Assembly: GCF_900142465.1 (NCBI RefSeq)
Contig: NZ_FRAX01000001.1
Location: 186,001 to 250,000 of the forward strand
Source: Fibrobacter sp. UWH6
GTDB lineage: Bacteria; Fibrobacterota; Fibrobacteria; Fibrobacterales; Fibrobacteraceae
DNA: 64,000 bases
Direction: 5' to 3'
Program-made: the position numbers and the translations under genes
Part shown: one piece after another, positions 1 through 64,000 of the stretch
Layout of the letters: every line of letters begins with the position of its first letter
How positions within the stretch are numbered: position 1 is the stretch's first letter
The notes under the pieces: generated by a model
Told to the model about the DNA's origin: nothing
Database searches by the model: none
What the model saw: only the letters and a program-made list of their open reading frames with translations

Positions 1-1115
1 CTGGGCTGAACGCCTTTACCACGGACTTGATGACGGCTTACATTGTGACCTTGCCCAAGAACAAGATCGAACTGTTCATGTGGCTGGAAGCCGACCGTAT
101 GCAGAATGCGGTGCTCCGTGAATTCTATTCCGAACGTGATGTGGTCCGCGAAGAACGCCGCATGCGTTACGACGACAAGCCCACGGGCCGCTACTACGAA
201 AGTCTGAATTCCCTGATTTACGAGGCCTTCCCCTATCGCGTGCCTACCATTGGCTGGCCCAGTGATATTGCCAACCTGACCCGCGAAATGGCCGACGAAC
301 ATTACCGCAAGTATTACAAGCCCCGCAATGCCATCTTGGTGTTGGCTGGCGACCTGGATACCACCTCTACCATGGAAATGGTGAAGAAGTATTTTGCGGA
401 TATTCCTGCCGGCGAAGCTTTTCCGCCTTTGACCATCCGCGATCCGGAACAGGCTGGCGAAAAGCGCCTGACGGTAAAGCGCCCCGATGCTCCCAACTTG
501 TTTACTCTGGTGTTCAAGACTCCCGAAGTGGGCGACCCGATTCTTTACCCTCTGGATATTGCCGAGGGCGTGCTGAATGGTCGCAGCGGCAAACTTTACA
601 AGCGTCTGGTGGAACAGGAAAAGCTGGCGGTGAATGCTGGCGCAAGCAACAGCCCCAACAAGTATGTGTCTGAATTCAGCGTCACCGTGAACATGCGCCC
701 CGATGCCGACCCCGCCAAGGTGGAAGCTATCGTTTGGGAAGAACTGGAAAAACTGAAGACTGAAACGGTTAGCGAACGTGAATTCCAGAAGGTGAAGAAC
801 CGTGCCTACGCTGGCCTGGTCCGTAGCCTTACCGACATGGAAAACGTGGCAACCAATCTGGCCTGGTATGAAATGTTCGGCGACTATCGCATGTACCTCA
901 CCTGGGCCGACGAACTGAACAAGGTTAGCGCCGCCTCTGTGCAGGAAGCCGCCCAGAAGACCTTCGTCCGCGATCACAGCGTTGCAGGCCTGCTGCTGAA
1001 AGAAAAGCCTGTGGCTGCAAAGCCAGCAGAAACGGCTGTGAAAACTGCAGAACCCACTGCTGTAAAAACGGCGGAACCTGCAGCAAAGGCTGCAAAAAAA
1101 TCTGACAAAAAATAA
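1..1115 (+). CDS. M16-family (insulinase-like) zinc peptidase, C-terminal part
   Basis: The reading frame is open from the window edge, so the gene starts upstream; the TTG/ATG codons near base 27 are internal. About 370 residues are visible. They match the second part of the M16 N-terminal lobe (EADRM..., then REFYSERDVVREERR and a YY-P-NA-LVLAGD core) followed by the C-terminal lobe. The zinc-binding HxxEH signature lies before the window. M16 peptidases are clam-shaped and degrade peptides, usually in the periplasm or as membrane-anchored pairs. The protein ends in an Ala/Lys/Pro/Glu-rich low-complexity tail of about 35 residues (repeats of the type AEPAVKTAEP), probably disordered. The family call is firm; substrate and partner are unknown. 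Confidence 0.88.
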   Translation, partial: GLNAFTTDLMTAYIVTLPKNKIELFMWLEADRMQNAVLREFYSERDVVREERRMRYDDKPTGRYYESLNSLIYEAFPYRVPTIGWPSDIANLTREMADEHYRKYYKPRNAILVLAGDLDTTSTMEMVKKYFADIPAGEAFPPLTIRDPEQAGEKRLTVKRPDAPNLFTLVFKTPEVGDPILYPLDIAEGVLNGRSGKLYKRLVEQEKLAVNAGASNSPNKYVSEFSVTVNMRPDADPAKVEAIVWEELEKLKTETVSEREFQKVKNRAYAGLVRSLTDMENVATNLAWYEMFGDYRMYLTWADELNKVSAASVQEAAQKTFVRDHSVAGLLLKEKPVAAKPAETAVKTAEPTAVKTAEPAAKAAKKSDKK

Positions 1116-1160
1116 AATGGGTTAAGTCGGAAATTAAAACCGCAAACCTGAAATAAAAAA

Positions 1161-1190
1161 GAGGAAGTTCCTTGGGAACTTCCTCTTTTT
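1161..1190. terminator. Bidirectional rho-independent terminator
   Basis: An 11-bp perfect stem (GAGGAAGTTCC / GGAACTTCCTC) with a TTGG-type loop has a T run on its right and an A run (1155-1160) on its left. It can therefore end both the M16 gene and the minus-strand valS unit. It is probably the original valS terminator, because it lies just beyond the older valS 3' copy. Confidence 0.9.
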
Positions 1191-1211
1191 CGCATTAAAG
1201 ACCGCGTTGAA

Positions 1212-2007
1212 TTACTTCAGCTCTTCAAGAGCTTTCTGGTTCTTAGCGATGATATCTTGCTGGGTTGCGAGCTTCACGCGTTCGGCGTTGACCACGGCTT
1301 CCGGGGCACCGCTAACAAACTTCTCATTGGAAAGTTTGCGTTCGATAGATGCGGCAAAGCTCTTGGCCTTTTCGATTTCCTTTTCGAGGCGTGCGATTTC
1401 TGCAGCCGGGTCAAGGATGCCTTCCAGCGGGATGAAGAGTTCGCCACCGGGCACAACGGCGCTGGCGCTGAACTTGGGCTTTGCGGCCTTCACTCCAACG
1501 GTAATGCTTTCGATGCCACCAAGTTCGGTGATGATGGCGAGGCATGCATTCACGGAAGCTTCGGTTGCTGCGTCGTCCACAGAAACAACGGCCTTCAGCT
1601 TGGTTGCCGGAGAAACGCTGTAACGGCCACGGACACCGCGAACGGCTTCCACCACGGCGAATGCCTGGTCGAAGGCAACTTCGATGTCCTTGTTGATGAG
1701 AGATTCATCAGCGGTGGGCCAGGGGCGGCTGATCACCATTTCGGAACCCTGGAACAGGATGCTGTTCAGTTCTTCAGTGATGAAGGGCATTACCGGGTGG
1801 AGAAGGTCAAGAACATTCTTCAGCACGTAGCTGAGGATTGCCATAGCGTTCTTCTTTTCGGCGTCCAAAGTTTCACGGTTGATCACAGCCTTCTTGATTT
1901 GCGCAAGCGCCAAATGCTAGCCTCGGTCATGGACAAATATATTTGTCCGCGACACTCGGCTTGTGCATTTGTCAAGGTACTGGCTGCAAACGTCATCCCA
2001 CACGAAG
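1212..2007 (-). pseudogene. valS: Detached duplicate of the valS 3' end
   Basis: Minus-strand sequence 1212-1900 encodes about 228 residues of the ValS C-terminus (anticodon-binding region and coiled-coil tail), with six amino-acid differences from the end of the complete valS at 3155-5902. Homology is broken at 1901-1974 by a palindromic insert. It resumes for 33 perfectly matching bases at 1975-2007 (equal to 3846-3878), then stops. The catalytic domain is absent and there is no proper start; the apparent 233-codon ORF begins inside the inserted repeat. Bases 1249-1482 are 100% identical to 3192-3425, whereas 1483-1900 differs at about 31 positions and the last 45 bases differ at about ten. 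This is a remnant of the resident gene end left behind when the HNH-bearing segment arrived. Confidence 0.93.
1901..1974. repeat. REP-like palindrome inserted in the valS remnant
   Basis: A 74-bp block replaces two bases of the valS sequence. It folds into a long interrupted hairpin: CAAATGC, AGCC, GTC and GGACAAAT on the left pair with ATTTGTCC, GAC, GGCT and GCATTTG on the right. The core CCTCGGTCATGGACAAAT ... ATTTGTCCGCGACACTCGG recurs at 3089-3149, and its outer motif recurs at 32447-32487. Only the outermost arms differ between the two close copies. Confidence 0.85.
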
Positions 2008-2020
2008 AATTTTGTTTTTA

Positions 2021-2155
2021 TGGGCGTTCCCTTGCCTACGCAAGGCCGGGCTATATTTTAGGGGCTGCCGTCTGCGCTTCGCTTATCGCCAACCTCCTAA
2101 AACGGAGCCTTGCATCGCAAGTCTCCGCCCCAAGGGGTCACTATCCCTAACGCAT
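2021..2155 (+). ncRNA. Candidate structured RNA upstream of the HNH gene
   Basis: This non-coding stretch of about 135 bases is full of complementary segments. GCGTT (2024-2028) can pair with AACGC (2149-2153) to close the element. Inside are CCTTGC/GCAAGG, TTTTAGG/CCTAAAA with an inner GCG/CGC, and a stem CGGAG-CTTGC / GCAAG-CTCCG. It ends in nine T residues, so it could be terminated. It starts 14 bases after the valS homology stops and ends about 50 bases before the HNH gene, in the same orientation. I recall similar blocks (starting GGGCGTTCCC and ending ATCCCT-ACGC) near HNH genes in other bacteria but cannot name a family. Confidence 0.5.
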
Positions 2156-2202
2156 TTTTTTTTATTTTAAATATAAGTGCAATCTAAAAGTGGAACGTTC
2201 TT

Positions 2203-2922
2203 ATGCCGTTTACTGATGATATAGAAAATCTGTTTGTTTTAAGCGATTATAAAAGAAATACGCCGGATGAAGACCTTATTGCCGATGTAAAGAAAGTTGC
2301 CATACAACTAGAAAAAAATACAGTAACGATAGCAGAATATGAGCTGTATGGAACGTTCCATCCAAGTACGCTACAAAGAAGATTTGGTTCCTGGTTTAAA
2401 GTTATGGAAGTGTGTAATTTAGATGCTAGTCGGAGTTGTTTGAACATTTCAGAAGAAAAATTATTTTCGAATTTAGAGAAGGTTTGGACTAGTTTAGGAC
2501 GACAACCGAAATATTGTGAAATGAGAAAACCTCTTTCAGAATATTCTGTCGGCACATATGAAAAAAGGTTTGGCAGTTTTCGAAGTGCTTTGAAGCAATT
2601 TGTGGAATATGTGTCTAGCGGAATTGAAAATAAATCTAAAGATAACGAATCTAACTGCAAAGTTAAGAAACTTTCAAAAGAAAATGAAGAAGTTGTTCAT
2701 AAAACGAAAAGAAATATTTCTGATAGATTACGTTTTCAGATATTGATGAGAGATGGTTTTACTTGTAAAACTTGTGGTCGAAGTCCTGTAACAGAATTGG
2801 GGGTAAAATTACATGTAGACCATATAATTCCGTGGTCGAAGGGGGGAGAAACCATTGCCGATAATTTGGAGACGAAATGCGAACAATGCAATCTTGGCAA
2901 AGGAAATGCTTTTGATTGCTGA
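2203..2922 (+). CDS. HNH endonuclease with two homing-associated repeats
   Basis: A 239-residue protein. Residues ~20-70 and ~85-137 are two copies of a ~50-residue module ending in RRFGSW / KRFGSF. It resembles the 'homing endonuclease associated repeat' (HNH_repeat) that precedes the nuclease in many mobile HNH proteins and is thought to bind DNA. Residues ~174-237 form a complete HNH domain: RDGFTCKTCGRSP, HVDHIIPWSKGG, NLETKCEQCNLGKGN, with both CxxC zinc pairs, the catalytic HVDH and the Asn. The gene is clearly richer in A and T than valS, as expected of acquired DNA. It is the only protein gene of the insert between the two valS 3' copies and ends at a strong terminator. It lacks a RuvC domain, so it is not IscB/Cas9-like. 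Confidence 0.9.
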   Translation: MPFTDDIENLFVLSDYKRNTPDEDLIADVKKVAIQLEKNTVTIAEYELYGTFHPSTLQRRFGSWFKVMEVCNLDASRSCLNISEEKLFSNLEKVWTSLGRQPKYCEMRKPLSEYSVGTYEKRFGSFRSALKQFVEYVSSGIENKSKDNESNCKVKKLSKENEEVVHKTKRNISDRLRFQILMRDGFTCKTCGRSPVTELGVKLHVDHIIPWSKGGETIADNLETKCEQCNLGKGNAFDC

Positions 2923-2946
2923 GAATTCAACTGTTTTTTTGTGAAT

Positions 2947-2980
2947 AAAAGAAGAGTCCTGTTTATAGGACTCTTCTTTT
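2947..2980. terminator. Bidirectional terminator after the HNH gene
   Basis: A perfect 14-bp stem (AAAAGAAGAGTCCT / AGGACTCTTCTTTT) with a six-base loop, flanked by A and T runs. Confidence 0.92.
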
Positions 2981-3088
2981 ATCAAATGGATTATACCTTA
3001 AGTAGCTTTCTTGACCCTTAAGGTTTTTGTCTAGAAAATTATCGCAAGTCCTGCAGAGCAGTTTGTACATTCGCTACGCTCATGTACC

Positions 3089-3149
3089 AAGTACTAGCCT
3101 CGGTCATGGACAAATGAATTTGTCCGCGACACTCGGCTTACGTACTTGT
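3089..3149. repeat. REP-like palindrome downstream of intact valS
   Basis: The core is the same as at 1901-1974 (CCTCGGTCATGGACAAAT, two variable loop bases, ATTTGTCCGCGACACTCGG), but the outer arms are AAGTAC/GTACTT. It lies directly next to the valS stop codon, so the two hairpins bracket the HNH segment. A separate short inverted repeat, GTACAT/ATGTAC, lies just beside it (3065-3086). Confidence 0.82.
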
Positions 3150-3154
3150 CATTC

Positions 3155-5902
3155 TTACTTCAACTCAGCTAGAGCCTTCTCGTTTTTGGCAATGATATCT
3201 TGCTGGGTTGCGAGCTTCACGCGTTCGGCGTTGACCACGGCTTCCGGGGCACCGCTAACAAACTTCTCATTGGAAAGTTTGCGTTCGATAGATGCGGCAA
3301 AGCTCTTGGCCTTTTCGATTTCCTTTTCGAGGCGTGCGATTTCTGCAGCCGGGTCAAGGATGCCTTCCAGCGGGATGAAGAGTTCGCCACCGGGCACAAC
3401 GGCGCTGGCGCTGAACTTGGGCTTTTCAGCCTTAACGCCAACGGTAATGCTTTCAATGCCGCCCAGTTCGGTGATGATGGCGAGGCATGCATTCACGGAA
3501 GCTTCGGTTGCTGCGTCGTCCACAGAAACAACAGCCTTCAGCTTGGTAGCGGGAGAAACGCTGTAGCGGCCTCGGACACCACGAACGGCTTCCACAACGG
3601 CGAAGGCCTGGTCGAAGGCGGCTTCAATGTCCTTGTTGATGAGAGATTCATCAGCGGTGGGCCAGGGGCGGCTGATCACCATTTCGGAGCCCTGGAACAG
3701 GATGCTGTTCAGTTCTTCAGTGATGAAGGGCATTACCGGGTGGAGAAGGTCAAGGACGTTCTTCAGCACGTAGCTGAGAATGGCCATAGCATTCTTCTTT
3801 TCGGCGGTGAGGGTTTCGCTGTTGATCACAGCCTTCTTGATTTCCAGGTACTGGCTGCAAACGTCATCCCACACGAAGCGGTAGAGGAAGCCGGCAAGTT
3901 CTGCGAAGTGGTATTCTTCCAGCATGCGGGTGGCATCCTTGATGGTGGTCTGCAGGCGAGAAAGGATCCACTTGTCTTCCAGTGCGAACAAATTCTTGTC
4001 CATGGGAAGTTCGGCGGCAAGGGCTCCAGCCTGTTCCAGCTGCGGGTAGAGGAAGCGGCAAGCGTTCCAAATCTTGTTAGAGAAGTTACGACCGATTTCG
4101 AACTTTTCGGAAGTGTTGATTTCGGTACCGTCTTCCTGCTTTTCCTTCTTCACCGGCAGACGAACGTCCTGGTTGTCGGTGCAGAGGCTGGCCATCACGA
4201 AGCGGAGCGCGTCAGTGCCGTACTTCTTTTCGATGTCCATGGGGTCCACGCCGTTACCCTTGGACTTACTCATGGTCATGCCATTGCCGTCCAGGATCTT
4301 CGGGTGGATGTAAACGGTGTGGAACGGGATCGTACCCATGTTTTCCTGGCTGAACAGCACCATGCGAGCCACCCAGAGGGTGATGATGTCGCGGCTGGTC
4401 ACCAGCACGGAAGTGGGGTAGTACTTCTTAAGAGTGTCGGTGTTTTCCGGCCAACCCATGGTAGAGTGGGGCCAGAGACCACTGGAGAACCAGGTGTCCA
4501 GAACGTCGTCTTCCTGCTTGAGAACGTGGCCCGGAACTGCGTCTTCTGCCAGGTTTTCTTCCTGAGAGCAGACCAGGTAGCCACCATTTTCAGCCTTGTA
4601 GAAGAAGATGTCTTCGCGGTTGCCAAATACGGCCTTCAGTTCTTCTTCGGTAGCGTCGGTGTGCCAGATAGGAATGCGGTGGCCCCACCAGAGCTGACGG
4701 CTGATGCACCAGTCGCGCTTTTCGCCAAGCCAATCCAAGTACTTGTTGGCGTAGCGTTCCGGAATAATCTTGATTTCGCCTGACTTCACAGCGTTCATTG
4801 CGTTTTCTGCAAGAACGTCCATCTTCACGAACCACTGGTCGCTGAGGTACGGTTCAATAACAGTCTTGGAACGGTCAGAGTGGCCCACGTCCATTTCGTG
4901 GTCTTCCACCTTGATGAGGAGGCCGAGTTCTTCGAGACCTGCAACCACAGCTTCACGAGCTGCCTGGCCCTTAAGGCCCTGGAACTTGCCAGCGTTTTCG
5001 TTCAAGGTTCCGTCGTCGTTCATGATGTTGATCATGGGGAGCTTATGACGGAGACCGGTAGCATAGTCGTTGGGGTCGTGAGCCGGGGTCACCTTCACGG
5101 AACCGGTACCAAAGTCCTTGTCCACGAGAATTGCGTCTGCGATCACCGGAATTTCACGGTCAACGAAAGGAACCTTCAGAGTCTTGCCGATGAACTGTGC
5201 ATAGCGTTCGTCGCTGGGGTGCACGGCAAGAGCGGTATCGCCCATGATGGTTTCCGGACGGGTGGTGGAAACGGGAATGAAACCCGAACCATCGGCCAGA
5301 GGATACTTGAAGGTCCAGAAGTGACCCTTCACATGTTCGTAATAGATTTCGTCGTCGGCAACGGCAGTCTGGAGCTTGGTGTCCCAGTTCACCAGACGCT
5401 TACCGCGGTAGATCAAACCCTTCTTGAACAGGTTGAAGAAGGCGTGGCGAACAGCCTTGGCGCAGATGGGGTCCAAGGTGAAGCGCTGACGGCTCCAGTC
5501 GCAGCTCACGCCAAGGCTCTTCAGCTGCTTGGTGATGCGAGCTTCATATTCTTCCTTCCACTTCCAGATGCGTTCCACCAAGGCGTCGCGGCCGATGTCG
5601 TGACGGGTCTTGTGTTCGTCCTGGAACAGGCGTTTTTCCACAACAGCCTGGGTTGCGATACCGGCGTGGTCCGTACCCGGAATCCACAGGGTGTCGCGAC
5701 CGGTCTTACGGCGGTAGCGTACCAAAATATCCTGAAGGGTGTCGTTCAAGGCGTGGCCCAGGTGCAGGGCGCCGGTTACGTTAGGAGGCGGAATGACGAC
5801 AGAGAACGGTTCGCCCTTACCGCTAGGTGCAAAGCTATTTTTTTCAGCCCAGGTCTCATGCCAGCGGGCTTCAACTTCTGAAGAATTATAACGTGTTTCC
5901 AT
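3155..5902 (-). CDS. valS: Valyl-tRNA synthetase
   Basis: Full-length (915 residues) class I aminoacyl-tRNA synthetase that charges tRNA-Val in the cytoplasm. The HIGH-type motif is GALHLGHALND near residue 45. The editing (CP1) domain follows (TTRPETIMGDTA...), then WCISRQLWWGHRIP and DVLDTWFSSGLWP. The KMSKS loop reads MTMSKSKGNG, so its first Lys is Thr. The anticodon-binding domain and a C-terminal coiled coil (AEIARLEKEIEKAKSF...) end the protein. The start ATG follows no obvious Shine-Dalgarno. The last ~724 bp are the copy of the gene end that adjoins the HNH insert; the other copy is the remnant at 1212-2007. No second complete valS is visible, so this gene is presumably essential. 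Confidence 0.97.
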   Translation of the reverse strand: METRYNSSEVEARWHETWAEKNSFAPSGKGEPFSVVIPPPNVTGALHLGHALNDTLQDILVRYRRKTGRDTLWIPGTDHAGIATQAVVEKRLFQDEHKTRHDIGRDALVERIWKWKEEYEARITKQLKSLGVSCDWSRQRFTLDPICAKAVRHAFFNLFKKGLIYRGKRLVNWDTKLQTAVADDEIYYEHVKGHFWTFKYPLADGSGFIPVSTTRPETIMGDTALAVHPSDERYAQFIGKTLKVPFVDREIPVIADAILVDKDFGTGSVKVTPAHDPNDYATGLRHKLPMINIMNDDGTLNENAGKFQGLKGQAAREAVVAGLEELGLLIKVEDHEMDVGHSDRSKTVIEPYLSDQWFVKMDVLAENAMNAVKSGEIKIIPERYANKYLDWLGEKRDWCISRQLWWGHRIPIWHTDATEEELKAVFGNREDIFFYKAENGGYLVCSQEENLAEDAVPGHVLKQEDDVLDTWFSSGLWPHSTMGWPENTDTLKKYYPTSVLVTSRDIITLWVARMVLFSQENMGTIPFHTVYIHPKILDGNGMTMSKSKGNGVDPMDIEKKYGTDALRFVMASLCTDNQDVRLPVKKEKQEDGTEINTSEKFEIGRNFSNKIWNACRFLYPQLEQAGALAAELPMDKNLFALEDKWILSRLQTTIKDATRMLEEYHFAELAGFLYRFVWDDVCSQYLEIKKAVINSETLTAEKKNAMAILSYVLKNVLDLLHPVMPFITEELNSILFQGSEMVISRPWPTADESLINKDIEAAFDQAFAVVEAVRGVRGRYSVSPATKLKAVVSVDDAATEASVNACLAIITELGGIESITVGVKAEKPKFSASAVVPGGELFIPLEGILDPAAEIARLEKEIEKAKSFAASIERKLSNEKFVSGAPEAVVNAERVKLATQQDIIAKNEKALAELK

Positions 5903-5963
5903 GATTTATTACTTCCACAAATAATTTCTTAATGCGGGCAAATTTAGAAAAAAACAGTGAACT

Positions 5964-6452
5964 TCACGAACGAGATGTTTTTGAACAGGACGAACTCTTG
6001 TCTTTTTTTGCCTGATAAGTACTTTGGGCTTCGCAGGCGCAGAGGGCTTTTTGACTTGTTAGAATGGCCATGGCGTCTGTGGAATCCCGCAGGATGCGAA
6101 GCAGGTTGTCCATGGAGCGGCTCTGTGTTACGGTTCCTTTTTCATACTTGGCAAAGGCCTTCGGTCCGCCACCTACGATTTCTGCAAATTCTTCCTGGGA
6201 GTAACCGAACTTCTTGCGAATTTCTACGATTTCCTGGGGCTGCAATAAGCCCTCCGCTTCCCTGTAGAGAGCATCTAGCTTTTTGTTGATGGGACCGACG
6301 CGTTCCTCGTCAATGAATTCCTCTCCACATCCGGTACAATGGAAAATTGGAAGGTTGTTTACTGTGATGGATTTACCCTTGTAGGTGTAGGTTTCTTTTA
6401 CTTTTTTTCGGTTCACTTTTGCGCTGCAAATGGGACATTCTTTGATAATCAT
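5964..6452 (-). CDS. mqsA: MqsA-like antitoxin / transcriptional regulator
   Basis: A 162-residue protein with the two-part MqsA layout. The N-terminal zinc finger has two CxxC pairs (CPIC near residue 6, CTGC near 39). A helix-turn-helix follows (residues ~75-120: RKKFGYSQEEFAEIVGGGPKAFAKYEKG). MqsA proteins bind the MqsR RNase with the zinc domain and repress their own operon with the HTH domain. The ATG follows an AAGGAGCT ribosome-binding site and directly abuts the stop codon of the mqsR remnant. The protein is about 30 residues longer than E. coli MqsA, with a Ser/Lys-rich tail. Since the toxin is truncated, this may now act only as a regulator. Confidence 0.85.
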   Translation of the reverse strand: MIIKECPICSAKVNRKKVKETYTYKGKSITVNNLPIFHCTGCGEEFIDEERVGPINKKLDALYREAEGLLQPQEIVEIRKKFGYSQEEFAEIVGGGPKAFAKYEKGTVTQSRSMDNLLRILRDSTDAMAILTSQKALCACEAQSTYQAKKDKSSSCSKTSRS

Positions 6453-6641
6453 TTATAGCTCCTTGAACGAAATGACAACTCCGTTTCCATTTTTTGTTAT
6501 TTGAATTTTGATGTACAACTTTACGCAAGAACCATCTGCTTTTGTGTCGACTGAATGATATACATCTTGCCAAAGAGTTGTGTCAGCGTCGGTTGTCATA
6601 GTGTGCTTTGCCGAGGTGTTCCATTCAGAATGCCTCCTCAA
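6453..6641 (-). pseudogene. mqsR: MqsR toxin remnant, C-terminal half only
   Basis: The last ~50 codons match the C-terminal half of MqsR, the GCU-specific mRNA interferase: MTTDADTTLWQDVYH, a lysine-rich strand, and VVISFKEL at the end. The frame is closed by a stop at 6657-6659, and no other frame upstream encodes the usual ~50 N-terminal residues. The 62-codon ORF begins with TTG. MqsR is normally about 100 residues, so half of the RelE-like fold is missing and activity is unlikely. It still sits immediately upstream of mqsA, as in known mqsRA operons. Confidence 0.8.
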
Positions 6642-6680
6642 AAGCAGAAGAATCTGTTACAATGAAAATATAGATATAAA

Positions 6681-6697
6681 AGTACCATAATGGTACT
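6681..6697. promoter_or_regulatory. Candidate operator of the mqs unit
   Basis: AGTACCATAATGGTACT is a perfect 17-bp palindrome 40 bp upstream of the remnant mqsR ORF, next to A/T-rich -10-like sequence. Its position fits an autoregulatory operator, and E. coli MqsA also binds a short palindrome. Binding by this MqsA is an inference. Confidence 0.55.
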
Positions 6698-6725
6698 ATC
6701 TGCGAGCGGTATTTTGGTCATTTAG

Positions 6726-6786
6726 CCTCCTGTCGCTACATGCTGAAAAGCGACGGTTTTGTGCTACGGTTTTATTTATCAAAAAA
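6726..6786. repeat. Direct repeat, copy 1 (3' side of the toxin-antitoxin pair)
   Basis: CCTCCTGTCGCTACATGCTG and the following bases are identical for 31 bp to 7516-7546, and similarity continues to about 60 bp. The repeat contains a hairpin, GTCGCT / AGCGAC. Confidence 0.8.
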
Positions 6787-6812
6787 TGGTTTAAGTTCGG
6801 CGAAACATTTGC

Positions 6813-7157
6813 CTAAGCTTTGTAAGCGGCTTTCTTTTCGGCCACGGCAAGTTTGCGGGTAACCTTTCTCTTTGTAGGAACTTTAGGAACCGCGATCATT
6901 TGAACATTTAGTGCGTTCAATACGCGTAAAATGGTGTCAAAACGGGGGTGAGCATCTTCATTCAGCGCCTTGTAAAGACTTTCTCTGCCGAGGCCTGTTG
7001 CTTTTGCAATTTGTGCGATGCCGCGAGCTTTGGCTACGTATCCAATGGTCCTCAACAAAACGGTGCTGTCGTTTGACTGCAATGCGTCGCTGATGACTCC
7101 CGCGATAACCTCCTCGTTATCCAAAAGCTCTGATAAATCCAGCTTACTTGTTTTCAT
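6813..7157 (-). CDS. HTH antitoxin of a RelE/HigB-like pair
   Basis: 114 residues from the ATG at 7157, chosen because GGAGG lies about ten bases upstream; longer in-frame starts run into the toxin gene. An Xre/Cro-type HTH is visible at residues ~45-85 (ARGIAQIAKATGLGRESLYKALN), followed by PRFDTILRVLNALNVQM, typical of the 'addiction module antidote' family paired with HI1419-like toxins. The Lys-rich tail is basic. The gene overlaps the end of the toxin gene by 14 bases, indicating translational coupling. The toxin-first order matches higBA-type operons. It is expected to neutralise the toxin and repress the operon. Confidence 0.88.
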   Translation of the reverse strand: MKTSKLDLSELLDNEEVIAGVISDALQSNDSTVLLRTIGYVAKARGIAQIAKATGLGRESLYKALNEDAHPRFDTILRVLNALNVQMIAVPKVPTKRKVTRKLAVAEKKAAYKA

Positions 7158-7449
7158 TTTGAATCGTCCTCCACATTTCCTTTGCCTTTTCAATGTCTCG
7201 CCGTTGTGTTGATTTGTCTCCACCACATAGGAGAATGATTACAACCTGTCCCCGTATGGCGTAGTAGAGCCTATATCCAGGTCCAACATCGAATCGCATT
7301 TCGGATATCCCGTCGCCAATGTTTTTGACATCACCAAGATTTCCTAGTTCAACTCTCAATAATCGAGAGAATATTCTCTGCTTTGCCTGATTGTCCTTAA
7401 GGTTCGCGTACCATTTAGAGAAAGTTTCAGTTTTCTCTATTGAAAACAT
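7144..7449 (-). CDS. RelE/ParE-superfamily toxin (HigB/HI1419-like)
   Basis: 101 residues from the ATG at 7449, preceded by GGGAGG seven bases upstream. The sequence follows the 'phage-derived Gp49-like / HI1419' toxin pattern: ETFSKWYANLKDNQAKQRI, then RVELGNLGDVKNIGDGISEMR, GPGYRLYYA and VVILLCGGDKSTQRRDIEKAKEM. Members are usually ribosome-dependent mRNA interferases. Size and all family motifs are intact, so the pair is probably functional. It is encoded upstream of, and overlapping, its antitoxin, and the cassette is bracketed by the direct repeats at 6726 and 7516. Confidence 0.9.
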   Translation of the reverse strand: MFSIEKTETFSKWYANLKDNQAKQRIFSRLLRVELGNLGDVKNIGDGISEMRFDVGPGYRLYYAIRGQVVIILLCGGDKSTQRRDIEKAKEMWRTIQNENK

Positions 7450-7463
7450 CTTACCCTCCCAAA

Positions 7464-7481
7464 TGTATCTAATCGGATACA
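7464..7481. promoter_or_regulatory. Candidate operator before the toxin gene
   Basis: The inverted repeat TGTATC-TAATCG-GATACA lies 15 bp upstream of the toxin start, where an autoregulating toxin-antitoxin complex would bind. Inferred from position and symmetry. Confidence 0.5.
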
Positions 7482-7515
7482 AAGTGTCAAGTGCATTACA
7501 TGTGTACTCATCGTT

Positions 7516-7576
7516 CCTCCTGTCGCTACATGCTGAAAAGCGACGGCTTTGTGCATCAGTTTTGCTTATCTAAAAA
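7516..7576. repeat. Direct repeat, copy 2 (5' side of the toxin-antitoxin pair)
   Basis: Second copy of the repeat at 6726-6786, 790 bp away. The 31-bp core with its GTCGCT/AGCGAC hairpin is identical; the rest is diverged. Confidence 0.8.
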
Positions 7577-7729
7577 TCAGAAATCGGTTTGAAATCTGCG
7601 CGAATTTCGCCGCAATCAAATGTACACACAAATTCTTGTCACAAAGTGTCAAAATGAAGCGGAGAACCGCATTTCTCCGTGAAAGATTACCAAAATTTTC
7701 AAGTTTTTTGCCGTTTTTGGCAAAAATAC

Positions 7730-7783
7730 TTGACATTGTTTTTTTTTGTTTACATTTAGGTGTAAGTAAATAAAAAGATGAGG
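7730..7783 (+). promoter_or_regulatory. Promoter and ribosome-binding site of the SIR2 operon
   Basis: TTGACA at 7730-7735 is a consensus -35 box. A TACATT -10-like box follows after about 15 bp, and GATGAGG precedes the ATG at 7789. The preceding 200 bp hold no convincing gene; a 74-codon ORF at 7549 looks random. Confidence 0.55.
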
Positions 7784-7788
7784 TTTGT

Positions 7789-8187
7789 ATGGCTTATCAA
7801 ATTGAATGTGTTATTCAAGAAGTTGGTTTGGCTGTGAATGGTTGTGTATCGTCCCTTAAGGTAAAGGGAACGGAAGGCTATCTGTTAAAACAGGGTAGCG
7901 ACGAGTATAATGTGTTTTGCCCTGAAAAAATGCTGGAAAAAAATGAATCTTGTGATGATGGAAAAATTGAGAGTGGCAAACAGACTGTTTTATTGAATGT
8001 GAAGAACGATTTGAATTTTAAGACGACCATTTGTTACGGAATTGCGCAATCGCTCATTCAAGCAAAAATATCAAACACAAAAGTACGCCTGAAATTTGAA
8101 GAACCTCCCTCAAAGTCTAAATCTACTGCAGGTACTTCTGGTTGTGAAAAAATAGAAGCCAAGATAATCTCCATCACCCTCATCTAG
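7789..8187 (+). CDS. Unrecognised 132-residue protein, first gene of the SIR2 operon
   Basis: I do not recognise this protein. It has no signal peptide or membrane segment, four to five cysteines and a Lys/Ser-rich linker near residue 108. It looks like a small all-beta or alpha/beta soluble protein. It has its own promoter and GATGAGG site and ends four bases before the SIR2 gene, so the two are very probably co-transcribed. In SIR2-type defence systems a small partner gene often encodes a sensor or inhibitor; that role here is only a guess from position. The gene is more A/T-rich than the housekeeping genes nearby. Confidence 0.75.
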   Translation: MAYQIECVIQEVGLAVNGCVSSLKVKGTEGYLLKQGSDEYNVFCPEKMLEKNESCDDGKIESGKQTVLLNVKNDLNFKTTICYGIAQSLIQAKISNTKVRLKFEEPPSKSKSTAGTSGCEKIEAKIISITLI

Positions 8188-8191
8188 CCTT

Positions 8192-9907
8192 ATGAGCCAG
8201 CCTTCTACATGGTCGGAGACCCTCGTTTTTATTGGTGCCGGAGCTTCGGCCTTGCTTGGCATGCCCCAAACCAGTGAACAAACAAAATTTTTTCGAGAAT
8301 TATCAAAATTCGGTGGTCGTAAGAGCCTGGCGAATTTCACGAATGATTTTGCGCAAAACGACCTGAATCGCCTTGAAGATTTTCTTATTCTGCTTGGGGA
8401 CGACAAAACAGACGAAGATTGCTGGCTAGAAATTACAAATGGTGAGCTAGCCGCAGCGCGCAGGGCCTATGGTTCCGCAGGTGTAACTCCACCAGACGAA
8501 ATCCTGAAAAAAAGGATTCTGGAACTTCGCCATTCATACGACTGGCTGGCCCTTAAGCAGATCATTTCCATTTGCCCTTGTGACGAAGGAAACGACAACC
8601 TGATTCGTGATGTCTATACCCTGCTCGATAAAAAGATGAACGCCAAGCAGGGCATCAAGGTTCGTGCGGCGATCGGCGATAAGGATGAAATTGTCATAGA
8701 CTACAGCAGGCTTAAGGGGGCGTACGCCTGCGTTATCTGTTTTACGGTAATCCTTTTCGCAAAATCTTGGAAAAATCTTGCAGAAGGCGAAAAGGCTGAG
8801 ATGTTTTCTAGCTACAAAAAGTTTGCAGAAACATTCGCTCGCCTGATGCAAAAGGAAAGTTTTGCTTTTGCCGAAAAATACCCGGACCTGACAAGCCGCG
8901 AATTTTACCAGTTCAGTACCTCTTTTGTCTCCTTCAATTTCGAAACCGTTTTCATGTGGCTCCTGTTCAATGCGAACCGCGAAGTGAACCACTTTGATAA
9001 GTATTTGAAGACGGCTCAAAAGGTGGAGCAGTGGCTGGATTTTGGATTCCAGACCAAGAGCCGAAAAATTTCAAGTAAACCAGAAGATCGAAAGTCCGAA
9101 AAGTTCTCCTATTCCTACGACGAAGTGGTTGCCTTTAGGCAGAATGAATGCAAGGCTTCCGGGTCACCTGTTGGGCGTATAGGCAAGTTCTTTTTTGCCC
9201 ACGGCAGTTCCAACTGGCGTGAATGCCCCGCCTGCGGGCGTATGATGTATTACCTTGGCGACGAGTGGGGCTATGGCTCAAAACATTTGAACCCACCTTT
9301 GCCTGTGCCTCTGTTTGAAAACGATAATTTTAACCGCACAGAAAACGAAAAACGCTGGCGTAACGAATCATTGCAATCGGATGCCCTAGAGTGTGTTTCC
9401 TGTGGGGCAAAGACTTTTGCCAGTAATTCGCCCATGATTATGCAGACCATGATCAAGGGAACGCCGACATCGTTCCTTGAAGAAGTCCAGCGCGAAGTTC
9501 GCGTGGGCCTTGAAAAATGCCGGCATGTGGTTCTGCTGGGGTACTCCTTGCCTGTAGATGATGTTGTGTGGATACAGACTTTTACAGAGGCCATTCGTTG
9601 CCGAATAAACTCCGAAGAAAAGGCGTATTGTAGCGTGGTTGTGGGGTATAAAGGTGAAAAACGATGGATGTATGGCGAAGAACTGAAATGTTATGCAGAT
9701 GCCCATCGTTACGAAAAGGAAGCCGATGCGTATGGGGCTAAGGCTATAGAAAGTGTAATATCCATTTTCGGTGCCGAGAATGTTCGTGCGTACTGCGGTG
9801 GAATCCCTCAGGTCTGGGGTGACGCAACCGAAAATGAATTGAAGGAAATTCTCTATCCGCAGAGCTGGAATGCGGATATGTGGAAAGGAACGAGATTGGA
9901 AAAATAA
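8192..9907 (+). CDS. SIR2-domain protein, probable NADase of a defence system
   Basis: 571 residues. SIR2 landmarks appear in order: VFIGAGASALLGMP (13-26, NAD-binding glycines), SFNFE (247-251, in the place of the TxNxD motif), FAHGS (335-339, catalytic His), CPAC (345-348) and CVSC (401-404) as a zinc ribbon, and LLGYSLPVDD (448-457). About 220 residues of helical insertion separate the first two motifs, which is more like the SIR2 proteins of anti-phage systems than like protein deacetylases. Such proteins often hydrolyse NAD on infection and stop growth. The start ATG lies four bases after the previous stop, with no strong ribosome-binding site, suggesting coupling. A zinc ribbon as complete as this is more typical of true sirtuins, so deacetylase activity is not excluded. 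Confidence 0.85.
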   Translation: MSQPSTWSETLVFIGAGASALLGMPQTSEQTKFFRELSKFGGRKSLANFTNDFAQNDLNRLEDFLILLGDDKTDEDCWLEITNGELAAARRAYGSAGVTPPDEILKKRILELRHSYDWLALKQIISICPCDEGNDNLIRDVYTLLDKKMNAKQGIKVRAAIGDKDEIVIDYSRLKGAYACVICFTVILFAKSWKNLAEGEKAEMFSSYKKFAETFARLMQKESFAFAEKYPDLTSREFYQFSTSFVSFNFETVFMWLLFNANREVNHFDKYLKTAQKVEQWLDFGFQTKSRKISSKPEDRKSEKFSYSYDEVVAFRQNECKASGSPVGRIGKFFFAHGSSNWRECPACGRMMYYLGDEWGYGSKHLNPPLPVPLFENDNFNRTENEKRWRNESLQSDALECVSCGAKTFASNSPMIMQTMIKGTPTSFLEEVQREVRVGLEKCRHVVLLGYSLPVDDVVWIQTFTEAIRCRINSEEKAYCSVVVGYKGEKRWMYGEELKCYADAHRYEKEADAYGAKAIESVISIFGAENVRAYCGGIPQVWGDATENELKEILYPQSWNADMWKGTRLEK

Positions 9908-9919
9908 AAGGTGAATGTC

Positions 9920-10633
9920 ATGACAATAACCAAAGAAAAACATTCCTTCAATTTTGTTGGAGGAGATAAACTTAGTAGTATGGGTGCGACATGGTTTGTC
10001 CTGTATCATTACTATAAAACATCGGATTCTTCCTATGATAAGTGGAAGGAAAAAAGTGAAAACAGTGCAAAGATTCGATTGAGCACTTATGAAAAAGAAG
10101 TTGGAAAAAGACTCTCTGATTACGGAAAGGAGAGCGAGTGTGCAATGGAATTTGGAGATTGCAGCATTGTAGAATATTGGCTTGAAAAAATACAAGAAAT
10201 GGATGACTGTAACTTGGACAAGTCTAATTTCAATGTAACCCCAGAGGAAGTGAAAAGGCTTTGTTCTTTAATGCTTTCGCAAATGCGGTTTGGCATTGTA
10301 TGTGTTGTGAAATCTATTTCTATGGGGATGCAGTTTGAATTTGAAATTCTGGGCTGTGAAAATTATTTGCATAGAATCACTGAGAAAAATAATGAACGTT
10401 GTTTGAATTACTTTGTGAAAGGTGACAAAACATCAGCTCTTATGCTTGATTCAAAAACGAAATTCGTTCTAGATCAAGAATCTCCACTAGTCAAAATGTT
10501 CGTTGCTGGTTTTGAAAGTAACCGAAAGATTGAAATGACCTTTAGAGGTGCCGCTTTCAAAAATGTATGTAGCAAATTGTTCGGTGAATTTGTGAACGTA
10601 GAAGAACTCATTTGCGAAGTTAAACTGTATTAA
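9920..10633 (+). CDS. Unrecognised 237-residue protein, third gene of the SIR2 operon
   Basis: I do not recognise this family. ATG 9920 is preferred over GTG 9911 because AAGGTGA lies just upstream of it. The protein is soluble, Lys/Glu-rich, with about eight cysteines, and no signal or membrane segment. The N-terminal part is probably helical (residues 25-110); residues 120-230 alternate in a beta-strand pattern (FGIVCVVKSISMGMQFEFEI). It begins 12 bases after the SIR2 stop in the same direction, so it belongs to the same transcript. Codon use is A/T-rich like the first gene of the operon. A role as sensor or partner of the SIR2 effector is possible but unproven. Confidence 0.75.
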   Translation: MTITKEKHSFNFVGGDKLSSMGATWFVLYHYYKTSDSSYDKWKEKSENSAKIRLSTYEKEVGKRLSDYGKESECAMEFGDCSIVEYWLEKIQEMDDCNLDKSNFNVTPEEVKRLCSLMLSQMRFGIVCVVKSISMGMQFEFEILGCENYLHRITEKNNERCLNYFVKGDKTSALMLDSKTKFVLDQESPLVKMFVAGFESNRKIEMTFRGAAFKNVCSKLFGEFVNVEELICEVKLY

Positions 10634-10671
10634 GGAAATGGCAAAAGTCCTTAAATCTAAACGGAGAAAAA

Positions 10672-11259
10672 ATGAAAAAAGAAATGATTATGGGAAAAAT
10701 TCTTGTGACCGTAGTCTTGTTAGCTACATTTTCTATGGCGGGAACCATGAAGGATTCCCGCGATGGCAAAACATACAAGACCGTGAAAATCGGCGACCAA
10801 GTATGGATGGCAGAAAACTTGAACTATAAGACCAGCGGCAGCATGTGTTATGACAATAAACTCTCCAATTGCAAAAAATATGGTCGCCTGTACGCTTGGG
10901 AGGACGCAAAGGCTGCTTGTCCAACCGGCTGGCACTTGCCCAGTACGGAGGAATTTGAGACTCTTTTGAGTAATGTTGGATCTTCAAGTAAGGAACGACG
11001 TGAAAATTTGCGTGCTGCTAGTTGGGAAAACGGAGCTGATGAGTTCGGTTTTTCCGCTCTCCCTGCTGGCGACTACAGCAGCAGCCTCAAGCGGTTCATC
11101 AACCTTGGCGACTACGCCAGCTTTTGGTCTTCTACGGAGCACAGATTCAACAGCGCCTACGCCAACTTCCTGAACATCAATGACCGCCACGCGGGCGTCT
11201 ACGACCGCAGCGAGAAGCTCGGCGGCTACTCGGTGCGTTGTCTCCAGGACTCTAACTAG
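10672..11259 (+). CDS. Exported FISUMP-domain protein, probable DGR target
   Basis: 195 residues. A signal peptide occupies residues 1-23 (a hydrophobic run ending in FSMAG), followed by one complete FISUMP domain: RDGKTYKTVKIGDQVWMAEN, NCKKYGRLYAWEDA, CPTGWHLPSTEEFE, LPAGDYSS..., FWSSTEH, and YSVRCLQD at the end. FISUMP belongs to the C-type-lectin-like fold also used by DGR variable proteins. The last third (residues ~127-190, bases 11052-11237) differs from the template-like repeat at 12277-12362 only at template adenines, and most of its codons end in C. The surface of the lectin-like fold is therefore probably diversified. Start: CGGAG about eight bases before the ATG. The ligand is unknown. 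Confidence 0.88.
   Translation: MKKEMIMGKILVTVVLLATFSMAGTMKDSRDGKTYKTVKIGDQVWMAENLNYKTSGSMCYDNKLSNCKKYGRLYAWEDAKAACPTGWHLPSTEEFETLLSNVGSSSKERRENLRAASWENGADEFGFSALPAGDYSSSLKRFINLGDYASFWSSTEHRFNSAYANFLNINDRHAGVYDRSEKLGGYSVRCLQDSN
11052..11237 (+). other. DGR variable repeat (VR) in the FISUMP gene
   Basis: Bases 11052-11137 align without gaps to 12277-12362. All 11 differences fall on adenines of the latter (five-way mix A to G, C or T), while all 59 non-adenine positions match. Beyond 11137 the downstream half has no matching local template, but 24 of its 34 codons end in C, as expected if it derived from AAC-rich template codons. Encoded residues LPAGDYSSSLKRFINL and following form the variable surface. 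Confidence 0.85.
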
Positions 11260-11283
11260 GCTTCCACCGAAGGTGGGAAGCCT
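11258..11283 (+). promoter_or_regulatory. Hairpin immediately after the VR
   Basis: AGGCTTCC-ACC / GGT-GGGAAGCCT with a GAA loop overlaps the stop codon. Studied DGRs need a DNA hairpin or cruciform just downstream of the VR for efficient target recognition; a role here is inferred. A degenerate relative follows the template copy (12475-12511). Confidence 0.55.
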
Positions 11284-11314
11284 AGCCAAGGCTTAGCGAA
11301 GCAAAGCCTTGAAA

Positions 11315-11368
11315 CTCCCCGAAGAACAACGCAGCGCAGCTGCGAAAGTTCTTCGGGGAGAAATTTTT
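11315..11368 (+). terminator. Terminator after the FISUMP gene
   Basis: A perfect 13-bp stem CTCCCCGAAGAAC / GTTCTTCGGGGAG, with a 20-base loop containing further small complements, is followed by AAATTTTTTG. Another inverted repeat, AAGGCTT/AAGCCTT-like, precedes it at 11288-11310. Confidence 0.8.
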
Positions 11369-11384
11369 TGTTTGGTTATAAATA

Positions 11385-12152
11385 TTGCTTATAGACGAAA
11401 TTTACACCGTGGAAAGCGACAACGAATCAAGCATTCACTTGATTCGTGATCGTAAGTTTTTCCAGGCGTACGAAAGGTCCGCATTCCGTTTTGTAAAATT
11501 TCTCCGTGAGTACAAGGTTCACCATAAGTTCGTGAAGAAAATCGGTGCCGATGTCGTGTATCTCGGCTTCCCTGATTCTGTTCTTGATGGTTTGAGGGCC
11601 GAGGCTCAGGATGCCGGCTACGAGTGGAAAATTATTTCCGATGATCGGCATATAGAAATCAGTGGCTTGCCAGAATTAGAATCGTACGATGCCTGGAAAA
11701 CCGGTATTGTTCAGTCTGTAGGCAATGCCTCCACGAATGTTTCAAAGCTTTCTTCAACTGTGGAAACAGTCGTTCCCTTGAAAAAGCTCTTTGTCATCTA
11801 CCGTGAGTTCTATGACCTCACATTGTACCTTTGTCGTTTAACTAGCAAGTTTCATCGAAATTTTAAGTTCGGTCTGGGAGATAAATTGCGGGAGGAATGT
11901 GTATCTGTTCTGGCCGACTTGCAATGTGTCGTCCAGTCAAAAATTGCATTTGAATACGTTCGCCTTGAACGATTTTTGGTTACGTTGCAAATCCGGCTGC
12001 GTTTGCTTCTGGATTTAAAGCAGGTCACCGAGAAGCAGTGGATTTTTGTAAATCAGGCTATAGTCAAACTTCAAAACCTTTTAGGGCGGAATCCGGTAAA
12101 TCAAGGTTTGCCGGAGTGTCCCGTTTCAGAGTCCAGCAGTCCGCTTGCCTAA
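11385..12152 (+). CDS. Avd-like DGR accessory protein with a MutS-I-like N-terminal domain
   Basis: 255 residues. The C-terminal part (~125-235) is a four-helix bundle matching the bAvd / 23S-intervening-sequence family: VPLKKLFVIYREFYDLTLYL, SKFHRNFKFGLGDKLREEC, IAFEYVRLERFLVTLQIRLR, KQVTEKQWIFVNQAIVKLQN, LLGRN. Avd forms a basic pentamer that works with the reverse transcriptase in DGR mutagenic retrohoming. The N-terminal ~110 residues (IYTVESDNESSIHLIRD..., FVKKIGADVVYLGFPDSVL) recall the mismatch-recognition domain I of MutS; this part of the call is less sure. The start is uncertain: TTG 11385 has no clear ribosome-binding site, and GTG 11409 is an alternative. It lies between VR and template, the usual DGR position for avd. 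Confidence 0.82.
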   Translation: MLIDEIYTVESDNESSIHLIRDRKFFQAYERSAFRFVKFLREYKVHHKFVKKIGADVVYLGFPDSVLDGLRAEAQDAGYEWKIISDDRHIEISGLPELESYDAWKTGIVQSVGNASTNVSKLSSTVETVVPLKKLFVIYREFYDLTLYLCRLTSKFHRNFKFGLGDKLREECVSVLADLQCVVQSKIAFEYVRLERFLVTLQIRLRLLLDLKQVTEKQWIFVNQAIVKLQNLLGRNPVNQGLPECPVSESSSPLA

Positions 12153-12196
12153 AACACGTTTTGTGTGAGGGCGAGTAGAAAAACGGCGGTGGAATC

Positions 12197-12478
12197 TTGC
12201 AAGGTCAACTGGATTTGTTCGGCGATTGCAACCTTCTGCAACCTCTTAATAGCGACTGCGTTCAAACGGCTTGTGGTTCCGCTCTCCCTGCTGGCAACTA
12301 CAACAGCAACAACAAGAAGTTCAACAACCTTGGCAACAACGCCAACTTTTGGTCTTCTACGGCTGATGGCGGCGAAGCCTATCGTTTGAATCTGTTTGTT
12401 GATGTCGCGGAGCCAAATATTGAGGGATGTAGCGTGGATAATGGATTCTCTGTTCGTTGTCTCCGGGACTCTAACTAG
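12197..12478 (+). pseudogene. FISUMP 3'-end fragment carrying the DGR template
   Basis: Only the last third of a FISUMP domain is present: SALPAGNYNSNNKKFNN, LGNNANFWSSTADGG and NGFSVRCLRDSN. No signal peptide, GDQVWMAEN or WHLPS motif precedes it; the ~120 bases upstream of 12277 look non-coding. Homology to the gene at 10672 resumes at the stop codon and continues ~40 bases beyond it. The first half is loaded with AAC codons and serves as the template repeat. The second half (DGGEAYRLNLFVDVAEPN...) is not AAC-rich and does not match the VR, so the fragment may be partly decayed or recombined. Confidence 0.75.
12277..12362 (+). other. DGR template repeat (TR)
   Basis: 86 bp starting TTCCGCTCTCCCTGCTGGC and then AAC/AAG-rich codons; 27 adenines in total. 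Eleven of these are replaced in the VR at 11052-11137 and no other base is changed. It lies 125 bp downstream of the avd-like gene, as in classical VR-avd-TR-RT cassettes, but no reverse transcriptase gene follows. Confidence 0.85.
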
Positions 12479-12538
12479 GCACCCACTGAAGATGGGCCGC
12501 CAAGCCTAGGCCTAGCGAAGTAAAACCTTAAAATAAAC

Positions 12539-12570
12539 GCCCCAGGGATCTTTTTCCTTGGGGCTTTCTT
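12539..12570. terminator. Terminator after the template region
   Basis: GCCCCAGG / CCTTGGGGC hairpin followed by TTTCTTTTTT. It also faces the minus-strand ATPase remnant. Confidence 0.75.
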
Positions 12571-12572
12571 TT

Positions 12573-12998
12573 TTACTCCATAATCGGAGCTGCGTATAAG
12601 GGAATGTTTGTCAGTTGGCTTTGCTGTTTGTATGGCAACATGGAAAAACGTACGGCTCGCATGTCTGGAGTTTTTGCGAGGAGCATGCTCAATGAGTTGG
12701 CGCGAACATTTCTGCCGGCCTTCACTTCGATAGGAAGCATTTTCCCTTTGTATTGAACGATAAAGTCCACCTCAAGTCTGGAATCATCGGTTGTGTGGTA
12801 GTATGTCGGAGTGTTTAGTTCGCACTTGATTTGCTGATAAATAAACTGCTCCGTTACGCCGCCCTTGTATTCCGTAAATACACTGTCGTCGATAAGAACC
12901 TGTGACGCTTCGGTATTTACCATGGCTCCCAGGAGTCCGATGTCGAGCATGTAAAGCTTGAAGGCGCTCAGTTCCTCGTAGATTGCAAGGGGGAGCTC
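12573..12998 (-). pseudogene. 5'-truncated AAA ATPase, DUF4143 C-terminal domain only
   Basis: The last 141 codons encode a DUF4143 domain: YEELSAFKLYMLDIGLLGAM, EQFIYQQIK, YYHTTDDSRLEVDFIVQYKG, LPIEVKAGRNVRANSL. In complete proteins (about 400 residues) this follows an AAA domain with Walker motifs. The frame stays open to 14021, but beyond about 12998 it translates as the antisense of the next gene, so the 482-codon ORF is an artefact. The ATPase domain is lost at a junction with the remnant starting near 12985. Confidence 0.82.
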
Positions 12999-13883
12999 CA
13001 GCTTGGCCTGCACCGTGCCGACTATTATCAGCCCTGGAACATCCTGGACGACCCTTCGTACGAGCAGGGGGCCGAGAGTGGGTATGTGCTGGCGAAGGGG
13101 GTGGCGCTCCTTGACGAAGATGGCGGGCTGCTGAACGACTGGAGCTGCCATGACGACGGAAAAACCGCCGAACGGCCTAAGCCCTCGGTGCGTGTTCTTG
13201 CCAAAGATTTGTCTTGGGAGCTGAACAGGAGGAACGAGGTGCAGGTAGTTGTCGAAAATGACGGCACCGTCGCTGTCGATGGTTTCGAAGTCCTGTATTA
13301 CTATCGCGATGCCCAGGGCGACGTGGCCGACCCGGAATACTACGATACCACCTTCGCGAAGGCATCCCATGTTGCGGCCGGCGGCGACCTTTACTACATT
13401 TCGTTTATGTATAAAAATGTTGTCTTGAATCCGGGTGAACGCAATGCGTTCGGCAATGGCGCGAAGTTCGCTTTGCACAACTCCGACTGGGGTGACGGAT
13501 TCAATGCAAATGACGACCCGTCGCACCATGGCCTGGGCAGGGATTTTGCCGTGGCCGACTCCATAGTGGTGCTCGACAGGAACGGGAACCTGCTCTACGG
13601 CGGCGTTCCGCAGCCCCGATTTGCGGACAGCGTGGTAGTGAAAAATGTTTCGGAGAGCCGCGTGACCCGCGTGGGCGACGTAGTCTATGTGGAAATCGAC
13701 GCCGAGGGCTACTACACCCTTGAAATTGAGAATGCAGTCGGCGCCCCGCAGGCGAAACTGTTCGAAGGCAAGTGGGGCGAGGGCACCCACATGGTGGTGA
13801 TCCCTGCCGACAAACTCAAGCAGGGCGGCTACCTGGTGCTGCGCAACGGCAACGTGATTCTCAACTGGCAGATTTTCAAATAA
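12999..13883 (+). pseudogene. 5'-truncated secreted beta-sandwich protein
   Basis: Frame and sequence style run from about 12985-12999 (ELQLGLHRADYYQPWNILDD) to the stop at 13883, with no start codon or ribosome-binding site at the 5' end; GTG 13086 is merely the first start codon in frame. The visible ~290 residues contain NEVQVVVENDGTVAVDGFEV, an Ig/CARDB-like strand pattern with YISFMYKNVVLNPGER. It ends in a domain resembling type IX sorting tails (GYYTLEIENAVG..., GGYLVLRNGNVILNW). GC content is distinctly high. Function unknown; a carbohydrate-binding extracellular protein is plausible. The missing 5' half ends at the same point where the minus-strand ATPase is cut. Confidence 0.7.
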
Positions 13884-13899
13884 AAAAAGATGGATCGAG

Positions 13900-14733
13900 A
13901 TGAAACTTAAGTTGGTTTGTCTATTCTCAATTTTGCTTGCGGCCTTTTCCCTTACCTCTTGCATATTCGACGACGAGGGTGAAAGCTGGAGCGCCGAGAA
14001 GGTGTGCCCCGACATCGGCACGAACGCCTACGGCATGCCGAACCGCGGCACTTTCACCGACGAACGCGACGGCCGCGTTTACAAGTACACGACCATCGGA
14101 GACCAGGTGTGGATGGCCGAAAATTTAAAGTACGAACTGCCTTATCCGTACAGCATGTGTTATGGCAAAAAGACGTGTTATTGGAAACAGCGTTTTCAGT
14201 TTGATGATATTGGTGATACAGTATGTGTTGAAGATACATCCAAGCTCGCCGAAATCGGCCAACGCATGAACACCACCTGCACAACAAACGAATGCATCGC
14301 CGACGAATTCTGCGAACGATTTGGGAGGTATTATAACCTTTATGAAAATGGGGAAAAGGAGGGGTTCTTGGACAGGGTTCTGTTGGATACGATATGTCCG
14401 CAGGGGTGGCGTGTGCCGTCCAAAGCAGAATGGGAAGTTTTGATGGAATCTGTTCAAAATGATGAGTTGAGACTTTTAGAAGAAGAATCCTATGATAGAC
14501 TTGATTCGGAAACGAAAAAATGGTATAAAAGGCCAGATAATTCTTGTGGCTATTCGGTGCCACTTAATGGATACCTTTTTATGAATGGCGCAATGCAGCG
14601 ATTTTCAATTACATCTGCATTTGCAACAACGACGGCTAAAAACGAACTTTATGCGTGGAATATGATTATGGAATTTGGGAATATGGCTTTTACATCGCAT
14701 AATTTTATCTCCATCCGTTGCCTCAAGGATTGA
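13900..14733 (+). CDS. FISUMP-domain lipoprotein
   Basis: 277 residues. The lipoprotein signal peptide ends in the lipobox LTSC (Cys ~21), followed by the conserved module DERDGRVYKYTTIGDQVWMA, then CERFGRYYNL, CPQGWRVPSKAEWEVL and ISIRCLKD at the C-terminus. The domain is longer than usual because of an insert around residues 85-135 with several cysteines. Unlike the 10672 gene, the C-terminal part is not rich in NNC codons, so it does not look DGR-diversified. Bases 13987-14120 match 15472-15605 at 133 of 134 positions, whereas the rest is unrelated and more A/T-rich. It starts 16 bases after the upstream remnant. The role is unknown; these proteins are probably surface-exposed. Confidence 0.88.
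   Translation: MKLKLVCLFSILLAAFSLTSCIFDDEGESWSAEKVCPDIGTNAYGMPNRGTFTDERDGRVYKYTTIGDQVWMAENLKYELPYPYSMCYGKKTCYWKQRFQFDDIGDTVCVEDTSKLAEIGQRMNTTCTTNECIADEFCERFGRYYNLYENGEKEGFLDRVLLDTICPQGWRVPSKAEWEVLMESVQNDELRLLEEESYDRLDSETKKWYKRPDNSCGYSVPLNGYLFMNGAMQRFSITSAFATTTAKNELYAWNMIMEFGNMAFTSHNFISIRCLKD
13987..14120 (+). repeat. FISUMP 5' module, copy 1
   Basis: 134 bp, one mismatch to 15472-15605. Encodes WSAEKVCPDIGTNAYG through GDQVWMAE. Flanking sequence on both sides is divergent, so the module has been exchanged or converted. Confidence 0.92.
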
Positions 14734-14735
14734 TC

Positions 14736-15367
14736 ATGCCAAAATTTTTGCTATCCATCCTTCTTTTTTCCGTTTCCTCCTTCGCTCTTACCCTTGACCA
14801 GGTGCGTGCCGACCTTAAGTCCCGCGCCCTCTCGCAGGATTCTGTGGAAATGAGCATCCGCACCACGGTGAACACGCCGGCAGGCAGGTGGTTTCCATTT
14901 ACATGGTTCAGAAGGGCCGTTCCAAGACCTACACCGAGATGAAGACGTCGTTCATGAACCAGCGCAGCATCGTAAACGGCTCTCGTATGAAGGTCATTGA
15001 CTTGAACACGAATAAGTTCCAGATTTTGCCGTACAACGGAGAGGCTTTGGAGGCCCAGAAGTACACGAACTTCAACCCCCTCGACGCCGGCGAATGGAAA
15101 TCCCCGGTGAGAGTGTCCGAAAACTTATACAAGATCGAGGGTGCCGAGGGTGCGCTTTACTACAATTCCCAGAAAAAACGCATCGAAAAGCTTGAAAACG
15201 ATGATGCAGAAAAGTCCGTGCATACGACGTTCGCCTACGATTCCGAGAATAACCTGAAATCCATGGTGGTCTCCGTGATGGTTTCGGGTATCGAGACGAA
15301 GGTGGTAACGAAAATCCTCGCGCTCCGCAGCTCCGCCAAGTTTCCGGATAAGTTGTTTGAATTCTAG
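14736..15367 (+). pseudogene. Frameshifted exported protein, LolA/outer-membrane lipoprotein-sorting-like
   Basis: The 5' part (MPKFLLSILLFSVSSFALTL..., a signal peptide, then VEMSIRTTVNTPAG) and the 3' part (from ~14882: RQVVSIYMVQKG, SFMNQRSIVNGSRMKVIDLN, ending FPDKLFEF) form one continuous protein in two frames. The break is in the repeat GCAGGCAGG around 14878-14888 and fits loss of one base there. The restored product would be about 210 residues, with a fold like periplasmic LolA or similar lipoprotein-binding proteins; this family call is tentative. It lies between two FISUMP lipoprotein genes in the same direction. A sequencing error is possible. Confidence 0.7.
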
Positions 15368-15390
15368 GAAACTGAAAAAAGGAAACTCTT

Positions 15391-16065
15391 ATGAAAAAGG
15401 TAATGGCTTCGCTTTTGTTCGCCTTGCTGGCACTGTTTTTCTCTTCTTGCCTCACTGACTCCGACGAGGCATGGAGCGCCGAGAAGGTGTGCCCCGACAT
15501 CGGCACGAACGCCTATGGCATGCCGAACCGCGGCACTTTCACCGACGAACGCGACGGCCGCGTTTACAAGTACACGACCATCGGAGACCAGGTGTGGATG
15601 GCCGAGAATCTGAATTACAAGACTGAGGCATGGAGCGTATGCTACTTTGAAGAGGATGGCTGTAATACTGTGGGGCGTTTTTACCTGTATGACAGTGCAA
15701 GCTGCCCACTTGGCTGGCATTTGCCATCTATGGATGAATGGCAGATTCTTGGGAAAAGTGTTGATGGATCAGGGAATGCCGCCTTGCATTTGAAAAGTGT
15801 GTCTGGCTGGATTCCTTTGAACCCTGGAGACTCTGCTAATGGGTATGATGATTGCGGTTTTAATATGCAACCATCTCTCGCCAAGAGAAGGGATGATGGC
15901 TTGTATGCGTACTTTTTGACGTCAACATTGGATTCTTCGATTCGAACAAATGACGTTCCCAATCACGTTTGGCGAGCGGTTTTTGCTTCTCAACGAACGT
16001 CTCTTCACTTTGGCTCAGTTCTACGTGAAGGCGATGTCTCCAATGTCCGTTGCGTAAAGGATTGA
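15391..16065 (+). CDS. FISUMP-domain lipoprotein
   Basis: 224 residues. The lipobox is FSSC (Cys ~20). The module shared with 13900-14733 follows (WSAEKVCPDIGTNAYG to GDQVWMAENLNYK), then NTVGRFYLYDSA, CPLGWHLPSMDEWQIL, a glycine-rich linker and VSNVRCVKD. The second half has diverged completely from the other paralogue and is A/T-richer than the shared module, indicating mosaic assembly. It starts 23 bases after the frameshifted gene and is probably in the same operon. Confidence 0.88.
   Translation: MKKVMASLLFALLALFFSSCLTDSDEAWSAEKVCPDIGTNAYGMPNRGTFTDERDGRVYKYTTIGDQVWMAENLNYKTEAWSVCYFEEDGCNTVGRFYLYDSASCPLGWHLPSMDEWQILGKSVDGSGNAALHLKSVSGWIPLNPGDSANGYDDCGFNMQPSLAKRRDDGLYAYFLTSTLDSSIRTNDVPNHVWRAVFASQRTSLHFGSVLREGDVSNVRCVKD
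15472..15605 (+). repeat. FISUMP 5' module, copy 2
   Basis: Second copy of the 134-bp module at 13987-14120 (one mismatch). Confidence 0.92.
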
Positions 16066-16072
16066 CCTTTAT

Positions 16073-16085
16073 TACATTTTTCTCA
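16073..16085 (+). promoter_or_regulatory. -10-like box six bases before mutT
   Basis: TACATT (16073-16078), then six bases, then ATG. There is no Shine-Dalgarno. Transcription starting about seven bases after the box would give a leaderless mRNA. Three other genes in the window have the same spacing. Confidence 0.4.
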
Positions 16086-16480
16086 TGAAAACAATAGAAG
16101 TTGTGGCCGGTGTTATTTGCGACGAATCCGCCGGGACGAAAAAGTTCTTTGCAACCCAGCGTGGCTACGGCGATCAAAAGGGCGGGTGGGAATTCCCGGG
16201 TGGAAAAATGGAACCTGGCGAAACTCCTGAGCAGGCCTTGGCCCGAGAGCTAAAAGAGGAACTGGCCGTTGATGTGGAGGTGGGGCAGTTCATTACCACG
16301 GTGGAATATGATTACCCTAAATTTCACTTGACCATGCATTGCTATTTCTGTTCCATTGTGAATGGAAGTGTTACTTTATTAGAACACCAAGCGTCTCGTT
16401 GGTTGGGGCCCCAGGAGCTTCATGGTCTGGATTGGCTTCCTGCGGATGTGGGGGTGGTGAAGGCCATATTGGCATTGTAG
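16085..16480 (+). CDS. mutT: MutT-like Nudix hydrolase (8-oxo-dGTP diphosphatase)
   Basis: 131 residues, the size of E. coli MutT. A perfect Nudix box starts near residue 39: GGKMEPGETPEQALARELKE followed by EL (GX5EX7REUXEE). The N-terminus MKTIEVVAGVICDE and the late HQASRWLGPQELHGLDWLPA segment are also MutT-like. It sanitises the nucleotide pool by removing 8-oxo-dGTP. The gene stands alone between the FISUMP genes and der, so it marks the return to core genome. Confidence 0.92.
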   Translation: MKTIEVVAGVICDESAGTKKFFATQRGYGDQKGGWEFPGGKMEPGETPEQALARELKEELAVDVEVGQFITTVEYDYPKFHLTMHCYFCSIVNGSVTLLEHQASRWLGPQELHGLDWLPADVGVVKAILAL

Positions 16481-16523
16481 TACCTTAAGACAGGCGCATA
16501 AATATTCTATATTTTCCCCCATA

Positions 16524-17951
16524 ATGAAGTTACCTATCGTATGTATTATTGGACGCCCCAACGTAGGCAAGTCCTCCCTGTTTAACCGCATTCTCGGCCG
16601 TCGTGCCGCCGTGGTTAGTGACCGTGATGGCGTCACCCGCGACCGTCATTACCAGAATGCCCGTTTCAAGGGTCATGAATTTACCGTGGTGGATACTGGC
16701 GGATTCCTGCCCGACGACACCATCGATGTGCTGGCCGATAGCGTCCGCACCCAGATTTTTAATGCAGTCAATGAATCCGACTTGGTGCTGTTCATGGTGG
16801 ATGTCCGTGTGGGCATTACCAAGCTGGACCAGCAGTTCGCACGCCTGATCCGCAAGCTGGACAAGAAGGTGATTCTTGTGGCCAACAAGAGCGAAAACGG
16901 TGGCGACCGTCAGGAAAGCTATGAATTCCTGAAGCTGGGTTTTGGTCAGCCCCGCACTATCAGTGCCCTGACCGGTTACGCCTGCCTTTCCCTTCTCGAT
17001 GAAATCATCGCTGTGCTTCCGACTCCGGTTCGCGGTGAACGTCGTGAAGAACGCCCCATCAAGTTTGCCATTCTCGGTCGACCCAACGCCGGCAAGAGCA
17101 CCTTGCTCAACCGCCTGCTGAACGAAGAACGTGCCGTGGTCAGCGATATTCCGGGTACCACCCGCGATTCCATTGACTGCGACTTTGTTGTAGATGGCAA
17201 GAAGTTTGTTGTTACCGACACCGCTGGCCTCCGCAAGAAGGCCAAGGTCGACGACGAAGTGGAAATCTTCAGTAACATGCGCACTCTGGAAAGCATTCGC
17301 CGTTCCGACGTGTCTGTGCTGATGGTGGACTGCACCCGCGGTCTCGAAATTCAGGATTTCCGCATCATCACCGAAATTCGCAAGGCTGGCAAGGGCCTGG
17401 TCCTGTTGCTGAACAAGTGGGACATTCTCCCCAACAAGACCGAAAAGTCCTTTGACCACATGGTTAAGGAAATGATGGAACGCGAACCCATGCTGGAATA
17501 CGTTCCCATTCTCTCTATCAGTGCCAAGGAAGGCCAGCGCATCAACCGCGTCATTCAGGCTATCCAGACCGTGTATGCCAACTGCCGCCGAGTTCTTGGC
17601 CGCGACAATGTTGCCCAGGCTTTCGCTAAGTTCATCGAAGAAAATCCGGTGCCTAGCCAGAACGCCCGTACGGTTCAGCTGACCCGTGCCTGCCAGATCA
17701 TGGTGGAACCCCCTGTAATCGCTATCGAGACCCGCACCCCTGATTTGGTGGCCGAGTCTTACAAGCGCTACCTGATGAAGAAGTTCTTTGAGGAATTCCA
17801 GCTGCAAGGCGCTCCTCTCCGTTTGAACTTCGATATGAAATTAACCCTTAGAAAGGATGAAGAACTTGAACAGTTTACTGAGTCTTCCAATAGCGTACTT
17901 GCTGGGGTCGATACCCAGCGCCATATGGATCGCAAAAATCGCGAAAGGTAA
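16524..17951 (+). CDS. der: GTPase Der (EngA), ribosome assembly
   Basis: 475 residues with two tandem GTPase domains. G1 motifs are GRPNVGKSS (near residue 10) and GRPNAGKST (near 190); G3 motifs are DTGG and DTAG; G4 motifs are NKSE and NKWD. The C-terminal KH-like domain (PVPSQNARTVQLTRACQ..., GAPLRLNF) follows. Der is needed for 50S subunit maturation. NKSE in the first domain deviates from the usual NKxD. A TATATT box lies ten bases before the ATG. The last 95 bases overlap the start of plsY in another frame. Confidence 0.97.
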   Translation: MKLPIVCIIGRPNVGKSSLFNRILGRRAAVVSDRDGVTRDRHYQNARFKGHEFTVVDTGGFLPDDTIDVLADSVRTQIFNAVNESDLVLFMVDVRVGITKLDQQFARLIRKLDKKVILVANKSENGGDRQESYEFLKLGFGQPRTISALTGYACLSLLDEIIAVLPTPVRGERREERPIKFAILGRPNAGKSTLLNRLLNEERAVVSDIPGTTRDSIDCDFVVDGKKFVVTDTAGLRKKAKVDDEVEIFSNMRTLESIRRSDVSVLMVDCTRGLEIQDFRIITEIRKAGKGLVLLLNKWDILPNKTEKSFDHMVKEMMEREPMLEYVPILSISAKEGQRINRVIQAIQTVYANCRRVLGRDNVAQAFAKFIEENPVPSQNARTVQLTRACQIMVEPPVIAIETRTPDLVAESYKRYLMKKFFEEFQLQGAPLRLNFDMKLTLRKDEELEQFTESSNSVLAGVDTQRHMDRKNRER

Positions 17952-18534
17952 GGACTTCGATATCCGCGAATACGGATCGAAGAATGCCGGCCTTACAAAT
18001 ACATTCCGCGTCTTGGGCTGGAAGCCCGCCCTGCCGGTTGTGTTCATGGACTTGCTGAAGGGTTTCTTTGGACCTTTCATTGCCGCTCTCATGTGCAAGG
18101 CCCAGGTTGAAGCCGGTGGTGCCGACTGGTCTAGCTGGGTTCCCCTGGTTGCTGGTCTTCTGGTGATTCTTGGCCATAGCTTCACTTGTTTTGCCGGTTT
18201 CCGCGGCGGTAAGGGTGTTCTGGCTGCACTGGGTGTGTTCCTTGCCATTAGCCCCATTACCGTGCTTATCGGTTTTGCCACCTGGATTATCCTGACCTTC
18301 TCTACAAAGTATGTGTCTGTGGGGAGCATTGGCGGCTGCGCCGTTCTGGGTCTTCTGTCTGTGTACGGCTACCTGGTTCCCGAACATTATCTGGAATCCA
18401 TCAATCTCGGTCAGATGATTCTTGCCGTGATTGTTGCTGTCTTTGTGATTGTAAAGCATAAGTCCAACATCAAACGTTTGATGAATGGTACCGAAAACGG
18501 TTTTGGTAGCAAGCGCAAGACTCCCAAACAATAA
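17857..18534 (+). CDS. plsY: Glycerol-3-phosphate acyltransferase PlsY
   Basis: 225 residues and several membrane helices. PlsY motifs are intact: AYLLGSIPSA at the N-terminus, REYGSKNAGLTNTFRVLG, LGHSFTCFAGFRGGKGVLAA, and the last helices. It transfers an acyl group from acyl-phosphate to glycerol-3-phosphate, the first step of phospholipid synthesis. AAAGGA lies upstream of the ATG. The conserved N-terminus starts inside der, so the 95-base overlap is real. The tail after residue 205 is basic. gpsA, which makes its substrate, follows 41 bases later. Confidence 0.95.
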   Translation: MKNLNSLLSLPIAYLLGSIPSAIWIAKIAKGKDFDIREYGSKNAGLTNTFRVLGWKPALPVVFMDLLKGFFGPFIAALMCKAQVEAGGADWSSWVPLVAGLLVILGHSFTCFAGFRGGKGVLAALGVFLAISPITVLIGFATWIILTFSTKYVSVGSIGGCAVLGLLSVYGYLVPEHYLESINLGQMILAVIVAVFVIVKHKSNIKRLMNGTENGFGSKRKTPKQ

Positions 18535-18575
18535 ACGTTAATTTTGTAGATTGTTTTGTAAACGAGGTTTTTATT

Positions 18576-19589
18576 ATGAAAGTTACAGTTTTGGGTACCG
18601 GCGGCTGGGGTCTTACCCTGGGCCAGGTGATTTACGAAAATAAGAACGACATTACTTTTTGGACCAATTCCCAGGCTGAAGTCGATCTGCTTTCTACTGA
18701 ACATCAGTACAAGGATAAGCTTCCCGGTGTAATTTTCCCCGCTGACTTTAAGTATACCACCGACATGAATGCCGCCCTCGAAGGCGCAGAAATGGTGATG
18801 ATCGTGGTGCCTTCCCAGTTCATGGGCGGTGTTGCCAAGAATCTTGGTCAGTGGACCCCTGAAAAGGGTAAGGAACCGGTGGTGGTTTGCGCTACCAAGG
18901 GTATTCTCGAAGGTACCAATCAGCTCATGAGCGAAGTCCTTCTTGAAAATGTTCCTTGGCTCACCGACGACAAGATGGTTGCCTTTAGCGGTCCGTCTCA
19001 CGCCGAAGAAGTTAGCCGCCATGTGCTGACTGCAATCGTTGCCGCTTCTACTAGCGAAGAGTCTGCAAAGCTGGTGCAGAAGGCTATGAGCTGCTCCTAC
19101 CTCCGCGTGTACACCTCTACCGATATTATCGGTGTGGAACTTTGCGGTTCCGTGAAGAACGTGATTGCCATCGCTTCTGGTGTGCTTTATGGTGTTGGCG
19201 CTGGCGACAATACTCGTGCAGCCCTCCTCACTCGCGGTCAGGCAGAAATGTGCCGCCTGGGTCGTGCCATGGGTGCCAATCCCGAAACCTTCGCTGGCCT
19301 TGCCGGTATGGGTGACTTGATTGTGACTTGCCTTTCTCAGCATAGCCGTAACCGTTATGTGGGTGAACACATCGGTAAGGGAGAAACTATTGATCAGGTT
19401 CTCGGCGGCATGAAGATGATTGCCGAAGGCGTCCCCACTTGCCGTAGCACCAAGGCTCTGGCCGACAAGCTTGGCGTCGAAATGCCTATCGTGAATGCTG
19501 TTTACGACTTGCTCTTTGGTGGCAAGACCGTGAAGGAAGTTTTCGACGAAATTTGGGGCCGTGACCTGAAGGCCGAAAACTGGAACTAA
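18576..19589 (+). CDS. gpsA: Glycerol-3-phosphate dehydrogenase [NAD(P)+]
   Basis: 337 residues. Rossmann start VTVLGTGGWGLTLG, then VVPSQFM, ATKGI, SGPSHAEEV, and the substrate-binding lysine region GVELCGSVKNVIAIASGVLYG; GLAGMGDLIVTC completes the family pattern. It reduces dihydroxyacetone phosphate to glycerol-3-phosphate for PlsY. It follows plsY in the same operon and has GAGG upstream of its ATG. Confidence 0.97.
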   Translation: MKVTVLGTGGWGLTLGQVIYENKNDITFWTNSQAEVDLLSTEHQYKDKLPGVIFPADFKYTTDMNAALEGAEMVMIVVPSQFMGGVAKNLGQWTPEKGKEPVVVCATKGILEGTNQLMSEVLLENVPWLTDDKMVAFSGPSHAEEVSRHVLTAIVAASTSEESAKLVQKAMSCSYLRVYTSTDIIGVELCGSVKNVIAIASGVLYGVGAGDNTRAALLTRGQAEMCRLGRAMGANPETFAGLAGMGDLIVTCLSQHSRNRYVGEHIGKGETIDQVLGGMKMIAEGVPTCRSTKALADKLGVEMPIVNAVYDLLFGGKTVKEVFDEIWGRDLKAENWN

Positions 19590-19610
19590 CTTCCACCCTA
19601 AAGCTTAAGC

Positions 19611-19642
19611 AAAAAGTCCTGGTGAAATACCAGGACTTTTTT
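19611..19642. terminator. Terminator after gpsA
   Basis: AAAAAGTCCTGGT / ACCAGGACTTTTTT with a GAAAT loop. It is bidirectional and also serves the minus-strand cluster. Confidence 0.92.
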
Positions 19643-19689
19643 GCTTTGTTATGAATTACGAGTTATAAAACCAGGCGCCTCCGGCGCGA

Positions 19690-20637
19690 TTATTTGTTCC
19701 CTTTGAGGACTGCAAATGCTACAGCCCCCTGCACGGCCTGGAAAATCATGGGGATGTAGCCGATCAGGGCCGCGGCCAGGACGATGTCTGCGGGAATTCC
19801 CAGCAGACCTGTAAACAGGCTGACGTTCACACTTTCGCGAAGTCCTATCCCATTGATGGAAATGGGCAACATGGAAACCGTTATGGTGATGGTCATGAAT
19901 ATGGTTATGGTGGCCAAGTCAACAGGGGAGCCTACGGCCTGGAAGTAGGCGTAGTGGATTAGAATCGAAGAAATCTGCAGCCAGATGGAATCCACACCCG
20001 AAAGGATGAAGGCTTTCTTGTAACCGCGGTAAATGCTGAAGGCGTTTTGCAGTTTCAGGAGGAATGGAATCTTCTGGCCTAGTGTGTCGGGAATCTTTAT
20101 TTTGTCTGAAAATAGCCCGGCCGTAATGATCAGGATGCTGAGGAGGGCCACTCCGCAAACCGCTCCCGTGTAAATGGCGGGAATTTGCAGTCTGGTAATG
20201 ACAAAGGGGAACATGGCGAAGAAGCAGAGGAACATGGCCAAAAGCCCCATCACTCTCGATATGACGACGGCGGCGACGGAATTTGCCGTGTTGCCGAAAC
20301 GCTTGCCGAAGGCGATTGTCTTTACGGCATCCCCGCCAAATCCGCTGGGAAGCAAGTTGTTGAAGAAATAGCCCAGGGCGATGTAACCGTAAAAAATTCT
20401 GAAGGGGACTTTCTTGCCTTCGTCAAGAAGCAGACAACGCCATCGGTTGGCTTGGATTGCCATGCTAAAAACGGTGCAGATCAGGATAAGTCCAATCCAG
20501 GGGAGAGCCTGTTCCGTCCAATGGCTGCAGACCTTTGCGAAGGGAACCTTGTAAAAGATAAAGCCAAGGCCGCCCACACTTACAACGACCTTCAGCAGGT
20601 TCAGCAGTTTTTTCTTTAGGTTGGATTGGCTCTGCAT
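19690..20637 (-). CDS. Lysylphosphatidylglycerol synthase/flippase-like membrane protein
   Basis: 315 residues with about seven to eight hydrophobic helices. The family pattern (UPF0104 / LPG_synthase_TM, the AglD/MprF transmembrane domain) is visible: WRCLLLDEGKKVPFRIFY, GYFFNNLLPSGFGGDAVK, VVISRVMGLL, ISINGIGLRESVNV. Members without the soluble catalytic domain are proposed lipid or polyprenol-sugar flippases. It is the last gene of a minus-strand operon gmd-rmd-glycosyltransferase-this gene, three bases after its neighbour, so a role in export of a rhamnose-type glycan is likely but inferred. Confidence 0.85.
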   Translation of the reverse strand: MQSQSNLKKKLLNLLKVVVSVGGLGFIFYKVPFAKVCSHWTEQALPWIGLILICTVFSMAIQANRWRCLLLDEGKKVPFRIFYGYIALGYFFNNLLPSGFGGDAVKTIAFGKRFGNTANSVAAVVISRVMGLLAMFLCFFAMFPFVITRLQIPAIYTGAVCGVALLSILIITAGLFSDKIKIPDTLGQKIPFLLKLQNAFSIYRGYKKAFILSGVDSIWLQISSILIHYAYFQAVGSPVDLATITIFMTITITVSMLPISINGIGLRESVNVSLFTGLLGIPADIVLAAALIGYIPMIFQAVQGAVAFAVLKGNK

Positions 20638-20640
20638 GGA

Positions 20641-21726
20641 TTATTTCCCTGCGACTTCTGCGGCAATTTCTGCAAGTTCCCTGGCGCTCTTTTCCCAGGT
20701 AAACTGGCTCACCCAGGCATCAATCTTGTCGTCAAACATTCCCTTGGAGTCAATGGATTTTTCGAGAGCCTGTGCTACGCTGGAAGGATCCTTGGGGTCA
20801 AAATAGGTGGCCACGTCACCGCCAACTTCAGGCAGCGAAGATGTGTTGGAACAGGCGACCGGAGTACCGCAGGCGAATGCCTCCAGAACGGGAAGGCCGA
20901 AACCTTCATACAGGGAGGGGAGCACAAAAAGGTCTGCCAGGTTGTACAGATTTACCAGGTCGTCCTGGCTTACCATGCCTGCGTGAATTGTCAGGTCAGC
21001 GATTCCCAAGTCAGATTCCTTGGTGGCGTTGGTGCGCCCGGCAAAGGCCTTGCCTACGAGAACGAGACGGCAATCTTCCTTGCCCTTCATCTGGGCGAAA
21101 CCGTCAAGGAGTCCGTTCAAATTCTTGTGAGGAAGAAGGTTGCCTACATACAGGAGAATCTTCTTGTCGCGGGGAATGTTGAACTTTTCGTAAAGGTATT
21201 CCACGTCTTCCTTGGGCTTGCGGATGAATTCCTTACCGGCTGCCAGAAGAACCTTAGTAATCTTGCTTGTGTCTGCGTTGTAGAAACGGACCAGGTCGTT
21301 CTTTGTGCTTTCGGAATCGACAATGATACGGTTGGCGCGCTTGCAGACAAACCAGAAAATAAATTTAAAGTAGAGGTGGACAATTTTTGAGGGCAGGAAT
21401 TCTGGATAGACCAGGTGGGTCAAATCGTGAATGGTGACCATCATTTTGCCGCGGTAGAACAGGGGCACATTGCAATGGGGAATGTGCAGGACGTCTGGCT
21501 TTTCACGGCGAAGTTTGCAATAGGGGAACTTCAACTGTTCCTTGTACCCGTAAATGCCGCTGATGAAAGGGATGTGCTTTGGAACTTCAGGATATTCTGC
21601 AAGTTCCTTGGGGTCGCCCAGAGCGATTTTGTAGCCGACGTCCTTCAGCCAATGCTGAATGCAGGTGCCAATGCCGGAACGGCTGACCATGCGTGCGTCA
21701 ATTGCGATTTTAGGCATTTCTTTCAT
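20641..21726 (-). CDS. GT4-family glycosyltransferase
   Basis: About 361 residues, GT-B fold. The N-terminus is KIAIDARMVSRSGIGTCIQH; RIIVDSESTKNDL and LYVGNLLPHKNLNGLLDGFA mark the inter-domain region. The donor-site signature is FVLPSLYEGFGLPVLEAFACG followed by PEVGGDVATYFDP. ATG 21726 is taken as start (GGATG upstream); the frame extends to a TTG at 21732. It overlaps the end of rmd by 17 bases. It probably transfers the deoxyhexose made by gmd/rmd or a partner sugar; the acceptor is unknown. Confidence 0.9.
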   Translation of the reverse strand: MKEMPKIAIDARMVSRSGIGTCIQHWLKDVGYKIALGDPKELAEYPEVPKHIPFISGIYGYKEQLKFPYCKLRREKPDVLHIPHCNVPLFYRGKMMVTIHDLTHLVYPEFLPSKIVHLYFKFIFWFVCKRANRIIVDSESTKNDLVRFYNADTSKITKVLLAAGKEFIRKPKEDVEYLYEKFNIPRDKKILLYVGNLLPHKNLNGLLDGFAQMKGKEDCRLVLVGKAFAGRTNATKESDLGIADLTIHAGMVSQDDLVNLYNLADLFVLPSLYEGFGLPVLEAFACGTPVACSNTSSLPEVGGDVATYFDPKDPSSVAQALEKSIDSKGMFDDKIDAWVSQFTWEKSARELAEIAAEVAGK

Positions 21727-22597
21727 TGTCAAACATCCACTTCAAAGTTTCTTGGATGGGAGTGCCGCGCCAGTAGCCTGCGTTTACAATGCGGCTGTTA
21801 TCCGCACATTGGTAGGGCATGTCGACGGGGCGCATCCTTTCGGGATCCTGTTCTACGTTGATCTTGACCGTTGCAAAACTCACGATGGTCTGTAGCAAGT
21901 CCTCGACCTTATGGGCCTTTCCGGACCCCACGTTATAGGTGTGGAATTCGTTCTTGTTTTCAAGAAGCAGACGGTAGGTTCGAACCACGTCGCGGACATC
22001 GGAAAAATCTCTGTAGGCGCTTAGGTTGCCCACCTTGATGGTTCCTTCCCGGCCGCTTTTTTCGATGCGGGCAGCCTGTCCGACGAAGCTAGGAATGGCG
22101 AAGGCTTCTACCTGTCCTACGCCAGTGTGGTTAAAGGAACGGGTACAGATAATCTGCATTCCGTATTTCTTGCGAAAAAGGTCTGCAAAATTTTCCTGGG
22201 CAATCTTGGAAATTCCATAGGGGTTTGATGCCTGCAGGGAATCGCTTTCCTTGAGGGGGGATTCCTGTTGGGCGTATTCCTCGGCGCTTCCGATCAGGAG
22301 GGTCTTGGCGTGGGGGGCCAGTTCCTGGATTGCTTCCAACAAGTACAGCGTACCTTTAACATTGACGTCCATTGTCAAGGTCGGATTTTTCCAGGAGGCA
22401 CCAACAGAACTGATGGCGGCCAAGTTTACGATGTAGTCGGGATTGCTCTTGCGGATGGCAGCTTCTAGGCTGGCCTTGTCAAGAAGGTTGATTTCGGGCA
22501 TGTCCGTTGGAAAAACAGTGTGCCCGGCTTCTTCCAGTTCGCGGGTCAGGTATTTGCCCACGAAACCTGCTGCTCCGACAATGAGAGCCCTGCCCAT
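21710..22597 (-). CDS. rmd: GDP-6-deoxy-D-mannose reductase (NAD-dependent epimerase family)
   Basis: 295 residues, extended SDR family. Glycine motif GAAGFVGKYL, NLAAIS, the catalytic Tyr-Lys in NPYGISKIAQ, and FNHTGVGQVEAFAIP, which is typical of Rmd rather than of fucose synthase. Rmd reduces GDP-4-keto-6-deoxymannose to GDP-D-rhamnose. It starts one base inside the gmd stop (TAATG), so both are translated together. RmlD-like or GDP-fucose synthase activity is less likely. Confidence 0.88.
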   Translation of the reverse strand: MGRALIVGAAGFVGKYLTRELEEAGHTVFPTDMPEINLLDKASLEAAIRKSNPDYIVNLAAISSVGASWKNPTLTMDVNVKGTLYLLEAIQELAPHAKTLLIGSAEEYAQQESPLKESDSLQASNPYGISKIAQENFADLFRKKYGMQIICTRSFNHTGVGQVEAFAIPSFVGQAARIEKSGREGTIKVGNLSAYRDFSDVRDVVRTYRLLLENKNEFHTYNVGSGKAHKVEDLLQTIVSFATVKINVEQDPERMRPVDMPYQCADNSRIVNAGYWRGTPIQETLKWMFDNERNA

Positions 22598-23616
22598 TAA
22601 ATTTTACCTTCGGCCAAAAGCTTGATGTCGCTTGCGACCATGCGGGAAACCAGGTCTTCGTAGCTGATTTCGGGTTTCCAACCGAGAACCTTGCGGGCCT
22701 TGCTGGAATCGCCGATGAGAAGGTCTACTTCTGCGGGGCGGAAGAACTGAGGGTTGACCTTGACCACGACCTTGCCGTTGTCTTTGCGGGTGGCGAATTC
22801 GTCGACGCCCTGTCCGTGCCAGGTCAATTCCATACCGGCAGCCTTGAAGGCCATAGTCACAAATTCGCGAACCGTATGAGTTACGCCCGAAGAAACGACG
22901 AAGTCGTCTGCAGTGGGCTGCTGGAGCATAAGCCACATGGCGCGTACATAGTCTGCGGAATGACCCCAGTCGCGGCTGGCGTCCATATTGCCCAATTCGA
23001 CGCAATCCTGAAGGCCTGCCTTGATCTTGGCAACGGCGATGGTAATCTTACGGGTTACGAATTCGGCTCCGCGGCGTTCGGATTCGTGGTTGAAGAGAAT
23101 GCCGGAGCAGGCGAACATTCCGTAGCTTTCGCGGTAGTTCTTGATAATCCAGTGTCCGTACAGCTTGGATACGCCATAAGGGCTGCGGGGGTAGAACGGC
23201 GTTTCTTCGTTTTGCGGAATGGCCTGGACCTTTCCGAACATTTCGCTGGTGCTTGCCTGGTACACGCGGGTGTCGGGCTTGCACAGACGTACCGCTTCCA
23301 GAAGCTTTGTAACACCGATGGCATTGATGTCTGCGGTAGAGAGGGGCGTTTCCCAGGATGTAGTCACGAAGGACTGTGCTGCCAGATTGTAGATTTCGTC
23401 GGGCTTGGCGATTTCCATGGCTCTCAGCAGGGAGGCGGAATCGGTCATATCACCGAAGATAAACGTTACCTTACCCTGGAGGTGCTCGGCGTTGTTAAAG
23501 TCCAGTTTGCTCTTGCGACGGACTAAACCGAAGACTTCGTAGCCTTTCTCCAAAAGAAACTCCGCCAAATAGGAGCCATCCTGGCCAGTAATACCTGTAA
23601 TCAATGCTCTTTTCAT
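22597..23616 (-). CDS. gmd: GDP-mannose 4,6-dehydratase
   Basis: 339 residues. ALITGITGQDGSYLAEFLLE at the N-terminus, VFGLVRRKS, the Thr of STSEMFGKVQ, Tyr-Lys in SPYGVSKLYGHW, NHESERRGAEFVTRKI, and WGHSADYVRAMWLML are all Gmd hallmarks. It converts GDP-mannose to GDP-4-keto-6-deoxymannose, the substrate for rmd next to it. A TATCTT box lies seven bases before the ATG, and dnaE diverges 70 bases away. Confidence 0.97.
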   Translation of the reverse strand: MKRALITGITGQDGSYLAEFLLEKGYEVFGLVRRKSKLDFNNAEHLQGKVTFIFGDMTDSASLLRAMEIAKPDEIYNLAAQSFVTTSWETPLSTADINAIGVTKLLEAVRLCKPDTRVYQASTSEMFGKVQAIPQNEETPFYPRSPYGVSKLYGHWIIKNYRESYGMFACSGILFNHESERRGAEFVTRKITIAVAKIKAGLQDCVELGNMDASRDWGHSADYVRAMWLMLQQPTADDFVVSSGVTHTVREFVTMAFKAAGMELTWHGQGVDEFATRKDNGKVVVKVNPQFFRPAEVDLLIGDSSKARKVLGWKPEISYEDLVSRMVASDIKLLAEGKI

Positions 23617-23674
23617 AGTTTTAAAGATAGTAATATTCGGCGAATTCCTTCGCGAAAGGGGAGGCTGCTTTTTT

Positions 23675-23687
23675 TATATTGCGGCTA
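23675..23687 (+). promoter_or_regulatory. -10-like box six bases before dnaE
   Basis: TATATT (23675-23680), six bases, then ATG (23687). There is no ribosome-binding site, so a leaderless transcript is suggested. Confidence 0.45.
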
Positions 23688-26600
23688 TGGCTTTTGTACA
23701 TCTTCAGACCCATTCCGAATTTTCTGTTCTTCAGGCATCTGCCCGTCTTGATGATATTCTTGCTGCCGCAGCAAAAGATAACGCACCGGCTATCGCCCTT
23801 ACCGACCATGGTGCCATGTTTGGTATTCTGGAATTCCAGACTCGTGGACAGGGGCTTAACAAAAAACGCAAGGGTGACGGCCAGCCTCCTCTGAAAACTC
23901 TGTACGGATGCCATGTCTATATTGATACCCCCAGCGCAACCAGCAAGGATAACCTGACATATGAACGCCTGACCCTTCTGGTTGAAAATGAAAAAGGGTA
24001 TTATAACCTGCTCCGTATCGTCAGTTACCGTTACGAAGATGGTGACCGCTGGGCTGAAATTCCTTCTGTTCCCCTAGAGACGGTGGAAGAGTTCAAGGAA
24101 GGTATCATTGCCATCGCAGGTGACTTTTTCAGTAAGTACGGTCAAAGTGTTGCCGCAGGTCGTAATTCCGTTGCCCGCGAATACATGGAAAGTCTCGATA
24201 AGATTTTCGATCACGACCATCTGTATTTCGGGGTGTGCGATAACGGTGTTCCTCAACAAAAATTGGTAAACGATTTTACGGTTCAGCTGGCAAATGAATT
24301 AGGCCGTGAGGTTGTGGCCGTAGGTGATGTCCACTACATCAACAAGGAAGATGCCCAGGCTCATAAAATCCTTCGTTGCATTTCTACAAAGACGACTTTG
24401 AATGATGCCGGTGACAAGAGATTCCCTACCGATGGATTCTACTATCAGACCGAAGAAGAAATGGTGGCCAAGTTTGGCCATATTCCCGGTGCCATCGAAA
24501 ATACCGTAAAGATTGCAGAACGTTGTAACTATACCGTCAAGACCGGTATCGGTGATGAATTCTGGCCTCGATTTGCCATTCCCAAGGACTTCCTGGAAGG
24601 TGAAGAATATCAGAACATCAAGGCCATCATGAAAGCCGAATACGATGCGGAATATCCCGTAGTTCGTGAACGCGAATTGAAGGGCGTCATCAAGGACAAG
24701 AAGAAAAAAGTCCAGGAACAGTATTGTGCCGAAAAGGGAATCGAACCTGACGCTCTAACTGATGATGACAAGGCTGAAATTGATCGTCTGTCGGCTCCCG
24801 AATTCTTTAACGAAGATGATAACAAGGCTTGGGACAAGGCTGTTCATCGCTGGTGTAAGCCGGGCTCTGACTCTGACATTTATATCATCCATCTTTGTAA
24901 TGGCTTCTTGAAGTGGCGCTTCCCCGAAGAAAATTTCAAGTTCCCCGAACATACGACGGACGTGGGCGCCCGTATGTACAAGGAGCTGAACTGTATCCGA
25001 AACATGAACGTGGCTGGCTACCTGCTCATTGTGTGGGACTTCATTAACTGGGCCCGTAACAACGGTATTCCCGTGGGCCCGGGTCGTGGTTCTGCTGCAG
25101 GTTCTCTTGTTACCTACATCATCGGTATTACGGACATTGACCCTCTAAAGTTTGACTTGCTCTTTGAACGATTCCTGAATCCGGAACGTGTGTCCATGCC
25201 CGATATCGATACGGACTTTGCCGACCGTGACCGTGGCCGCGTGATTGATTACGTGACCCAGAAGTACGGCAAGGAATGCGTGGGCCAGATTATTACTTAC
25301 GGTATGCTGAAGTCCAAGGCGGTAATTACGGACGTGGCCCGTGTTCTTGGAATTGCTCCTGCCGATGCCAAGGCGGTTACGAAACTGTTCCCCCAGCGTA
25401 CTTTGAACTTCAGTTTGAAGCAAGCCTGGACCGGTAAGGACAAGAAGGGTAACAACCTGGAAGATGATTATAGCCCGGAACCGCTGCAGGCTCTGATCAA
25501 GTCCCGCGCCATGTATCAGACCCTTTGGGATACGGCTCTGATGTTGGAAGATTTGCCCCGTCAGACAGGCGTTCACGCTTGCGGCGTTGTGATTACGCCG
25601 ACCCCCATTTATAACTTGGCTCCCCTTTATCGCGCCGCCCCCGAAGATACTCCGGTGGTGATGTACGATAAGCATTACGCAGAAGACATCGGCCTTCTGA
25701 AAATGGACTTCCTTGGTCTGATCAACTTGTCCATCATTCAGGATACGGTCCGAATGGTCAAGCAGAATCGCCAGATTGAAGTGGACATGAGCCATATCCC
25801 TCTGGATGACAAGGCGACCTTCGACCTTTTGAGTAAGGGTATGACCACTACGGTGTTCCAGTTCGAATCTCCGGGTATGCAGAAATACCTCCGTGAACTG
25901 AAGCCCAACCGTATCGGTGACTTGATCGCTATGAACGCCCTGTATCGTCCGGGCCCTATCGATCAGATTCCCCACTTTATTGCCCGTAAGCTGGGTAACG
26001 AAGAAATCGACTGTTACCATCCGGACTTGGAAGAAGTTCTGGGTGAAACTTACGGCGTTATCGTGTATCAGGAACAGGTGATGAAGCTTGCCCAGATTCT
26101 GGGTGGCTACACGCTGGGTGGCGCTGACAATATCCGCCGTATCATGGCCAAGAAGATGCCCGAGAAGATGGCTAAACTTGAACCGGAATTCTTCGAAAAG
26201 TGCGTTAACAAGGGCTACGACAAGGCCATGATTCAGAAGGTCTGGAACGCCGTGCTTCCCTTCTGCGGATACGCCTTTAACAAGAGCCATGCTGCTGCCT
26301 ACGCTTACGTTGCCTATCAGACCGCTTACCTGAAGACCCATTACGGCCCCGAATACATGGCCGCATCCATGACTTCCAAGATGGGTAAGACCGAAGATAT
26401 CGTGACCATCATTTTGGAATGTAAACGCCTGGATATTGAAGTGGTTTCGCCTAATATCAACGCTTCTGTGGGTGAATTTATCGCTAATGAAAAAGGTCAA
26501 ATTTTATTTGGCCTTGCAGGTATCCGCAATGTGGGTTCCGCTGTTGTGGAAGACATCGTTGCAGAACGTGAACGTGGCGGCAAGTATACCGATCTGTTCA

Positions 26601-27556
26601 GTTTCTGCAAACGCGTTGTAGAATATCAGGCTTCCCAGAAAGAAAAACGCCCGCCCATGAACAAACGCCTGATTGAAAGCCTTGTGATGGCTGGTGCGTT
26701 GGACGATTTCCCTGGAAGCCGCGCCGCCTTGATGGCCTCTGTAGACAAAGCTATGGACGTGGCTGCGAAAAAGCAGGAAGACCGTGACCGCGGTCAGATT
26801 TCCCTGTTCGATATGGGCGGTGGCGAACCGGCTATGGATAGTTCCGCCGAAGTTCTTGAAGAAGCGGAAGAATGGACCGCCATGGAAATGCTCAACAAGG
26901 AACGGGATATTCTGGGCTTGTTCCTGTCGGGCCACCCGCTGGATGAATTCCGTCCGGAACTTCAGGGCTTTAGCACCTGTTCCCTGGCTGAAGATGAGCT
27001 GAGCCATCATGTGGGTGATGCCGCCGTGGCCGTTGGCGGTGTGGTCATCAAGTTGAAGTCCATCGAAACGAAGAAGGGCGATACCATTGGTGTTGGCACC
27101 ATTCAGGATTTCCACGGAGACCTGGATGTCTTCTTCAAGAAGGATATGTGGGAACAGTTCCGCGATACCGTGACCATCGATGACCGCGTTCTGATGAAAG
27201 GCTCCCTGGAACCGCAACGAATGTCTGATGGCCTCCAGCTTGTTGTGCAGGAAGTCATTCAGTTGGATCGTGTCCGCTTCGATATGGTGAAATACATCCA
27301 TATGGCCATTCTCTCGAACATGGTGGATGAAGAATTTGCCGAGAAACTGCAGGACTTGATGGAACGTAACGCCCCCTTCGTAGAAGAAGGAGAACGGGGT
27401 TGTGACCTGATTTGTCATGTGGAATCTGAATCTGGCAACGTGCATGTGCTTGCTCTTAAAAAGAGCAAGGTGGTTTATTCTCCGGAACTTCTTGGAAAAC
27501 TTCGTAAAGAACTCGGCGCTATCAAGGTGTGGGTTTCTAGCAATGCAAGAAGGTAA
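23687..27556 (+). CDS. dnaE: DNA polymerase III alpha subunit
   Basis: 1289 residues, the replicative polymerase. An N-terminal PHP domain (HLQTHSEFSVL, LTDHGAMFGILEF) is followed by the PolC-type polymerase core: GPGRGSAAGSLVTYIIGITD and the catalytic DIDTDFADRDR, then QTGVHACGVVI, LIAMNALYRPGP and GYAFNKSHAAAYA. The OB and tau-binding regions follow. An insertion of about 70 charged residues lies between the PHP and palm parts (around residues 305-380: KDKKKKVQEQYCAEKG...). The PHP metal site appears partly intact. Start: ATG 23687 right after a TATATT box. The last 14 bases overlap lpxB. Confidence 0.98.
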   Translation: MAFVHLQTHSEFSVLQASARLDDILAAAAKDNAPAIALTDHGAMFGILEFQTRGQGLNKKRKGDGQPPLKTLYGCHVYIDTPSATSKDNLTYERLTLLVENEKGYYNLLRIVSYRYEDGDRWAEIPSVPLETVEEFKEGIIAIAGDFFSKYGQSVAAGRNSVAREYMESLDKIFDHDHLYFGVCDNGVPQQKLVNDFTVQLANELGREVVAVGDVHYINKEDAQAHKILRCISTKTTLNDAGDKRFPTDGFYYQTEEEMVAKFGHIPGAIENTVKIAERCNYTVKTGIGDEFWPRFAIPKDFLEGEEYQNIKAIMKAEYDAEYPVVRERELKGVIKDKKKKVQEQYCAEKGIEPDALTDDDKAEIDRLSAPEFFNEDDNKAWDKAVHRWCKPGSDSDIYIIHLCNGFLKWRFPEENFKFPEHTTDVGARMYKELNCIRNMNVAGYLLIVWDFINWARNNGIPVGPGRGSAAGSLVTYIIGITDIDPLKFDLLFERFLNPERVSMPDIDTDFADRDRGRVIDYVTQKYGKECVGQIITYGMLKSKAVITDVARVLGIAPADAKAVTKLFPQRTLNFSLKQAWTGKDKKGNNLEDDYSPEPLQALIKSRAMYQTLWDTALMLEDLPRQTGVHACGVVITPTPIYNLAPLYRAAPEDTPVVMYDKHYAEDIGLLKMDFLGLINLSIIQDTVRMVKQNRQIEVDMSHIPLDDKATFDLLSKGMTTTVFQFESPGMQKYLRELKPNRIGDLIAMNALYRPGPIDQIPHFIARKLGNEEIDCYHPDLEEVLGETYGVIVYQEQVMKLAQILGGYTLGGADNIRRIMAKKMPEKMAKLEPEFFEKCVNKGYDKAMIQKVWNAVLPFCGYAFNKSHAAAYAYVAYQTAYLKTHYGPEYMAASMTSKMGKTEDIVTIILECKRLDIEVVSPNINASVGEFIANEKGQILFGLAGIRNVGSAVVEDIVAERERGGKYTDLFSFCKRVVEYQASQKEKRPPMNKRLIESLVMAGALDDFPGSRAALMASVDKAMDVAAKKQEDRDRGQISLFDMGGGEPAMDSSAEVLEEAEEWTAMEMLNKERDILGLFLSGHPLDEFRPELQGFSTCSLAEDELSHHVGDAAVAVGGVVIKLKSIETKKGDTIGVGTIQDFHGDLDVFFKKDMWEQFRDTVTIDDRVLMKGSLEPQRMSDGLQLVVQEVIQLDRVRFDMVKYIHMAILSNMVDEEFAEKLQDLMERNAPFVEEGERGCDLICHVESESGNVHVLALKKSKVVYSPELLGKLRKELGAIKVWVSSNARR

Positions 27557-28697
27557 ACCGTACATCCTCTTTTGTGCGGGTGAAGATTCTGGAGACTGCA
27601 TTGGTGAAAGCCTAGTCTCTGCCTTTTTCAAAAAAGGGGCGCATCAGTTTGATGCCTTGGGCTCAGGTGGCCCCCGCATGCAAGGGGCGGGTCTGCGCGC
27701 TCTTGTGGAATATGAGGATTTGCCGGTATCCGGTTTTGGCGATGTGCTTCCTAAGTATCTGAAACTTCGTCGAGACTATAAGACTCTGGAAACGGTGTTG
27801 GCTAATCCTGCCTGCAAGGGGCTGGTGGCCATTGACTATCCCGGGTTCAACATGAAGCTAGTCCAGCTGGCGGGGCGTCTCGGAAAACCAAGCCTTTATG
27901 TGGCGCCGCCCCAGGTGTGGGCCTGGAAGGCGAAACGTGCCAAGCAGTTGGCGGTTGTTCCTCAGACACGACTGGCTGTGTTTTTTGAATTTGAGAAAGC
28001 CCCTTATGAGATGGAAGGATGCTCCGTTTCTCGTTTGCGACACCCTTTTGCAGAATCCACCCATGAAGAAGTGACGAACTCTTCCGAACAAAAAAATCTT
28101 CACGAAAAAATCCTGCTGATGCCGGGTAGCCGTAAGGGGCAGACTCTGCGCAATATTCCTGTTTTCCTGAAGATTGCATCGAAGTTCCAGGATCAAAATT
28201 TTGCTTTCGTCGCGGCCCGAAAAAGTTTGGTGGCCCTTATTCAAGACTGCCTAAACCGTTATTTCCACGGAAAGGTTCCCTCCTGGATTCAGGTGGTCGA
28301 GGCTCCCTCTCTGCCCCAGGAACGGTGTGCTTTCTATAGAAATTCCCAGGGGGCGATTTCTGCTCCGGGAACGGCTACCTTGGAACTTGCCTTGTCCGGG
28401 GTTCCCCTGGTCGTCTGTACCAAGCCGGATGCATTGACCTATGCCCTAGGGAAACGTCTTGTCAGGACGTCCTATTTTTCTCTCCCTAATATTGTTTTAT
28501 CGCAAGCGAGTACTGCTGAATTTATAAAGTACCGTTGGAATGATTCGTCTTACGAACAGGCCGCCGAAGCCTTAAAGTCGGCCATGTCATTACGCGAAAA
28601 AAAATCCGCAAAACTGGAATCAGAATTGCGGAATAATTTGTCTGAAGGACTGTCGTCAGAACAGTTAATGTCTGAATTTCTTGCTCAGTTCTTCTAA
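27543..28697 (+). CDS. lpxB: Lipid-A-disaccharide synthase
   Basis: 384 residues from the ATG at 27543; the longer open frame upstream lies inside dnaE. LpxB (GT19) signatures are FCAGEDSGDCIGESLV, ALGSGGPRMQGAGL, GFGDVLPKY, IDYPGFNMKL, PPQVWAWKAKRAKQL and SAPGTATLELALSGVPLVV. It joins UDP-diacylglucosamine to lipid X to make the lipid A disaccharide, so the organism has lipopolysaccharide. The usual E. coli SGE triad reads GEDSGD here. It overlaps dnaE by 14 bases and converges on mutL with a 33-base overlap. Confidence 0.95.
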   Translation: MQEGKPYILFCAGEDSGDCIGESLVSAFFKKGAHQFDALGSGGPRMQGAGLRALVEYEDLPVSGFGDVLPKYLKLRRDYKTLETVLANPACKGLVAIDYPGFNMKLVQLAGRLGKPSLYVAPPQVWAWKAKRAKQLAVVPQTRLAVFFEFEKAPYEMEGCSVSRLRHPFAESTHEEVTNSSEQKNLHEKILLMPGSRKGQTLRNIPVFLKIASKFQDQNFAFVAARKSLVALIQDCLNRYFHGKVPSWIQVVEAPSLPQERCAFYRNSQGAISAPGTATLELALSGVPLVVCTKPDALTYALGKRLVRTSYFSLPNIVLSQASTAEFIKYRWNDSSYEQAAEALKSAMSLREKKSAKLESELRNNLSEGLSSEQLMSEFLAQFF

Positions 28698-30575
28698 TGT
28701 CAAACGCATCAGGGTCGGCGTTCCGTAGGGGGATTTCAACGGTTCGTCGGTGGTCATGAGCTGGCCCATCAATGTGGCCATTTCTTCTGGTTTCAACTTG
28801 TCTCCTGCCTGGTAGGCGTTGGTCTTTGCCCAGGCCTTGGCGATAATGTCTTGCACCTTTACCATGTCGCCTTCGCTGTTGCCGTCGATGCTGTCCAGAA
28901 AGTCTCGTACCGCCTTGATGGCTCGTGACAGCGGCAATGCGCTGGGGATAGAACGGATCTGGTAAGTGTCTCCGCCAAAGTGTTCGATGTAAAAGCCCAA
29001 CTGCTGGAACTGGCTTTCGACAGAACTGAGAACCTGGGCCTCGATCTTGCTGAGTTCCAGATGTTCCGGGAACAGAAGTTCCTGGCTGTCCAGGGCGGAA
29101 CCGTTTCGCAAAGTCTCCAGAGCCTGTTCGTACAGGATGCGGGAATGGGCGGCATGCTGGTCGATGATGAGCAAACCGTTGACGTCTTCGCCGGCAATGT
29201 AGGTGTTGGCGATCTGGAAAAAGGCAGGGGGATTCCAGACGGGAGGAGCCTTGACCTCGGCCTTCTTCTCTGTTTCCAGGGAGATGACCTTTCCTGCTTC
29301 GGGGGTGCTGAACAAGTCCTGGTTCAAGTCGTCTTCGCGCTGTTGCTTTACCGGCTTAGGAGAAATCCAGGACTTGCTGAACGAAGGGGGCGTGTAAGAG
29401 GGCGTGTAAGGCTGCTTAGGGCCAGGATCCTTGAAACTTGTAGGGGGTGTGGGTTCGCTGACAGGTGCCGCAAACTGTAAGGGAGGGGCAAAGGAACTGG
29501 TCGGTGCCGCAGTCTCCGCAAACGAAGACGCTGCGGGGGCGGGCGAACTCATTTCATCGCTCAAGTCGATAAACGGGGAATTTGCTTCCATGTCCTGCTT
29601 GAACGTTTCGCGGATGGCGTGGAGGACGACCAGAAAGACTAGGTTCCCGTTGGCAAAGCGGACTTCTCGCTTGGCCGGGTGAACGTTTACGTCGAACTCC
29701 ATGTCGGGCATGTCCAGGAAGAGTACCGATACAGGTTTGCACTGGGCACCGTAAGGCTCGTAGGACTGGGTAACCGCCTTGCTGACCATCTTGCTTTCGA
29801 TGGGGCGGTTGCGGATGAACAAATACTGGTTGTTGCGCTTGCCGTTTGTTTCGGTCGTGGGGGAGACAAAGCCTGTGACGTGGATGCCTGCTTCGGTGTA
29901 GTCCACGGGGAGCAGCGCCTTTGCAATTTTAGAACCGATGGCTTCGGCGATTCTGCTTCGGAGCTCTCCGGGGACGCCTGTAAATACGGATTTGCCTCCA
30001 ACCTTATAATCGAAGCGGATCTCCGGGTGGGCGATCGCTGTCTTAAGGATGACGTCAAAAATTCGAGTGCTTTCTGAAGTTTCGCTACTCAGGAACGTTC
30101 GACGGACTGGAGTGTTGTAAAAAAGATCTTCTACCAGGAAGGTTGTTCCGCGACTTGCCTGAATATCCTGTTTTTCTACCAGTTCGCCTCCTTTAAGAAT
30201 GAGACGTCCGCTTTCGCCATCGTCTGTGGCGCTGGTGATTGTCAGCTTAGAAATGGCGGCGATTGAAGCCACGGCTTCGCCTCGGAAACCGTTTGTTCTT
30301 AGATGAAAAAGATCGTCGGCATTGTTTAGTTTAGATGTAGTATGCCTCAGGTAGCAGATGTCCAGGTCGGCGCTGCTCATGCCCTTCCCGTTGTCCGAAA
30401 CCTGGATTTTTTTCTTTCCGCCTTCTTCGATAGTGACTTGAATACGGGTGGCTCCCGCATCAATTGCGTTCTCGATGAGTTCCTTTACAGCGGATGCCGG
30501 ACGCTCAATAACTTCACCTGCAGCGATTTTATTGATGATTTCGTCTGGCAAAAAGTGGATTTCGGCGGTTTTCAT
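28665..30575 (-). CDS. mutL: DNA mismatch repair protein MutL
   Basis: 636 residues from ATG 30575. The N-terminal GHKL ATPase has IAAGEVIERPASAVKELIEN, DNGKGM, RTNGFRGEAVASIAAIS and RGTTFLVEDLFYNTPVR. A proline-rich linker follows (residues ~335-430), then the C-terminal dimerisation domain (IIDQHAAHSRILYE). The metal-binding DQHA(X)2E(X)4E endonuclease motif is not seen; instead DQHAAHSRILYE is the degenerate form. This suggests a non-endonuclease MutL, but that needs structural alignment. The 3' end overlaps the end of lpxB by 33 bases. Confidence 0.96.
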   Translation of the reverse strand: MKTAEIHFLPDEIINKIAAGEVIERPASAVKELIENAIDAGATRIQVTIEEGGKKKIQVSDNGKGMSSADLDICYLRHTTSKLNNADDLFHLRTNGFRGEAVASIAAISKLTITSATDDGESGRLILKGGELVEKQDIQASRGTTFLVEDLFYNTPVRRTFLSSETSESTRIFDVILKTAIAHPEIRFDYKVGGKSVFTGVPGELRSRIAEAIGSKIAKALLPVDYTEAGIHVTGFVSPTTETNGKRNNQYLFIRNRPIESKMVSKAVTQSYEPYGAQCKPVSVLFLDMPDMEFDVNVHPAKREVRFANGNLVFLVVLHAIRETFKQDMEANSPFIDLSDEMSSPAPAASSFAETAAPTSSFAPPLQFAAPVSEPTPPTSFKDPGPKQPYTPSYTPPSFSKSWISPKPVKQQREDDLNQDLFSTPEAGKVISLETEKKAEVKAPPVWNPPAFFQIANTYIAGEDVNGLLIIDQHAAHSRILYEQALETLRNGSALDSQELLFPEHLELSKIEAQVLSSVESQFQQLGFYIEHFGGDTYQIRSIPSALPLSRAIKAVRDFLDSIDGNSEGDMVKVQDIIAKAWAKTNAYQAGDKLKPEEMATLMGQLMTTDEPLKSPYGTPTLMRLTLEELSKKFRH

Positions 30576-30587
30576 GCCCAAAATATA
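30575..30587 (-). promoter_or_regulatory. -10-like box six bases before mutL
   Basis: On the minus strand TATATT, six bases (TTGGGC), then ATG. No Shine-Dalgarno is present; a leaderless transcript is suggested. Confidence 0.45.
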
Positions 30588-30686
30588 GCCATTTGTGTGA
30601 TGAATCTTGTTTTTTTTGCTAATTTAGTGGAACCAACTGGAATTTTGTGCATCTAGTCGAAAGAAACCACTGGAGTGAGGTTAAAA

Positions 30687-31985
30687 GTGCTTTCAAATCT
30701 ATTTTTGCAGTTTACTCATATCGAACTGTTGATTTCCTATCCTGTGAAGGATATTCTTACGCTCGTTAAGCGGGACTCTCGCTTTAACGTGAAGATGCTT
30801 AATGACATCTACTTTGAAGATTCCTTCGTAGATGAAAGTGCACATCGCCTGGTTATGAACAATGTGGTGAGCTGGCTGTACGAACGTGGTGAAAATCCGG
30901 ATACCTTCGTTCAGCGCATCATCGACCGCTGCGCCGCCTTCGAAGCTGTTCCGGCTCGTAGCGTGCTCCGTTCCTACCTCCCGTACGTTTCCCAGTTCTA
31001 CGCTACCGAAGATGTCCGTCAGCTCTGCCTCGACATCATTCCCAAGCGTTATCCGCTTTTGAACGAATCAAAGTTCCTGCGTCGTGAACTCGTTGATGGC
31101 AACCGCAAGGAATACTTCTCCTTCCGCTTTGACTCTCCGGGTGTTCTGGTGACCAACCCCATGCGCTGGTTTATCGGCCTCGTCCAGATTGGCCCCATCC
31201 TCCTGAACACTCCGGCTTACGAACACATTGAGTTCAAGGCTGCACAGACCTCCTTCATTGAAGCTCTTGAAAACCGTGCCACCGCAGAAATGCGCGATGA
31301 TGGCTTTATCTACGTTTCTGGTATCAAGGTCGGTAAGTACATGACCTTTGGCGACTGCCTGTCCGAGTACGGACTGGAATGGGAAGTCGAAGCCGAAACT
31401 AAGATGGCTTGTATCAAGGCTATCGAAGACGTGGTGGACGAAAAGACTGGTGCTGTACTGATCCACAAGGACTGCTACTACGGCTGTCCGGCAAGTGTGG
31501 TCTTCCTTGACTATAAGGCAAACGTTGTTGCACCGGAGCCTTTCAACAAGCTGATGAGCGCTGTTGTTAAGCAGGAATTTGATTCCTGGCAGCCCATCCA
31601 GCGCGCTCAGGAACAGCTCCTGGAAGCCATGAACGACTCCGTGACCATTATCTACTACAAGAGCGATGATTCCATTTCTGTGAACAGCAAGCACTTGATG
31701 CGTAACGTTCCTGCTCGAATCCTCCGCAACTTGCTTCGCGAATATACTGCTACCGGTCGTGAAGAATACGAAAACCGTGAATTCAAGCGAGATCCGGCAA
31801 TCTGCATGGATCCGCTGCGCCCCAACTTTGAAAGCCGTCTGAACCGCGTGATTGCTCACATTAACGGTTCTGATGATCCGGATAAGCCGACTGAAGGCGT
31901 TAAGAAGTTCTTCGAAATTGAACGTCATCGCCGCGGCGGTTTCCGCTTTGTTCCGAAGTGCAAGATTATTTTCCGCGAAGAATAA
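30687..31985 (+). CDS. Large conserved-looking cytoplasmic protein of unknown function
   Basis: About 432 residues from GTG 30687, chosen because GGAGTGAGG lies six to seven bases upstream (GTG 30675 is inside that site). I do not recognise a family. There is no signal peptide, no clear membrane helix and no obvious catalytic signature. The sequence is well structured, with aromatic-rich segments (SYLPYVSQFYAT, RWFIGLVQIGPILLNTPAY, KDCYYGCPASVVFLDYK). Codon use is that of a highly expressed core gene (CGT/CGC, AAG, strong C/T bias), so the protein is probably abundant. It stands alone with its own terminator. Confidence 0.85.
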   Translation: MLSNLFLQFTHIELLISYPVKDILTLVKRDSRFNVKMLNDIYFEDSFVDESAHRLVMNNVVSWLYERGENPDTFVQRIIDRCAAFEAVPARSVLRSYLPYVSQFYATEDVRQLCLDIIPKRYPLLNESKFLRRELVDGNRKEYFSFRFDSPGVLVTNPMRWFIGLVQIGPILLNTPAYEHIEFKAAQTSFIEALENRATAEMRDDGFIYVSGIKVGKYMTFGDCLSEYGLEWEVEAETKMACIKAIEDVVDEKTGAVLIHKDCYYGCPASVVFLDYKANVVAPEPFNKLMSAVVKQEFDSWQPIQRAQEQLLEAMNDSVTIIYYKSDDSISVNSKHLMRNVPARILRNLLREYTATGREEYENREFKRDPAICMDPLRPNFESRLNRVIAHINGSDDPDKPTEGVKKFFEIERHRRGGFRFVPKCKIIFREE

Positions 31986-32010
31986 TCCTGTAGCGTAAAC
32001 GATTCTTAAA

Positions 32011-32052
32011 ATAAGCCGTGTACGACTAGTTTGTTGGAAACGGCTTATTTTT
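32011..32052 (+). terminator. Terminator of the 30687 gene
   Basis: AATAAGCCG / CGGCTTATT arms around a ~22-base loop, followed by a T run. Confidence 0.7.
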
Positions 32053-32162
32053 TATTGCAGTAAAGATGACTGAAAAAATATGCTTATTCTTAATAATTTT
32101 ATGTAATTAAAAGTAAGATAATTGGTAGTTCTCTACTGCATAAAGAATGGTATATTTAGAAT

Positions 32163-32295
32163 CGTGAACGGGAGAAGGGTAAATCCTCAAACAACTCTAT
32201 CATTGCTCCCCTCCTGGTAAGTTCAAGGTTCCGGATTCCGCTCATATTTTCTCCTTCTTAGGAAAGGGTTCCCGTTAGGGAGCCCTTTCTTTTTT
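32163..32295 (+). ncRNA. Candidate small RNA with own promoter and terminator
   Basis: A TATATT -10 box at 32151-32156 precedes about 130 bases without any ATG-started ORF, ending in a strong terminator (AAAGGGTTCCC / GGGAGCCCTTT, then CTTTTTT, 32263-32295). AACGGGA (32167-32173) can pair with TCCCGTT (32270-32276), and GAAGG (32174-32178) with CCTTC (32253-32257). This gives a long-range closing stem that would compete with the terminator. I see no 4.5S, tmRNA, 6S or RNase P signature. The next gene starts 280 bases later, so a simple leader role is unlikely. Confidence 0.5.
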
Positions 32296-32500
32296 GATGG
32301 GGCTTGTAGCCCCATCAAAAAAGCTAACCCTCGGCTCGGAAATGAAAATGAGCAAGCTCATTTTCGCTTCGCTCGCCTTGCGGGTTAGTCTTTAACAAGA
32401 CTAAGGGCCCAAATGGCCGAACCCCTCCAAAACAAGCTTGTTCTTCGCCTCGGTGAGTCCGCAAGCGACCTCCCGCGACACTCGGCTGGTACGTATATTG
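32296..32500. repeat. Hairpin-rich intergenic region with a third REP-like copy
   Basis: This stretch has no gene but a chain of inverted repeats: GATGGGGCT/AGCCCCATC (32297-32318), GAAAATGAGC/GCTCATTTTC, outer GCTAACCC/GGGTTAG arms, and at 32447-32487 a hairpin. The hairpin shares its outer motif (GCCTCGGT ... CCCGCGACACTCGGC) with the palindromes at 1901 and 3089 but has a different core. Confidence 0.65.
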
Positions 32501-32578
32501 GGAAATTTTTTAACATTGCACTCGTTTTTGTGTTTTTCTGGAAATGAATGTATTTTGGGTGCGTATAGGAGGATCATT

Positions 32579-33047
32579 ATGCGAGTTTTTTTGTTCGCTT
32601 TTCTTTTTGTTTCGTTGGTTTTTGCTCATGAGCAGAATGCGGTTGGGAAGAATGGACCGTCTGTTTATCCCTCCGCAAAAGACACTTTGACGGATGAACA
32701 GTTGTTGGAACTCTCGCCAATGGACTGGAGCATTGATAGTACGGAAATTTATCGTCAGCTGGTTTTGAACGAAATTCCCGAAGCCCGCTATGGCCAGAAT
32801 GTTTTTGGTATCTTTGGTTGCTTCTGTTCCGCTGTTGCTTGTTGGTGGCCCGATTTTAGGGTATAATATCTATTACTTGAATGAACATCGTGCTCATGCT
32901 AGACAACTTGATGAGTATTTGAAATCTGAAAATGCCTACAAGCGTCGTAGGGCTGCCGGAAATCCTAATGCAGTTAGTGTCAGTATTGTTCCTACCATAG
33001 ACTTTGCTCATGCTGGTGGTGGAATGAATTTAATGGTGGCATTTTGA
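32579..33047 (+). pseudogene. Frameshifted small membrane protein
   Basis: AGGAGG lies six bases before ATG 32579. The first frame gives a signal peptide (MRVFLFAFLFVSLVFA) and a ~70-residue acidic region. Around 32780-32800 the frame changes: the second frame supplies a strong membrane helix (FLVSLVASVPLLLVGGPILG), then a basic segment with YKRRRAAGNP and a C-terminus ending GGGMNLMVAF. Together they make a plausible ~155-residue exported membrane protein. No slippery heptamer with a stem-loop is evident, so mutation or sequencing error is more likely than programmed frameshifting. Function unknown. Confidence 0.6.
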
Positions 33048-33088
33048 TTCATCTATAGTGCGGTCTTTTTGCAACGTCTTTAGATAGA

Positions 33089-33113
33089 AAAGCCCCGGAT
33101 TTTCTCCGAGGCT
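33089..33113. terminator. Weak terminator between the 32579 gene and thrC
   Basis: AAGCC-CGGA / TCCG-GGCTT with a TTTTC loop, A-rich on the left and only a loose T stretch on the right. It lies between convergent genes. Confidence 0.5.
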
Positions 33114-33213
33114 TCTTCAATTTTATTGTGTTGCGCGGAACCGGTCCGCGAAAAATTAGCGCTTTCTTAAAAGCATTTGCGCGACCTTCGACCGCGCCAA
33201 TGGCTCCCGAAAA

Positions 33214-34554
33214 CTAACGTTTTCTTGCAGCCATCTCTTTCTTCAGGATATCCATGACGGGGCCGATTTCGGCGGGAGCCTTGAAGATGGGGTTTGCGTA
33301 CTTGCTGCAGATGCCTTCCAGCTTCTGTTCGTGGTAGCCCACCTTGAATTCGGTGAATTTCAGGCCGTGAGCGGTGCTGATGACAACAACGTCTTCGTCC
33401 TTGTCGATCTTGCCTGCAGCGCAGAGTTTTTCCAGGGCACCGAGAGCAACACCGGTGTGCGGGCAGCAGTAGAGACCGATGCGGTCGCCGCGGTGTGCTG
33501 CGTTTGCCAATTCTTCTTCGTTAACGCTAACGACCATGCCGTTAGTACTCTGGATTGCGCGGACTGCCTTGGGGTAGCTGACCGGGTTACCGATCTGGAT
33601 TGCGGAAGCGAGAGTCTTCTTAGCCTGCATGGGAACCAGCTGGTCGAAGCCGCGTTCGTATGCCTGGTAGAACGGATTGGCGTTTTCTGCCTGAGCCACG
33701 ATGATGCGAGGAATGCGGTCGATGAGGCCCATAGCCTTGCAGTCTTCGAAACCCTTGGCGAGAGCGGAAACGTTACCCAGGTTGCCGCCCGGAATAATCA
33801 CGGTGTCGGGAACCTTCCAACCAAGTTCCTGGCAGATTTCCGGAGAGATGGTCTTCTGACCTTCCACGCGGAGGCTGTTCATGGAGTTGGCGAGGTAAAT
33901 GCGATTGTCCTTGGTGACTTCCTGAACGATCTTCATGCAACCGTCGAAGTCGGTGTCCAAGGCGAGAACGATGCTACCGTTAGAGATGGGCTGGATCAGC
34001 TGGGCGACGCTAGTCTTGCCTGCGGGCAGGAACACGATAGAGGGAATGCCTGCCTTGGCGCAGTAAGCGGAAAGGGCTGCAGAAGTATCACCGGTAGAAG
34101 CGCAAGCGACGGCGTCAATCGGGTGAATGTTCTTCTTGATGATGTGGTTCACCTGGCTTACCAGAACGGTCATGCCCAGGTCCTTGAAGGAACCGGTGTG
34201 GGAGTTGCCGCAAAGCTTGACCTTCAGGCTCTTGATGCCCAGTTCCTTGGCGATGGGAGCGGCGTCGAACAGCGGGCTCCAACCTTCGCGCATGGTGACG
34301 ATGTCTTCCACCGGCATATCGGGGAGAACCATTTCGCGCTTGCTCCAGATACCACTCTGGTCGGCCGGTTCAAAGCTCATGCGGCGTTCGGCAAACAGCT
34401 TCTTCCATTCTTCGGGGCTGCGTTCTGCCAGGGCCTTGCGGTCGTGTTCCACTTCCAGCAGGCTGTTGTCGACTTTGGAACGGTAAATAACGTCGGTTAC
34501 CGGGTAGGTATCGTCGCCGTTGATGTTTCTAAAATGAGCGTTGAACTGAGTCAT
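33214..34554 (-). CDS. thrC: Threonine synthase
   Basis: 446 residues, PLP-dependent. The lysine that binds PLP is in NSHTGSFKDLGM; CASTGDTSAALSAYCAKAG, PAGKTSVAQLIQPI, the glycine loop PGGNLGNVSALAKGF, and CPHTGVALGALEKL follow. The length and order match the longer class of threonine synthase (type 2-like). It converts O-phosphohomoserine to threonine. AGAGGA precedes the ATG. It appears monocistronic; no homoserine kinase or dehydrogenase is next to it. Confidence 0.94.
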   Translation of the reverse strand: MTQFNAHFRNINGDDTYPVTDVIYRSKVDNSLLEVEHDRKALAERSPEEWKKLFAERRMSFEPADQSGIWSKREMVLPDMPVEDIVTMREGWSPLFDAAPIAKELGIKSLKVKLCGNSHTGSFKDLGMTVLVSQVNHIIKKNIHPIDAVACASTGDTSAALSAYCAKAGIPSIVFLPAGKTSVAQLIQPISNGSIVLALDTDFDGCMKIVQEVTKDNRIYLANSMNSLRVEGQKTISPEICQELGWKVPDTVIIPGGNLGNVSALAKGFEDCKAMGLIDRIPRIIVAQAENANPFYQAYERGFDQLVPMQAKKTLASAIQIGNPVSYPKAVRAIQSTNGMVVSVNEEELANAAHRGDRIGLYCCPHTGVALGALEKLCAAGKIDKDEDVVVISTAHGLKFTEFKVGYHEQKLEGICSKYANPIFKAPAEIGPVMDILKKEMAARKR

Positions 34555-34734
34555 AATTTCCTCTAAATTTTAACGTATGCAAATTTAACAAATATTTGGT
34601 GCTGCGTACAGGATGTAGCCCCTTTATGGGTGCCTTGTATCGTTAGATGTTCTTATTTGCTTACCCTAAACTTGCTATATTTGGTCACGAAGTTTTAATA
34701 ACCGATGTTATATAGATTGTATTCGGAGTTCCGA

Positions 34735-36144
34735 GTGAAAAAGAGAAAAAGCATTTTTGTTAGCGGATTGTTGGGTGTTCTTGCCCTTGTCTTGACGTCC
34801 TGCCTTTTTGAATCTGACGATAATGGGTTGAATAGCTGGTTGTCTGACCACGGAATGCCTTCTTCCTATAAGGTCAAGACTTTGAGCGTTGATGGCCTGT
34901 CCCCGGTGGCTTTCGAAACTTTTTTGGATACTTCTGCCCATTCAGCCAATACTTATGGCGTTCTGGGAAAACAGTCTAACCTGGTTCATGATCTGGTTTT
35001 TGATTTCGCTTTCCACAACAAGGAATTCTTTGCTGATTTGTATAAGTCGGATTCTGCAGCTTCCTTTATTGCGCTGTATCCCTTGCTTGAATTCTACAAC
35101 AACAAGAATTTCCCGAAGGATTCCCTGCCGCTGAAGGAAAAATTGAACCTTGATGTCAGCTGGATTCTGCACAAGGGTTCTTCTGAAAAGTTTGTGGACA
35201 GCATCGGTGGAGTCTCTGCTTCCGTATGGTACGAAAACCTGGCCAGCTGGAATGCCGATACTACCGTCGACACGACTTATTCCATTTCTTTGGGCAAGAA
35301 GGATACCGTGTTGAAGATCGACCTGCCGATTGCCCTTGTGGAACGTCTGAAGAAGGTCGGCCCTGCCTGCCGCTTGCAGCTCCGTCTTTCTGCACCGGAA
35401 GCTTCCAGAATCTATCGTTTCTACGGTGCAAGCTCCTCTAAGCATGCTCCGATTTGGCGTATAAGGACCTTGTCTGATTCTGCATACAAGGATTTCTATC
35501 CCTTCCGAATGGCTTCTCTGATTTCTAACCTGGAAGATGAGGATGCCCTTGTGCTGCATGGCGGTGTTTTTGACTCGTTGGTGGTGGAATACCCCTCTAC
35601 AGAAATTCTCAAGGCACTGTCTGAATTTTATGGTGACGAGTTCCCGTTTGTGACGGGGGACAGCAACGACGTCCGTCAAGCTGTTATTCTTGCCCGTATG
35701 ACGTTCGCCCGTGATGACTCCAAGGGGAGCAGTGAACTAGGACTTCCTATTCAGGTTGTGGTTGGCTCCTATGTGGATAGTGCAGACGGCCAGGTTCGTC
35801 GAATGGAAGAATACCGTCTGGATTCTGCAACCATCAAGGACCGTGGTCACCAGAACTTGATTTTCCACGAAGGGGATTCCTTGACCTTGCAGATTTCCTA
35901 TGGCGTTCGTGATTTCATCAATAAGGCCAGCGATGGCAGAACGCTCAAGATGATGATTCGTATGGGTTATCCGTTCCTGCAGGAAAAGGATCCCACTTAC
36001 CTGGATTACTACAACAAGACTACAAAGGATACTTCCTTCAGGTATCTGCCTTACATGGATTACGCCCGCTACGATTTTGGAACTTCTATGAAGAGTCCTG
36101 CAACGCTGAAACTTTGGTTGGCTACTAAGCGGGGGGATGAATAA
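34735..36144 (+). CDS. Lipoprotein of unknown function, paired with a barrel protein
   Basis: About 469 residues from GTG 34735, which has GGAG seven bases upstream and places KKRKS before the hydrophobic run; the ATG at 34705 would give an unusually long leader. The lipobox is LTSC near residue 20. The mature part is rich in beta-strand and Ser/Asp/Tyr patterns, without a family I recognise. Its stop overlaps the start of the next gene (TAATG), so the two are coupled and may form an outer-membrane lipoprotein-barrel pair. A TATATT box lies at 34676. Confidence 0.8.
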   Translation: MKKRKSIFVSGLLGVLALVLTSCLFESDDNGLNSWLSDHGMPSSYKVKTLSVDGLSPVAFETFLDTSAHSANTYGVLGKQSNLVHDLVFDFAFHNKEFFADLYKSDSAASFIALYPLLEFYNNKNFPKDSLPLKEKLNLDVSWILHKGSSEKFVDSIGGVSASVWYENLASWNADTTVDTTYSISLGKKDTVLKIDLPIALVERLKKVGPACRLQLRLSAPEASRIYRFYGASSSKHAPIWRIRTLSDSAYKDFYPFRMASLISNLEDEDALVLHGGVFDSLVVEYPSTEILKALSEFYGDEFPFVTGDSNDVRQAVILARMTFARDDSKGSSELGLPIQVVVGSYVDSADGQVRRMEEYRLDSATIKDRGHQNLIFHEGDSLTLQISYGVRDFINKASDGRTLKMMIRMGYPFLQEKDPTYLDYYNKTTKDTSFRYLPYMDYARYDFGTSMKSPATLKLWLATKRGDE

Positions 36145-37382
36145 TGAAAAAGCTTATTAGTACACTTTGCGTTTTGACAGGACTGTCCTTTGGTTCCATG
36201 ATCGGTATGGATGCCCTGGGCGAAGAACAGGTTATGGGAGGAACAGCCTCCGCTGCTGGTCGTGGTTTTGCCGGCAATGCCAAAACGGGTGACGCCGAAG
36301 GCCTTTCTGTGGTGAACCCGGCCCGCCTTGCTTTCGATACCAAGGTTGTCTTCAACTTGAACTTCCTCCTGGAAATGGATGCCGCAAGTAACGACGGTGC
36401 CAGCTACATCGGCAGAAATCTTTCTATGCCCTCGTTCAATTTGTCTTTCCCCATGGGAGGCTTTGGCGCAATGGGCCTTTCTTTGTGGCAGCACTATGCC
36501 GCCACGATGAATGAAGAATATACGGATGATGATAAAAACACCGCGAAGATCGAGTACAAGGGTAGCGTGTATGAGCTGGTTCCCACTTATGCTCTTAGAC
36601 TGCCTTTCCTGAGATCTATTTCTCTTGGTGGATCCGCTCACTTTGTTATGGGTAGCAACTCTCGCAGTCTAACCTTGAACACCGATACAGGTGACCTCGA
36701 AAAGAAGGATGTCTGGGGTGCTCGTGGTTATACCCTGACTGACTATGTCGAAGGCTCCTGGGAACTTAAGGATCATCCGGCCTATTACACGATGGCATTG
36801 CAGTATCGTGGTCGTGTCGCATCCTATTTCTTCTCTTATACGACCGGTTACACTTTGTCGAATGCATTGGAATATGATTTCAGATTCAATGAAAACGACA
36901 CTTTGGCAACCACCCATTATACTCGCGAAATTGACGTGCCGGCTATGTTTGCCACGGGTATCAACTACCGTCTGAACAAGCGCCACAATGTCATGTTCGA
37001 CCTGCAGTGGCGCGCCTGGGATAGCGAAATTGAAAATCTTGCTGGCGGTTGGGACATGACTAAGGTTACCGATACCCAGAGTGATTTTATGGCATCGGTA
37101 GGTTATCAGTGTGATGGAAGTCCCTTGTTCTATGACCCGTATTGGACACGTATCAATTATCGTGTAGGTGCATGGTACAAGAGCTGGTACATTAAGGATG
37201 TTTATGAAGCAGGGGGCTCTCTGGGAGCAGGTTTCCCCCTGGGCCGCAAGGGAACGACTTTAGATTTGGCGTTCCAGGGTGGCATGCGATTTGCTGACTC
37301 CAATAACGAATGGGACGAAACGTTCTTTGCCATTCGAATTGGATTGACCGGTATTGGAAACTGGGGTCAGACTCGCAGATAG
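36144..37382 (+). CDS. Outer-membrane beta-barrel protein (FadL/PorV-like)
   Basis: 412 residues with a signal peptide (~18) and a long series of amphipathic beta strands. The N-terminal plug-like part GTASAAGRGFAGNAKTGDAE and SVVNPARLAF resembles FadL/PorV/PorQ-type barrels of bacteria with type IX secretion. Strands such as YFFSYTTGYTLSNALEYDF and ending GGMRFADSNNEWDETFFAIR fit a 14-strand barrel. The final residues GNWGQTRR do not end in the usual aromatic. It could be a transporter or the shuttle partner of the upstream lipoprotein. Confidence 0.8.
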   Translation: MKKLISTLCVLTGLSFGSMIGMDALGEEQVMGGTASAAGRGFAGNAKTGDAEGLSVVNPARLAFDTKVVFNLNFLLEMDAASNDGASYIGRNLSMPSFNLSFPMGGFGAMGLSLWQHYAATMNEEYTDDDKNTAKIEYKGSVYELVPTYALRLPFLRSISLGGSAHFVMGSNSRSLTLNTDTGDLEKKDVWGARGYTLTDYVEGSWELKDHPAYYTMALQYRGRVASYFFSYTTGYTLSNALEYDFRFNENDTLATTHYTREIDVPAMFATGINYRLNKRHNVMFDLQWRAWDSEIENLAGGWDMTKVTDTQSDFMASVGYQCDGSPLFYDPYWTRINYRVGAWYKSWYIKDVYEAGGSLGAGFPLGRKGTTLDLAFQGGMRFADSNNEWDETFFAIRIGLTGIGNWGQTRR

Positions 37383-37406
37383 AAGTGTTTATGAAGGAGG
37401 CCGAAA

Positions 37407-38648
37407 ATGGCAATTAAGAAAGAAACAGAAGTAAAGTCTAAGATCAAGAGCGCTGTGAAGAGCGTTGCTGAAAAGACTGCTGAAGTAGTTAAGAAAACTC
37501 GTACGACCAAGAAGGCTGCAGGGGAAAAGGCTGCCTCCAAGGCTACCGTCGATACCCTGAAGGAAGCTGAAGCCAAGGCTGAAAAGGTCGTGGCAAAGGT
37601 TTCCAAGGTGGCAAAGGCTGCTGCAACTAAGGTGAAGGCTGTTAAGGCTTCCGTTAAGGCAGAAAAGACTGAAAAGACTGAAAAGGCTACCAAGACTACC
37701 AAGGCTGCAACCGCCAAGACCGCTGCAAAGACTACTAAGGCCACTGCAAAGACTGCTAAGGCAACTAAGGCTGCCGCAGAAAGTGTAAAGGCCAAGGCCG
37801 CTTCTGCAGAAGTTGAAAACGCTTCTGAAAAGTCTGCTGACGTTGCTTCCATGGCTCAGTCCTTTGACGCTGAATACCTGGTTCTCATGCAGAAGGATCC
37901 TAACTGGATGCATGCCTTCTGGGAAGTTTCCGAAAACCGTATCAAGCAGGCCAAGAAGGGCAAGAGAAAGCTGGTCCTCCGTTTGTTCGACATTGCTTCC
38001 GACCTGACTGTCCAGCGTAGCAAGAAGCGCAAGTTCCGCGATATCGAAGTTCCTGCTGATGCTCGCAGCTGGTACGTGGAAAATCCGTCCAACAAGTCCT
38101 GCGTCGCCGTTCTTGGCGCTGTTCAGGGCAACAACTTTATGCCTATCGTGGAATCTGCTCCGGTCATGACTTTCGACAAGTCTGCAGCAGCTCCCGCTTC
38201 TGATGATGCTTTTGCCAAGGCTTCCCTGGGCGGCAATACTCTGGGCAACTTCATGAGTTCCGGCTTCTCTAGCCAGACTGCTGAATCCTGGCTCAAGTCC
38301 TTGAGCGAAAACTTTGGTAGCTCCTCTGAATCCATGTTCTCTGGCGCACTTTCCAGTGCTGCCCTCCAGAGCAACGGTTCTCTTTCCATTGCCGCTCCTA
38401 AGGATTCCGTTAGCTACGGTAAGGATTTCTTCCTGTGGGTAAAGACTCGTCTCATCGTTTACGGTGGCACTCGTCCCGACGCCCATCTCCAGGTTCGCGG
38501 CGAAGACTTCCCCCTGAATCCGGATGGAACCTTCAGCTTTGAAGAAGACCTGCCCGATGTGACCAAGGTTATTCCTGTCTTTGCTACCGATAAGGATGGC
38601 GATTTCCCCACTACAATCGTTCCTATCGTTGTAAAGCGCACGGAGTAA
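37407..38648 (+). CDS. DUF4912 protein with histone H1-like Lys/Ala-rich arm
   Basis: 413 residues. Residues 1-~140 are an almost pure Lys/Ala/Thr/Glu repeat (AKTAAKTTKATAKTAKATKA and similar), like bacterial histone H1-type or PHB-granule tails. Residues ~150-250 hold a DUF4912 domain (LVLMQKDPNWMHAFWEVSEN, then KLVLRLFD, DARSWYVENP, FMPIVES). A Ser-rich linker and a second beta domain (VKTRLIVYGGTRPDAHLQVR, GTFSFEEDLPD) end the protein. DUF4912 proteins are repeatedly found next to GH57 enzymes, as here, suggesting a role in glycogen metabolism. GAAGGAGG precedes the ATG. Confidence 0.88.
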   Translation: MAIKKETEVKSKIKSAVKSVAEKTAEVVKKTRTTKKAAGEKAASKATVDTLKEAEAKAEKVVAKVSKVAKAAATKVKAVKASVKAEKTEKTEKATKTTKAATAKTAAKTTKATAKTAKATKAAAESVKAKAASAEVENASEKSADVASMAQSFDAEYLVLMQKDPNWMHAFWEVSENRIKQAKKGKRKLVLRLFDIASDLTVQRSKKRKFRDIEVPADARSWYVENPSNKSCVAVLGAVQGNNFMPIVESAPVMTFDKSAAAPASDDAFAKASLGGNTLGNFMSSGFSSQTAESWLKSLSENFGSSSESMFSGALSSAALQSNGSLSIAAPKDSVSYGKDFFLWVKTRLIVYGGTRPDAHLQVRGEDFPLNPDGTFSFEEDLPDVTKVIPVFATDKDGDFPTTIVPIVVKRTE

Positions 38649-38659
38649 GCCTGCGGCTT

Positions 38660-38750
38660 AATTATGAATTAAGAAGTACGAATTATGAGATTTGTAACGG
38701 TGGTTTAGCCGCCTTATAAGATCTCGTAATTCATAACTTATAACTCGTAC
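38660..38750. repeat. Palindromic A/T-rich repeat between the DUF4912 and GH57 genes
   Basis: AAGTACGA...ATGAGAT pairs with ATCTCGTAAT...TCGTACTT around a GGTGG/CCGCC centre, forming a ~75-base imperfect palindrome. The motif ATGAATTACGAG with ACGAGTTATAA also occurs at 19651-19668 after the gpsA terminator, so this is probably a dispersed repeat. Confidence 0.55.
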
Positions 38751-38756
38751 TTGTCT

Positions 38757-40358
38757 ATGTCTGCTCCTGGTAAAATCCTCTTCTTGATGCACGCTCATTT
38801 GCCCTACGTGCATCATCCTGAATACGATCGTTTTTTTGAAGAAAACTGGCTTTTTGAAGCTATGGCAGAAACGTATCTGCCATTGGTTCAGGCTATGCGT
38901 CGTCTTCTGGAAAAGGGGGTTCCCGGGACTTTGAACTTGAGTGTTTCGGCACCGCTGATCGAGATGCTTTCCAATGAACGTCTCATAGATAAGTTTTCGG
39001 AACATCTCAACAAGCAGTTGGAACTCATTCAGAAAGAAGTTCGCCTTAACGAAGGTAAACCCCAGGAATCGTTGTCGAAGTTCTATATGGAACGTCAGAA
39101 AACTTTGATTGATACGTGGGAACGCCGTATTAACCGTAACTTGCTGGGTGAATTTCTTGAACTGGAAAATGCGGGCAAACTGAATTTGCTGACCTGCGTA
39201 GGAACGCATCCGTTCCTGCCGGCATACCAGAGCGATCCTGAATCGATTCGTCTACAGTTAGATGTTTCTGTTAGATGTTTTGAAAGGGCCTTTGGCCGTA
39301 AGCCGCAGGGTGTATGGCTTCCGGAATGTGGTTATTTCCCGGGACTGGATAAGTACCTGGCTGAATTCGGTATCCGCTATTTCTTCCTGGAAACTCACGG
39401 TGCCCTGCTTGCTTCTCCGCCTCCTAAGTATGGCGTTTTTACTCCGCTTAAAACCACTCAGGGCCTGTATTGTATGGGCCGCGAGCAGAAGAGCTCCATG
39501 GAAGTGTGGAGTCGCCGAACTGGTTATCCGGGGCATCCTGAATACCGCGAATTTTTTAAGGATATCGCTCAGGAACGTCCGAAGGATTATCTCGGGGATT
39601 ATTTCTTTGCCGGTGAAACACCCATTGATTCCGGTTTTAAGTACAATCGAATTACGGGTTCCGAAAACAAGGAACTTTATAGGCCTTGGAATGCCATGTG
39701 TCTGGCTCGCGATCACGCCCACCTTTTCGTAGTTAATCGCGAAGCCACAATTTCTGAGTTGCTGGTGAACATGGAAGGAAATAAGGCTTGCATGCTTTGC
39801 CCCTACGATGCTGAACTTTTTGGCCATTGGTGGTTTGAAGGTCCCTTGTTCCTTGAAGCGATGCTGGAACGTGCCGCCTCGTCTAATGTGATTGAGTTTG
39901 CTGGTGCTGATCAGGTGATGACTTCGTCTGCAGATCCCGAAGTTCATGAACCGGCTTTTTCTAGCTGGGGTGAAGGAGGCTTTGGTTCCGTATGGATTAA
40001 CGGCGAAACGGATCAGTATTATCCGCAGTCCTATCGTCTTCGCGCCATGATTCAGCATTTGAAATCTATTCAGGAACGAATGGGTGCCCTTGGTAAGAAG
40101 AACGGCAAATTGATGAGCCGTTATATCAAGCAGATGGAACGTGAACTGATGCTGTTCCAGTCTTCTGACTGGGCTTTCATGATCCACAATCATTCTGCGG
40201 AAGGCTATGCCCGCCGCCGTCTTGATGAACATTACAACAATGGGCATGCCCTGTTTGCAGAAGCCTGCAAGGCTGTGCTCAAGAATTCTGATAAGCTGGC
40301 GCCTTCGTCTATCCTTCCCAAGTTGGAAAAGGATGACTGCATCTTTAGCTGGCTTTAA
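38757..40358 (+). CDS. GH57 1,4-alpha-glucan branching enzyme (DUF1957 family)
   Basis: 533 residues from ATG 38757. The GH57 landmarks are LFLMHAHLPYVHHPE at the N-terminus, GTHPFLPAYQ, the nucleophile Glu in GVWLPECGYFPGLD, HTHGALL-like ETHGALLASPP, and the acid Asp in CPYDAELFGHWWFEGP. The C-terminal helical DUF1957 part contains SSDWAFMIHNHSAEGYA. It introduces alpha-1,6 branches in glycogen. It directly follows the DUF4912 gene. The start TTG six bases upstream in frame is less likely. Confidence 0.92.
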   Translation: MSAPGKILFLMHAHLPYVHHPEYDRFFEENWLFEAMAETYLPLVQAMRRLLEKGVPGTLNLSVSAPLIEMLSNERLIDKFSEHLNKQLELIQKEVRLNEGKPQESLSKFYMERQKTLIDTWERRINRNLLGEFLELENAGKLNLLTCVGTHPFLPAYQSDPESIRLQLDVSVRCFERAFGRKPQGVWLPECGYFPGLDKYLAEFGIRYFFLETHGALLASPPPKYGVFTPLKTTQGLYCMGREQKSSMEVWSRRTGYPGHPEYREFFKDIAQERPKDYLGDYFFAGETPIDSGFKYNRITGSENKELYRPWNAMCLARDHAHLFVVNREATISELLVNMEGNKACMLCPYDAELFGHWWFEGPLFLEAMLERAASSNVIEFAGADQVMTSSADPEVHEPAFSSWGEGGFGSVWINGETDQYYPQSYRLRAMIQHLKSIQERMGALGKKNGKLMSRYIKQMERELMLFQSSDWAFMIHNHSAEGYARRRLDEHYNNGHALFAEACKAVLKNSDKLAPSSILPKLEKDDCIFSWL

Positions 40359-41999
40359 TTAATAGATTATAATAAAATCCTTTGTTTTCCCGCTGTTTCC
40401 GACTCTAAAGCGGTAAACTCCTGGAGCCATCGACTCTCTCACTCGGGATTCCTCGAGGCAGAGTGTTGAACCTTCATATTTTTCTCGGGAAATCAGGTTT
40501 CCGCGACGATTGCGGATTTCTATGAAGTGCTTGTCGTGGGGGAGCGGGGTAAAGCACAGATAACCTTCTCGCCAGGGAACAGGATAGGCTCGCAGGGTAG
40601 AATCCTTGAGGACGGTGGGGAGGTACTCTTGACTATTGAAATTGCTAAAGATCCACGCGATAGAATCGATGCTTGAATTTGCCGAGGCTTGGGCGTAGAA
40701 TAGATCTGCATCGTTGGTTGTCTTAAAATTCTCAATTTGAGCGGACTTTCCCTGGTAAGCGACTGCAGAAACCTGCCCCAGAAAATCTTCTAAAATGGGG
40801 GAGCCATTGCTGTAAAATTTATAGGCTAGGTCGTTGATCGCGGGCTTTACCGATTTGTTGTCGCCGTTGGTTTTTAACTGGATGTATGAGAATTCTGGCC
40901 ACCTGGGTTCATCCTTGCAAATGAGTTCCGTGGAGTCTATGAATGTACTGCGGTTCCCTGCAAAAGAAAGTCTTGTCGCAAAGTCCTGAAACAAGGAATC
41001 TACAGAAAGTTTCTTTTGATCAATCACCGCTTTGAGCTGTTCGGGGAAAAGCTTGTTGGGATTTTTCTTGTAGTTTTCCCATATGGCCTTGTCAATTTTC
41101 TTGTCGACGAAATTATAGAGGTAAATCAGTAGAATGCCTGCGCCGTAGGGTTGGCCCATTTGGTTAAGTGGCGTTCCTACCTTGGTTGACATGGAGGAAA
41201 GGTAGCTGAAGTAATCATCGATATCGGGGTTGGCGATTTCTTCGATTCCCGATGCTGATGCTTCGAACCAAAAGGTTTCCTTTGTGAAAGGGTGATACCC
41301 GAGTTGTATGGCGTGGTACAGTTCATGAATGACGGTAACCCGGATGCCTTCTTTCCAATGTTCGGCATAGGAGTAACCGTGAGCCTTGTTTTCGAACTCG
41401 ACGGTGGGACGGGGGTAGACGCAACTTTGATTGTCTTTTGAAATGGTGTCGTAAGCAACCTGGAGGGAAGGCTGATGACGGAAATCGTTTTCAATCATCA
41501 ATTCGCTCTCGTTATTTTCTTCGGGAGAATATGTTGCTCCATAGCATTCATTACAGATTTGCCCGAAAACGGAATGTGAATTTCTCACAAGAGAAATGTC
41601 CAAAATTTCAACGGGATAGAGCCCCTCTTTTACGGGTTTCTGGTAATGATGCGTTTCTGAAATACCTTGAGGGGGTTGCATCCCCATTTTTTCGGTGTGA
41701 AATTTTCGTGCTTCTTCCACATAACTCGCCAAGTAATCTACAAAGGCGGCTGTTGTTTTGTGGGGGCCAGAAAGGGTGTAGAAAATCTGGAAGTGGTCTG
41801 TCGTTCTTGTATAGACGCTGTCGTAGAGGTCTTCGCTGTTGCAGAGTGAAATTGATGTTGATTGAACAGACGGTTTTGCAAGGCTTTGACCATGACGATT
41901 TTTGATCATCAATTCTGTTCCGCAGACACTACGAGAATATGCAGATGTACAAAGCACCATTGCAATAAACAGAAGTGTTGCGATGTATCTAGCAATCAT
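40359..41999 (-). CDS. Secreted zinc metallopeptidase-like protein with type IX sorting tail
   Basis: About 546 residues from ATG 41999, one base after the ubiD stop; the longer frame runs into ubiD. It has a signal peptide (LLFIAMVLCTSAYS). The zinc motif HELYHAIQ lies near residue 235, followed by WFEASASGIEE, whose Glu can be the third ligand, as in the MXAN_6640-type gluzincins. The C-terminal ~80 residues (AYPVPW..., IEIRNRRGNLISREKY, APGVYRFRVGNSGKTKDFII) match the beta-sandwich sorting domain of type IX secretion cargo. It is probably exported to the surface or medium. Confidence 0.82.
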   Translation of the reverse strand: MIARYIATLLFIAMVLCTSAYSRSVCGTELMIKNRHGQSLAKPSVQSTSISLCNSEDLYDSVYTRTTDHFQIFYTLSGPHKTTAAFVDYLASYVEEARKFHTEKMGMQPPQGISETHHYQKPVKEGLYPVEILDISLVRNSHSVFGQICNECYGATYSPEENNESELMIENDFRHQPSLQVAYDTISKDNQSCVYPRPTVEFENKAHGYSYAEHWKEGIRVTVIHELYHAIQLGYHPFTKETFWFEASASGIEEIANPDIDDYFSYLSSMSTKVGTPLNQMGQPYGAGILLIYLYNFVDKKIDKAIWENYKKNPNKLFPEQLKAVIDQKKLSVDSLFQDFATRLSFAGNRSTFIDSTELICKDEPRWPEFSYIQLKTNGDNKSVKPAINDLAYKFYSNGSPILEDFLGQVSAVAYQGKSAQIENFKTTNDADLFYAQASANSSIDSIAWIFSNFNSQEYLPTVLKDSTLRAYPVPWREGYLCFTPLPHDKHFIEIRNRRGNLISREKYEGSTLCLEESRVRESMAPGVYRFRVGNSGKTKDFIIIY

Positions 42000-42000
42000 G

Positions 42001-43863
42001 TTAGAGTTCCTGCTTAAGAATTTCAGCTGCACGTTTTTTTATTTCGTTGGGAATCGTCAGACTTTTTTGGTGATGAGGTTTTACTCGGGCGTCTACGATT
42101 ATCGGCGCATGGCAACCCCAATGTTTATTTTGTATGAAACTTTGTAGGCCGAATATATCACGGGCCGGGTCTGAACGGGTGAACGTTAACCACAAGAAGT
42201 CGGGTAGCTTGCTTCCATCCAGACGTTCGTTGTCGATTTCGGATACCTGGTCGACAATTGAAATCCAGGGATAATTCTCTCTAAACTCCCATTTGTCCAG
42301 GGCGGATTCCAGTTGCATGAAAATGGCTTCTCTTTCATTTTCGTCAAACGCAGGCGCTTGAATGATAAGAACTCCTGCCATGGGCATCTTGATAAGATTT
42401 CTTGACGTCTTTCCTTGTGAATTGGTAAATGCATCCGGTAACTGCAGAAATTCTATGTCCTGCATATCATGGCGAAGATTCCTACGCTTTTCTCCGGCGG
42501 CAGCCATAATCAATTTGGAACCGTGGTTTAAACGTCCTCCTGTATAGTCCAATGTGTCGATTGTGGTGGCGGTCTGGAAATGCAGATCTCTGCTGAAATC
42601 CAGGCGCTCCAGCACATGGGCAAAGAAGGCGGGTACATCGTTGACGTTCAGGTTGGCGTTGTCTTCCTTGGCGGCGATTAAAAGGTATTTGCTGAGACTT
42701 GCCTGGTTGAACCCTAAAATGGCGTTGGCGGTTTTCAGCAGCTCCATGGGTTCCCGCTCCTTGGCGTAGGGCACGAATCGTTCGCTGGCCAATGCTAGGC
42801 AAAGGGGATGAACTCCGGCGTCATCTACAGCGTGAATGGCGTGAAGCCCCGGAATCGATGCGGGAACCATAGGCTTTGTTATCTGATGGATAAAGCTGCC
42901 GAAAAGAGTGTCTTCCTTGGGGGGCCTGCCTACGACGGTAAAGGGGTAGATGGCGTTCTTCTTGCAAAGGACTTTTTTTACCTTAAGACAGGGGAAATCA
43001 TGTTTGTCGGAATAGTATCCGATATGGTCGCCGAAAGGTCCCTCGGGTTTCAGCTCCGGTTCCATTTCGCCAAGAATGCAGAAGTCGGCATCAGAAGAAA
43101 TCAAGTAACCATCGTGAATGAAATACCGGAAACGTCTACCTCCCAGCATCCCTGCAAAAACCAGCTCAGAAAGGTTTTCGGGCATGGGCATGACTGCGGC
43201 TACAGTTTGCGCCGGAGTGCCGCCTATAAAGATGCTGACTTTAAGGGGGCGATTTTCTTCAATGGCATTCCGGTGGTGTCTGGCGATGTCGCGCTTGATT
43301 TGATAGTGAAGGCCGCATTCTTCGTTGGGAACGTACTCGTTTCCGGAAATCTGGATTCGGTACATGCCGACATTGGTGGTCATGACGCTTGCGTTTTCGC
43401 TAGGGCGGGTCGCTACCTGCGGTAACGTAATGAAGGCGCCGCCATCTAAAGGCCAGCTCTTGATTTGCGGAAGGTCCGCCAGGGTACATTCTTCAAAATC
43501 CTTGATGGATCCGCTGCGGCGGGGGAGGGCATTAATGCCTGTGCAGGCCGCTCTCAGCAATTTGACCGGATTGGGGTTCTTGAAGAACTGGACGGGGTTA
43601 GATTTGAACTGGACTGCCGTCTGGGTTCCCTTTATGGTTTTGCGGAATAGGAAGTCCAATCTTTCCTGGGTCCCGAAAATATTGCAGGCCGCTCTAAAAG
43701 GGCTTCCCTTGACCTTCTCAAAAAGAAGGGCGGGACCATTGTTTTCAAAAACCTGGCGGGCAATTTCTGCCATTTCTAGATTAGGGTCCACTTCCTGGTG
43801 GATGCGCTTCAACATGCCGGCCTTTTCTAAGTCCAGCAGAGCCTGCTCAAGGGATTTGTACAT
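42001..43863 (-). CDS. UbiD-family decarboxylase
   Basis: 620 residues, the size of menaquinone-pathway UbiD proteins. Hallmarks: SVMTTNVGMYRIQI, GLHYQIKRDIARHH, SIFIGGTPAQTVAAVMPMPE, LGEMEPELKPEGPFGDHIGYYS (the Glu of the catalytic centre), and ITKPMVPASIPGLHAIHAVD. It uses prenylated FMN made by a UbiX partner, which is not in the window. The likely job is decarboxylation in (futalosine) menaquinone synthesis, but other aromatic acids are possible. The ATG is preceded by GGGGTT only, so the ribosome-binding site is weak. Confidence 0.9.
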   Translation of the reverse strand: MYKSLEQALLDLEKAGMLKRIHQEVDPNLEMAEIARQVFENNGPALLFEKVKGSPFRAACNIFGTQERLDFLFRKTIKGTQTAVQFKSNPVQFFKNPNPVKLLRAACTGINALPRRSGSIKDFEECTLADLPQIKSWPLDGGAFITLPQVATRPSENASVMTTNVGMYRIQISGNEYVPNEECGLHYQIKRDIARHHRNAIEENRPLKVSIFIGGTPAQTVAAVMPMPENLSELVFAGMLGGRRFRYFIHDGYLISSDADFCILGEMEPELKPEGPFGDHIGYYSDKHDFPCLKVKKVLCKKNAIYPFTVVGRPPKEDTLFGSFIHQITKPMVPASIPGLHAIHAVDDAGVHPLCLALASERFVPYAKEREPMELLKTANAILGFNQASLSKYLLIAAKEDNANLNVNDVPAFFAHVLERLDFSRDLHFQTATTIDTLDYTGGRLNHGSKLIMAAAGEKRRNLRHDMQDIEFLQLPDAFTNSQGKTSRNLIKMPMAGVLIIQAPAFDENEREAIFMQLESALDKWEFRENYPWISIVDQVSEIDNERLDGSKLPDFLWLTFTRSDPARDIFGLQSFIQNKHWGCHAPIIVDARVKPHHQKSLTIPNEIKKRAAEILKQEL

Positions 43864-43883
43864 GGGAACCCCGATCTTCGGTA

Positions 43884-44378
43884 TTAACCGGCGGTAGAGG
43901 ATTGATTTAGTGCGCTGAAACTCTGGGTCTGCTTCTTGGCGACGATGGCTGCCTTGATGCTGATGGCTTCCTTGCGGCTAGCAACAGCATATACAAGGTT
44001 AGCCTTGTTTATCAGACCTGAAAAAACTTCTTCGGGACCGCCGATAAAACCCTGGAATTCAAAACTGTCGAAACAGCGGGTCAGACTTCCGTCTGCGACA
44101 AACTCATGCTTTGCCGTAAAACCACGGAAGGGACCGTTGCCCAGGCGAATCGTTAACTTGTTGTCGCTGAAGGCACTGATGAGGCCGGTCCAAGTGATTT
44201 TCTTGAATCCCACCATCATAGTGTACTTGACCACATCACCCTTTTCCAGAGTCTCGGGAAGGGTATAGTAGATGACAGGAGTGGTACCTACAGCCACTTT
44301 CATAGGGGCGCAACTAAGTGTCTCTAGCAGGTTTGCGAGAGAGTATTCTTGCCACGAAGTCTGACTGAATTGTACCAT
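43884..44378 (-). CDS. SRPBCC-superfamily (START-like) protein
   Basis: 164 residues. Strand-helix order fits the ligand-binding SRPBCC fold: an N-terminal helix (EYSLANLLETLS), LEKGDVVKYTMMVG, WTGLISAFSDNKLTIRLGNG, then PFRGFTAKHEFVADGSLTRC and a C-terminal tail. Members bind hydrophobic ligands or act as cyclase/aromatase-type proteins. It lies 20 bases upstream of the ubiD-family gene in the same direction and is probably co-transcribed. The ligand is unknown. Confidence 0.7.
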   Translation of the reverse strand: MVQFSQTSWQEYSLANLLETLSCAPMKVAVGTTPVIYYTLPETLEKGDVVKYTMMVGFKKITWTGLISAFSDNKLTIRLGNGPFRGFTAKHEFVADGSLTRCFDSFEFQGFIGGPEEVFSGLINKANLVYAVASRKEAISIKAAIVAKKQTQSFSALNQSSTAG

Positions 44379-44449
44379 GACCCGTAATGTAGTAAATTTT
44401 TTGGCTCCGTTGGGAATTTCTCTTCAAAAAGCTATCTTGTACCTCCGAA

Positions 44450-45931
44450 ATGAATTCTGTACAGACTGATCAAAAATTTTTACGTAAAAGTACCCTTTTT
44501 ACCTTTGCCGGTTCCGCCTTGAAGGTTGCCGCTCCAGTCCTCACGATTGTGGTGGCACGAGTTTTTGGTAAGGAAATATTCGGAATATATGTTTCTACTC
44601 AGCTTTTGATCTTGAGCCTTAGTCGTGTTGCGGTGATTGGCCTTGATAAAGGCATGCTGCGATACATTCCGCAAAACAAGGTTTGCGGTCGTCCGGAGCA
44701 TGAGGGTATTATTGAATCCTTGTGGCGTACGCTTTTCTTCGCCTTGGTGATTTCTGTGGTCATGTGGGGTGGTGCCGCCTTTGACCTGCAGCGGATTACC
44801 ACGGGCCTGGCCATGCTTTCGTCGGCAGAAATCTCGCTTTATGTTCTTTCTATCATTCCCTACACGTCCTTGCTTTTGTTTGCTGCTTCATCCGAAGGGA
44901 ACCGTCGTCCGCAATACAAGATTTTTATCAATGAGTTTGCTGTAACGACTCTCGCTCCTGTTATTGCCCTGGCTTTGCATTTTACCGGATTCCAGGATAA
45001 GCTGGCCCTGCCCTTGGGATTCTTTGTTTCTAACCTGTTTGGCGTTATAACCTACATCTTCCTGATCAATAGACAGTTTACCCAGATCCGCTGGTTTATC
45101 AAGGATAAGATTCCGTCGGAACTTCTGAAGTTTTCTATTCCCCTGGGTGTTACAGAAATTGTCGCTTCCTTCCTTTTGCGCATGGACTTGTGGATGGTGC
45201 TGGCCTTGATTGGACCTGAAGCCGCCGGTGTCTATGCGGTGATGGTTACCATTTCTAACGGCCTCAAGACAGTTCGCAGTAGTTACGATCCTATTTTGCA
45301 ACCTGTGGTCGCGGGAATGTCCAAGGAACGCCTTGACACGGACTTAAAGCCGGTGTTTTCCTATTGCGTTTCCATGGTGACCTTGATCCAGTTGACCATT
45401 GGCTTTTTCATTGTGCTGTTCCCCGAGCAGACCATGATGATTGCGGGAAAGTCTTTTGTGACCGACGAAAACCCGGTTGCCGTACTTGGCATCCTGATTA
45501 TCGGTAACTTGATAAATGGTTTCTTTGGCCTTACCGGATCTGTAATCAACGCCTTGGGCAAGAGCCGTTTTATGCTCTTCATGAATATGGTTTCCCTGGT
45601 GTTTGCCACGATCATGAACCGTATGTGTATTCCCATTTTTGGCATTGCTGGCGCCGCCATTTCTTCTATGGCCTATCAAATTCTGCAGAATGTCTGGATG
45701 TGTCTGTACCTGCGCAAAATGGGATATTGGCCCTTTAGGCTGAACCTGTTGATTCAGATTGCCTGGATCCTGCTCCTGATTATTTCTTACGTTGTCTTGA
45801 ATACGGTCTGGGCTCCTTCCCTTTGGATAAAGGCCGCCATTTATGTAGGCATCATTCTTTTGATTGTGTTGACCTTCTTTAAACAGGGGCTTGCTGGCGA
45901 AATGGGGTCTCGTAAGAAAAAGAAATCTTAG
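44450..45931 (+). CDS. Polysaccharide flippase (Wzx/MATE-like, MOP superfamily)
   Basis: 493 residues with about 12-14 hydrophobic helices. The N-terminus is FLRKSTLFTFAGSALKVAAP, and repeats of the Polysacc_synt type follow; FSIPLGVTEIVASFLLRMDL and GIAGAAISSMAYQILQNVWM are typical. It translocates undecaprenyl-linked glycan repeat units across the inner membrane. It heads a plus-strand cluster with three glycosyltransferases. A TATCTT box lies 11 bases before the ATG; CCTCC-type sequence precedes it but no Shine-Dalgarno. Confidence 0.9.
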   Translation: MNSVQTDQKFLRKSTLFTFAGSALKVAAPVLTIVVARVFGKEIFGIYVSTQLLILSLSRVAVIGLDKGMLRYIPQNKVCGRPEHEGIIESLWRTLFFALVISVVMWGGAAFDLQRITTGLAMLSSAEISLYVLSIIPYTSLLLFAASSEGNRRPQYKIFINEFAVTTLAPVIALALHFTGFQDKLALPLGFFVSNLFGVITYIFLINRQFTQIRWFIKDKIPSELLKFSIPLGVTEIVASFLLRMDLWMVLALIGPEAAGVYAVMVTISNGLKTVRSSYDPILQPVVAGMSKERLDTDLKPVFSYCVSMVTLIQLTIGFFIVLFPEQTMMIAGKSFVTDENPVAVLGILIIGNLINGFFGLTGSVINALGKSRFMLFMNMVSLVFATIMNRMCIPIFGIAGAAISSMAYQILQNVWMCLYLRKMGYWPFRLNLLIQIAWILLLIISYVVLNTVWAPSLWIKAAIYVGIILLIVLTFFKQGLAGEMGSRKKKKS

Positions 45932-45949
45932 TCCACCTCGTGAATTAGG

Positions 45950-45962
45950 TATATTGTTGATA
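45950..45962 (+). promoter_or_regulatory. -10-like box six bases before the GT32-like gene
   Basis: TATATT (45950-45955), six bases, ATG. The spacing is the same as at mutT, dnaE and mutL; no Shine-Dalgarno. Confidence 0.45.
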
Positions 45963-46792
45963 TGATTCCGAAAAAGATACATTACATTTGGCTTTCTAAC
46001 GATCCGCTGCCTCCTCTTGCAAAACTTTGCCTTGATAGCTGGAAGCGCCGTTGTCCCGATTATGAAATCATCCATTGGGATATGGCTCGTTGCCAAAAGA
46101 TTATTGATACGGTTCCTTTTGTTCGCGAAGCGGTTAGCATGTCTAAGTGGGCTTTCGCAAGTGACTACATTCGACTTTATGCGGTTTATACAGAAGGTGG
46201 CGTGTATCTGGATAGTGACGTTTTTGTCTACCAGAGCTTTGATGAATTTTTAAGTAACGGCTACTTTACCAATATTGAATTTACGTCTCATTTTAAGAGA
46301 AATAAGTCTTGGAAGATGCTGAACGAAGATGGCACGAAAAAGGATCCCAACAAGATTCCCCTTCCGGGACTTGCCTTGCAGGCTGCCATTTTTGGTGCCG
46401 AGGCCAATCATCCCTTCTTGAAGAAGGCCATGGCTTACTATGAACGAGAAAAGTTCATCTTGCCTAACGGAAAGCTGAACATCGAAAATATTGCACCTTA
46501 TGTGTATGCCCATACGGCGCAAGATTTCGGTTTTGTGTACAAGGATAAGTTGCAGCAGCTTGAAAATAACATGATGATTTTGCCCAGCAAGGTCTTCTTG
46601 CCCAGCTGCGATGAAACGAATTTTAAACCGTATGCGATTCATGTAACCAGTGGTAGCTGGAGACCTTTCACTCATCGTATCGTGCGATTCTTTAGACGTT
46701 TGCCGATTATTATTTGCAAGATCGGTAAAAAGAATAAGTCTCTCGAAGAAACCCTGAATGATTACGAATCTAAGAGCCTGATCAAGTATTAA
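45962..46792 (+). CDS. GT32-like glycosyltransferase (capsular/OCH1 family)
   Basis: 276 residues. IPKKIHYIWLSNDPLPP, SWKRRCPDYEIIHWD and the metal-binding DxD region SDYIRLYAVYTEGGVYLDSD are the classic 'glycosyltransferase sugar-binding DXD' (GT32) signature. GT32 enzymes add mannose, galactose or related sugars to a growing glycan. It sits 30 bases after the flippase gene with its own promoter-like box, and four bases before the next transferase. Confidence 0.9.
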   Translation: MIPKKIHYIWLSNDPLPPLAKLCLDSWKRRCPDYEIIHWDMARCQKIIDTVPFVREAVSMSKWAFASDYIRLYAVYTEGGVYLDSDVFVYQSFDEFLSNGYFTNIEFTSHFKRNKSWKMLNEDGTKKDPNKIPLPGLALQAAIFGAEANHPFLKKAMAYYEREKFILPNGKLNIENIAPYVYAHTAQDFGFVYKDKLQQLENNMMILPSKVFLPSCDETNFKPYAIHVTSGSWRPFTHRIVRFFRRLPIIICKIGKKNKSLEETLNDYESKSLIKY

Positions 46793-46796
46793 GTCT

Positions 46797-47807
46797 ATGA
46801 CAAAGTATCTTTTTGTTTTGACCAGTTCCGAGAAGGATTTCTTCTGCGAACAGACTTTGGTGGCCATTGCATCTTTGCGTGTTCACAACCCGGGAGCATT
46901 TGTTACGCTTCTGACTGACGACAGAACTGCAGCGACTCTCGTTGGCCCCCGAGCCGCCCTGAAAGAGGCTGTAGACGAACTGGTGGCTCTGGAAATCGAT
47001 GAAAAATTTACTCCCATGATGCGTTCCCGTTATCTGAAGACGGTGATGCGTAACGTGGTGGATGGCGATTTCCTCTATATGGATTCTGACATCGCCATTG
47101 TGGGCGACCTTTCCATTCCTGATGAATGGCGCGGCGGAATTTATGCGGTGCTTGACTTCCACACCAATTTGCATAAGGCCATTAATCGCAAGAAGATTCT
47201 GAACAATGCCAAGATGCTGGGATTCTCTCCGATTCTGAACGATGAGATTTTCAACGGTGGCGTCATGTTTGCCAGCGATACGCCCGAGGCTCGAGCCTTC
47301 TTTGAAAAGTGGCATGAACTGTGGCTGTATTGCCTGACCAAGAACTTCCCCTATGACATGGCCTCTCTGGCCGAAGCCAACTTCAAGTTCAATTATGTCA
47401 CCAAGAAAATGCCGGGTGAATGGAACTGCCAGATGGCTTATGCCCGCGATTACATTCCCACAGGAAAGGTGTTCCACTTTTTCGGATCTCGCATTATCAA
47501 CACCTGTGGCCGTAAGGTTCCCGATAGCATGGACCTGTTCCTGCCCAAGATCCTGCGCAAGAACTTCTACACCGACCTGAAGAATATTCCCGTGAAGGTC
47601 AATGCCGACAAGAGCATTACCATCAACGAATATTACGATGACGTCATTGCCCATGCCAAGGATGCTTTCCTCTATCAGACAAAGCATGCCGGTAAATTGG
47701 GCGCCGATATTATCCGTTCCTACGCATTTGCCAAGTCTTTGGGTTTTGTGTACAAGAAGATGCCTTTTGTCTTGCCGTTGCTTTCCTTGATTGGTAAGAT
47801 CCTATGA
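46797..47807 (+). CDS. GT8-like glycosyltransferase
   Basis: 336 residues, GT-A type. TSSEKDFFCEQTLVAIASLR at the N-terminus, RSRYLKTVMRNVVDGDFLYM, the DxD motif in MDSDIAIVGDL, and NDEIFNGGVMFASDTPEAR match the GT8 or nucleotide-diphospho-sugar transferase group. The C-terminal 60 residues are basic and hydrophobic (FVLPLLSLIGKIL) and may touch the membrane. It overlaps the next gene by four bases (ATGA). Confidence 0.82.
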   Translation: MTKYLFVLTSSEKDFFCEQTLVAIASLRVHNPGAFVTLLTDDRTAATLVGPRAALKEAVDELVALEIDEKFTPMMRSRYLKTVMRNVVDGDFLYMDSDIAIVGDLSIPDEWRGGIYAVLDFHTNLHKAINRKKILNNAKMLGFSPILNDEIFNGGVMFASDTPEARAFFEKWHELWLYCLTKNFPYDMASLAEANFKFNYVTKKMPGEWNCQMAYARDYIPTGKVFHFFGSRIINTCGRKVPDSMDLFLPKILRKNFYTDLKNIPVKVNADKSITINEYYDDVIAHAKDAFLYQTKHAGKLGADIIRSYAFAKSLGFVYKKMPFVLPLLSLIGKIL

Positions 47808-48973
47808 GTCTGCTTTTCAATCTGGAAGCGGTTCAGCCCATTCACAGCGCCAAGTTTCATGGCGGGGGCTCCTATGGCGAAGTGATTTTCTGGGCCATGG
47901 TGAATCGAGGTGCGAAATTCAGCTGTATTTATGACAGCCGTAAATACCTGTCTCCCGATATCCTTGCCGCCTGCGAATCTAATGGCGTTCCGCTTTATGA
48001 TCTGAGCGTCAGCTCTCCTCAGCAGATTATCGACGAAAATAACATTACTGATTTTTACACTCCGCTCTATTCTCTGAGTCCGAAGTGGCAGGTGAATGTT
48101 AAACGTTTTGTGTTTACCTGGCACGGCGTTCGTGCATTGGAAATGCCTTACGAATGTCAGGGTGTCGCCTTTGCCAAGAAGTTGTCCCAGAAGGTAGAGG
48201 CCCTTTTCCGCTACCGTGAATGGTGGAAAAAGTACTACTATAAGCCTAAATATCAGGCCCTAGCTAAATGCATCGCCGAAGGCGGTGTCGATACCATAAC
48301 CGTCAGCGAACACAGCCGTGCGTCTATCAAGTCCTTCTTCCCGGAACTGCTCCATAAGGAAATTCCCGTATTCTACAGCCCCATGACCGAATACGAACCG
48401 GAAGGATTCCTGCCGCCGAATGTTTTGCCCAAGAAGTATTTCTTGCTTACTAGTGGTGCCCGCTGGGAAAAGAATAACTTGCGTTCCGTAAAGGCTTTCG
48501 ACCAGCTGGTTTCCATGATGGAATCGCAAGGGGAAGCTTTTGATTTCAAGCTTGTCATTACTGGAGCAACCAATCCTAAAGTCTATCTGAAAAATGTCAG
48601 GCACAAGGATCGCCTGGTACTCCTGGGTTACGTGGAATCCAAGGAACTGGAATTTTTACACAAGAATGCCTACGCCTTTATATTCCCCAGTTTGAACGAA
48701 GGCTTTGGCTATCCTCCCATGCAGTCTATGCGTTACGGCGTGCCTGTGGCAGCCAGCGGTTCTACGTCCATTCCCGAAATTTGCGACAATGCGGCTCTCT
48801 ATTTCGATCCTTATTCTGTGAGCGAAATGAAAAACCGCATGATCCAACTTTTGGACGGATCCATTTACAGCCTTTATGCGGAGCGTGCCCTGAAGCGTTA
48901 TGCCGAGGTGAGCAAACGTCAGAAAGATGATTTGCAAAAGGCTGTTTCCTGGATTTTGAAGTCAGAAACGTAA
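47804..48973 (+). CDS. GT4-family glycosyltransferase
   Basis: 389 residues. HGGGSYGEVIFWAM is the acceptor-side glycine loop; TITVSEHSRASIKSFFP, LTSGARWEKNNLRSVKAF, LGYVESKELEFLHKNAYAF and FPSLNEGFGYPPMQSMRYGV with PEICDNAALYFDP are the GT4 donor-site pattern. It starts four bases inside the previous gene and ends 30 bases before a strong terminator, closing the flippase-transferase operon. Confidence 0.9.
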   Translation: MSLLFNLEAVQPIHSAKFHGGGSYGEVIFWAMVNRGAKFSCIYDSRKYLSPDILAACESNGVPLYDLSVSSPQQIIDENNITDFYTPLYSLSPKWQVNVKRFVFTWHGVRALEMPYECQGVAFAKKLSQKVEALFRYREWWKKYYYKPKYQALAKCIAEGGVDTITVSEHSRASIKSFFPELLHKEIPVFYSPMTEYEPEGFLPPNVLPKKYFLLTSGARWEKNNLRSVKAFDQLVSMMESQGEAFDFKLVITGATNPKVYLKNVRHKDRLVLLGYVESKELEFLHKNAYAFIFPSLNEGFGYPPMQSMRYGVPVAASGSTSIPEICDNAALYFDPYSVSEMKNRMIQLLDGSIYSLYAERALKRYAEVSKRQKDDLQKAVSWILKSET

Positions 48974-49002
48974 ACCGCATACGGTAAAAAAGAACATAAA
49001 AA

Positions 49003-49026
49003 AGGAGCGCCCTAGGGCGCTCCCTT
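49003..49026. terminator. Terminator between convergent glycan operons
   Basis: AAGGAGCGCCC / GGGCGCTCCCTT, a perfect stem with a two-base loop, A run on the left, T-rich on the right. Confidence 0.88.
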
Positions 49027-49048
49027 TACGTTTTATTTTCTGTATGCT

Positions 49049-50995
49049 TTATTCCTTGGGCTGCATCGTATCGTTGCGCAGCAGAGAACGTAAAACCTTG
49101 CTGGCTCCCACAGCTTTTGTTTTCCAGGCCAAATCGTTTTTGTCGGTGGTTTGTGCAAAGTGTTCCTTTTCGCCGCGATAAACTTCTTCGTTATCCAGGC
49201 CGCCCATAATCACATGGTCCCGGAATCCCAGATAGTAGGAGTTCTGGGAGAAGAACATAGACGGTTGATTTGCGGGGCGTTCCTGGGCCAGCAAATCGTA
49301 ACCCCAGTAGTGGTTGGGCTTGCGAACTTGGGCCAAGTCCATAATGGTGGGGCCTACGTCATGTTGCGAGGCTACGTCTTCGCGAACGTTCAGACCCTGT
49401 ACTAAGTTTGTGTCGGCAGAGAAAATTCCCATGAAAATTCGCGTGGTGGCAACGCCCAGAGGCTGGGGAACAGCGTAGTCAATGGAGTCCACCGGTGTGT
49501 CGTGGTCACCAAGAATGATTACGACGGTGTTTTCGTAATCCTCACGAGTTGCAAGCTTTTCAAAGAAACGTCCCAATTGCTGGTCGGTGTATCGCAAGGC
49601 GTTGCGGTAACGCTCCATGGCATCGTCAGGCTTCGGGGCGAATTCATCCGGGTAGCCAAAGAAGGGGATGTGGGTGGCGATGGTATTGAATGTCAGCAGC
49701 CAACGGGAATCTGTAGGAAGGCTGTCTAGAACTTCAATGGCCTTGTCTACGCCGAGGCTGTCTGTTGTTCCTGGGATTTTCGTGTCTTCGGGGAGTCTCC
49801 AGTTGTCGCCGAAGAATTTTTCTACAAAGGGTAGCGTGTGGTCAAAAACAGGGTTCGATACGGTGACGTAGTATCGGGTGTAGTTTTCCAGCAGTTCCGG
49901 GAATCCGGTAAAATGGTTTGAAGCGTAGAAACTGGGCAAGTCGCGGTTGGGGTGGGAGGGGAATCCCAGATAGGTTGCCATAGTTCCGCGAACGGTTGGG
50001 TAGCCGCCGCTAAAGGCGTTCTTGAACCAGAAACTACCGCGATTGGCGAGATCCCAGAGGCTTGGGGCGAGTGTTGTATCCCCTTCTAACATCTGGTTGA
50101 TGATGCGGCCCTTGAAGGATTCGCCGAATATGAAAACGATGTTGTAGGGGTGCTGGGCCTTGTAGGCGTGGGCTGGCGTCTTTCTATAGCCGGGGAATTC
50201 TGCATCTTGACGTGACTTGCTGAAATCTGCCGGCAAAAAGGAATCCAGGTTATCGATGAGTTCGTCTGTAATGCTGTAGTTGTCGCGGACAAATTCAAAG
50301 GTTTCCACGGCGGCAATGTGAAGGATTGGTGCTGTTAATGTATGCTTGCCTAAGGTAAAGCGGATGTCCACCTTTGTATTGATGACGGGAATCGTGTATT
50401 CGCCGCGAGCCCCAGTCAGGAACAAGATGAGCGGTATAATCGAAAGAATCAGACCTGATGTAAGGAAACTGATAGGAAGTTTTTTTGTAAAACTGTATTC
50501 GACTAGCGTTCCCTGCTTCTTGGATTTCTTTCTTTTTAATGTTTCGTATATACAGTATGCGGTACCGCCCAGCACAATCAATAATAACAGACCTACCCAC
50601 AGGATGGTTCCTTTTAGGTCGCCACCCAAGGTTGTGATTGTAGTTTCGTCAACGATGTTGGACAGGTGAAAATAAGTACGTATAAAGGAATAGGAAAGTC
50701 GCTGGTGTGAAAATCTGAAAACCTCGTAGTCGGCAATGGCTATGAAGAAATAGAACACGTAAAAGATCACCATTGCCCGGGGTTTCTTCAGGAAGGTGAA
50801 AATGGATGACATTACGAGAACGGCGCCAAATGCCATGCAAATCTGCCAAATGGTGCGACCCGAAAACATTTCCGAAAGGGAGAGTCCCAGCGGGTCGGGT
50901 AGGCTATAGAAAAGCACCAGCATGTAGCTCTGGATTACAAGAGCTATGGCTGTTATAATGACAAAGGGATTCAGTTTTTTCAAGTTAAATTCCAT
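49049..50995 (-). CDS. LTA-synthase-like membrane sulfatase-family enzyme
   Basis: 648 residues. Five N-terminal membrane helices (to ~residue 200) precede a periplasmic alkaline-phosphatase-superfamily domain: NIVFIFGESFKGR (metal Glu), the Thr nucleophile in GGYPTVRGTMATYLGFPSHP, HIPFFGYPDEF and VVIILGDHDTPVD. Such enzymes transfer phosphoglycerol or phosphoethanolamine to glycans or lipids. It overlaps the upstream paralogue by 11 bases. The operon also codes for a glycosyltransferase, so decoration of an envelope glycan is likely. Confidence 0.88.
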   Translation of the reverse strand: MEFNLKKLNPFVIITAIALVIQSYMLVLFYSLPDPLGLSLSEMFSGRTIWQICMAFGAVLVMSSIFTFLKKPRAMVIFYVFYFFIAIADYEVFRFSHQRLSYSFIRTYFHLSNIVDETTITTLGGDLKGTILWVGLLLLIVLGGTAYCIYETLKRKKSKKQGTLVEYSFTKKLPISFLTSGLILSIIPLILFLTGARGEYTIPVINTKVDIRFTLGKHTLTAPILHIAAVETFEFVRDNYSITDELIDNLDSFLPADFSKSRQDAEFPGYRKTPAHAYKAQHPYNIVFIFGESFKGRIINQMLEGDTTLAPSLWDLANRGSFWFKNAFSGGYPTVRGTMATYLGFPSHPNRDLPSFYASNHFTGFPELLENYTRYYVTVSNPVFDHTLPFVEKFFGDNWRLPEDTKIPGTTDSLGVDKAIEVLDSLPTDSRWLLTFNTIATHIPFFGYPDEFAPKPDDAMERYRNALRYTDQQLGRFFEKLATREDYENTVVIILGDHDTPVDSIDYAVPQPLGVATTRIFMGIFSADTNLVQGLNVREDVASQHDVGPTIMDLAQVRKPNHYWGYDLLAQERPANQPSMFFSQNSYYLGFRDHVIMGGLDNEEVYRGEKEHFAQTTDKNDLAWKTKAVGASKVLRSLLRNDTMQPKE

Positions 50996-52943
50996 GTTCC
51001 AGAGAGTAGTCAGAAATTGTAATCAGGGAGTCCAGCATGGCTTTCAGTCTCGAAGTCGTCTGCGCTTCGGAATCGGCCAGGTTCTTTTCTTGATGGGTAT
51101 CGCCTTCTGCAAAAAGGCCCTGTACGTCACCGGTGCCCAGGGGCAGTTTTTCGATAAGTCTGCGATTTTCGTAACCGACTGCAGCGACTCCTGCGTAGGC
51201 TCCAAGAGAAAGTCCGTCGCCGTAACCGCGAAGCAAGTTGTGTCCCATGAAAATATTTGGCGTTGCAATACCTGCCAATTCAAGAATGGTGGGGGCAATA
51301 TCCATTTGTGCTGTCGTTGCCGTGTCTCTTGCCGGTTCGATGCCCTTGCCGTAAATGAGGAACGGAATCCAGGTGGCGTTAGAATAGGCTCCGCCATTCA
51401 TTGTAGAAACTCCGTTTTCGCCTAGGGGGAATCCATGGTCTGCCATGATGATGACATAGGTGTTGTCGAACCAGGGTTGCTTTTCTACGGCACGCATAAA
51501 ATGGGACAGCTGACGGTCGGCGTAGTTCATGGTGACGTTGATGCGCTCGGTTAGAGGCAGCTGCTTTTGTTCATCCGTCATACCCGCTGCAAAATTGAAG
51601 GGGTAGTGGTTGGATCGAGTCATCAATGTGGCCAGGAAGGGCTTCCCTTGTTTTGAAAGTGTGTCCAGAACGTATTCCGTGGCGTGATCAAAGAAGGTGG
51701 AGTCGTCTTCGCGGTTTCTGTCGTAATGCTGTGCTGTGTACCACTTAGACATCCATACGCCCAGATTATCCCAGGCCGGGTCGGCTGCCGAGAAATAATG
51801 GGTTGCGTATCCGGAATCCGTCAGGGTCGAGGCGAAGCTAGGCAAGGTGATGTGTGCCAGATCTGTTGCCTGTGCTAGCGTTGAATGGTGGGGAATGCCG
51901 ATGTGGGTTGTCAGTACGCCACCTGTCGTGGGAAGCCCGCTGGTGTGCATTCTTTCCCAAATGCGGGAGTGCTGTGCCAGGGAATCGTAATAGGGGGTAG
52001 GGGATGTTTTTCCCTGGTTCAGGAAACCGGTATTCCAACCACGGTGAGATTCCATAAAGACCAAGATGAAGTTTGGCTTTTGGGCTCGCTGGGATTGCAA
52101 CTTTTCACTTTGTAGAAGTTCGTTAGAAGGGGTGCGGTAAAGGGGATTGCCCTTTTCGTCATTTGTGAAATTCCAGAGGGAATCGCCTTCTACCTGTGTC
52201 CATAAATTTTGATAGAACCTGCTGTAGGCCTTGATGTCATTGTACGTCAAACCTTGATGATGGTCCGAAACGATTTCGTTATAAATCAAGGTTACAACGG
52301 GGCGAAGTTTTGTCATGCGGGCGTTTCCTGTCCATATGACATTGATGAACAGGGAGGACATAATAAAGAATATCACCATTCCGATGGAAATGCCCTTTAC
52401 CTTTTGTTCTGCCTTACGGCCTAGTATTTTGTAGATGACAAAAATGAATGGGATGATGGCGAAGGGGAGAATGAATTGCAAAAAGGGAATGGAATAGTCG
52501 TTGGCGACATAGTCCCAGAGCATGACCAGCGAAGATGTGTCCTTGTAGGTATTTGCGATGCCGAAAGTCAGGTGGCATCCAAGGAATCGTTGAACTTCGT
52601 TATCAAATAATGTCAGGTCAAAAAGCAGGTACTGAAAAACTGCGTAGATAACTAGCAGAACGTTTGAAAAATTCTTTTGAGGCTTGATCGCCTTTAGGAT
52701 TCCTGCAATAACAAGGAATATGACAAGGGCTTTGGAAATCCAGATAAAGTCCAGACAAACGGCATGGAAAATGTACCAGTCAGGCTTGCTAACAAAAGGG
52801 AATCCGTAGGGGTTACTTCTAAACAGAAGTAAAACGCGTAGAATGATGTGAGCCACCCAAAAAGCCAGAGACAGGAATACGAGATTCCTGTGACTCTGGA
52901 TATGGCTCTTTATCTTATTCAGTAAAGAAATGATAATTGCCAT
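50985..52943 (-). CDS. LTA-synthase-like membrane sulfatase-family enzyme (paralogue)
   Basis: 652 residues, the same layout as its downstream neighbour: five helices to ~residue 215, then NFILVFMESHRGWNTGF, the nucleophile region SGLPTTGGVLTTHIGIPHHS, MTRSNHYPFNF and VIIMADHGFPLGENGVS. Metal ligands look intact. The two paralogues are clearly diverged, which suggests separate substrates rather than recent duplication. It starts 11 bases after the Dabb gene ends and runs into the next gene with an 11-base overlap. Confidence 0.88.
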   Translation of the reverse strand: MAIIISLLNKIKSHIQSHRNLVFLSLAFWVAHIILRVLLLFRSNPYGFPFVSKPDWYIFHAVCLDFIWISKALVIFLVIAGILKAIKPQKNFSNVLLVIYAVFQYLLFDLTLFDNEVQRFLGCHLTFGIANTYKDTSSLVMLWDYVANDYSIPFLQFILPFAIIPFIFVIYKILGRKAEQKVKGISIGMVIFFIMSSLFINVIWTGNARMTKLRPVVTLIYNEIVSDHHQGLTYNDIKAYSRFYQNLWTQVEGDSLWNFTNDEKGNPLYRTPSNELLQSEKLQSQRAQKPNFILVFMESHRGWNTGFLNQGKTSPTPYYDSLAQHSRIWERMHTSGLPTTGGVLTTHIGIPHHSTLAQATDLAHITLPSFASTLTDSGYATHYFSAADPAWDNLGVWMSKWYTAQHYDRNREDDSTFFDHATEYVLDTLSKQGKPFLATLMTRSNHYPFNFAAGMTDEQKQLPLTERINVTMNYADRQLSHFMRAVEKQPWFDNTYVIIMADHGFPLGENGVSTMNGGAYSNATWIPFLIYGKGIEPARDTATTAQMDIAPTILELAGIATPNIFMGHNLLRGYGDGLSLGAYAGVAAVGYENRRLIEKLPLGTGDVQGLFAEGDTHQEKNLADSEAQTTSRLKAMLDSLITISDYSLEHGI

Positions 52944-52953
52944 TTTTTATGAA

Positions 52954-53271
52954 TTAATATTCGAAATCGACAGCGCGGCGTTCTACAACAACCTTCTTCA
53001 CAAAGCCTACGATAGCCTGGTGATCCGGATGACCCTGGTAGAAGTCCAGAGCTTCCTTGGTGCGGAAGGTGGTATCCAGTGCGATATCGTATTCAATGTC
53101 GCCGTTGCCCAGTTCGCTCTTGTTGAAGTTCAAACCGGATTCGATGCTGACGAGACCGGGAATCTTACCTTCAAGGGCGTGGAAGGCGGCAACAAGCTTT
53201 TCGCCGTTTTCCTTAGCGGTTGCACCTTCAGCTTCGGCCTTCAACTTCCACCAAACGATATGTCTGATCAT
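52954..53271 (-). CDS. Dabb-domain (stress-responsive alpha-beta barrel) protein
   Basis: 105 residues. The start MIRHIVWWKLK, the LEGKIPGLVSIESGLNF segment, YDIALDTTFRTKEALDFYQG and HPDHQAIVGFVKKVVVERRAV are the standard Dabb pattern, a dimeric ferredoxin-like fold. The biochemical role is rarely known. It sits inside the minus-strand envelope operon, 14 bases after the glycosyltransferase gene, and has GGAAAT rather than a strong ribosome-binding site. Confidence 0.92.
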   Translation of the reverse strand: MIRHIVWWKLKAEAEGATAKENGEKLVAAFHALEGKIPGLVSIESGLNFNKSELGNGDIEYDIALDTTFRTKEALDFYQGHPDHQAIVGFVKKVVVERRAVDFEY

Positions 53272-53285
53272 GTTATTTCCTTTTT

Positions 53286-54470
53286 TTAGTTGTTCTTATT
53301 TGTTGAAATTTCTTTATACAGGTCCAACTGACGTTTAAAGCAATCGTTCCAACTGAATTTTTCTGCGTACTGACGGGCCTTGAGTTTCTTGTCTGTCAGG
53401 TCAGACTTGTAAAGTTTGATAATCGCCTGGGCCAGCGCGTGAGGCGTTCTTTCTTCAAGAATGATTCCCGCTCCGGATTCCTTTACGTGCTCGCAAGCGG
53501 CTCCTGTAGCGGCTCCAATCTGGGCGTTCCCGCTGGCCATACTTTCAAGAATCGAGAGACCGAAGGTTTCCCAGCCAGAAAGGGCTAGGCCTAAATCAAC
53601 GCTTGCATAATGGCGGGCCATTTCGTCGATAGACTTGATAAATCCCACGTAACGGATATGGGGGTGGGTCTTGATCGCTTCCTGCACCTGCGGCAAGTAG
53701 GGCCCTGTTCCTGCGAGGATCAATTCCGGTTCCACACCAAGTTCTGCGGTCAATTCGTCATAGGCACCAAGTAAAAGTTCGATTCCCTTTTCTTCGCAAA
53801 AACGGTGTGGGAAGAATATGGTCAGACGATCGGAATTGCCGCCTTTAAAATCGGCAGCTAACGTAGCGTCATGCTTCTCGGGAGAGAACATCCGGATGTC
53901 GCAACCAAGAGGAACCCAGTAGGGGTGCGGCAGATGGTTTCGTTCCAGTCGTTCCATTACTTCCTTGCAAGAAACTTCTACTGCGTCAAAGCGTGTGAAT
54001 TCGCGGCGGGCGTACCAGAAGGCAATCTTTTCTGCAACGGAACCTAAAGCCTTGCCCAGTTTATTTGCGACGGGGCGGCCCACATAGGTAACGGGGAAGT
54101 CCGCATGCCAGAAACTGAGAAGGGCTGCCTTGGGGCAAATCTTTTTTGCGGCGTGGCGAACGACGGTGGGCAGTATGTAGGGGCTGCCAACTTCGATGAC
54201 CTGGGGCATGTACTTCTTGAGTACGGGCTGAATCTGGCTCTGTCTCCACATGAAGCGGTATTCCCAGTTGCCTGGGAATCTATAGGCTTCCACATGTTCG
54301 ATAATCAGACTGTCGCTAACCTGTTCTGTATACGTTTTCCCATCGGGCATCACAAACACCAGAAGAACATCTTTCTGCTGCTTGTAGAATTCCATCTTCT
54401 GCAGATGGTAACGACGAACGCCGCCTCCCGAGGGACTCCAAAAGTTGTTGAAGTCGACTACAGTAAACAC
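53286..54470 (-). CDS. GT4-family glycosyltransferase
   Basis: 394 residues. The N-terminus DFNNFWSPSGGGVRRYHLQK holds the glycine-rich acceptor loop. FDAVEVSCKEVMERL, IFFPHRFCEEKGIELLLGAY, LAGTGPYLPQVQEAI, RYVGFIKSIDEMARHYASVD and SGWETFGLSILESMASG are GT4 landmarks; this resembles alpha-mannosyltransferases of the PimB type. It starts 13 bases inside the primase-helicase gene, an odd functional pairing. Confidence 0.9.
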   Translation of the reverse strand: MFTVVDFNNFWSPSGGGVRRYHLQKMEFYKQQKDVLLVFVMPDGKTYTEQVSDSLIIEHVEAYRFPGNWEYRFMWRQSQIQPVLKKYMPQVIEVGSPYILPTVVRHAAKKICPKAALLSFWHADFPVTYVGRPVANKLGKALGSVAEKIAFWYARREFTRFDAVEVSCKEVMERLERNHLPHPYWVPLGCDIRMFSPEKHDATLAADFKGGNSDRLTIFFPHRFCEEKGIELLLGAYDELTAELGVEPELILAGTGPYLPQVQEAIKTHPHIRYVGFIKSIDEMARHYASVDLGLALSGWETFGLSILESMASGNAQIGAATGAACEHVKESGAGIILEERTPHALAQAIIKLYKSDLTDKKLKARQYAEKFSWNDCFKRQLDLYKEISTNKNN

Positions 54471-56353
54471 GGTTCCTCTTCCATACGGTTAGAAAGAGGG
54501 TCTATGTGCAGGTTGCCCTGATATAGCTTGTTGTTACCGAGACGCTTGGAATCCACACTCAGTACCATGTCTGCACCCTTCTCTTCCAGCCAGTAGGTCG
54601 CATCGGAATCGCGGAGGTATGCGCGAGGGCCAACCAGTTCGCCATCGGAATCGATCAGCTCGCCGCCAAGGAACATGGGAATGTCCAATGTCTTGTACAG
54701 GTCCAGAATGACGGAGGAACGTCTCTGGTAAATATCCGACAGGTCCATATGGGTAGAAACCTTCAGGTGATCGATGCCGTCGATGATGACTACCAGGTTC
54801 GGGTGTTCCTTTACTTCGTCCTTAAGGATGTCTGCCAACTCGATGTTGTCGAGGGTAGGCTGGTCTTCCCAGATTTCCAGACGGTTGTTGCGGACGAATC
54901 CCATCAAGTCTCGTGTGGCTTCCAGAATCTTCTGGTTAATAGCTTCGTCTTCGTTTTGCTTACGAACGGTAAGGACTGATTCGCCAATCATCATGGCCAC
55001 CATGCGGTCAAAAATCTGGCGGCGGGGCGTTTCCAGGGCGATATAAATCAACTTCAAGTTGGGGTTGCTCTGGAGCAGGTCTAGACCGATGCTGGAAAGC
55101 AGGGTGGTCTTCAAACCGAAGGGCTTAGAAGAAACGTAGAAGCAACCGGACTGGATACCGTCGATTTCTCTCGTCAGCTTGGGGAAGGTATTCAGCGTGT
55201 AGCCGACGGAGACTTCCGGCGGGCAACCCATGGCAGTATCAAAGTTTTCCTTGATGTCCTGCAGGAGCATGGAACGACGGTGGGTATGGACCGTATCTTC
55301 TTCAGTCTGGTCCACAAGAGAGATGAGCTGGTCGGCACCGTTCTTGCGTACCACCTGGTCTACAGTTTCGCCTGCAGGAAGGACGATGGACTTGAACTTC
55401 AAATTCAGTTCTTCGGCCATCTTCAGATACTTTTGAATTCGGAATTCCTGTTCGCGACGGTCTTGCTCACGACGGAGGATAACCGTAACGGCATCCGCAC
55501 CACAAGCCTTCAACTTATAGAGGTGGCTTAGGCTCAGTTCCTGGTACATGGTGGACACGACGCCCGGAATGCCGGCCAAGTCTGCAGTCAGCGCGTCAAA
55601 GAATCCTTCGACAATGACGGGCTTAGAAATTTCCGACTGGATGTTGAAAGGAATGTCGCTGGGACCCGAGGCGTAGGACACATACGGGTGAGTAGCCTCT
55701 GCATCATCAATCAGACGGCCATAAACAGAATGGATCAGACCCTTGGAGTTGCGGGCCGGAATCGTGATGCGGGGTTCGTGGTAGGCTTCCAGATTGTCCA
55801 GGTAGAAACTAATCTGGTGTCTTTCGATACCGGAGAGCATACAGTAGCTGATGAACGGTTCCGGGTCGCCACTATAGTAACCGATACCATAGAGCTGGGC
55901 CTGTCCGATACTCCAGCCGCGGGAAGCTAAAAATTCTGCAGAAGAGGGACTCTTGCAAGCGGCCCAGTGACAGTATCGAACGAAATTTTCCAGAACCTTG
56001 GATTTCTCGCCACCGATTTCCTTGATCCATGGGTGTTCATCAGGCTGGGTTTCGTGCTCCTGTTCCAACGTACCTAAAAAGTCTAGCGCTTCAGTTCTGG
56101 CGGCCTGCTCATCCAAACCGTTAAAGCGGCTGCGCATTACAAATTCAACAAGGTCTCCTTCGCTACCGCATTGCAGGCAACGATAACGCCAATAACCCAA
56201 GGCATCGTAAAAGAACAGGGATGTCTCTTCCGGAGAATGGAAGGGGCAACAGGCGATAAGGTTCCTGCCCCAACGAGACAGGGGAATTCCTAGCTGGCGG
56301 GGATGAGTTTTCGCCCGCATAATCATACCCATGCGTTCTTGATCGATAAGCAT
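54458..56353 (-). CDS. Primase-helicase fusion (CHC2 zinc finger, TOPRIM, DnaB-like ATPase)
   Basis: 631 residues. Residues ~33-75 are a DnaG-type zinc finger (CCPFHSPEETSLFFY..., RCLQCGSEGDLVEFVM). Residues ~235-335 are a TOPRIM region (KPVIVEGFFDALTADLAG, VLPAGETVDQVVRKNGA). Residues ~385-600 are a DnaB-like RecA domain (FYVSSKPFGLKTTLLSSIG as a Walker A variant lacking the usual GxGKT, IALETPRRQIFDRMVAMM, NLVVIIDGIDHL as Walker B). This order is that of T7 gp4 / Twinkle, not cellular DnaG. The TOPRIM DxD motif is replaced by LRREQDRREQ, so primer synthesis may be impaired. AAGAGG precedes the ATG. It heads a five-gene envelope operon; its chromosomal role is unknown. Confidence 0.85.
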   Translation of the reverse strand: MLIDQERMGMIMRAKTHPRQLGIPLSRWGRNLIACCPFHSPEETSLFFYDALGYWRYRCLQCGSEGDLVEFVMRSRFNGLDEQAARTEALDFLGTLEQEHETQPDEHPWIKEIGGEKSKVLENFVRYCHWAACKSPSSAEFLASRGWSIGQAQLYGIGYYSGDPEPFISYCMLSGIERHQISFYLDNLEAYHEPRITIPARNSKGLIHSVYGRLIDDAEATHPYVSYASGPSDIPFNIQSEISKPVIVEGFFDALTADLAGIPGVVSTMYQELSLSHLYKLKACGADAVTVILRREQDRREQEFRIQKYLKMAEELNLKFKSIVLPAGETVDQVVRKNGADQLISLVDQTEEDTVHTHRRSMLLQDIKENFDTAMGCPPEVSVGYTLNTFPKLTREIDGIQSGCFYVSSKPFGLKTTLLSSIGLDLLQSNPNLKLIYIALETPRRQIFDRMVAMMIGESVLTVRKQNEDEAINQKILEATRDLMGFVRNNRLEIWEDQPTLDNIELADILKDEVKEHPNLVVIIDGIDHLKVSTHMDLSDIYQRRSSVILDLYKTLDIPMFLGGELIDSDGELVGPRAYLRDSDATYWLEEKGADMVLSVDSKRLGNNKLYQGNLHIDPLSNRMEEEPCLL

Positions 56354-56407
56354 TGTATACCTCTTACTTTCTAGAAAGACAATCTAGATTTTTTTAACTT
56401 TCAAGAC

Positions 56408-56995
56408 ATGATTATCCTTGGGATTGACCCCGGTTCTATCACTACCGGCTATGCTTTTTTAGATTCAGACGGCAAAAACTTGAAAGTTCTGGAATATGGA
56501 GTGCTTCATGCGCCTGCAGACCACGAACTAGAAGACCGCCTTTTGCATATTGTCTCTAAACTGGAAGTTCTTCTAGACAAATATCGCCCCGATGCGTTGA
56601 GCATGGAAGGCGTATTCTTTGCGAAAAATGCCCGCAGTGCCCTTGTCCTCGGCCACATCCGTGGCGCAATTTTGGTGGCCTGCCGCAAGCGTGGACTTTC
56701 CTACAGTGAATACCCGCCCAAGGTGGTTAAACAGGCCGTTACCGGAGATGGAAGTGCCGCAAAGGAACAGGTCGCAAACATGATTTTTGCCCGCCTGGGA
56801 ATCTCTGGAAGTGACCTTCCCCTGGATGCGTCCGATGCCCTGGCCATTGCCTGGACCCACGCCAATCCGAGCCCCATGTCTACGGCGATCCTGAGTGCCG
56901 GCGGCAAGAAGAAATCCCTGACCAGCCGAAAGAAAAAGGCGACTACCAAACAGTGGATGGACCTGATTGAGAAAATGGGAGGCACGATCCAATGA
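56408..56995 (+). CDS. ruvC: Holliday-junction resolvase RuvC
   Basis: 195 residues. All catalytic acids are visible: ILGIDPGSITTGYA (Asp), SMEGVFFAKNARSALVLGH (Glu), and LDASDALAIAWTH (two Asp). It cuts Holliday junctions with RuvAB. The C-terminal 35 residues form a Lys-rich extension (KKKSLTSRKKKATTKQW) longer than in E. coli. It diverges from the primase-helicase gene; an inverted TCTAG/CTAGA pair lies in the 54-base gap. It overlaps the next gene by four bases. Confidence 0.95.
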   Translation: MIILGIDPGSITTGYAFLDSDGKNLKVLEYGVLHAPADHELEDRLLHIVSKLEVLLDKYRPDALSMEGVFFAKNARSALVLGHIRGAILVACRKRGLSYSEYPPKVVKQAVTGDGSAAKEQVANMIFARLGISGSDLPLDASDALAIAWTHANPSPMSTAILSAGGKKKSLTSRKKKATTKQWMDLIEKMGGTIQ

Positions 56996-57678
56996 GTTGT
57001 AAAAATGAAAATTTAATTTGTTATGGATTACGTGAGGCCGGTTCGTCTGACTTTATAGAAATGGAAGGATACATGATGGATAAGAACGTCCTTCCCGCTT
57101 ACAATAAATTAAAAGAAACTCTGGCGAAGGAAGGCTTTTTACTCCGGTTGGAATCCGCATACCGCCCCTTTGAACGTCAGCTCAGCATTTGGAACCGCAA
57201 GGCCTCTGGCGAATTAAAGCTGTTAGACGCCAACGGAATCCCCATGGAACGCCCCCAGGATGAAGAACAGCTGATGTATGCCATCTTGACCTGGTCCGCC
57301 CTGCCGGGCGCCAGCCGCCATCACCTAGGCACCGACCTGGACGTTGTCGATGGTAACGCCTGCCCGCCAGGTTATGAAGTGGAGCTGACTCCTGCAGAAT
57401 GTAACGGGATGTTCGCCCCCTTCCATAAACGTCTGACGGAATTGATGGACTCCGAGGAATCCGCCGGCTTCCAGCGGGTTTTCGTTCCCGGCCGCGGCAA
57501 GATTCAGCCCGAAATGTGGCATATCGCCCATTTGCCCACATCCAGACGCTACCTTGAAAATTTCTCCCTAGACCGCCTCAAGCAAATCTACGAGAAGACA
57601 GAAATCGCCTGCAAGTCCGCTCTTTTAGATAATCTGGATAAGCTGGCGCAAGAATATATCTACCCCTATTTTGTGTAG
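56992..57678 (+). CDS. M15-family D,D- or L,D-carboxypeptidase (VanY/LdcB-like)
   Basis: 228 residues. The LAS-fold signature is complete: ESAYRPFERQLSIWNR, zinc ligands in SRHHLGTDLDVVDG (H-x6-D), catalytic Glu and last His in PEMWHIAHLPTSRRY. It trims stem peptides of peptidoglycan. There is no signal peptide at the predicted start, so it may act in the cytoplasm on recycled wall fragments, which fits the MpaA-like amidase encoded next to it. ATGA overlap with ruvC. Confidence 0.88.
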   Translation: MSCKNENLICYGLREAGSSDFIEMEGYMMDKNVLPAYNKLKETLAKEGFLLRLESAYRPFERQLSIWNRKASGELKLLDANGIPMERPQDEEQLMYAILTWSALPGASRHHLGTDLDVVDGNACPPGYEVELTPAECNGMFAPFHKRLTELMDSEESAGFQRVFVPGRGKIQPEMWHIAHLPTSRRYLENFSLDRLKQIYEKTEIACKSALLDNLDKLAQEYIYPYFV

Positions 57679-57682
57679 TGCT

Positions 57683-58396
57683 ATGAATCTGGATGAACGG
57701 ACTCGCGGTTTTTTCAGGCTACCGCTGGAAACCTACGGCAAATCAGTTCTGGGGACGGATCTTCGATATGTCCCTTGCAAAGGCAAATGCGAACTGCTTG
57801 TCATTGCGGGAATTCACGGTGAAGAACCTGAAACGACTTTTTTGCTCAGTCGTGTTTTGCGCTTGATAAGTGCGCCCCTGGAACGCGCCGCCTTTGTCCT
57901 CTGTGCCAATCCCGATGGCATGACCTTGGGCACCCGAGGGAATTATAACGGCGTGGACCTGAATCGAAACTTTCCCGTATCCGTAAAGCCGGAAGGCTAT
58001 GTCTATTCCCGTTCCGTGCTGGAGGCTCCCCGAGATACGCTTTTACGTTCTTGCAGTGCGGATGGATTTCCCGTAGAACCTGAAGTCCTTGGCTTGCTGG
58101 ATCTGCTAGAAAAGCTGAAACCGGAAGAAATCCTTTCGATGCATGCGCCCATTGGCTGCGTCGATGCACCTGAGCGCACTTCTCTGGTTGAAGGTCTGTG
58201 CAACGTTTTTAACCTTCCCTGGATGCCCGATATTGGCTATCCCACTCCCGGCAGCCTAGGAACCTGGTGCAAAGAAAATATGGCGTCTGGCGGCCCGAAA
58301 CAATGCGTTACGCTGGAGTTGCCTAGAATGTCCCTGGAGGGACTTTTTGACCGGTTTGGAACGTCCCTTGCCGAATTTTTGGAAAGCAAATATTAA
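57683..58396 (+). CDS. M14-family murein peptide amidase (MpaA-like)
   Basis: 237 residues from ATG 57683; the frame's earlier TTG overlaps the previous gene. M14 zinc motif: IAGIHGEEPET (HxxE), the substrate-binding stretch NYNGVDLNRNFP, the third ligand His in SMHAPIG and the catalytic Glu in VTLELPRMS. MpaA splits gamma-D-Glu from diaminopimelate in recycled muropeptides. It is small and lacks a signal peptide, as does MpaA. It lies four bases after the carboxypeptidase gene. Confidence 0.86.
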   Translation: MNLDERTRGFFRLPLETYGKSVLGTDLRYVPCKGKCELLVIAGIHGEEPETTFLLSRVLRLISAPLERAAFVLCANPDGMTLGTRGNYNGVDLNRNFPVSVKPEGYVYSRSVLEAPRDTLLRSCSADGFPVEPEVLGLLDLLEKLKPEEILSMHAPIGCVDAPERTSLVEGLCNVFNLPWMPDIGYPTPGSLGTWCKENMASGGPKQCVTLELPRMSLEGLFDRFGTSLAEFLESKY

Positions 58397-58410
58397 AAGT
58401 TAGATTGAAA

Positions 58411-58440
58411 AAAAACTGCGAGTCATGGACTCGCAGTTTT
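58411..58440. terminator. Bidirectional terminator
   Basis: AAAACTGCGAGTC / GACTCGCAGTTTT with an ATG loop, between convergent operons. Confidence 0.92.
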
Positions 58441-58462
58441 CGCATTAAACCTTTTATAAGAA

Positions 58463-59257
58463 TTACTTCTGTGCTTCTGCTTCTGCAATAATCTTCTTGC
58501 GCTGCACAAGGCCAAGAGCAAAACCGATAATCATGTAGAGGCTCATCAAGAGCAACAGGTATTCGGTAATGAACGGAATCTTTTCAGAAACGAACAAGAA
58601 ACCGCTAATGTAGGTGAGTACAATCAGAACTGCCTGGAACAAGTTGAGAGCGACGCTCTTGCGGGGCTGCAGCTTGGGGAGGAACAGGGGGCTCACCATC
58701 AGAAGACCGGTAACGAGCATAACCAGGATCGGCACGAAGATGAAAGCGCCGTTGGGATCTGCAAAAACGCCCTTAGACTTCAGGTAGACCACCAGGATGG
58801 CGTTAACAGCACCTGCGAAAGTGGAGGGAAGGCCAGAGAAGTGGTGGTGGAACGTGTCGGAGTCGCAAGCGTTGTACTTGGCCAGACGCATAGCGGCGCA
58901 CAATACGTAAATAGAGAAAGTCACAATCAAAAGCACGGCGTTGGTCTGGAACCATTCCGGAGCGCAGTTCTTATAGGCAAAGAACACGGTGAATGCCGGG
59001 GCGACGCCGAAAGCGATAAGGTCTGCAAGGCTGTCGAACTGAGCGCCGAACTCGGAGCTGGCGTTAACCAGACGTGCGGCAAAACCGTCCAGCTTATCCA
59101 GCAGAACGCAAAGAACGATAAAATAGCCACCCATACGGATAGGGTCTGCTGTGGTAAAGGAACTGAATGCACCCGTTGCCCAACAAACAGCGAATACTCC
59201 CAGCAAAAAATTCATACTGGTGAATGCGTTAGGCAAAATGAAACGAGTCTTTCCCAT
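58463..59257 (-). CDS. pssA: CDP-diacylglycerol-serine O-phosphatidyltransferase
   Basis: 264 residues from the ATG at 59257, because GGAGG sits seven bases before it and inside the longer frame. The CDP-alcohol phosphatidyltransferase motif DG(x)2AR(x)8G(x)3D(x)3D is present as DKLDGFAARLVNASSEFGAQ followed by FDSLAD. Eight or so membrane helices follow the PssA type II pattern (PNAFTSMNFLLG at the start). It makes phosphatidylserine, the precursor of phosphatidylethanolamine; psd is not in the window. Confidence 0.93.
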   Translation of the reverse strand: MGKTRFILPNAFTSMNFLLGVFAVCWATGAFSSFTTADPIRMGGYFIVLCVLLDKLDGFAARLVNASSEFGAQFDSLADLIAFGVAPAFTVFFAYKNCAPEWFQTNAVLLIVTFSIYVLCAAMRLAKYNACDSDTFHHHFSGLPSTFAGAVNAILVVYLKSKGVFADPNGAFIFVPILVMLVTGLLMVSPLFLPKLQPRKSVALNLFQAVLIVLTYISGFLFVSEKIPFITEYLLLLMSLYMIIGFALGLVQRKKIIAEAEAQK

Positions 59258-59320
59258 TATATCCTCCACTATAAAAGTGCTGGCTGAAAAATAGCTTATT
59301 TTTTATCCATTTTACGAAAA

Positions 59321-59344
59321 AAAACGTTCCCGAGGGAACGTTTT
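59321..59344. terminator. Bidirectional terminator after the substrate-binding protein gene
   Basis: AAAACGTTCCC / GGGAACGTTTT with a GA loop; A run on the left and T run on the right. Confidence 0.88.
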
Positions 59345-59368
59345 CTGAAAAAAATCGTATTTGACGCC

Positions 59369-61144
59369 TTATTTGGCGGGCTTGATTCCCCAAAGAGCCT
59401 TGACGCCTGCTGCAATCACCAGAATCTGGGGCGGAGCGTAGGGGTTTTCTTCGCTGGGGAAGTTGGTCCAGTGCTTTGTGGAGAATTGGTAGTACTGGGT
59501 CGGGCGGTACATAACCGGCAGGGCGGGAATGGTCTCCATAAAGATTTTGTTCAATTCTCTGTATGCCTCGGTCAGTTCCTTTTCGTCGGTCATTGCAGGA
59601 ATAGCGCTGATTAACTTGTCTGCATCGGCATTCTTGTAACGACCCTGGTTGGCGAAGGCTTCTTCTCCCACAGGCTTGTAAGAAACGCTACCCATAATCT
59701 GGTCGAATCGGTTCCAGGGGGAAGCTGCGGACATTTCTGCTGTCTGGGTCTTCATGGCCAGGTCGAAGGTTCCGAGACGGAGGTCCTTGTCCCAAGTGCT
59801 GTAGTCCACAAACTTTTCTTCTGCAGACAGACCCAGTTCCTTGAGGGATTCCACGGAAACCTTGATGACGTCTTCCCAGTCGGTCCAGCCTTGGGGGCAT
59901 TCGATAGTGAAGTTTCTAAGGGGCTGACCGCTCTTGTCCAGTAACTTGCCGGAGTCGTCCCAGCTGTAACCAGCTTCTGCGAGAATGGCCTTGGCTTTTT
60001 CGATATCGTAGTAGTAACCGTACTTGTCGGCGTCTTCCTTGAAGAAATACTTAGATTCGGTGCCGAAAGGCAGGATGAAACCGGGCTGAACGGCGGGGGT
60101 ATAGTTGGAAACTGCCCTGGACTTGATCTTTTCAAAGTTGATGGCGTGCATCATGGCACGGCGAAGTGCAACGTCGTTAAACGGAGCGCTTTGCTGCTGG
60201 ATAAGGAGGGTAGTGATGGACCCGGGCTGGTGATACGGTTCGTTTCTGCTCCAGGCACGGATGCTATCGCGGGCCTTATCCCAAATGCGCGGCAGGAACA
60301 CAGACGAGATGTCCAGGTTGCCCTTGGTCATGGCGCTGTTGAAATGATTGTTGCCGTTGTAGAGGGAATGTATGATATAGCGAGGCGTGGGCTTCTGGTT
60401 GTTATACTTGGCGTTGCCCCAATAGTTGTCATTACGTTCCAGGACAATCTGGTCGGGAGAGTAGGCCTTCAGATTGTACGGTCCGGAAACAACAGGTTGA
60501 TCATCATTCTTGAACTCGGTAATCTTGGCCATATCATAATCCTTGCCGGATTTAGCCGAGTTGATCAGAGGTTCGAATACGGACTTGGGAAGAATGGAGG
60601 TTTCCGCAATGGCGTTCAAGATGATGAGCGGGTTCTTGTTCTTGCCGAAGTGGAAGGTCACATTGTTCTTATCGTCTGCGGTAATCTTGCTCAGGAAGTT
60701 CCAGTTGCCGTGTCTAGGAGTGGGCAGCAGGGAGTCGATGCGGAACGTGAAGAGCACGTCATCGACTGTAACCGGTGTACCGTCGCTCCACTTGGCCCTG
60801 GGGTCCAGGTGAACAGAAATGGAATTTTCGCTGCTCTTATAGCTGTCGGCAAGCATGGCTTCCAGTTCGCCGCTAAGCTGGTTATAGGCTAGAAGGGCCT
60901 CGTAGGAAAGTCTGCAGTTTCCGTCAATCGGGAAGTTGGGGTCGTAATCCAGCGGATTGAAGGTGGACGGGGGGGCCCAGTCAAAGCCGCCGATATAGAG
61001 CGTTTCGCTGCGGGGGTATTCTGAGGATTCTGTTTCTACGACTTCATTCTTGTCTTCATTGCAGGCCACCAAACCGACCGCGGCGATTGCCATGATCGTT
61101 TTTGCGAATGCAGAGAAAACGCTAGTTTTTAAAAGTTTGCTCAT
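59369..61144 (-). CDS. ABC-transporter substrate-binding lipoprotein (family 5, peptide type)
   Basis: 591 residues. Signal with lipobox VGLVAC (Cys ~29). The SBP_bac_5 fold is recognisable by LYIGGFDWAPPSTFNPLDYD, the cluster LDPRAKWSDGTPVTVDDVLF, VSGPYNLKAYSPDQIVLERN and DVALRRAMMHAINFEKI. It binds oligopeptides, nickel chelates or small oligosaccharides in the periplasm; in plant-fibre degraders related proteins bind cello-oligosaccharides. No permease or ATPase gene adjoins it, so its transporter partners are elsewhere. GGAAG precedes the ATG. Confidence 0.92.
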   Translation of the reverse strand: MSKLLKTSVFSAFAKTIMAIAAVGLVACNEDKNEVVETESSEYPRSETLYIGGFDWAPPSTFNPLDYDPNFPIDGNCRLSYEALLAYNQLSGELEAMLADSYKSSENSISVHLDPRAKWSDGTPVTVDDVLFTFRIDSLLPTPRHGNWNFLSKITADDKNNVTFHFGKNKNPLIILNAIAETSILPKSVFEPLINSAKSGKDYDMAKITEFKNDDQPVVSGPYNLKAYSPDQIVLERNDNYWGNAKYNNQKPTPRYIIHSLYNGNNHFNSAMTKGNLDISSVFLPRIWDKARDSIRAWSRNEPYHQPGSITTLLIQQQSAPFNDVALRRAMMHAINFEKIKSRAVSNYTPAVQPGFILPFGTESKYFFKEDADKYGYYYDIEKAKAILAEAGYSWDDSGKLLDKSGQPLRNFTIECPQGWTDWEDVIKVSVESLKELGLSAEEKFVDYSTWDKDLRLGTFDLAMKTQTAEMSAASPWNRFDQIMGSVSYKPVGEEAFANQGRYKNADADKLISAIPAMTDEKELTEAYRELNKIFMETIPALPVMYRPTQYYQFSTKHWTNFPSEENPYAPPQILVIAAGVKALWGIKPAK

Positions 61145-61262
61145 CTTCCAATGCCCATAAGAAATATTCGTTAGAAATTTAGTGAGTTTTTTATGAAAAA
61201 GTTATCAAATTTTGTTTACAAGTCCTAAAATTTGGGCTATTTAGAGGATGTTTCTAAAAAAT

Positions 61263-63785
61263 TTACAGAGAAAAACCGTATAATATGCGTTTCGGGGAGG
61301 CGCTGAACAGGGTTTGATTCATGACAAACGGGGTTCCTGCACCTCCGGGGGTATTGAATTTTCGGATGAATTTCCCGTCATTTAACGAAATAGAAACAAT
61401 TTCATTTCCCTGGTCGATCCATATTTCTCCATCTTTGACAAATGGGGTCGTGAAAATGGAGTTTTCACCCTTGTATTTCCATATGGGTGCGCCCTCCTTG
61501 GAATAAAGCATTAGAGTCTGGTCTGACAAACCTATAATCAGTTTGCTTTCATCATTATGTCTTATCGATTGTAGCGAAACGATAGGGGCTTCCACCAAAA
61601 TTTGGACAGGCTGTTTTTCTCCTTGATGGGGGTTGAAAAGGATCAGCTTATTGTTGCTAGAGGCTATTGCCATTATTGAATCGGCGGTGACCATATGGGA
61701 AACAGGTCCCTGGATCCGTCTGGAGAATCCACTGATGATTTGCCCCGATGCGTCATCCAACGCGTTGAACTCGCCTTCCAGATTGCAGGTGTATAGGTAA
61801 TTGTGATCCTTAACGGCAAAGAAGGGGGTGGAATAAATCTTTCTTGACCAGGCCAGCTTATTGTCGGGTTTCATTGCCTTGAGAATAAATCCGTTCCATG
61901 TAGTAATGTATGTTGCCTGGTCGAGAATCTTGGCTTCGAAGGCTTTCCCGGGAAGCTGGATGTTTGTGGGTACAGACTCCTTACTGAACTCGAAAAAGTT
62001 GACTGTATAGCCGGAGGCAACCACTAGGTTCCTATCATCGCTTGCGATGACAGGTGTATTTTCAAGATGGCTGATTTTCTTAGACCACTTCAGCTCCCCG
62101 TTTTCGGTGTTGATGCAGAATAGTCTATCGGCTGCAGGATCTATCGTAAATAGGTCCTTCTTGTTGCCGAAAAGTTGGGGGTAGCGGGTTTTCGGTGAAA
62201 TCGGAAGCAGGTTGATGTGTTTTGCTCCAATGGATTTCCCGTACTGGCTCAGAATAAGGTTTGTAGCGCGAGGATTGCTGGCCGAAAGTCGTACTGCTTC
62301 TGACCAGGCTTTTTGCTTTTCCTTATTGCTGCTCTTCTTGTTTTCGAGGTAGAGGGCTTTTAGGAACCAACCTTCTGCGTTGCCGGGTTCCAGGCTGAAT
62401 AGAGTGTCTAGCACGGGGGCCAGGGAATCCCACATGCCCCTTTCGTAAAGGCCGATGGCCTTGTTTGCGAATACTTCGGAACGAAGAATTTTCTTACCGT
62501 AGTAACGGGGTTGAATGGGGTACAGTTTTCGTTCGCCAAAGTAAAGGAAGATTCCGTCTTCAGTATGGACGGGGGGTGCGTCAATCGGGGTGGTGAAGCT
62601 AAAATTCCAAAGAGGGTACAACAAAGTGTCTACGGCTGTAATTGTACCTTCTTCGCTGAATAATCCTAAGGTTCCCTTGGCGAGGGGATAAATCTTGGTT
62701 GCGTCACTACGGATTGACGCCCGGGTGAAGCCGCTTAATTGGTCAAAAAGGGAAACCTTGCCTGAAGCTTCCAGTACGACAATGTTGCGTTCAAAGCTGA
62801 ACATGGACTCCACGTTGTTAATGGAGGTTTTCCAAATGGGATTGTTTCCTTTTTTGGGTACGTAACAATAAAGGTTTCCGTTTGAAACGAGGAATAGCAA
62901 GTCCCTACTGATGATAGTCTGCTTAATAACGTCAAATTGGGCTATGCTGATGTTTTCATTTCCGGTTTCGGAAGACACAAAATGAAGCGCATTGTCGGCG
63001 CAGTTGAGTATGAAATCGTTTGTCGGTTTGTAGAAGCCTTCAATAGTGCAGTTTGAGTATTTTTCAGCGATGTTGGCAACAATACCTTTTTTATTGATAA
63101 TGTACAGTTGCGTATTGGTTTGAATGATGGCGTGATTGTCAAGGAACAGGTAGTCTGTTGCCTTGGCTATGCCGTAGCTGACTTGAGGCACGCTTGCGTG
63201 GAATTTCTGAAAATGCAGGCTGTCTCCATCTGCGGATTGATACCAAATACCCTTGCCGGTAATAAATAGTATCTGAGAGGCGCCGGGCAGTGTTGTCGGA
63301 ATAGGGATTATCTTCCCGTTGTCTATTCTGCCAACCGTTTCGTCCTGGAATAGACAGTAAGTTGGCCCCTCTCCAAAAAACCTCTTGATGCGGGTTCTTA
63401 AGTTGATTGGGGTGAGTAGGAAACTTTCAATCTGTTTGCTGGTGGCCGCATCACGTTCGGCTAGCCAATAAGATTTAGTTGTTTCGTTGGTTCTTGATAG
63501 ACTTTGCTTGTAATAGAAGTTCGACGAGGAATTGTTTCCGGACAATTCCTGGATTTTTCCCAAATAGAAGTAGGCGGATTCCTGATCTTCCTGATCACCT
63601 TCTGCGGCTACATTTTCCAATATGCGGATAGCTTCCGTCACGTCCCCTTTCATTTCAAACATGTAAACGGCTTCTTGTATCAAGCTTTCCATTTTACTTG
63701 CATGAGAAAAGACACTTAAGGTCAGTATGACCATAAGCTGCAGGATGAGTGCGGAACCGGCAAATTGTTTGAATCTATTCAACAT
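61263..63785 (-). CDS. Exported TPR / PQQ-type beta-propeller protein
   Basis: 840 residues. A signal peptide (~29) is followed by a short TPR-like helical part (MESLIQEAVYMFEMKGDVTE, AYFYLGKIQELSGNNSSS) and then many repeats of the WD/PQQ type, for example GELKWSKKISHLENTPVIAS, KLAWSRKIYSTPFFAVKDHN and GAPIWKYKGENSIFTTPFV. A second TPR segment (AIGLYERGMWDSLAPVLD...) sits near residue 450. It probably forms two propellers and may scaffold an envelope complex. It starts 11 bases inside the end of the response regulator gene, so it could be part of that signalling operon. Confidence 0.82.
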   Translation of the reverse strand: MLNRFKQFAGSALILQLMVILTLSVFSHASKMESLIQEAVYMFEMKGDVTEAIRILENVAAEGDQEDQESAYFYLGKIQELSGNNSSSNFYYKQSLSRTNETTKSYWLAERDAATSKQIESFLLTPINLRTRIKRFFGEGPTYCLFQDETVGRIDNGKIIPIPTTLPGASQILFITGKGIWYQSADGDSLHFQKFHASVPQVSYGIAKATDYLFLDNHAIIQTNTQLYIINKKGIVANIAEKYSNCTIEGFYKPTNDFILNCADNALHFVSSETGNENISIAQFDVIKQTIISRDLLFLVSNGNLYCYVPKKGNNPIWKTSINNVESMFSFERNIVVLEASGKVSLFDQLSGFTRASIRSDATKIYPLAKGTLGLFSEEGTITAVDTLLYPLWNFSFTTPIDAPPVHTEDGIFLYFGERKLYPIQPRYYGKKILRSEVFANKAIGLYERGMWDSLAPVLDTLFSLEPGNAEGWFLKALYLENKKSSNKEKQKAWSEAVRLSASNPRATNLILSQYGKSIGAKHINLLPISPKTRYPQLFGNKKDLFTIDPAADRLFCINTENGELKWSKKISHLENTPVIASDDRNLVVASGYTVNFFEFSKESVPTNIQLPGKAFEAKILDQATYITTWNGFILKAMKPDNKLAWSRKIYSTPFFAVKDHNYLYTCNLEGEFNALDDASGQIISGFSRRIQGPVSHMVTADSIMAIASSNNKLILFNPHQGEKQPVQILVEAPIVSLQSIRHNDESKLIIGLSDQTLMLYSKEGAPIWKYKGENSIFTTPFVKDGEIWIDQGNEIVSISLNDGKFIRKFNTPGGAGTPFVMNQTLFSASPKRILYGFSL

Positions 63786-64000
63786 CGAACTTGTAGCCTG
63801 CTCCTCGAACAGAAATTATGATTCTGGGGTCTGTCATGTCGTCTTCGATTTTCTTACGCAGGTTTCCAATATGGTTGTCGATCGTTCTTGTAGATGGCAT
63901 GTTCTCATCTGTATAACCCCAGATGTCCTTGAGTAGGTCTTCTCGTTCAACAACTTCACCACGGTGCATCCAGAAATATTTGATAATCTGGTATTCCCTG
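63775..64000 (-). CDS. OmpR-family response regulator, C-terminal DNA-binding part
   Basis: Cut by the window edge; about 75 residues are visible. The winged helix shows REYQIIKYFWMHRGEVVERE, LLKDIWGY, STRTIDNHIGNLRKKIED (recognition helix) and the wing RGAGYKF at the very end, just as in PhoB/OmpR regulators. The receiver domain and the usual histidine kinase lie outside the window. It overlaps the propeller gene by 11 bases. Confidence 0.95.
   Translation of the reverse strand, partial: REYQIIKYFWMHRGEVVEREDLLKDIWGYTDENMPSTRTIDNHIGNLRKKIEDDMTDPRIIISVRGAGYKFDVE

Follow-up and report, generated by a model that had tools for sequence, protein, structure and literature searches.

A probable decayed DGR in Fibrobacter with a truncated template repeat and an MSL-Avd-like accessory gene

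The DNA analysed here, a stretch of 64 kb from Fibrobacter sp. UWH6 that is called the window throughout, carries a FISUMP gene followed on the same strand by an accessory gene and by a partial repeat of the FISUMP sequence (Table 1). A variable repeat (VR) is placed at the 3' end of the FISUMP gene, a target of the C-type-lectin-fold kind, and ends near its stop codon. An earlier note on this DNA had located the VR in the lectin-like part of an exported FISUMP protein: the FISUMP assignment is confirmed by the TIGR02145 and Pfam matches, the lectin part corresponds to a weak Lcl_C match found besides Fib_succ_major in the target (10672-11259), and export to a signal-peptide-like stretch at the N-terminus that was judged by eye only. 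The IMH feature is present after the VR, with its conserved CGTTGTCTCCAG end, and the target site (IMH-like end plus stem-loop) is intact.

Several genes flank this region. Upstream lie a toxin-antitoxin pair of the HI1419/HI1420 type on the minus strand (6813-7482), a gene that is SIR2-like by eye only and has no family match (8192-9907), and a gene for a 240-aa protein of no known family (9911-10633), which among 80 genomes of the genus occurs only in the window and in one relative, G032. Downstream (12573-13010 and 13086-13883), a DUF4143 gene of which the C-terminal portion is present (E = 1e-19) abuts the 3' part of another ORF, one on the other strand. The gene pieces at 12573-13883 are possibly further deletion scars beside what we interpret below as a DGR remnant.

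Table 1. Features of the locus and of the second DGR in the same genome
Feature	Position	Strand	Basis or remark
Target FISUMP (Fib_succ_major) gene, 195 aa	10672..11259	+	TIGR02145 E 2.3e-55; PF09603 E 4.9e-29
VR part with template still in genome	11052..11137	+	differs from 12277-12362 at 11 sites, each a template A
Remaining VR up to target gene 3' end	11138..11249	+	follows G030 TR, changes mainly at A
IMH-like conserved VR 3' end, has TCGGTGCGTTGTCTCCAGGACTCT	11224..11253	+	common to TR/VR 3' ends of the C5 and G030 DGRs
Stem-loop at and just past target stop codon, a feature of DGR target sites	11255..11285	+	fold -19.8 kcal/mol
Accessory gene: N-terminal MutS-domain-I-like (MSL) domain and Avd four-helix bundle; 255 aa, TTG start	11385..12152	+	profiles, predicted fold
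Truncated TR, 5' 86 bases only	12277..12362	+	83/86 identical to G030 TR, 25/25 A conserved
Second FISUMP gene 3' end joined to TR, stop codon 12476-12478	12363..12478	+	Fib_succ_major profile; not TR-like
FISUMP-type downstream tail: weak stem-loop and terminator-like hairpin	12479..12570	+	resembles tail of FISUMP gene after Avd in G032
Intact DGR	G000:C5:212231-214842 (L001)		order VR, accessory, TR, RT

The two repeats (11052-11137 and 12277-12362) align over 86 bases without gaps, exactly as the earlier note had claimed, and on realignment all 11 mismatches fell on adenines of the downstream copy. That note had counted 27 template adenines and 59 other positions; the recount gave 25 and 61, and its statement that none of the others is changed holds (0/61 differences). 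Its hand-calculated chance of roughly 5 in 10 million is close to the hypergeometric probability of finding 11 of 11 mismatches on A (P = 1.8e-7). Every change (11/11) affects the first or second position of a codon in the target ORF (10672-11259). The upstream copy is a VR, the downstream copy a template repeat (TR), and together they form a DGR-type pair. Beyond these 86 bases the relationship breaks down: VR positions 11138..11249 do not match the window's own 12363-12448, so that their template is gone from the locus, and when the whole pair including 12363-12448 is compared, just 28 of 79 mismatches are at A.

It appears that the TR is a stump. The earlier note had overlooked this truncation: 86 of about 200 bases remain, and there is no 3' end leading into a spacer or a reverse transcriptase (RT) gene. 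The measure of completeness comes from the closest cassette found, on contig C36 of G030, a Fibrobacter MAG that according to its contig record derives from horse faeces. It comprises, in this order, FISUMP targets, an Avd gene (about 80% identical), a TR of ~200 bases and an RT, with the TR running into the RT within one ORF; its VR differs from its own TR at 32 of 200 positions, all 32 of them A. The three differences between the window TR and the G030 TR all spare the adenines of the window TR, and the identity ends at 12362. From there the sequence continues as the 3' end of a FISUMP gene, and the fused ORF (12197-12478) matches positions 125-187 of the 187 of the Fib_succ_major profile (E = 3.9e-6). 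The block TTTTGGTCTTCTACGG is common to TR and FISUMP genes. No close donor of 12363-12478 was found in this genome, where matches were limited to IMH-like ends. The tail at 12479..12570 matches the terminator of the second FISUMP gene of G032 only moderately, and its first part is equally close to the tail of the window's own VR.

The earlier note had reported no RT at this locus, and protein and DNA searches across the 64 kb of the window revealed neither an RT nor a fragment of one. Its overall description, a DGR-type VR/TR pair with an Avd-like gene and no RT, is thus supported by the A-only mismatches, by the absence of the RT and by the profile and fold matches of the accessory protein described in the following paragraph.

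The accessory ORF (11385-12152) is intact and sits between VR and TR. Its Avd-like character, already recognized in the earlier note, is seen in weak profile matches to NCBIfam DivGenRetAVD (E = 1.1e-4, below that model's cut-off) and PHROG Avd (E = 9e-5), and in the predicted structure (mean pLDDT 71), in which there are two domains. Residues 132-235 are predicted to form a four-helix bundle, the closest structure being Bordetella Avd (8ub8; Z = 13.2, rmsd 2.3 over 102), and the predicted fold of residues 1-87 matches MutS domain I across numerous entries (Z up to 8.5, with rmsd 2.5 over 85), a match in which Foldseek concurs. A profile search against the sequences of solved structures gave no match for the accessory, whereas the fold comparison did. 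Pfam MutS_I matched 2 of 14 accessory homologues weakly (best E = 0.006). The name MSL is said to come from a large DGR survey. MSL is a known DGR accessory that carries the Pfam MutS_I label (PMC10053308), and because folds resembling both MutS domain I and Avd are predicted here, the protein most likely fuses MSL with Avd. Relatives were found in 27 of 168 Fibrobacterota genomes, from 10 genera, most of them matching over both domains, and also in IMG/VR, where several contigs, 12-43 kb long, have the RT as well (L148-L156); none of the phage records encodes a close relative. The accessory gene of G030 (L076:4023-4646) adjoins the intact RT and carries an in-frame gap of ~48 residues in its MutS-like domain and linker. 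The VR/TR differences of G030 are A-only despite this loss.

Among the 80 genomes of the genus surveyed, the accessory was found in 11 and an RT match, in some cases weak, in 16. Of solved structures, a DGR RT is the closest to this RT family (8ub7, E = 1e-42). In G032 the upstream genes are the same as those of the window (88.8% identity), the accessory is cut at residue 229 and a complete FISUMP gene follows directly; neither TR nor RT was found in that genome. Between the window and G032, differences at fourfold sites amount to 34 of 230 (14.8%) in the adjacent SIR2-like gene and to 22 of 66 in the accessory, a higher share than in that flanking gene. Because the accessory diverges more than the flanks, exchange of cassettes between lineages may have occurred. 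An immediate relative that has otherwise the same flanks together with an RT, and so would display the state before deletion, was not seen; the flanks of G030 differ. Other loci, in G003, G064 and G024, have broken or partial RTs or accessories. In G034, G027 and G036, genomes with no DGR RT, TR-like FISUMP genes show an excess of changes at A (L108, L110, L111, L120 and L123), and their sequences suggest that they are likely fossil VRs.

The earlier note had proposed a search of the rest of the genome for a DGR-type RT and for other templates that fit the window VR. One such RT was found, that of the intact DGR on contig C5, which belongs to a different DGR lineage; no second RT was found anywhere in the genome. 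The C5 VR and TR differ at 30 of 206 positions, 30/30 at A. Two further FISUMP genes differ from the C5 TR almost only at A, C5:209814-210021 (28 A changes, 4 non-A) and C2:241252-241455 (34 A changes, 4 non-A), plus a 6-base insertion, and therefore the C5 DGR appears to have several targets, its neighbour and these two genes. As a template for the window VR the C5 TR does not fit: it shows 37 non-A mismatches, compared with 0 and 4 for the other C5 targets, which rules it out as the writer of the window VR. A third DGR relic lies on C6 around 26797-26958 (L035:64-1665), where, behind a FISUMP gene, 78 aa of the accessory N-terminal (MutS-I-like) domain are left; no RT was seen nearby.

In our view the locus is very probably a decayed DGR, in which a cassette that was complete until recently lost the 3' part of its TR and its RT through a deletion from TR to FISUMP, leaving the VR frozen. 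The ancestral order would have been target FISUMP gene with VR, MSL-Avd accessory, TR and RT. The cDNA made from TR RNA would have carried random bases in place of adenines and been inserted into the VR of the exported C-type-lectin-fold protein. Later the TR would have recombined, at the common block, with a FISUMP copy lying beyond the RT, and the resulting deletion would have taken out the TR 3' part, the whole RT and the 5' part of the downstream FISUMP gene, so that the VR would now be fixed at its last variant. Such recombination is the likely mechanism of loss; in support, the accessory of G032 is immediately followed by a FISUMP gene whose terminator resembles that after 12478.

Observed directly are the A-only differences, the point at which the TR is cut, the complete cassette of G030, the lack of an RT at the locus and the misfit of the only other TR, whereas the mechanism of recombination, the order of events and the present inactivity are inferred. 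The VR past 11137 still looks written from a TR and follows the G030 TR and not 12363-12448; therefore the last writing would have used a longer TR and the deletion would have come later. The last writing of the VR itself appears recent. If rates were similar and cassette and flanks shared their history, as this dating assumes, and if writing had ended with the split from G032, a neutral TR stump alone would have stayed unchanged with a chance of about 0.9%, (1-0.074)^61. Since no non-A site has changed, against 14.8% of the fourfold sites of the flanking gene, the loss of the RT probably postdates that split, and the RT of G032 was probably lost in a separate event, with another junction. In the Bordetella system that has been studied, the RT-Avd complex is brought in by RNA lying downstream of the TR, and synthesis of the cDNA begins from the 3' end of the TR (PMC12875486). 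The window lacks the TR 3' end and the downstream RNA region, save for the IMH-like end that the FISUMP fragment supplies, and because the recruiting RNA and the cDNA start are missing the locus is, by analogy, most likely inactive in spite of its intact target site. The earlier note had left open whether the RT acts from another locus or was lost recently; recent loss is favoured, because in a relative this cassette still includes its RT and the window TR is cut mid-way and joined to unrelated FISUMP sequence, and the first option is disfavoured by the mismatching C5 TR.

Continued activity in trans, in which the RT (and Avd) of C5 would write the window VR from the local TR or from the C5 TR, is an unlikely reading. 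The C5 RT is intact and appears to serve two targets besides its neighbour, the IMH-like ends of the window and C5 are similar, and Thiohalocapsa is reported to have RT-less loci that are diversified in trans (PMC10907252). A target that is served in this way agrees with its TR at non-A sites, however, and the window VR departs from the C5 TR at these sites; the window and C5 accessories are just 44% identical; and the VR 3' half is not derived from the chimeric TR. Use of the local TR by an RT in trans is unlikely because this TR is itself cut short, without its 3' part or the sequence leading into an RT. A variant in which the chimeric TR is still transcribed and used by the C5 RT, rewriting the first 86 VR bases only as a two-component RT-less DGR satellite, is less probable still.

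It is similarly improbable that the RT is missing through an assembly error, that is, a false join at the common FISUMP block in a locus that truly has an RT. The join does fall in a block common to FISUMP genes and TRs, and the genome is in 50 contigs, but this block measures about 17 bases, and the usual assembly words are longer. Moreover, the window is internal to a contig of 441 kb, the assembly is 99.99% complete with no second RT on any contig, and in the independent assembly G032 the RT is absent next to the same neighbours. Finally, that the repeats are ordinary FISUMP paralogues with an A-only pattern due to chance or codon bias, a reading akin to one that the earlier note had named as able to overturn its own, is scarcely credible, for although such paralogues are abundant and carry the same block, the pattern has the low P value given above with no non-A change, other FISUMP copies differ over the same 86 bases at A and non-A sites alike, intact DGRs of the same design occur in the genus, and 12277-12362 is directly orthologous to a TR abutting an RT, that of G030, which refutes this reading.

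Steps of DGR loss can be read from these loci: the cassette is whole in G030, its TR is a stump in the window, and a truncated Avd with targets only is left in G032. Blocks of identity between TR and FISUMP genes may make such cassettes prone to deleting their own RT, and self-deletion would help to explain why a DGR RT occurs in just a minority of Fibrobacter genomes. The MutS-I/Avd fusion would combine two known DGR accessory types in a single protein and may offer a handle on how mutated cDNA is treated at the target.

A literature search found no study of this Fibrobacter cassette, and the closest comparisons are with other groups. Degenerate RT-less DGR loci are known from Thiohalocapsa PB-PSB1, where, as here, the VR target is kept, the RT and other machinery are missing and an intact DGR is present elsewhere in the genome (PMC10907252). 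Those RT-less VRs of Thiohalocapsa that match the intact TR at all non-A sites are thought to be served in trans, and MITE-like arrays replaced the RT there (PMC10907252). The window VR does not match, and FISUMP-mediated deletion would account for the loss of the RT here. Treponema denticola SP32, like the present genome, contains a complete DGR and the leftover of a different type, with repeated gain and loss within the group (PMC4891356); that leftover is a target gene, whereas here Avd and part of the TR remain too. With Bordetella phage BPP-1 (mechanism: PMC12875486) the locus shares a lectin-fold VR target, IMH, stem-loop, Avd, TR and A-specific change; unlike BPP-1, it has no RT, its TR is short, its accessory has an extra MutS-I-like domain and its target is FISUMP and not Mtd. 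Fib_succ_major targets of DGRs are known from a survey of human microbiomes, in which this same domain family was only listed among the targets (PMC4159848). RT-less degenerate DGRs and Fib_succ_major targets are therefore already known, and this locus adds a well-resolved case.

Follow-up and report, generated by a model that had tools for sequence, protein, structure and literature searches.

The locus

The window, by which we mean the whole stretch of 64,000 nucleotides of Fibrobacter sp. UWH6 DNA analysed here, corresponds to G000:C1:186001-250000 and carries the following series of features on its plus strand. The first is the gene of a FISUMP-domain target protein (10672-11259; TIGR02145, E 2.3e-55 in Pfam/NCBIfam searches), the 3' part of which is the VR. 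Right after this gene comes a stem-loop (11256-11285; the DNA fold of 11256-11292 has -11.2 kcal/mol and z -4.1), whose placement is similar to that of the stem-loop following the IMH of BPP-1 in excerpts from PMC12875486. A strong hairpin and then a T run, terminator-like in their arrangement (11315-11361; z -5.95 for 11300-11372), lie between the target gene and an ORF of 255 amino acids taken from the ORF list (11385-12152), which encodes the MSL-Avd protein considered below. The ORF starts with TTG, which is plausible because an in-frame ATG is found at the same place when the sequence is aligned with its orthologue from genome G011. Downstream lie the adenine-rich 5' half of a TR (12276-12360) and, in place of the TR 3' half, the 3' end of a target (FISUMP) gene (12361-12533; Fib_succ_major match of ORF 12197-12478). 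No RT was found within the window, and an Rfam scan of the window gave no match.

A MutS domain I-like domain fused to Avd

When the whole protein is modelled by AlphaFold from an alignment of 34 rows that comprise the window and related loci (28 with the MSL domain and 24 with the Avd part, one of these truncated), the mean pLDDT is 86.8. The model consists of an alpha/beta domain (residues 1-114), a disordered linker (about 116-127) and four helices between residues 132 and 232. Structure comparison by VIA matches the helices with BPP-1 Avd (8ub8_C, Z 12.8, rmsd 2.1 over 102 residues; 4dwl_C, Z 12.5), so that the expectation that they form the Avd bundle is borne out; we place this four-helix bundle at residues 132-235 (11778-12089). 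By sequence, the NCBIfam model DivGenRetAVD (NF033474) finds residues 138-227 with E 1.1e-4 and 22.5 bits, under its curated cut-off of 80, and bAvd matches 14 of the 34 rows of the alignment of relatives (best 6.4e-14). The protein shares with BPP-1 Avd (PDB 4dwl, 8ub7-8ube; Z 12.5-12.8) both the bundle and a gene position directly upstream of the TR. However, the BPP-1 chains are listed with about 110 residues and have no extra N-terminal domain, while the window, for its part, lacks an RT.

The initial annotation had suggested that the extra N-terminal domain resembles MutS domain I, and this is confirmed. When residues 1-115 are modelled alone (pLDDT 89.1, pTM 0.81), domain I of MutS/MSH proteins occupies ranks 1-41 of the 50 rows listed by VIA; the best match is 7ou4_A (Z 8.3, rmsd 2.4 over 81 residues), and the first unrelated fold is GFRP (Z 4.8). 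Residues 1-87 of the whole-protein model also match MutS, and we define the MutS domain I-like (MSL) domain by them (11385-11645); the modelled fold extends to about residue 113. The N-terminal half of the window protein has no Pfam match of its own, and PF01624 (MutS_I) matches 7 of the 34 aligned rows (best E 2.2e-5). In a profile-profile comparison (hhalign), the MSL profile scores 30.2 against a profile of Fibrobacterota MutS domain I, to be compared with 18.6 for the best of 200 column shuffles and 10.0 for the reversed profile. The N-domain profile had no match among the sequences of the PDB. Since Foldseek gave no match at E <=0.001, either with the two-domain model or with the 115-residue model (best 0.016, weak), the identity of the domain rests on the VIA lists and the profiles.

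According to these models, the ORF almost certainly comprises two domains, a MutS domain I-like domain and an Avd bundle. With MutS/MSH domain I (PDB 7ou4, 1e3m, 1wbd) the window protein shares the fold of residues 1-87, the Phe of the Phe-X-Glu motif and a G-F-P motif; it differs by the absence of the Glu, of MutS domains II-V and of the ATPase, the Avd part being all that follows the N-domain. MutS-like (PF01624) accessory proteins of DGRs, termed MSL, have been described before in excerpts from PMC10053308, which cites an earlier survey. MSLs being already in print, the fusion is a variation on these known accessory proteins: it has the same MutS domain I homologue in a DGR cassette, but joined to Avd and without the MutS C-terminal motif of the stand-alone forms. 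The ORF is a natural fusion of an accessory domain of the MSL kind with an Avd bundle. Its nearest named relatives include Fibrobacter records. The literature searched yielded no paper on an MSL-Avd fusion, on the loss of the Glu or on the MutS tail described below; the fusion may be in the 2018 Nucleic Acids Research survey, and the main text of a Nat Commun 2021 article (PMC8144416) mentions neither Avd, MutS nor MSL.

The Phe-X-Glu motif

In excerpts from PMC3848065, Phe36 of MutS stacks on the mismatched base and Glu38 bonds to that base; replacing Glu38 of the E. coli protein by Gln completely disrupts the discrimination between canonical and mismatched duplexes. F25 and Q27 of the window protein align with the Phe and the Glu of this motif by hhalign. 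The structural ranges given by VIA agree, since model residues 1-87 lie on chain residues 12-112, which equates F25 with Phe36 and Q27 with Glu38. The window motif is therefore Phe-X-Gln instead of Phe-X-Glu.

The count covers 46 distinct sequences, all from loci that a protein or profile search had detected; the profile had itself been built from pattern-found rows. None of the 46 has the Glu. Among 29 DGR-linked sequences, a class that includes fused proteins by virtue of their own Avd part, the Phe is present in 29 and the Glu in 0 (Q17 K5 R5 H2). Among 17 sequences with no Avd or RT within the DNA examined, some of them at contig ends or fragmentary, the Phe is present in 11 and the Glu again in 0. 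The difference in Phe retention has p 0.0013. By comparison, 8 of 8 Fibrobacterota MutS domain I rows have the Glu. DGR-linked MSLs have thus kept the wedge Phe and lost the discriminator Glu. Since the Glu is found in 0/29 of them, they are unlikely to sense mismatches through the known chemistry. Elsewhere in the domain, residue 48 is a basic column (27/27 rows) and R31 is present in 26/27. We discarded an earlier motif count (F 51/51; Q28 K19 H3 R1), since the scan pattern behind it itself required F-x-[QKH]-A.

Five stand-alone MSL-like ORFs of 116-133 amino acids from the order of Alistipes (L145:7979-8377, L147:7688-8035, L148:7602-7952, L149:666-1064 and L151:8165-8530) lack the wedge Phe and have no RT or Avd in the DNA examined. 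L145 and L148 sit among fimbrial genes (Mfa2, FimA, Mfa_like_1).

Fused and split forms

The survey of DGR loci that the initial annotation had called for indicates that the fusion recurs in related bacteria. A scan of genome contigs with a sequence pattern demanding F-x-[QKH]-A yielded 32 loci: 17 intact fusions in one ORF, 1 truncated fusion, 11 loci with two ORFs and 3 with MSL only. The two-ORF loci are 10 from Bacteroidales, in which the MSL and Avd ORFs mostly overlap by a few bases, and 1 interrupted Fibrobacter fusion. An RT match was present within the DNA fetched for 28 of the 32. IMG/VR contributed another 8 loci (7 fusions and 1 fragment). By profile search, 25 of 167 genomes from the phylum were found to encode the MSL domain, as were 18 of 295 from the order to which Alistipes belongs. 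The fused form is spread through Fibrobacterota and is also present in a single clade of Bacteroidales; in other Bacteroidales, MSL and Avd are encoded by separate genes. One Fibrobacter MSL-Avd DGR with a FISUMP-domain target (L020:1861-5864) adjoins phage baseplate genes and is for that reason probably used by a phage or prophage.

MSL and RT go together. Of 60 relative genomes, 9 have both, 1 has MSL alone (G009), 2 have RT alone and 48 have neither (Fisher p 3.6e-8); the RTs of the two RT-only genomes, G019 and G052, are both distant.

Stand-alone MSLs end in a C-terminal motif, F-x-L-x3-TP-x-E-C-x2-F-x3-L-K, and MutS proteins from the same and related genomes have a like ending. Profiles of the two tails (17 MSL versus 11 MutS) align with an hhalign score of 39.3 and a probability of 96, against 16.1 for the best of 300 shuffles and 8.6 for the reversed profile. 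A first shuffle control had given three anomalous scores of about 130, with gap-rich columns; none arose in the 300 shuffles of trimmed alignments. When an HMM of the MutS tail was run against all ORFs of the loci, MSL ORFs were the top 9 and the top 4 in two sets. A further tail HMM, built partly from MSL tails, matched no fusion. Altogether the tail is present in 17/17 intact stand-alone MSLs versus 0/16 fusions examined. A regular expression finds it in 14 of the 17; in the other three (L133, L135, L136) it was recognised by eye and by this further tail HMM, which was itself built partly from those three. The 17 are intact ORFs of at least 166 amino acids, 14 of them with a separate Avd ORF; L044 and L141 have no Avd in the DNA examined and L139 has a partial Avd match. 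Left out of the count were the fragments L035, L041, L137, L138, L140, L142-L144, L146 and L150, and the short ORFs L145, L147, L148, L149 and L151, which are absent from the tail HMM matches.

The motif is short, and when the MSL tails were compared with PDB sequences, two chance rows came up and not MutS. The tail of the MutS encoded in the window's own genome itself had a sole and weak match in the PDB, a separate 53-residue MutS chain (3zlj_C, E 0.2). In E. coli MutS, it is this region that forms tetramers. Tetramers of full-size MutS are important for suppressing recombination, according to excerpts from PMC3848065. With a domain I at one end and a MutS-type tail at the other, the stand-alone MSL looks like a MutS from which the middle part, with the ATPase, is missing. 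The window protein gives no evidence on this point, because no fusion carries the tail.

In the RT tree (33 rows), the fused or split state needs two changes, and the starred branches force 2. The tree is unrooted and is compatible with two fusions as well as with one fusion followed or preceded by one split. Two fusions are favoured because the stand-alone MSLs retain the MutS-type tail.

A probably decayed cassette

The window copy of MSL-Avd very probably belongs to a DGR cassette that has decayed. The VR part at 11051-11135 pairs with the surviving TR half, and 11 of the 12 differences over these 85 columns fall at TR adenines (hypergeometric p 2e-6). The surviving half is almost identical to the TR of the C36 cassette of G011, and this cassette bears an RT. 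Things are different for the TR 3' half, which shows 49 differences from the VR, 8 of them at adenines. The sequence at 12443-12533 repeats 11224-11314 at 81%, including the stem-loop area and the sequence past the stop of the VR gene, and the junction region 12276-12533 as a whole resembles a product of TR x VR recombination. Most likely, the TR recombined with a VR that lay downstream and pointed the same way, and the TR 3' half was looped out together with the RT. The window thus suggests a plausible route of RT loss, possibly a general one in DGRs whose target lies beyond the RT.

The genome's only RVT_1 match is on contig C5, where a complete DGR with a paralogue of MSL-Avd is found (L017, G000:C5:208000-220000); it is this DGR that serves the genome now. 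Its genes, all on the minus strand of the locus, are in the order target (6632-9220), MSL-Avd (5540-6424), TR (about 5290-5520), RT (4229-5293), ATPase (2815-4017) and second target (1804-2796). This order fits RT loss by TR x VR recombination, because the second target lies beyond the RT. The C5 TR has a likely third, remote target on contig C2 (L176; 34/39 mismatches at TR adenines), which suggests that C5 acts at a distance; another row of this comparison, L174, is uninformative, its stretch containing the TR itself. A third MSL fragment in the same genome (L152:7630-7959, G000:C6) is broken, and neither Avd nor RT lies within about 8 kb of it.

G009 shares the genes upstream with the window (88%); its MSL-Avd orthologue is truncated, and no RT match is found in the genome. 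The G011 orthologue has an internal deletion. Against G009, Ka/Ks is 0.10 over the N-domain and 0.28 over the Avd part. Since this indicates selection on the protein, either the decay is recent or the protein is still of some use. The latter could mean that the window MSL-Avd helps the C5 RT in trans. The intact ORF, the purifying selection and the remote target of the C5 TR agree with such help, but the RT and half of the TR are gone from the window cassette and both orthologues are damaged, G009 being devoid of an RT match as well; we regard it as improbable.

Possible role of the MSL domain

The MSL domain touches on two questions about DGRs, namely how the mutated cDNA replaces the target and how the heavily mismatched intermediate survives host mismatch repair. 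The paired cDNA:target intermediate carries a mismatch at many adenines. A MutS-derived domain tied to Avd, with its Phe kept and its Glu gone, points to the step of the cDNA:target duplex, and the contrast between split and fused forms suggests a need for MSL to be tied to Avd. For BPP-1, excerpts from PMC12875486 describe Avd as essential and the RT-Avd complex as recruited by the template RNA; the cDNA is proposed there to pair with target DNA on the lagging strand.

We propose that Avd, as the partner of RT and template RNA, would bring MSL domains to the site where cDNA and target pair. There, MSL may wedge its conserved Phe into duplex and keep hold of the cDNA:VR heteroduplex with its many mismatches (or of the cDNA:RNA hybrid), with the mismatches not being judged. 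Having no ATPase, it would neither call MutL nor start repair. Where MSL is a separate protein, its MutS-type tail would serve to oligomerise or dock it, and in the fusions the covalent link to Avd would make the tail needless. This duplex-gripping role, suggested by motif, linkage and fold, is the reading that we favour, as a tentative possibility. We know of no MutS domain I that binds DNA alone, and the invariant Phe could serve a protein contact instead; both points count against gripping. The case is also made weaker by the weak Foldseek E value, by the mild charge of MSL (mean net charge +1.8 over 27 rows, and -5 in the window copy) and by the shortness of the tail motif.

Extended to its history, the same proposal would be that DGRs captured a MutS and kept its wedge domain, with the Glu changed to Gln, Lys, Arg or His, together with its C-terminal oligomerisation tail; this ATPase-less MutS would hold the mutated cDNA on its target and keep host repair away, and would have been fused to Avd at least twice, each time without the tail. 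As a whole, this scenario is rather speculative and on balance unlikely.

An adaptor role comes close behind gripping. MSL would then be an extension of Avd that binds the RT or the template RNA, its Phe no longer being a DNA wedge. The constant linkage with Avd and RT, the MutS-type tail of the stand-alone forms and the basic residues noted above (residue 48 in 27/27, R31 in 26/27) would suit such an adaptor. However, every DGR-linked copy has the Phe, while 6/17 of the copies without Avd or RT in the DNA examined have lost it, which speaks against the adaptor; we regard this role as rather unlikely.

A related proposal assigns to MSL the task of shielding, in that it would cover the cDNA:target heteroduplex against rejection or correction by host MutS/MutL. 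The host retains both MutS and MutL (window 28665-30581), and MSL is without every part needed for repair signalling. Moreover, in excerpts from PMC12875486, pairing of the cDNA with the lagging strand is proposed and mutS was deleted to preserve substitutions. Against this, MutS had no effect on an 18-nt repair reporter in E. coli in the same excerpts, although the authors state that the 18-nt insertion is no substrate of MutS. We regard shielding as unlikely.

The least probable reading, very unlikely in our estimate, is that of the initial annotation, in which MSL recognises the mismatches of A-mutagenesis and couples them to retrohoming: the MutS domain I fold and the stacking Phe invariant in DGR-linked copies speak for it, but the Glu is absent from 46/46 distinct sequences (29 linked, 17 not), Glu38Gln abolishes discrimination in MutS (excerpts from PMC3848065), no ATPase or connector domain is present to relay a signal, and at the window locus any coupling to retrohoming is doubtful because the cassette has no RT.

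Neighbouring genes

Several other features of the window were noted. A toxin-antitoxin pair of the HI1419/HI1420 type is encoded on the minus strand at 6813-7482. Two adjoining genes at 8192-10633 (571 and 240 amino acids; about 88% DNA identity in G009) have no NCBIfam match and no Pfam match above the cut-off; the first starts with a FIGAGAS motif, which we take to be reminiscent of SIR2-like proteins. Further upstream, the C-terminal part of ORF 3155-5902, presumably resembling valyl-tRNA synthetase, recurs nearly unchanged at 1212-1913.
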